Assembly: GCA_026394095.1 (NCBI GenBank)
Contig: JAPKYY010000938.1
Coordinates: forward strand, 1 to 12,418
Length of the DNA stretch: 12,418 bases
DNA from: Acidobacteriota bacterium
GTDB taxonomy: Bacteria; Acidobacteriota; Terriglobia; Bryobacterales; Bryobacteraceae
Direction of reading: 5' to 3'
Both the position numbers and the translations under genes were made by a program. Position 1 is the first letter of the stretch; each line of letters starts with the position of its first letter. Positions 1 to 12,418 of this stretch are shown piece after piece. The notes under the pieces were generated by a model. The model was not told the origin of the DNA, did no database searches, and saw only the letters and a list, made by a program, of their open reading frames with translations.

Positions 1-441
1 CTCAGATAGGGAGATGCCTTTGTTGAAGACGCCGGGGGAGGAAGCTTTGTAGAGCTCTCTGGGCTTGCCGCCGGTCATGGGGGCGACTACGAGTTGGGCG
101 CCGTCGGCGAAGTAGAGGTTTCTGTCGTCAGGGGAGAGGGCGAGGGATTTTGGGTCCATCGCGGCGGCGCTGGTGATGATGCGTGTTGCGCCGCCTTTGA
201 CGTCGAGACGGAGAGCCTGGACGCCGCTCGTGGTTTCGGTGGAGTAGACGATGAAGCCGTTGCGAGAAGAGACAGAGCGGTTGTAGTGGTGGGGGAGGAA
301 GCTCGCGTTGGCGGGGTCAGACAATGCGAGGACTTCCGCTTCGGTGGAAGGGTCCAGAAATCGCCGGATTGGGGTGAATTGGGCCGGGGCGGTGGCGGCT
401 GCGGCCAAAGTCAGGGCAAAGTTTCGGCGGGTCACGCTCAT
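1..441 (-). CDS. Secreted PD40-repeat (beta-propeller) protein, 3' end outside window; possibly oligogalacturonate-lyase-like
   Basis: The first 147 codons are present, starting at ATG 441-439; the rest lies beyond base 1. The N-terminus is a Tat-like or Sec-like signal: Arg-Arg at residues 5-6 (motif TRRNF), then an Ala-rich hydrophobic run to about residue 20. A propeller repeat follows, with the PD40-type motif LALSPDDRNLYFADG near residues 100-114. The segment around residues 29-52 (DPSTEAEVLALSDP, then LPHHYNR) resembles from memory acidobacterial proteins annotated as oligogalacturonate lyase. That would fit the neighbouring uronate-type transporter and aldolase, but it cannot be confirmed from the N-terminus alone. 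The gene is divergent from the aldolase gene across 59 bases. No clear Shine-Dalgarno sequence precedes the ATG. Third codon positions are rich in C. I am confident of the reading frame and propeller motif and unsure of the activity. Confidence 0.72.
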   Translation of the reverse strand, partial: MSVTRRNFALTLAAAATAPAQFTPIRRFLDPSTEAEVLALSDPANASFLPHHYNRSVSSRNGFIVYSTETTSGVQALRLDVKGGATRIITSAAAMDPKSLALSPDDRNLYFADGAQLVVAPMTGGKPRELYKASSPGVFNKGISLSE

Positions 442-472
442 CTACAGGATACGATGCCTGCCGTAGGGATCT

Positions 473-489
473 GGATACACGTGATATCC
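473..489. promoter_or_regulatory. Palindrome in divergent promoter region, possible operator
   Basis: GGATA (473-477) and TATCC (485-489) form inverted arms around CACGTGA; the CACGTG core is itself a perfect palindrome. The site lies in the 59-base gap between two divergent genes, 11 bases before the aldolase ATG at 501. A second GGATAC occurs at 447-452. The size and position suit a dimeric repressor, and the FCD regulator at 2502-3236 is an obvious candidate. The sequence does not match the palindromes beside that regulator, so the link is only inferred. Confidence 0.35.
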
Positions 490-500
490 TTTTGGCTCTT

Positions 501-1376
501 ATGATGTCTGGCGTTTATCCGATTCTAGTTACTACATTTCACGAAGATGGTTCTCTTGATATTGCCAGCCAATTGCGGCTGGTGGACTTTTTGCTGGAAC
601 AGGGGGCTCACGGGCTTGGGCTCTTTGGGAATGCGAGCGAAGGTTATGCTTTGGAGGCTAGCGAACGCGTTGAGCTGATGCAGGCGATTTCTAAGCACGT
701 CGCTGGACGTGTGCCGCTGGTGGCTTCGAGTGGAGCTACCGGCACGCGGAGCGCGGTTGAGCTGTCGAAGCAACTGGCTGGCCTGGGGGCAGATGCATTG
801 ATGGTGTTGCCGCCGTTCTTTCTGAAGACCGATGGTGAAGGGTTGATGCATTACTTCGGGGAGATCAGCAAGGGAGCGGGAATCCCGATTATGGTGCAGG
901 ATGCGCCGCTGCTGACGCAGGTGATGATGCCGCCGCCGCTGCTGGCCCGGATGGCCCGTGAGATTGAGCAGGTGAAGCTGGCGAAGGTGGAAGCACCGCC
1001 GACAGCGCCGAAGATTACGCAGACGGTTGCTGCCGCCGGGGATTCGCTGGTGGTGTTTGGTGGTTTGAATGCGCAGTTCTTCATCGAAGAGTATGATCGC
1101 GGGGCGCGCGGGACGATGCCGGGTAGTGATTGCATTCGGCCACTCGTTGAGATTTGGGATGCGCTGGTTGCCGGCGATAAGGACAAGGCCTGGGCTGTGT
1201 TTACGCGGATTCTGCCGCTGCTGCGGTTTGAATTGCAGCCGGGGATGGGTGTTAGTGCAATGAAGCATAACCTGGTGTCGCAGGGTGTGATTGCTTCGGC
1301 TACTGTCCGGCATCCGACTTCGTCGCTGGATGCAGTGAGCCTGGCGGAACTGAAGAATTTGCGCGAGAGAATCTAA
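501..1376 (+). CDS. DHDPS/N-acetylneuraminate-lyase family (DapA-fold) aldolase or dehydratase
   Basis: A 291-residue class I lyase barrel, a normal length for the family. Such enzymes form a Schiff base with a 2-keto acid and carry out aldol cleavage or dehydration in the cytoplasm. The Schiff-base lysine is most likely Lys162 in VKLAKVEA. The usual GTTGE loop is GNASEG (residues 43-48). The usual YNVP motif with the catalytic tyrosine reads VQDAP (132-136), with Gln where Tyr is expected. This points away from true dihydrodipicolinate synthase and towards sugar-acid members such as 2-keto-3-deoxy-acid dehydratases or aldolases. The transporter starts on the next base, so the two genes form an operon. 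ATG 501 or ATG 504 is chosen as start; TTG 492 is in frame but less likely. No clear Shine-Dalgarno is visible. The family is sure; the substrate is not. Confidence 0.88.
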   Translation: MMSGVYPILVTTFHEDGSLDIASQLRLVDFLLEQGAHGLGLFGNASEGYALEASERVELMQAISKHVAGRVPLVASSGATGTRSAVELSKQLAGLGADALMVLPPFFLKTDGEGLMHYFGEISKGAGIPIMVQDAPLLTQVMMPPPLLARMAREIEQVKLAKVEAPPTAPKITQTVAAAGDSLVVFGGLNAQFFIEEYDRGARGTMPGSDCIRPLVEIWDALVAGDKDKAWAVFTRILPLLRFELQPGMGVSAMKHNLVSQGVIASATVRHPTSSLDAVSLAELKNLRERI

Positions 1377-2582
1377 ATGGAACGCCGCTGGTGGATTGCC
1401 GCGCTGCTGTTTTTGTCGGTGATCATCAATTACATTGATCGCCAGTGTTTGAGTGTGCTTGCGCCGGTGATTACCAAGGAACTGGGGCTGACGCCTACGG
1501 GCTATGCCAACATCCTGAATGTTTTTCAGCTGGCTTATACGGGGATGTACATCGGCAGTGGCTTTCTGGTGGATCGCTGGGGAGCCAGGGTAAGCCTTGC
1601 GGTGTTTATGGGCTGGTGGAGTGTGGCGAATGCGCTGCATGGCTTTGCCACGAGTGCGTTTAGCCTGGGGGCTTTTCGGTTTCTGCTGGGCCTCGGAGAG
1701 CCCGGGAATTTCATGGCTGGGTTCAGGGCCATCAGCGAGTGCTTTCACAAGGAAGAGCGGGCGCTGGCCAATGGGCTGCTGAATGCGGGGTCGAGCGTGG
1801 GGGCGATGATTGCTCCGTTTCTGGTGACCTGGCTTTATGTGCAAATGAGCTGGCGTGGGGCGTTTGTGATTTGCGGTGTGTTGGGTGTGTTGTGGATTGT
1901 GCCGTGGATGCTGCTTTACCGTCCGCTAGAGACGGTGACCATTGCGCCGGCCAAGCCTGGGGCGTGGCGAGAGTATTTGAAGCTGCCGCAGAGCTGGGGT
2001 TTGTTTGGGTCGCGATTTTTGAGTGACCCGGTGTGGTGGTTCTATCTTTTCTGGTTGCCGAAGTATCTGGTGGATGCGCGCGGATTTACGTTGCAGGAGA
2101 TGGCACTGGTGGCGTGGATGCCTTATTTGAGCGCCGATCTGGGAGCGATGTTTGGCGGCTGGATGAGCGGTGTGCTGATTGCGCGTGGATGGAATGTGCT
2201 GGCGGCTCGCAAGGCGGTGATGCTGCCGGCGGCAATGGTGATGCCGGTGAGTCTGGTGGTTGCTACGACGCCTTCGAGCACAATCGCCATTGCAGCGATT
2301 TGCCTGGTTACGTTTGCGCATATGGTTTGGAAGACCAATCTTGCGACGGTGACCAATGACCTCTACCCGACGCAGGTGGTGGGTAGCGTGAGTGGCATGT
2401 TTGCTTTTGGCAATGGGCTGGGCGGGTTGCTGTTTACAGCACTGACCGGGTGGCTGGTGCAGTATTCGGGCTACTACTGGGTGTTTGCCTTTATGGGCGT
2501 GCTACACCCGCTTGCGTTTTTGGTTTTTCGCGGGCTCGTTCGCGGGGAGTTGCGCATCGCGCGTCTGGATGGCGCTCATTAG
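1377..2582 (+). CDS. MFS sugar-acid symporter, ExuT-like (anion:cation symporter family)
   Basis: A 401-residue inner-membrane transporter with about 12 hydrophobic segments. Family marks are NYIDRQ followed by LSVLAP after the first helix (residues 18-30), the MFS loop motif GFLVDRWGARVSL (62-74), GLGEPGNF (105-112) and FWLPKYLV (226-232). These resemble the hexuronate/galactonate transporter group, which imports uronic or aldonic acids with protons. Its ATG follows the aldolase stop codon directly (TAA 1374-1376, ATG 1377), so translation is probably coupled. The last 81 bases overlap the 3' end of the regulator gene on the other strand. The partner enzyme makes a uronate or aldonate-type acid the likely cargo. 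The exact substrate cannot be read from the sequence. Confidence 0.88.
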   Translation: MERRWWIAALLFLSVIINYIDRQCLSVLAPVITKELGLTPTGYANILNVFQLAYTGMYIGSGFLVDRWGARVSLAVFMGWWSVANALHGFATSAFSLGAFRFLLGLGEPGNFMAGFRAISECFHKEERALANGLLNAGSSVGAMIAPFLVTWLYVQMSWRGAFVICGVLGVLWIVPWMLLYRPLETVTIAPAKPGAWREYLKLPQSWGLFGSRFLSDPVWWFYLFWLPKYLVDARGFTLQEMALVAWMPYLSADLGAMFGGWMSGVLIARGWNVLAARKAVMLPAAMVMPVSLVVATTPSSTIAIAAICLVTFAHMVWKTNLATVTNDLYPTQVVGSVSGMFAFGNGLGGLLFTALTGWLVQYSGYYWVFAFMGVLHPLAFLVFRGLVRGELRIARLDGAH

Positions 2583-3236
2583 GCTGGTCTGGGCCCGGAG
2601 GATGTGGGTGCGTAGGGCTTCTTCGAGCTTGGGCAGGGATTTGCTTTCGAGAGCGCTGACGATGGCTTCGTGTTCGATTTGTTCCTGAAGGAGGCGGTCG
2701 GTCAGGGCGGGAAGAGTGGGGCCTTCTGTGGCGTGGACTCGGGCGATCTGGATGTGGGCGTTGAGGCTCTCGTAGAGTTCGCGGAGCCTTTTTGAGCCGG
2801 CGATATCGAAGAGGGTGAAGTGGAATTCGAGGTTGCTTGCTTCGTGCTGCTTCAGCGATTCGGGATTGCGGACTGGCTTGGCGAGGGCGGCGAGGATCGT
2901 TTTCATTCGCTTGGCCGCCTGCTGATTCCAGCGAGAGATCGCGCGCTTGCCGGCGAGGAGTTCGAGGGCGAGGCGGATTTCGAAAGTCTCGGTGAGGTCT
3001 TGCTCAGAGACGGAAGCTACGTAGGTACCGGAGCGGGGGTGGATCTCGACCAGGCCTTCGACCGCGAGTTGCTGCAAGGCATGACGAACGGGGGTGAGGC
3101 TTACTTCGAGTTGCTCACAGAGTTCGTCGGCCATGAGGCGTTGGCCAGGGAGAAAGTTGCGGGAGAGGATTGCGGCGCGGAGCGATTCGTAGACTTCATC
3201 GGTGGCGCGTTTTTTTCTGAGAGGCGCTAGAGCCAT
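2502..3236 (-). CDS. GntR-family transcriptional regulator with FCD ligand domain
   Basis: A 244-residue repressor-type regulator. Residues about 10-75 form the GntR winged helix: VYESLRAAILSRNFLPGQRL, then LCEQLEVSLTPVRHALQQL, then GLVEIHPRSGTYV. Residues about 80-220 are the all-helical FCD domain. Likely metal or ligand residues are Asn135 and His139 (NLEFH), His189 (EHEAI) and His211 (THILRA). The FCD group commonly senses sugar acids and other carboxylates, which matches its place between a sugar-acid operon and an enolase gene. The C-terminal tail (about 225-244) is basic (ending KRKRV) and is encoded by DNA overlapping the convergent transporter gene. The 46-base gap to the divergent enolase gene holds two palindromes, the best candidates for its operator. 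Start ATG 3236-3234. Confidence 0.9.
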   Translation of the reverse strand: MALAPLRKKRATDEVYESLRAAILSRNFLPGQRLMADELCEQLEVSLTPVRHALQQLAVEGLVEIHPRSGTYVASVSEQDLTETFEIRLALELLAGKRAISRWNQQAAKRMKTILAALAKPVRNPESLKQHEASNLEFHFTLFDIAGSKRLRELYESLNAHIQIARVHATEGPTLPALTDRLLQEQIEHEAIVSALESKSLPKLEEALRTHILRAQTSLMSAIQTRDAQLPANEPAKNQKRKRV

Positions 3237-3248
3237 GTAGACAGAGTA

Positions 3249-3284
3249 ACAGAAATCTGAAATAATTTTAGGTCAGGATTCTGT
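3249..3284. promoter_or_regulatory. Paired palindromes / inverted repeat, probable GntR operator
   Basis: Two similar palindromes, CAGAAATCTG (3250-3259) and CAGGATTCTG (3274-3283), lie 24 bases apart centre to centre. Extended to 12 bases each, the arms 3249-3260 and 3273-3284 are inverted repeats matching at 10 of 12 positions. The 12-base spacer is AT-rich and contains TAATTT, a possible -10 element. The right palindrome overlaps the likely ribosome-binding region of the enolase gene, and its last base is the first base of the GTG start. A protein bound to both sites could block both divergent promoters. Confidence 0.5.
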
Positions 3285-4248
3285 GAGAATTTCAAAAGTT
3301 GAAGCATTTCCAGTTCGGCTGGCACGAGATCATGGGCAGGCGCAGGGTGGGGCGGGGAGCCCGCACCGGCTGGCGGGCGGGGCAGGGACTTATCGCTGGA
3401 GCGTGCACTATCCGGCTTTGTACAGCACCGAGTTTGAGACTTGCCTGATACGGGTGACGCTATCGGACGGGATGGTGGGGTGGGGTGAGGCGCAGGCGCC
3501 GCTGGCTCCGGAAGTGGCGGCGCAGGTTGTGAAGAGCCTGCTTTGTGTTGCTGTGGAGGGCGAGGAATTTCGGCCGGATGCGGATTGCATTCGTGGGTTG
3601 TGGCAGCGGATGTATTCGACGATGCGGGTGCGGGGGCAGGTGGGCGGATTCATGCTGGACGCGATGGCTGGTGTGGATCTGGCGTTGTGGGATCTGGCGA
3701 CGCAGATATTGGGGCAGCCTTTGAGGAGCTTGCTTTCTGCCAGCCCGAAGGAGGAAGTGCCAGCTTATGTGAGTGGGACGCCGGGGAAGACTGTGGGGGA
3801 GCGTTTGGCTTTTGTGGGTGGGTGGTATGCGCGTGGATTCCGGACCTTCAAGCTTTACTTTGAGAGCGACTGGGATTTATTGCTGGAGCAGATTGACCGG
3901 ATGCAAGAGGAGTTTGACGGGATTGAAGTTGCGGTGGATGCGCTGTGGCATTTGCCCGAGGGGCGGGAGATTGAGTGTGCGCAGGAACTGGCTGAGCGGC
4001 GGGTGTTGTGGCTAGAGTGTCCGTTGTTACCTGAGGACTTGAAGGGGCATGTGGAGCTGGTGCACCCGCCGCAGTTGAATGCGGCTATTGAGGTGTGTGC
4101 GGGTATGGTGAATTCGCCGATGTGTGAGTTTAACCCGAGCGTGATGCAGATGGCGAACCGGTACGTGGAAAGGCCCGGATTTGCTGTCGATAGCGGGTGC
4201 TATGTTTCGACGGAAGTCCGGGCCTTCTTAGACGACTTTGCGGATTAG
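3283..4248 (+). pseudogene. Enolase-superfamily (mandelate racemase/muconate lactonizing type) enzyme with internal deletion, probably inactive
   Basis: The 321-residue product compares with about 370-400 for intact relatives, which abstract a proton from sugar acids using Mg2+. The N-terminal capping domain is complete (MRISKVEAFPVRL; GWGEA at 67-70; VDLALWDLATQILG at 131-144). In the barrel, Lys190 on strand 2, metal ligand Asp219 (VAVDALW) and metal ligand Glu245 (WLECPL) are present. After LLPEDLKGHVELV (to residue 260) the sequence jumps to HPPQLNAAIEVCAGM and CEFNPSV. These normally lie about 70 residues later, after the third metal ligand and the usual Asp/His of strands 5-7. The reading frame is kept across the gap. 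Near the end a second lesion is likely, because the expected EGPGLG motif appears only in another frame (about 4213-4227). GTG 3283 follows an AGGTCAGGA ribosome-binding-like run. The stop overlaps the converging DUF3500 stop. Loss of function is inferred. Confidence 0.75.
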
Positions 4249-5291
4249 TGTGCGCTCTTGACGTGCTCTTTGAGCAGATCCTGACCCCAATCGTTTTTGA
4301 GGTCGCGCCACATGGCGTGGATGTGGTTGGCGTTGTTCTGGGTGCAGTCGTACTCGATCAGGAACTCAGGAGTGGCGACGCGGTAGTAGTGGGGGCCACC
4401 TTTGGTGGTTACGCCAGCCCAGGCGAAGTAGGTTTGGCTGGCGAGGCGGGCGAATTGAGCGCGGCGGGTGGCGGCGATTTCTTCGGGGAAGTTGCTGGCG
4501 TACTCGTCGACGAGGGACTTGAGCATTTCCTTTTGTTTGGCGTTGAGCTTGGTGGAGGCGAGGCCGTGGGGTTGACCGTTGAGGGCGGCGACACGATTGG
4601 CTGAGGTGAGGATGTCGTTGGGGGCCTTTTCGTTGACCAGGGCGACCTTCATCTGTTCTGGAGTGAGGGAGGAGACGAGTTCGCGGCCGAGATCTTCTTC
4701 GCGGGGCAGAGCGCGGAGGCCTTTGCGGGGGCCTTCTTTTACTTCTGCAGGATTTGAACCGAAGAAGGTGGGGCTAACGGCTACCTTGCCGTTGACGAAG
4801 GAGAAGTGGAGGCTGATGTGGTGGCCTTCAAAGCGGAAGCCCCAGGTGCCTTTCTCAGACGGGGTGCCAAAGACGGAAACGAAGTACTTGTCAGAGTTGC
4901 GGCGGCCGGTGGTGTCTTTTTCCTGAATGCGGAGGACGTCATCGAGGCTCATGATGGTGCTGGCCTTGATTGCGCCTTGCTGTGATAGACCGGCAGTGAT
5001 CATGGCGTGAGCGAGGTGGCGCTGAGGGGCGGTGAGTTCGACGAAGGGGACGCCTTTGCGGGGACGACCGTAGTTCTTGGCTACGTCTTCGGCGGGGATG
5101 AAGTGGAAGAAGAAGCGTTCGTCATCGTCGAACTTGAAGGTTGCCTTGGCGGTCTGCTCTTCGTTGAGCGAGGCGAGGAAGGCGTTGGCGGCGTCGGAGA
5201 GCTGGTTCTGGACGGTCATGCGCATGTAGGCTGTGCCGAGGAGGGCCAGGCAAGACATGGCTAGGGAGAGACGAATGATCGTGGATCGCAC
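4245..5291 (-). CDS. DUF3500 family exported protein
   Basis: The 348-residue product begins with a hydrophobic segment (about residues 5-22) that reads as a signal peptide or membrane anchor. The body matches DUF3500 as I know it: LSDAANAFLASLNEEQ (31-46), TWGFRFEGHHISLHFSFVNG (149-168), PTFFGSNPAEV (174-184) and, near the end, EYDCTQNNANHIHAMWRD (313-330). The family has no settled function. The His- and Asp-rich conserved patches hint at a metal or ligand site, but that is a guess. It lies 27 bases after the M23 peptidase gene on the same strand, so the two are probably co-transcribed. GTG 5291 is the assigned start and no clear Shine-Dalgarno precedes it; ATG at residue 11 is an alternative. 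Its stop codon shares the bases TTAG (4245-4248) with the stop of the converging enolase gene. Confidence 0.82.
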   Translation of the reverse strand: MRSTIIRLSLAMSCLALLGTAYMRMTVQNQLSDAANAFLASLNEEQTAKATFKFDDDERFFFHFIPAEDVAKNYGRPRKGVPFVELTAPQRHLAHAMITAGLSQQGAIKASTIMSLDDVLRIQEKDTTGRRNSDKYFVSVFGTPSEKGTWGFRFEGHHISLHFSFVNGKVAVSPTFFGSNPAEVKEGPRKGLRALPREEDLGRELVSSLTPEQMKVALVNEKAPNDILTSANRVAALNGQPHGLASTKLNAKQKEMLKSLVDEYASNFPEEIAATRRAQFARLASQTYFAWAGVTTKGGPHYYRVATPEFLIEYDCTQNNANHIHAMWRDLKNDWGQDLLKEHVKSAH

Positions 5292-5318
5292 GAAAGAGAG
5301 TCTATCAAAGGTTGAATA

Positions 5319-6239
5319 TTAGAAGGGGAGGTCGGGGCGCTTTTCCGTCTTTTTGGATGAAGCGAGCATGGTTTGGGATTTCAGGTAAGGGTAGGGATTG
5401 ATGGGGGAGCCGGACATGCGGACTTCGTAATGGACGTGCGGAGAGGTGGCGCGGCCGGTCTTGCCGGACCAGGCAACAATTTCGCCGCGTGCGATGCGTT
5501 GCCCTGCGATGACGTTGAAGCGGGAGAGATGGCCGTAGTAAGTTTCCAGACCGTTGCCATGATCGATGACGAGGAGGCGGCCATAGCCAGCGTACATATC
5601 GGCGAATTTGACCTGGCCGCCGGCGGTAGAGATTACAGGAGTGCCGATGGGAACTGAGATGTCGATGCCGGAGTGGAAGCTGCCGTGGCCGTTGAAGGGG
5701 TCGAGGCGCTGGCCGTAGAAGCTGGTAAGGCGGCCCTGGACGGGCCAGAGACTGGGGGCGTCTTCGAAGAAATTGCGGGGACGGATGGGACTGGAGGTGT
5801 TGAAGGCGTTACGGAAAGTGGAGGTGAAGGTGGTGTTGCGGAGGAAGTTGTAGTCTTCGATGGAATCGTGGAGGGTGGGGGTGAGGGTGGCTTCGAGGCT
5901 GAGGGGTTCTTTAGCTTCGAGCTCGCGTTTGATTCCGTAGGCGATGGTGATTTCGCTAGCGAGGACTTGAAGGGTGGCTAGCTGTTGCTTGCCGGACTCG
6001 TTTTCCTTCTGGAGGCGGAGGTAACGCTGTCGGATGGTGTCGATTTCGGCTCGTAAGGTGTTGTAATTGCTGACTTTCCAAAACATTCGCGCATAGGATG
6101 CGGCGACGCCAGCGAGGGTAACCGTGCCGAGGAGGGCAAGGGCGAGGACTCCGTACAGGACGCTGTATGGCACGTGAATGCGCCTCAGGCGGCCGTGCAG
6201 GGAATGCGCGACGACGAGGATGAAGTAAGGCTGCTGCAC
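5319..6239 (-). CDS. M23-family (LytM-type) zinc endopeptidase, membrane-anchored
   Basis: This 306-residue enzyme probably cuts peptidoglycan cross-links or activates an amidase on the outer face of the inner membrane. One transmembrane segment (about residues 25-48) follows a short cytoplasmic part (YFILVVAHSLHGRLRRIHVP). A predicted coiled coil (about 55-95, rich in Leu, Glu, Gln and Lys) leads to the C-terminal LytM domain (about 165-288). The zinc and catalytic set is complete: His189 and Asp193 in FHSGIDIS, His237 in YYGHLS, and His268 and His270 in SPHVHYEV. With all ligands present, the enzyme is probably active rather than an LytM regulator. GTG 6239 is the start, and the first residues fit the family's usual beginning. 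The DUF3500 gene follows after 27 bases. Confidence 0.92.
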   Translation of the reverse strand: MQQPYFILVVAHSLHGRLRRIHVPYSVLYGVLALALLGTVTLAGVAASYARMFWKVSNYNTLRAEIDTIRQRYLRLQKENESGKQQLATLQVLASEITIAYGIKRELEAKEPLSLEATLTPTLHDSIEDYNFLRNTTFTSTFRNAFNTSSPIRPRNFFEDAPSLWPVQGRLTSFYGQRLDPFNGHGSFHSGIDISVPIGTPVISTAGGQVKFADMYAGYGRLLVIDHGNGLETYYGHLSRFNVIAGQRIARGEIVAWSGKTGRATSPHVHYEVRMSGSPINPYPYLKSQTMLASSKKTEKRPDLPF

Positions 6240-6485
6240 CTGAACAAAACCAACAAGTCAGGCAGCGACCCCTCCGGAACGGCTTTGAGGACGATACCCG
6301 CTCAATTCAAATTCCCCGATCTGTTGCCGGGTTTTGTGAACTAAAGGCCTAGGCTAGCAGCGGGGGTGGGGGGGTGTCAACCCCGGGCATACCCGGGACG
6401 GAGCGCTGTTCGGCGTAATACAGATCCAGATTCTGGTGCTCAATTGCTACACTCAATAGAAATTTGTAGCTGGAGTTTGAGTTGC
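6240..6485. promoter_or_regulatory. Divergent intergenic region with hairpin and palindrome
   Basis: These 246 bases separate the leftward peptidase gene from the rightward LssY_C gene and must hold promoters for both. Visible structures are a G-rich run (6362-6375), a perfect hairpin with arms CCCGGG (6382-6387 and 6392-6397) around the loop CATA, and a short palindrome CCAGATTCTGG (6426-6436). A possible -10 element TACACT lies at 6448-6453 without a good -35. GGAG at 6472-6475, ten bases before ATG 6486, is a good ribosome-binding site. An upstream in-frame ATG at 6366 would translate the hairpin region and is not used here. Confidence 0.4.
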
Positions 6486-7148
6486 ATGAAGCCGTGCAGA
6501 TTTTGTGTTTTGCTTCTTCTCTTGTCTGGCGTCGGGGCCTTTGCCGAGGAACCGGGCGTGGATGTGATTCCGTCTGGGACGGTGTTGCAGATCCGGTTGC
6601 GGCAGACGGTTTCGTCGTATGTAACCAAGCCGGGGACCGCGGTTCTGGCCGAGGTGATTGCTCCGGTTGAGGTGAATGGACGGACGTTGTTGCCGTTTCG
6701 GACTGAGCTGATTGGGTACGTGAAAGAGGCCCGGCGGGTGGGGCTGGGTTTCTCCCGGGAGACGGCGCTGTTGCATCTGGAATTTGACCGGATCCAGTTT
6801 CCAGGCAAGGCAGAGCGGCCGATTGCAGGAATGGTGAGCCGGCTGGATGATGCGCGTGAGAGAGTGGACGGGCAAGGGCGGATTCGGGGGATTCGCGCGA
6901 CCGATTCTTTTTCTTCGATGCTGGCAGGGTTTGCGGTGTCGGCCGGCGCATTTGATCCGATGGCATTGATCTTTTCTCTCTCGTCGTCACTGAGTGTGTT
7001 TCGCTTGCCGGACTCGTCTGTTGTTTTACCGGCCGGGACGGAGTTGCGGTTTCGCGTGGGCGCGGATTTGAGAGTGGAAGAGGTGTTTTGGGAAGCGTAT
7101 CCGGCTCTTGGTGGCGGCAATCGAGCGGAACTGGAATTTGTGGTGTAG
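6486..7148 (+). CDS. N-terminal part of a split LssY_C / outer-membrane beta-barrel protein: signal peptide plus TrbI-like domain
   Basis: The 220-residue product ends at an in-frame TAG. Residues 1-19 (MKPCRFCVLLLLLSGVGAFA) are a signal peptide. Residues about 25-215 resemble the TrbI/VirB10-like secreted domain: IPSGTVLQIRLRQTVSS, AVLAEVIAPVEVNGRTLLP, then VVLPAGTELRFRV near the end. The same frame stays open after the stop: codons 7149-7208 read ELPFRTATKTDGTPSDLTSL, a plausible beginning for the LssY_C domain, and the frame continues to 8801. The two parts are therefore best read as one ancestral gene of about 771 codons broken by a nonsense codon. ATG 6486 has GGAG ten bases upstream. 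On its own this piece would be a small secreted domain without the LssY_C and barrel parts. Confidence 0.75.
   Translation: MKPCRFCVLLLLLSGVGAFAEEPGVDVIPSGTVLQIRLRQTVSSYVTKPGTAVLAEVIAPVEVNGRTLLPFRTELIGYVKEARRVGLGFSRETALLHLEFDRIQFPGKAERPIAGMVSRLDDARERVDGQGRIRGIRATDSFSSMLAGFAVSAGAFDPMALIFSLSSSLSVFRLPDSSVVLPAGTELRFRVGADLRVEEVFWEAYPALGGGNRAELEFVV
7146..7148 (+). other. In-frame amber codon splitting one gene
   Basis: TAG lies between GTG GTG and GAG CTT CCG. The frame is open from 6486 to 7145 and again from 7149 to 8801, with related domains on both sides. TAG is also the ordinary terminator of six other or final gene ends here (1377-2582, 2502-3236, 3283-4248, 6486-8801, 9154-9531 and 10248-12418), so general reassignment of TAG is unlikely. 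One C-to-T change from CAG would be enough to explain it. Confidence 0.8.
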
Positions 7149-8801
7149 GAGCTTCCGTTTCGTACCGCGACGAAGACTGATGGGACGCCTTCGGATCTGA
7201 CGAGCCTGATGTATCTGGGTTCGCAGGAAGCTATTGAGCGGGCCTTTGAGGCGGCGGGGTGGGTGAGGTCTGACCGGCTGGACGGTAAGTCGTCGTATGG
7301 GGTGATGCGATCGATTGTTGAGAATCAGGGTTACAAGACGGCACCCATGTCGGTGCTGACGCTGAATGGCAAGGAGCCGGAACTGGCGTTTGCCAAGACG
7401 TTGAATACGTTTTTTTCGCGGCATCATTTGCGGATTTATTCGCAGCCCAAGATGGTGGATGGCAAGGCGGTATGGACCTCGACGGCGACCTATGATTCGG
7501 GGATTGGTTTCTCGAAAGGGGCCAAGACGTTTATCCACCTCATCAACGAGAACATCGATGAGGAGCGCAGCAAGGTGATGAATGATCTGCTGCTGACGGG
7601 ATGCGTGGATGGAGTGGGGTACGTAGAGCGACCGTGGGTGCCGCGGGATGCGAAGAACTCGACAGGGGATACGTTGCGGACCGATGGCAGGATTGCGGTA
7701 GTGCGACTGAATGACTGTGTGAAGCCGGCACGAGCGGATGAAGAGGATGTGATGCGCTCGAATCTCAAGCTGCGGCAATCGGCTTATGTGCGGCCGCTGC
7801 GATCGACGATTCTGACGCTACGTAATGATCTGCTGCGCGGCAATTTGGCGTATCAGGCGTTTCATGGATTCAAGATGGCCAAAGAGGTGTTGGGGAAGCC
7901 AAAGGTTGTTGATGCTGCCGAGCCGAAGAGTTTTCGCTATGGCGGGCAGGAGTTTCTGATTGTAGATGGTGCCAAGCCCGTGGTGCATCGGGACGTGCCG
8001 AAGGATGCGGGACACAAAGTGAAAATGCGCGGCGAGGAGACGGCGGTGAAGAGTTATTCGAGCAAGCTGTCGTTCAGTTTGAGCGGGGGACTCACGGGAT
8101 TTGGGGGTTCGACGCTGACGACGCTGCCGACGACGGTGGTAGTGAGCTCGGGTGGGCAGGCGATCCGGGACCCGCTGCGTTTTGATTCGACGCTGGAGCG
8201 GGGTTGGACACTGTCGCCGAAGATCACGATGAATACTTGGAAGTATGTTTCGAACGAATTCGCGTATACGCGGAGCCAGACAAATTTCAGGCTGGTGGGT
8301 AAGGATGATGTTACGGGGATGGGGATTGATTCACGGTCGAAGGCGGCGGTGCGGACGTTTACTTACAACACGGTGGTGCATTTGACGCCGAACGGCAGGA
8401 GGGTAAGGCCGTATGTGGCGGCTGGGCCGGCGGTGCAGTTGATTCATTTGCTCGATGCCAAGCCGGAGAGGAATGGGTTGCTGAAGTTTGCGGCGCGGGA
8501 TGTAGCGTTGTTTGTGACGGCATATAACTTTGGATCGAAGCCGGCGCTGGATGGTGGGGGAGTGTTTCAGTTTGGATTGAACTATGGGGGCGGCGTGAAG
8601 TTGCATTTGACGCCGAGGCTGTTTATGCGGGTGGACTTTCGCGAGACTGTGACTCGCAAGCCGGACTTTTGGAAGTCGCTGCCACAGAGGCTGAAGGAGT
8701 CGACGGACACCGAAACGCTGAAGCTCGAGTATGGGCCAGTGGTGCGCGGTGGTGCGCTGCGGCATCAAGTGGTGACGATGGGGATTGGGGTGGCGTTTTA
8801 G
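7149..8801 (+). CDS. C-terminal part of the split protein: LssY_C domain plus outer-membrane beta-barrel
   Basis: The frame is open from 7149; the first ATG is at 7209, giving 530 residues if translation restarts there. Residues up to about 170 of that product form an LssY_C domain: YLGSQEAIERAFEAAGW, then APMSVLTLNGKEPELAFAKT, FFSRHHLRIYSQPK, FIHLINENIDEERSKVM. From about residue 270 the sequence turns into alternating polar and aromatic strands with the pattern of an outer-membrane beta-barrel (SFSLSGGLTGFGG; FAYTRSQTNFRLVG; RVRPYVAAGPAVQL; LFMRVDFRETVTRK). It ends in GIGVAF with a terminal Phe, the usual signal for barrel insertion. The signal peptide lies upstream of the amber codon, so a product restarted at 7209 would not be exported. 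No good ribosome-binding site precedes ATG 7209. Function of LssY_C is unknown; a role at the cell envelope is inferred. Confidence 0.78.
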   Translation, partial: ELPFRTATKTDGTPSDLTSLMYLGSQEAIERAFEAAGWVRSDRLDGKSSYGVMRSIVENQGYKTAPMSVLTLNGKEPELAFAKTLNTFFSRHHLRIYSQPKMVDGKAVWTSTATYDSGIGFSKGAKTFIHLINENIDEERSKVMNDLLLTGCVDGVGYVERPWVPRDAKNSTGDTLRTDGRIAVVRLNDCVKPARADEEDVMRSNLKLRQSAYVRPLRSTILTLRNDLLRGNLAYQAFHGFKMAKEVLGKPKVVDAAEPKSFRYGGQEFLIVDGAKPVVHRDVPKDAGHKVKMRGEETAVKSYSSKLSFSLSGGLTGFGGSTLTTLPTTVVVSSGGQAIRDPLRFDSTLERGWTLSPKITMNTWKYVSNEFAYTRSQTNFRLVGKDDVTGMGIDSRSKAAVRTFTYNTVVHLTPNGRRVRPYVAAGPAVQLIHLLDAKPERNGLLKFAARDVALFVTAYNFGSKPALDGGGVFQFGLNYGGGVKLHLTPRLFMRVDFRETVTRKPDFWKSLPQRLKESTDTETLKLEYGPVVRGGALRHQVVTMGIGVAF

Positions 8802-8848
8802 GTTTTTTGGTCTTGTTGCTTGCGAGTGTATGCGCTGAGGATAGTGGT

Positions 8849-8879
8849 GGAGGTGTACTTTCTATGAAATACACTGTAC
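8849..8879 (+). promoter_or_regulatory. Antitoxin leader: ribosome-binding site and possible autoregulatory operator
   Basis: GGAGG at 8849-8853 lies ten bases before ATG 8864 and decides that start over the in-frame ATGs at 8882 and 8888. TGTAC occurs at 8854-8858 and again at 8875-8879, 21 bases apart, about two helical turns. GTGTA (8853-8857) and TACAC (8870-8874) are also inverted repeats. TGTAC-type repeats over the start suit Phd/YefM-style autoregulation. Confidence 0.4.
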
Positions 8880-9157
8880 GTATGGCGATGCAAGCAACCG
8901 AGTTGCGGAAGAAATTGTTTCAGGTTCTGGAAGAAGTGTCTCAAGGGGCGACTGTGGATATTACATACAAAGGGGCTTCGTTGAAGATCGTACCTGCGGA
9001 GCGGAGTTCGCGGCTGGGCCGGTTGGTTGAGCGGGATCTTGGGCTGGAGATTGGGCCGCGGGATTCGGGTTGGACTGCGGAGGCAATTGCGGAGTGGGAG
9101 GCAGAGATGAACCAGTTTTATGGCGGCCCCAAAAGGAAGGATAAGAGCGGATTGTGA
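8864..9157 (+). CDS. Phd/YefM-type antitoxin
   Basis: A 97-residue protein that should bind and neutralise the PIN toxin encoded directly after it and repress the operon. Residues about 8-47 have the Phd/YefM DNA-binding fold pattern: MQATELRKKLFQVLEEVSQG, then ATVDITYKGASLKIVPAE, with the usual Ala-Thr-Glu-Leu-Arg helix start and a strand-turn-strand carrying YKG. Residues about 66-97 (DSGWTAEAIAEWEAEMNQFY) are a likely toxin-binding helix with a basic tail. The stop overlaps the toxin start (GTGA at 9154-9157), so translation is coupled. A longer frame reaching back to 8669 overlaps the previous gene and lacks family similarity, so ATG 8864 is preferred. Confidence 0.87.
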   Translation: MKYTVRMAMQATELRKKLFQVLEEVSQGATVDITYKGASLKIVPAERSSRLGRLVERDLGLEIGPRDSGWTAEAIAEWEAEMNQFYGGPKRKDKSGL

Positions 9158-9531
9158 GTCTGACTTACCTCGATACTCATGTCGTGGTCTGGCTGTATGA
9201 AGGGCGTATGAAGCGGCTGAGTCAGGAGGCGCGCAGAAGTATTGAGCGTGCTGATACGCTGCTTGTGTCGCCGATGGTGGAATTGGAACTCAACTATCTG
9301 TTTCGCAGAGGACGGGTAAGTTCTTCGGACGTGCTCAGGGATCTGGCCGGACGGATCGGACTTGGGGTTTGCGATCTTCCCTTTTCTGCGGTGACGAACG
9401 AGGCATTGCAGATCGGATGGACCGAGGATGTATTTGACCGGATTATTGTGGCGCAGGCGATGGTTCGCAATTCGAAGCTGGTGAGTGCGGATGAGGTGAT
9501 TCTGGAGAAGTATTCTCAGGCGGTCTGGTAG
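9154..9531 (+). CDS. vapC: VapC-type PIN-domain toxin (ribonuclease)
   Basis: A 125-residue PIN-domain protein, the usual VapC length. The acidic Mg2+ site is complete: Asp7 in YLDTHVVVWL, Glu44 in SPMVELELNYL, Asp95 in EDVFDRIIVAQA and Asp113 in LVSADEVI. Relatives are endoribonucleases that cut RNA (often tRNA or rRNA) when freed from the antitoxin. The GTG start (9154) lies inside the antitoxin stop region with a four-base overlap. Pairing with a Phd-like rather than AbrB-like antitoxin is common for this PIN subgroup. The stop codon lies in the loop of a hairpin (9515-9545) separating it from a second, converging TA module. Nothing suggests inactivation. Confidence 0.9.
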   Translation: MSLTYLDTHVVVWLYEGRMKRLSQEARRSIERADTLLVSPMVELELNYLFRRGRVSSSDVLRDLAGRIGLGVCDLPFSAVTNEALQIGWTEDVFDRIIVAQAMVRNSKLVSADEVILEKYSQAVW

Positions 9532-9545
9532 AGACCGGGGCTGAG
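9515..9545. terminator. Terminator-like hairpin shared by two converging TA operons
   Basis: Outer arms CTCAG (9515-9519) and CTGAG (9541-9545) and inner arms CGGTCT (9521-9526) and AGACCG (9532-9537) pair perfectly around loop GGTAG, with a small asymmetric internal loop (G opposite GGG). The loop contains the vapC stop codon (9529-9531), and the other module ends at 9548. No T-tract follows on either strand, so an intrinsic terminator is possible but weak. Confidence 0.5.
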
Positions 9546-9547
9546 TC

Positions 9548-9769
9548 TTAGGTGCCGAAATGCTTGTCGAGTTTGGCTAGTATCTTTAGACCCTTTTCTG
9601 GGGAACCGTGCTGGGCGCGCATGCGAAAACGCAGTTCGGCGTCGTGTTGAGCGAGGGCAATTGTGGCGAGTTCATCCAGCAGGTGGTTCATGCTGACGCC
9701 CTTGGCAGACGCCAACTGCCGCAAACGGGCATGTTTTTCGTCTGCGAGTCGAAGAGTAAGAGTGCTCAT
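9548..9769 (-). CDS. Ribbon-helix-helix (CopG-like) antitoxin
   Basis: A 73-residue protein with an N-terminal ribbon-helix-helix: strand MSTLTLRLADEKHARLRQLA, then a second helix in GVSMNHLLDELATIALAQHD. The C-terminal part (about 45-73, with KGLKILAKLDKHFGT) is the likely toxin-binding tail. RHH antitoxins of PIN toxins repress their own operon as dimers. GGAGG lies nine bases upstream of ATG 9769-9767, inside the end of the toxin gene, and the start overlaps the toxin stop by four bases (ATGA read on the minus strand), so the genes are coupled. The gene comes second, after its toxin, the reverse of the usual vapBC order. An upstream extension to 9868 is rejected because it overlaps the toxin and ignores this ribosome-binding site. 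Confidence 0.83.
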   Translation of the reverse strand: MSTLTLRLADEKHARLRQLASAKGVSMNHLLDELATIALAQHDAELRFRMRAQHGSPEKGLKILAKLDKHFGT

Positions 9770-10191
9770 TGAAGTTCCTCCATTAGTTCGTCGGGACTGA
9801 GAATGCGGATTCCTGGAAAGCGCAGTTCTGACCTGTTGAGGTGACGGTGATTGTGGGTTACGATGCAATCCGCCGCGCCGGCGACGGCGAGCTCGATCAG
9901 GTGGTTATCGCCTTCATCTGGCAGATTTGGACGCCACGAATAGTAAATTTTTACCCATTCGCCGACCGAAAGCAATGATTCCAAGAGATCTGTTCTTTCC
10001 GTTGCCGAGACTGGACATCTCTCAAAGAGTTTCGCGCGACTGAGGACATCTTCATATTCAGCAAAAAGAGCCTGCCCCACGATTGGGCGGATACGGTGCT
10101 GGAGGCATGCTATTAGAACGCGGCGGTTTGAGCCGACGTTGGAAAGCATTGCGCCCGTTAACACGTTGGTATCAATCACAGCCCTGATCAT
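9766..10191 (-). CDS. PIN_3 / COG1569-type PIN-domain toxin
   Basis: A 141-residue putative ribonuclease toxin of a PIN group different from the one at 9154-9531. It opens with MIRAVIDTNVLTGAML (Asp7), then Glu45 in LFAEYEDVLSRAK, the acidic cluster PDEGDNHLIELA (91-102) and ADCIVTHNHRHL (107-118), where Asn takes the last acidic position as in some members of this group. The order toxin then RHH antitoxin, with a four-base overlap, marks it as the first gene of a TA pair. ATG 10191-10189 fits the family start; ATG 10224-10222, eleven codons upstream, is in frame and possible. The kinase-propeller gene ends 56 bases upstream on the same strand, and a palindrome and possible extended -10 lie between, so the module probably has its own promoter. 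Confidence 0.85.
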   Translation of the reverse strand: MIRAVIDTNVLTGAMLSNVGSNRRVLIACLQHRIRPIVGQALFAEYEDVLSRAKLFERCPVSATERTDLLESLLSVGEWVKIYYSWRPNLPDEGDNHLIELAVAGAADCIVTHNHRHLNRSELRFPGIRILSPDELMEELQ

Positions 10192-10201
10192 GCCTCGCCA
10201 A

Positions 10202-10219
10202 AATGATAGCACTGGTGCT
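10202..10219 (-). promoter_or_regulatory. Palindrome overlapping a possible extended -10 promoter for the PIN_3/RHH module
   Basis: AGCAC (10208-10212) and GTGCT (10215-10219) are perfect inverted arms with a two-base spacer, 16 bases before the toxin ATG. Read on the minus strand, the right arm runs into TGCTATCAT, an extended -10-like box (TATCAT at 10207-10202). A repressor on the palindrome would cover this box. The implied start site lies only a few bases before ATG 10191, giving a very short leader. This is pattern reading only. Confidence 0.35.
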
Positions 10220-10227
10220 GTCATTCG

Positions 10228-10242
10228 CTGCCGCTCTGGCAG
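10228..10242 (-). terminator. Short hairpin after the kinase gene, weak terminator candidate
   Basis: CTGCC (10228-10232) and GGCAG (10238-10242) can pair around a five-base loop, starting six bases past the kinase stop codon. The stem is short and no T-tract follows, so termination here is uncertain; readthrough into the TA module is possible. Confidence 0.25.
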
Positions 10243-10247
10243 ACTCG

Positions 10248-12418
10248 CTACTTGGGGAGGAGGGTGGTCCAGTCGGTGAGGACCTGGGCATTGAGAGCTT
10301 CCGTCTGATCGGTTTCCAGAAGGAGGAGGCGCTTGCCGTCGCGAGAAGCTGCGCCCGACGTTGCACCGACTCTTGTTGAAGTCATCCAGGGCCGGAGGAG
10401 CTTTGGTGCTCCGAGCCGGCGGTCCTGAGAGAGTGGGAAGGCGAGAAGGTTTCTGTTGGAGTGCGCATAAAGTGTGCCGCCGTCCGCACTGAAAAAGGGC
10501 AGGGTAATCTGATCTGCGTTTTGCTTGTAGCGATTCGGGGGGGCAGACGTCGGAGGGTAGGCTTGCACGGCAAGTCCACCTTCTCTGGACATGCCCCAAG
10601 CCAAGGAACGGCCATCGAGGGAGAGAGTGGCAAAGCCAAGACCTTGCGTTAGGAGTTCAAGCTCTCTGGGTGACGGCGCCTGGAGATCCAGGCGCCTTAG
10701 CGAACCTGTTGCCGTTTGAACCAGCAAGTAGCGGCCCTCGGGTGTAAGGCCTGCGAGTACGGTGGTCGATGTGCCAAATCCCGAAGCCGCTTTCCAGAGC
10801 AATTCTGGCTGGGTCGCATTGTCGAGGAAGTGGCGCTTGATCTCTGGTCCGCCCGCAGCGGAGGAAACATAGAAGACGGATTTGCCATCGCGCGCCCAGA
10901 GCGGGTAGGATTCCTGGTCTGACGAATTGGAGATGCGGCTGCCTACACCTGTTTTGCTGTCCAGGATCCAGACATGGGAATCCGGATCATCGATTTGAGC
11001 GGCGATTTTGGATTCGTCAGGGGATAGAGCGAAAGAAACGAAGCTGCGGTTTTCGCTCACCCTGGCAAGCAGATTGCCATTGGGATCGACCCAATTGAGG
11101 TGCCAAATGGGCAGAGTTCCGGAGATGTGGGTCCACGACAGCACTCCGCCGCCACCAACTGAAAATCGCGACCAAAACCTTGGAGGTGGAATTGTGGAAA
11201 CTCCTTGAATCAACTTGGCGGGAGTGGATAGGAGGTTGCCGGATTTGGGGTCGATCTGCGCGGTGAGCAAGATACGGCTACTCCGTAGTTCGCGCTCACC
11301 GGCAAGGTAGAAGATATGCCATTTGCCTGTGGTTGGATTCCTGGCAAATTGAACCATCCGATGAGTAAGGATCGACGGATCAATGGTTGAAGAATTGAGA
11401 GAAGCCCGGAAGAGGCGCATGCCGTCTTCACTCTGCTGAAGAAATACAAAGCCATCACCCTCTGGCAGGAAGATCGGTTCTGCGGGTGGCGAGTTTGATT
11501 TGAATTCGATGGGGAGGTCCTTTATGGTTGCGGAGCGCAAATCATAGGTTTTGAGCTTGCCGTGCGAGGCAAGCAAGATGGTGCCATCGCTCACGCCACC
11601 CCGCCACGAGGCACCCAGGAAATCCTTAACCTCCATCAAGTCTCGCGAAGGGGAGCCGTCCAGACGAATCACACGCAAGCGATTGGCCGAGACGAAGCCG
11701 ATCGCAGTGGAGTCCTCTGACCAGAAGGCGAAAAGACTCTCGCCCCCGGTTCCTGAAAGAGTCCTCCAATTGGGGCTGTCGAGGCGCCGCACCTGGCTCT
11801 CACTATCTCCCAGCTTCAGAAGCCACTTGCCATCCGGACTGAGCACGATAAACGATCCAGGGGCCCCTGAGATATTGAAGTGGCTGGCGGGTTTATCGGA
11901 TGGGGTGACTCGCGGCCACAGAAGAGCTGCGACGAATGCCAGGAGGAAGGTGGCGGCGAGCGCGATCCAGAGGGTGGGGCGGGTTGCCGGCTTTGCTTGT
12001 TCTTTTTGTTGGGGGTTGGCGAGGTAATCCTCGATGGCGATGCGGGCTTCGCCGATGTCCTTGTATCGGTGCTTGAAGTTGCGATCGAGGCAGCGGGCGA
12101 GGAGAGCTTGGATGGCCGGTGGGGCTTGGGGGATTGCGAAGTCGATGGGGTCTTTGAGGACCGAAGCGAGGGTGTGGGAGACGGTTTCGCCGTGGAAGAG
12201 TTTCTTGCCTGTCAAGAGTTCATGGAGGACTACGCCGAAGGCCCAGATGTCGGCTCGCTTGTCGACGGTTTTGCCGGCGGCTTGCTCTGGGGACATGTAG
12301 CCGGCGGTGCCCATGATGAGGCCGGCGGAGGTGGCGGCGAGGGTAAGCGTTGGGGAGTTGTTGGGATCGTGGTTGGCGGGTTGGGCGACGGAGGCGATGC
12401 CGAAATCGAGGACCTTGA
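10248..12418 (-). CDS. Ser/Thr protein kinase with transmembrane segment and periplasmic PD40 beta-propeller, 5' end outside window
   Basis: The last 722 codons are visible; the nucleotide-binding lobe and catalytic HRD loop lie beyond the window. The first visible residues are KVLDFGIA, with the Mg2+-binding DFG at 4-6. The activation segment MGTAGYMSPEQAAG and subdomain IX/X sequences (DIWAFGVVLHELLTGKKLF) follow, then RCLDRNFKHRYKDIGEARIA. One transmembrane helix (about residues 148-167, LWIALAATFLLAFVAALLW) connects to about 555 exported residues with PD40/TolB-like repeats: VLSPDGKWLL, ALSPDESKIAAQ, WARDGKSVFYV, SLDGRSLAW, SRDGKRLLLLE. The architecture is typical of Acidobacteriota: a cytoplasmic Hanks-type kinase coupled to an external sensor propeller. 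The ligand is unknown. The stop is TAG at 10250-10248. An internal ATG at 12314 is not the real start because conserved kinase sequence continues upstream to the window edge. Confidence 0.92.
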   Translation of the reverse strand, partial: KVLDFGIASVAQPANHDPNNSPTLTLAATSAGLIMGTAGYMSPEQAAGKTVDKRADIWAFGVVLHELLTGKKLFHGETVSHTLASVLKDPIDFAIPQAPPAIQALLARCLDRNFKHRYKDIGEARIAIEDYLANPQQKEQAKPATRPTLWIALAATFLLAFVAALLWPRVTPSDKPASHFNISGAPGSFIVLSPDGKWLLKLGDSESQVRRLDSPNWRTLSGTGGESLFAFWSEDSTAIGFVSANRLRVIRLDGSPSRDLMEVKDFLGASWRGGVSDGTILLASHGKLKTYDLRSATIKDLPIEFKSNSPPAEPIFLPEGDGFVFLQQSEDGMRLFRASLNSSTIDPSILTHRMVQFARNPTTGKWHIFYLAGERELRSSRILLTAQIDPKSGNLLSTPAKLIQGVSTIPPPRFWSRFSVGGGGVLSWTHISGTLPIWHLNWVDPNGNLLARVSENRSFVSFALSPDESKIAAQIDDPDSHVWILDSKTGVGSRISNSSDQESYPLWARDGKSVFYVSSAAGGPEIKRHFLDNATQPELLWKAASGFGTSTTVLAGLTPEGRYLLVQTATGSLRRLDLQAPSPRELELLTQGLGFATLSLDGRSLAWGMSREGGLAVQAYPPTSAPPNRYKQNADQITLPFFSADGGTLYAHSNRNLLAFPLSQDRRLGAPKLLRPWMTSTRVGATSGAASRDGKRLLLLETDQTEALNAQVLTDWTTLLPK

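Follow-up and report, generated by a model that had tools for sequence, protein, structure and literature searches.

According to Belinky et al. (2021, PMC7918605), most in-frame stop codons are short-lived and persist for times comparable to those of polymorphisms within populations. On the protein side, the closest counterparts of the gene dealt with in this work are proteins in which an LssY_C domain (PF14067) is followed by a C-terminal barrel (PF13505). Searches of the literature rendered nothing on the LssY_C domain or on pseudogenes in Bryobacteraceae, and the matches listed for LssY were unrelated by title. The whole stretch of DNA analysed, referred to below as the window, is contig C818 (12,418 nt) of the draft MAG G000 (Acidobacteriota, Bryobacteraceae), which comprises 5.05 Mb in 1077 contigs and is 88.9% complete. 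It carries a gene for a probably exported protein whose reading frame is divided by a single TAG codon, and the reading that we favour, with a probability of about 0.73, is that this nonsense codon was gained very recently in the lineage and is either fixed or segregating among strains.

The divided frame and its surroundings

Re-translation confirmed what an earlier note on this DNA had described, namely one plus-strand frame, 6486-8801, which from the ATG at 6486 (with GGAG upstream of it) is interrupted only by the TAG at 7146-7148, both 6486-7145 and 7149-8801 being open. The part preceding the stop encodes 220 residues and starts with a stretch that resembles a signal peptide by eye. The part that follows it encodes 550 residues (7149-8798) and is closed by a terminal TAG at 8799-8801. 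Downstream of the stop, PF14067 matched with 156 bits (cut-off 25) from residue 7 onwards (about 7167-7691), and the same domain was detected at E <= 0.01 in 44 of 44 aligned relatives. The PF13505 beta-barrel match was weaker (20.2 bits, under the cut-off of 28.7), yet 38 of the 44 relatives match this family at E <= 0.01, and on this basis the C-terminal end of the window protein is graded as a probable outer-membrane barrel. No solved structure was similar by sequence at E <= 1. The earlier note had placed the signal peptide before the stop and the LssY_C domain and the barrel after it; this division holds for the signal-peptide-like start and for LssY_C, but the part preceding the stop also contains a conserved domain of ca. 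195 residues, which in relatives lies in the same frame as LssY_C and which gave a weak TrbI-like match (18.5 bits against a cut-off of 35). Weakly similar N-terminal domains, mostly at about 25-35% identity, are also found in shorter frames of many relatives.

The first in-frame start codon after the TAG, when ATG, GTG and TTG are all allowed, is the ATG at 7209, which opens the longest frame starting downstream of the stop (7209-8801, plus strand, 530 residues). This ATG lies inside the LssY_C match, so that a protein starting there would lose the beginning of the domain, as the earlier note had anticipated; neither that beginning nor an N-terminal export-signal-like stretch is present in the 530-residue frame, and no clear ribosome-binding site was seen by eye at the ATG.

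The region that separates the gene from the next frame on the minus strand (8805-10248) is occupied by two frames for PIN-domain proteins, 9154-9531 and 9766-10599, which together with their short neighbouring frames, for which no Pfam match was obtained, are perhaps toxin-antitoxin pairs. In G001, a genome of the same genus, hardly any sequence lies between the matches to the two flanks (one ending at 9526, the other beginning at 9535), and in G007, another genus mate, only parts of the 8805-10248 insert are present. The next-door frame itself (10249-12358, minus strand), protein-kinase-like by eye, is 95.8% identical to its counterpart in G007 with a dS of 0.093, as compared with 0.304 for the LssY_C gene; the apparent ages of divergence of the two genes therefore differ, perhaps through recombination.

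The stop position and the linker in relatives

At the DNA level, 105 loci matched at E <= 1e-25, from a collection that was later extended to 148. After merging repeats of one stretch and leaving out nine loci that did not cover the position, 63 distinct stretches remained, and the stop was present in the window alone, the other 62 all having a sense codon. Their identities lie between 92% and 29%, and paralogues as well as barrel-less LssY_C proteins are among them, so that the count tests the position and not the orthologues alone; in the distant rows the codon facing the stop depends on the alignment, which is visibly shifted in one of them (L049). Opposite the TAG, the two nearest orthologues, those of G007 and G001, have lysine, and a single base separates the window codon from the one in the nearest relative. 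The G007 protein is 94% identical over the 550 residues after the stop, its first part being cut by a contig edge, while G001 matches the same piece in two parts, 84% and 78% identical. No independent copy from the same species was found, since the best listed protein covering the whole query is 72% identical and the sole 100% match is the window's own; nor was a second near-identical copy found in G000, where the nearest sequence is a 37% identical paralogue with an open frame (C746).

The piece downstream of the stop was matched at E <= 0.001 in 45 of 61 genomes. A wider family scan with the same query rendered matches at E <= 1e-80 in 21 of 237 genomes (26 rows), among which only the second piece of G001 contained an internal stop. 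Of the eight genomes in the genus, G000, G001 and G007 were those in which the gene was observed. A protein search scored 7995 candidates and yielded 429 proteins at E <= 1e-20; the best 120 of these were placed in one alignment together with the window and its paralogue, the G007 sequence and the first piece of G001. In the 123 rows of this 124-row alignment other than the window, the position of the stop is occupied by arginine (61), lysine (26), histidine (12), glutamate (10), glutamine (6), alanine (3), glycine (2) or a gap (3).

Of these best 120 homologues, 116 run across the boundary, each with at least 54 residues before the position. The continuous frame is therefore more than chance, being one protein in the relatives. 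Homologues occurring as two separate proteins with exactly this boundary, the outcome that the earlier note had named as contrary to its proposal, were not found among these 120, and a natural pair of proteins was rejected as an explanation. The remaining four start past the position (P0027, P0102 and P0109) or two residues before it (P0119), P0102 starting at the same methionine as the 530-residue frame of the window. P0119 has 558 residues, and the longest contig on which it lies is of 1.8 Mb. It had no match of near-full identity in sets of 396 and 398 genomes, and its six matches at E <= 1e-200 (60-72% identical) are all single frames of 791-889 residues; P0119 may thus be part of a split gene or the result of a wrong start call.

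Other copies close to that of the window look broken as well. In G001 a frameshift lies between LssY_C and the barrel, at about 8727-8732 of L064, a lesion different from that of the window, which fits a gene that can be lost. The resulting frame of 508 residues ends exactly like P0043 (505 residues, no mismatch), and since P0043 stands for four member sequences on three contigs, which may share one sample, the frameshift is probably not a single assembly slip. Fragments resembling the LssY_C piece of G001 were not found in the protein database at E <= 1e-90 among 760 candidates. A further copy, the metagenomic P0124 (173 residues, on two contigs, the longest of 48 kb), resembles the N-terminal part of G001, to which its two pieces are 94% and 96% identical. 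An internal stretch present in G001 is missing from it, and its last residue falls within the linker, 14 residues short of the stop position, at what may be the end of the contig. Thus, three of the four closest copies (window, G007, G001 and P0124) look broken in three different ways, a pattern suggesting that these bacteria can lose the gene and that it may be dispensable to them. The next 16 homologues (P0003-P0018, 61-72% identical) are proteins of 723-786 residues.

Constraint, termination and the origin of the stop

Comparison of the window with G007 downstream of the stop gave a dS of 0.304, a dN of 0.034 and a dN/dS of 0.113, the latter being 0.073 for codons 1-188 (LssY_C), 0.177 for codons 189-300 and 0.090 for codons 301-550 (barrel) after the stop. 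Upstream of it, dN/dS was 0.257 over the 56 residues shared with G007 and 0.133 for the whole piece against G001. With G001 as the outgroup, and leaving out sites at which G001 differs from both, the 283 codons of the LssY_C part gave 25 synonymous and 11 nonsynonymous changes for the window branch, and the 265 codons of the barrel part gave 23 and 3; the corresponding counts for the G007 branch were 17 and 11, and 13 and 7. The summed ratios, 48:14 for the window and 30:18 for G007 (Fisher P 0.096), indicate that constraint on the window branch is, if anything, the stronger of the two, although the G007 frame is open. Under neutrality 72% of the changes are expected to be nonsynonymous, and 14 or fewer out of 62 has a binomial P of 1.5e-15. 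Even with a baseline of zero, the unconstrained share of the window branch is at most 19% (one-sided 95%), and when the G007 ratio serves as the baseline every share is rejected at the 5% level, zero included, because the ratio of the window is lower than that of G007. Since constraint is not relaxed after the stop, as these 48 synonymous and 14 nonsynonymous changes show, the lesion is named here a recent nonsense mutation and not an established pseudogene. Intact constraint implies that the stop appeared late on the branch, or is not fixed, or is not real. Judged from the sequences compared, it is specific to the lineage of the window, be it young, a strain polymorphism or a consensus error. 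Constraint by itself, nevertheless, cannot separate a late, unfixed or unreal stop from functional readthrough.

The lack of decay downstream, a pattern that functional readthrough would also give, was accordingly counted against the nonsense reading, and so was the state of G000, which is only 88.9% complete in 1077 contigs and in which RF1 was not found. Low-level readthrough of the TAG, producing a small but useful quantity of the full-length protein, would agree with the strong purifying selection downstream and with the absence of RF1 from the assembly, and Belinky et al. (2021, PMC7918605) argue that such cases are common in bacteria, if mostly short-lived. RF1 is present above the cut-off, however, in seven of seven genus mates, so that its absence from G000, an 88.9% complete MAG, most likely reflects missing sequence, and a true loss of RF1 is the less likely cause. 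The best match to the RF1 profile in G000 (262.6 bits, cut-off 423.25) is a protein that we take, from its frame, to be RF2. No tRNA with a CUA anticodon was detected among the 29 tRNAs found; those for His, Trp, Tyr, Cys and Ile are missing too, which makes the set incomplete and the test weak. TAG ends six of the 12 other frames listed in the window, one of them being the gene's own downstream frame, so it acts there as an ordinary stop, and a changed genetic code, which the earlier note had called unlikely, was rejected. Moreover, a recoding signal that is kept should be common to the relatives, whereas all 62 other stretches lack the stop; constraint does exist on both sides of it, but the stop itself is not conserved (one of 63 stretches). 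The earlier note had left two readings side by side. The recent nonsense mutation is backed by the sense codons of the relatives, the one-base difference and the downstream constraint, while no positive evidence was obtained for readthrough that would yield a small amount of the complete protein alongside a short secreted domain, a reading that we regard as highly improbable.

It can also be the case that the stop is an error of assembly or base calling and that the true genome has a sense codon and a whole gene. A single codon, a fragmented MAG and undisturbed constraint downstream are what such an error would leave, and many pseudogenes with internal stops in assemblies are artefacts, according to Cooley and Wright (2024, PMC11017572). 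Against this, the alignment of the window with G007 contains no gap opening in 2110 bases and, in another 1828 bases, a single one (three bases, in frame); indel errors are thus not seen there, although this says little on substitutions. We consider an error unlikely, but it is the alternative to which we give most weight. That the short product is itself the functional state, an exported N-terminal domain selected without LssY_C and barrel, is very doubtful. The weakly similar N-terminal domains in shorter frames of many relatives would be consistent with it, and P0124 also ends in the linker, 14 residues before the position; the lack of an internal stretch in P0124, however, is what decay would produce, and the protein may end where its contig ends. 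Constraint downstream is not relaxed in the window, and relatives as a rule have the fused form (116 of 120 listed homologues). We give similarly little credence to the idea that recurrent breaks within the linker or beyond it (the window stop, P0124 and the G001 frameshift) serve these Bryobacteraceae as a reversible mutational off-switch of a surface-exposed barrel.

In all likelihood, then, the window holds a gene broken a short time ago, or else a variant among strains or an erroneous base, rather than a novel mode of protein synthesis. If the nonsense codon is real, ribosomes would end at 7146-7148 as at the other TAG codons of the genome, the 220-residue N-terminal piece, without LssY_C or barrel, would be made or degraded, and no useful amount of the downstream part would be produced.

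Comparison with described stops and proteins

The case is an ordinary one, covered by the accounts of short-lived stops and of assembly artefacts, with nothing new to either. Its reach beyond the gene itself is small, but it illustrates cleanly what a young nonsense change looks like in a draft genome, and it warns against taking an in-frame stop for recoding. If repeated loss were confirmed, the protein could be considered, speculatively, as a candidate surface trait subject to selection among strains, for instance by phages.

With the stops treated by Belinky et al. (2021, PMC7918605), that of the window shares being single, recent and surrounded by sequence with a dN/dS well below 1; their main set consists of stops present in two or more species, whereas that of the window is present in one genome. 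With the spurious internal-stop pseudogenes of Cooley and Wright (2024, PMC11017572) it shares a single internal stop in a draft assembly. As for the protein, the LssY_C plus barrel relatives, 16 of which are among the 120 listed homologues at 61-72% identity and with 723-786 residues, have the same domain order and a comparable length to the window protein, which extends over ca. 770 positions when its stop is counted; the window copy differs from them in having a stop between the N-terminal domain and LssY_C.
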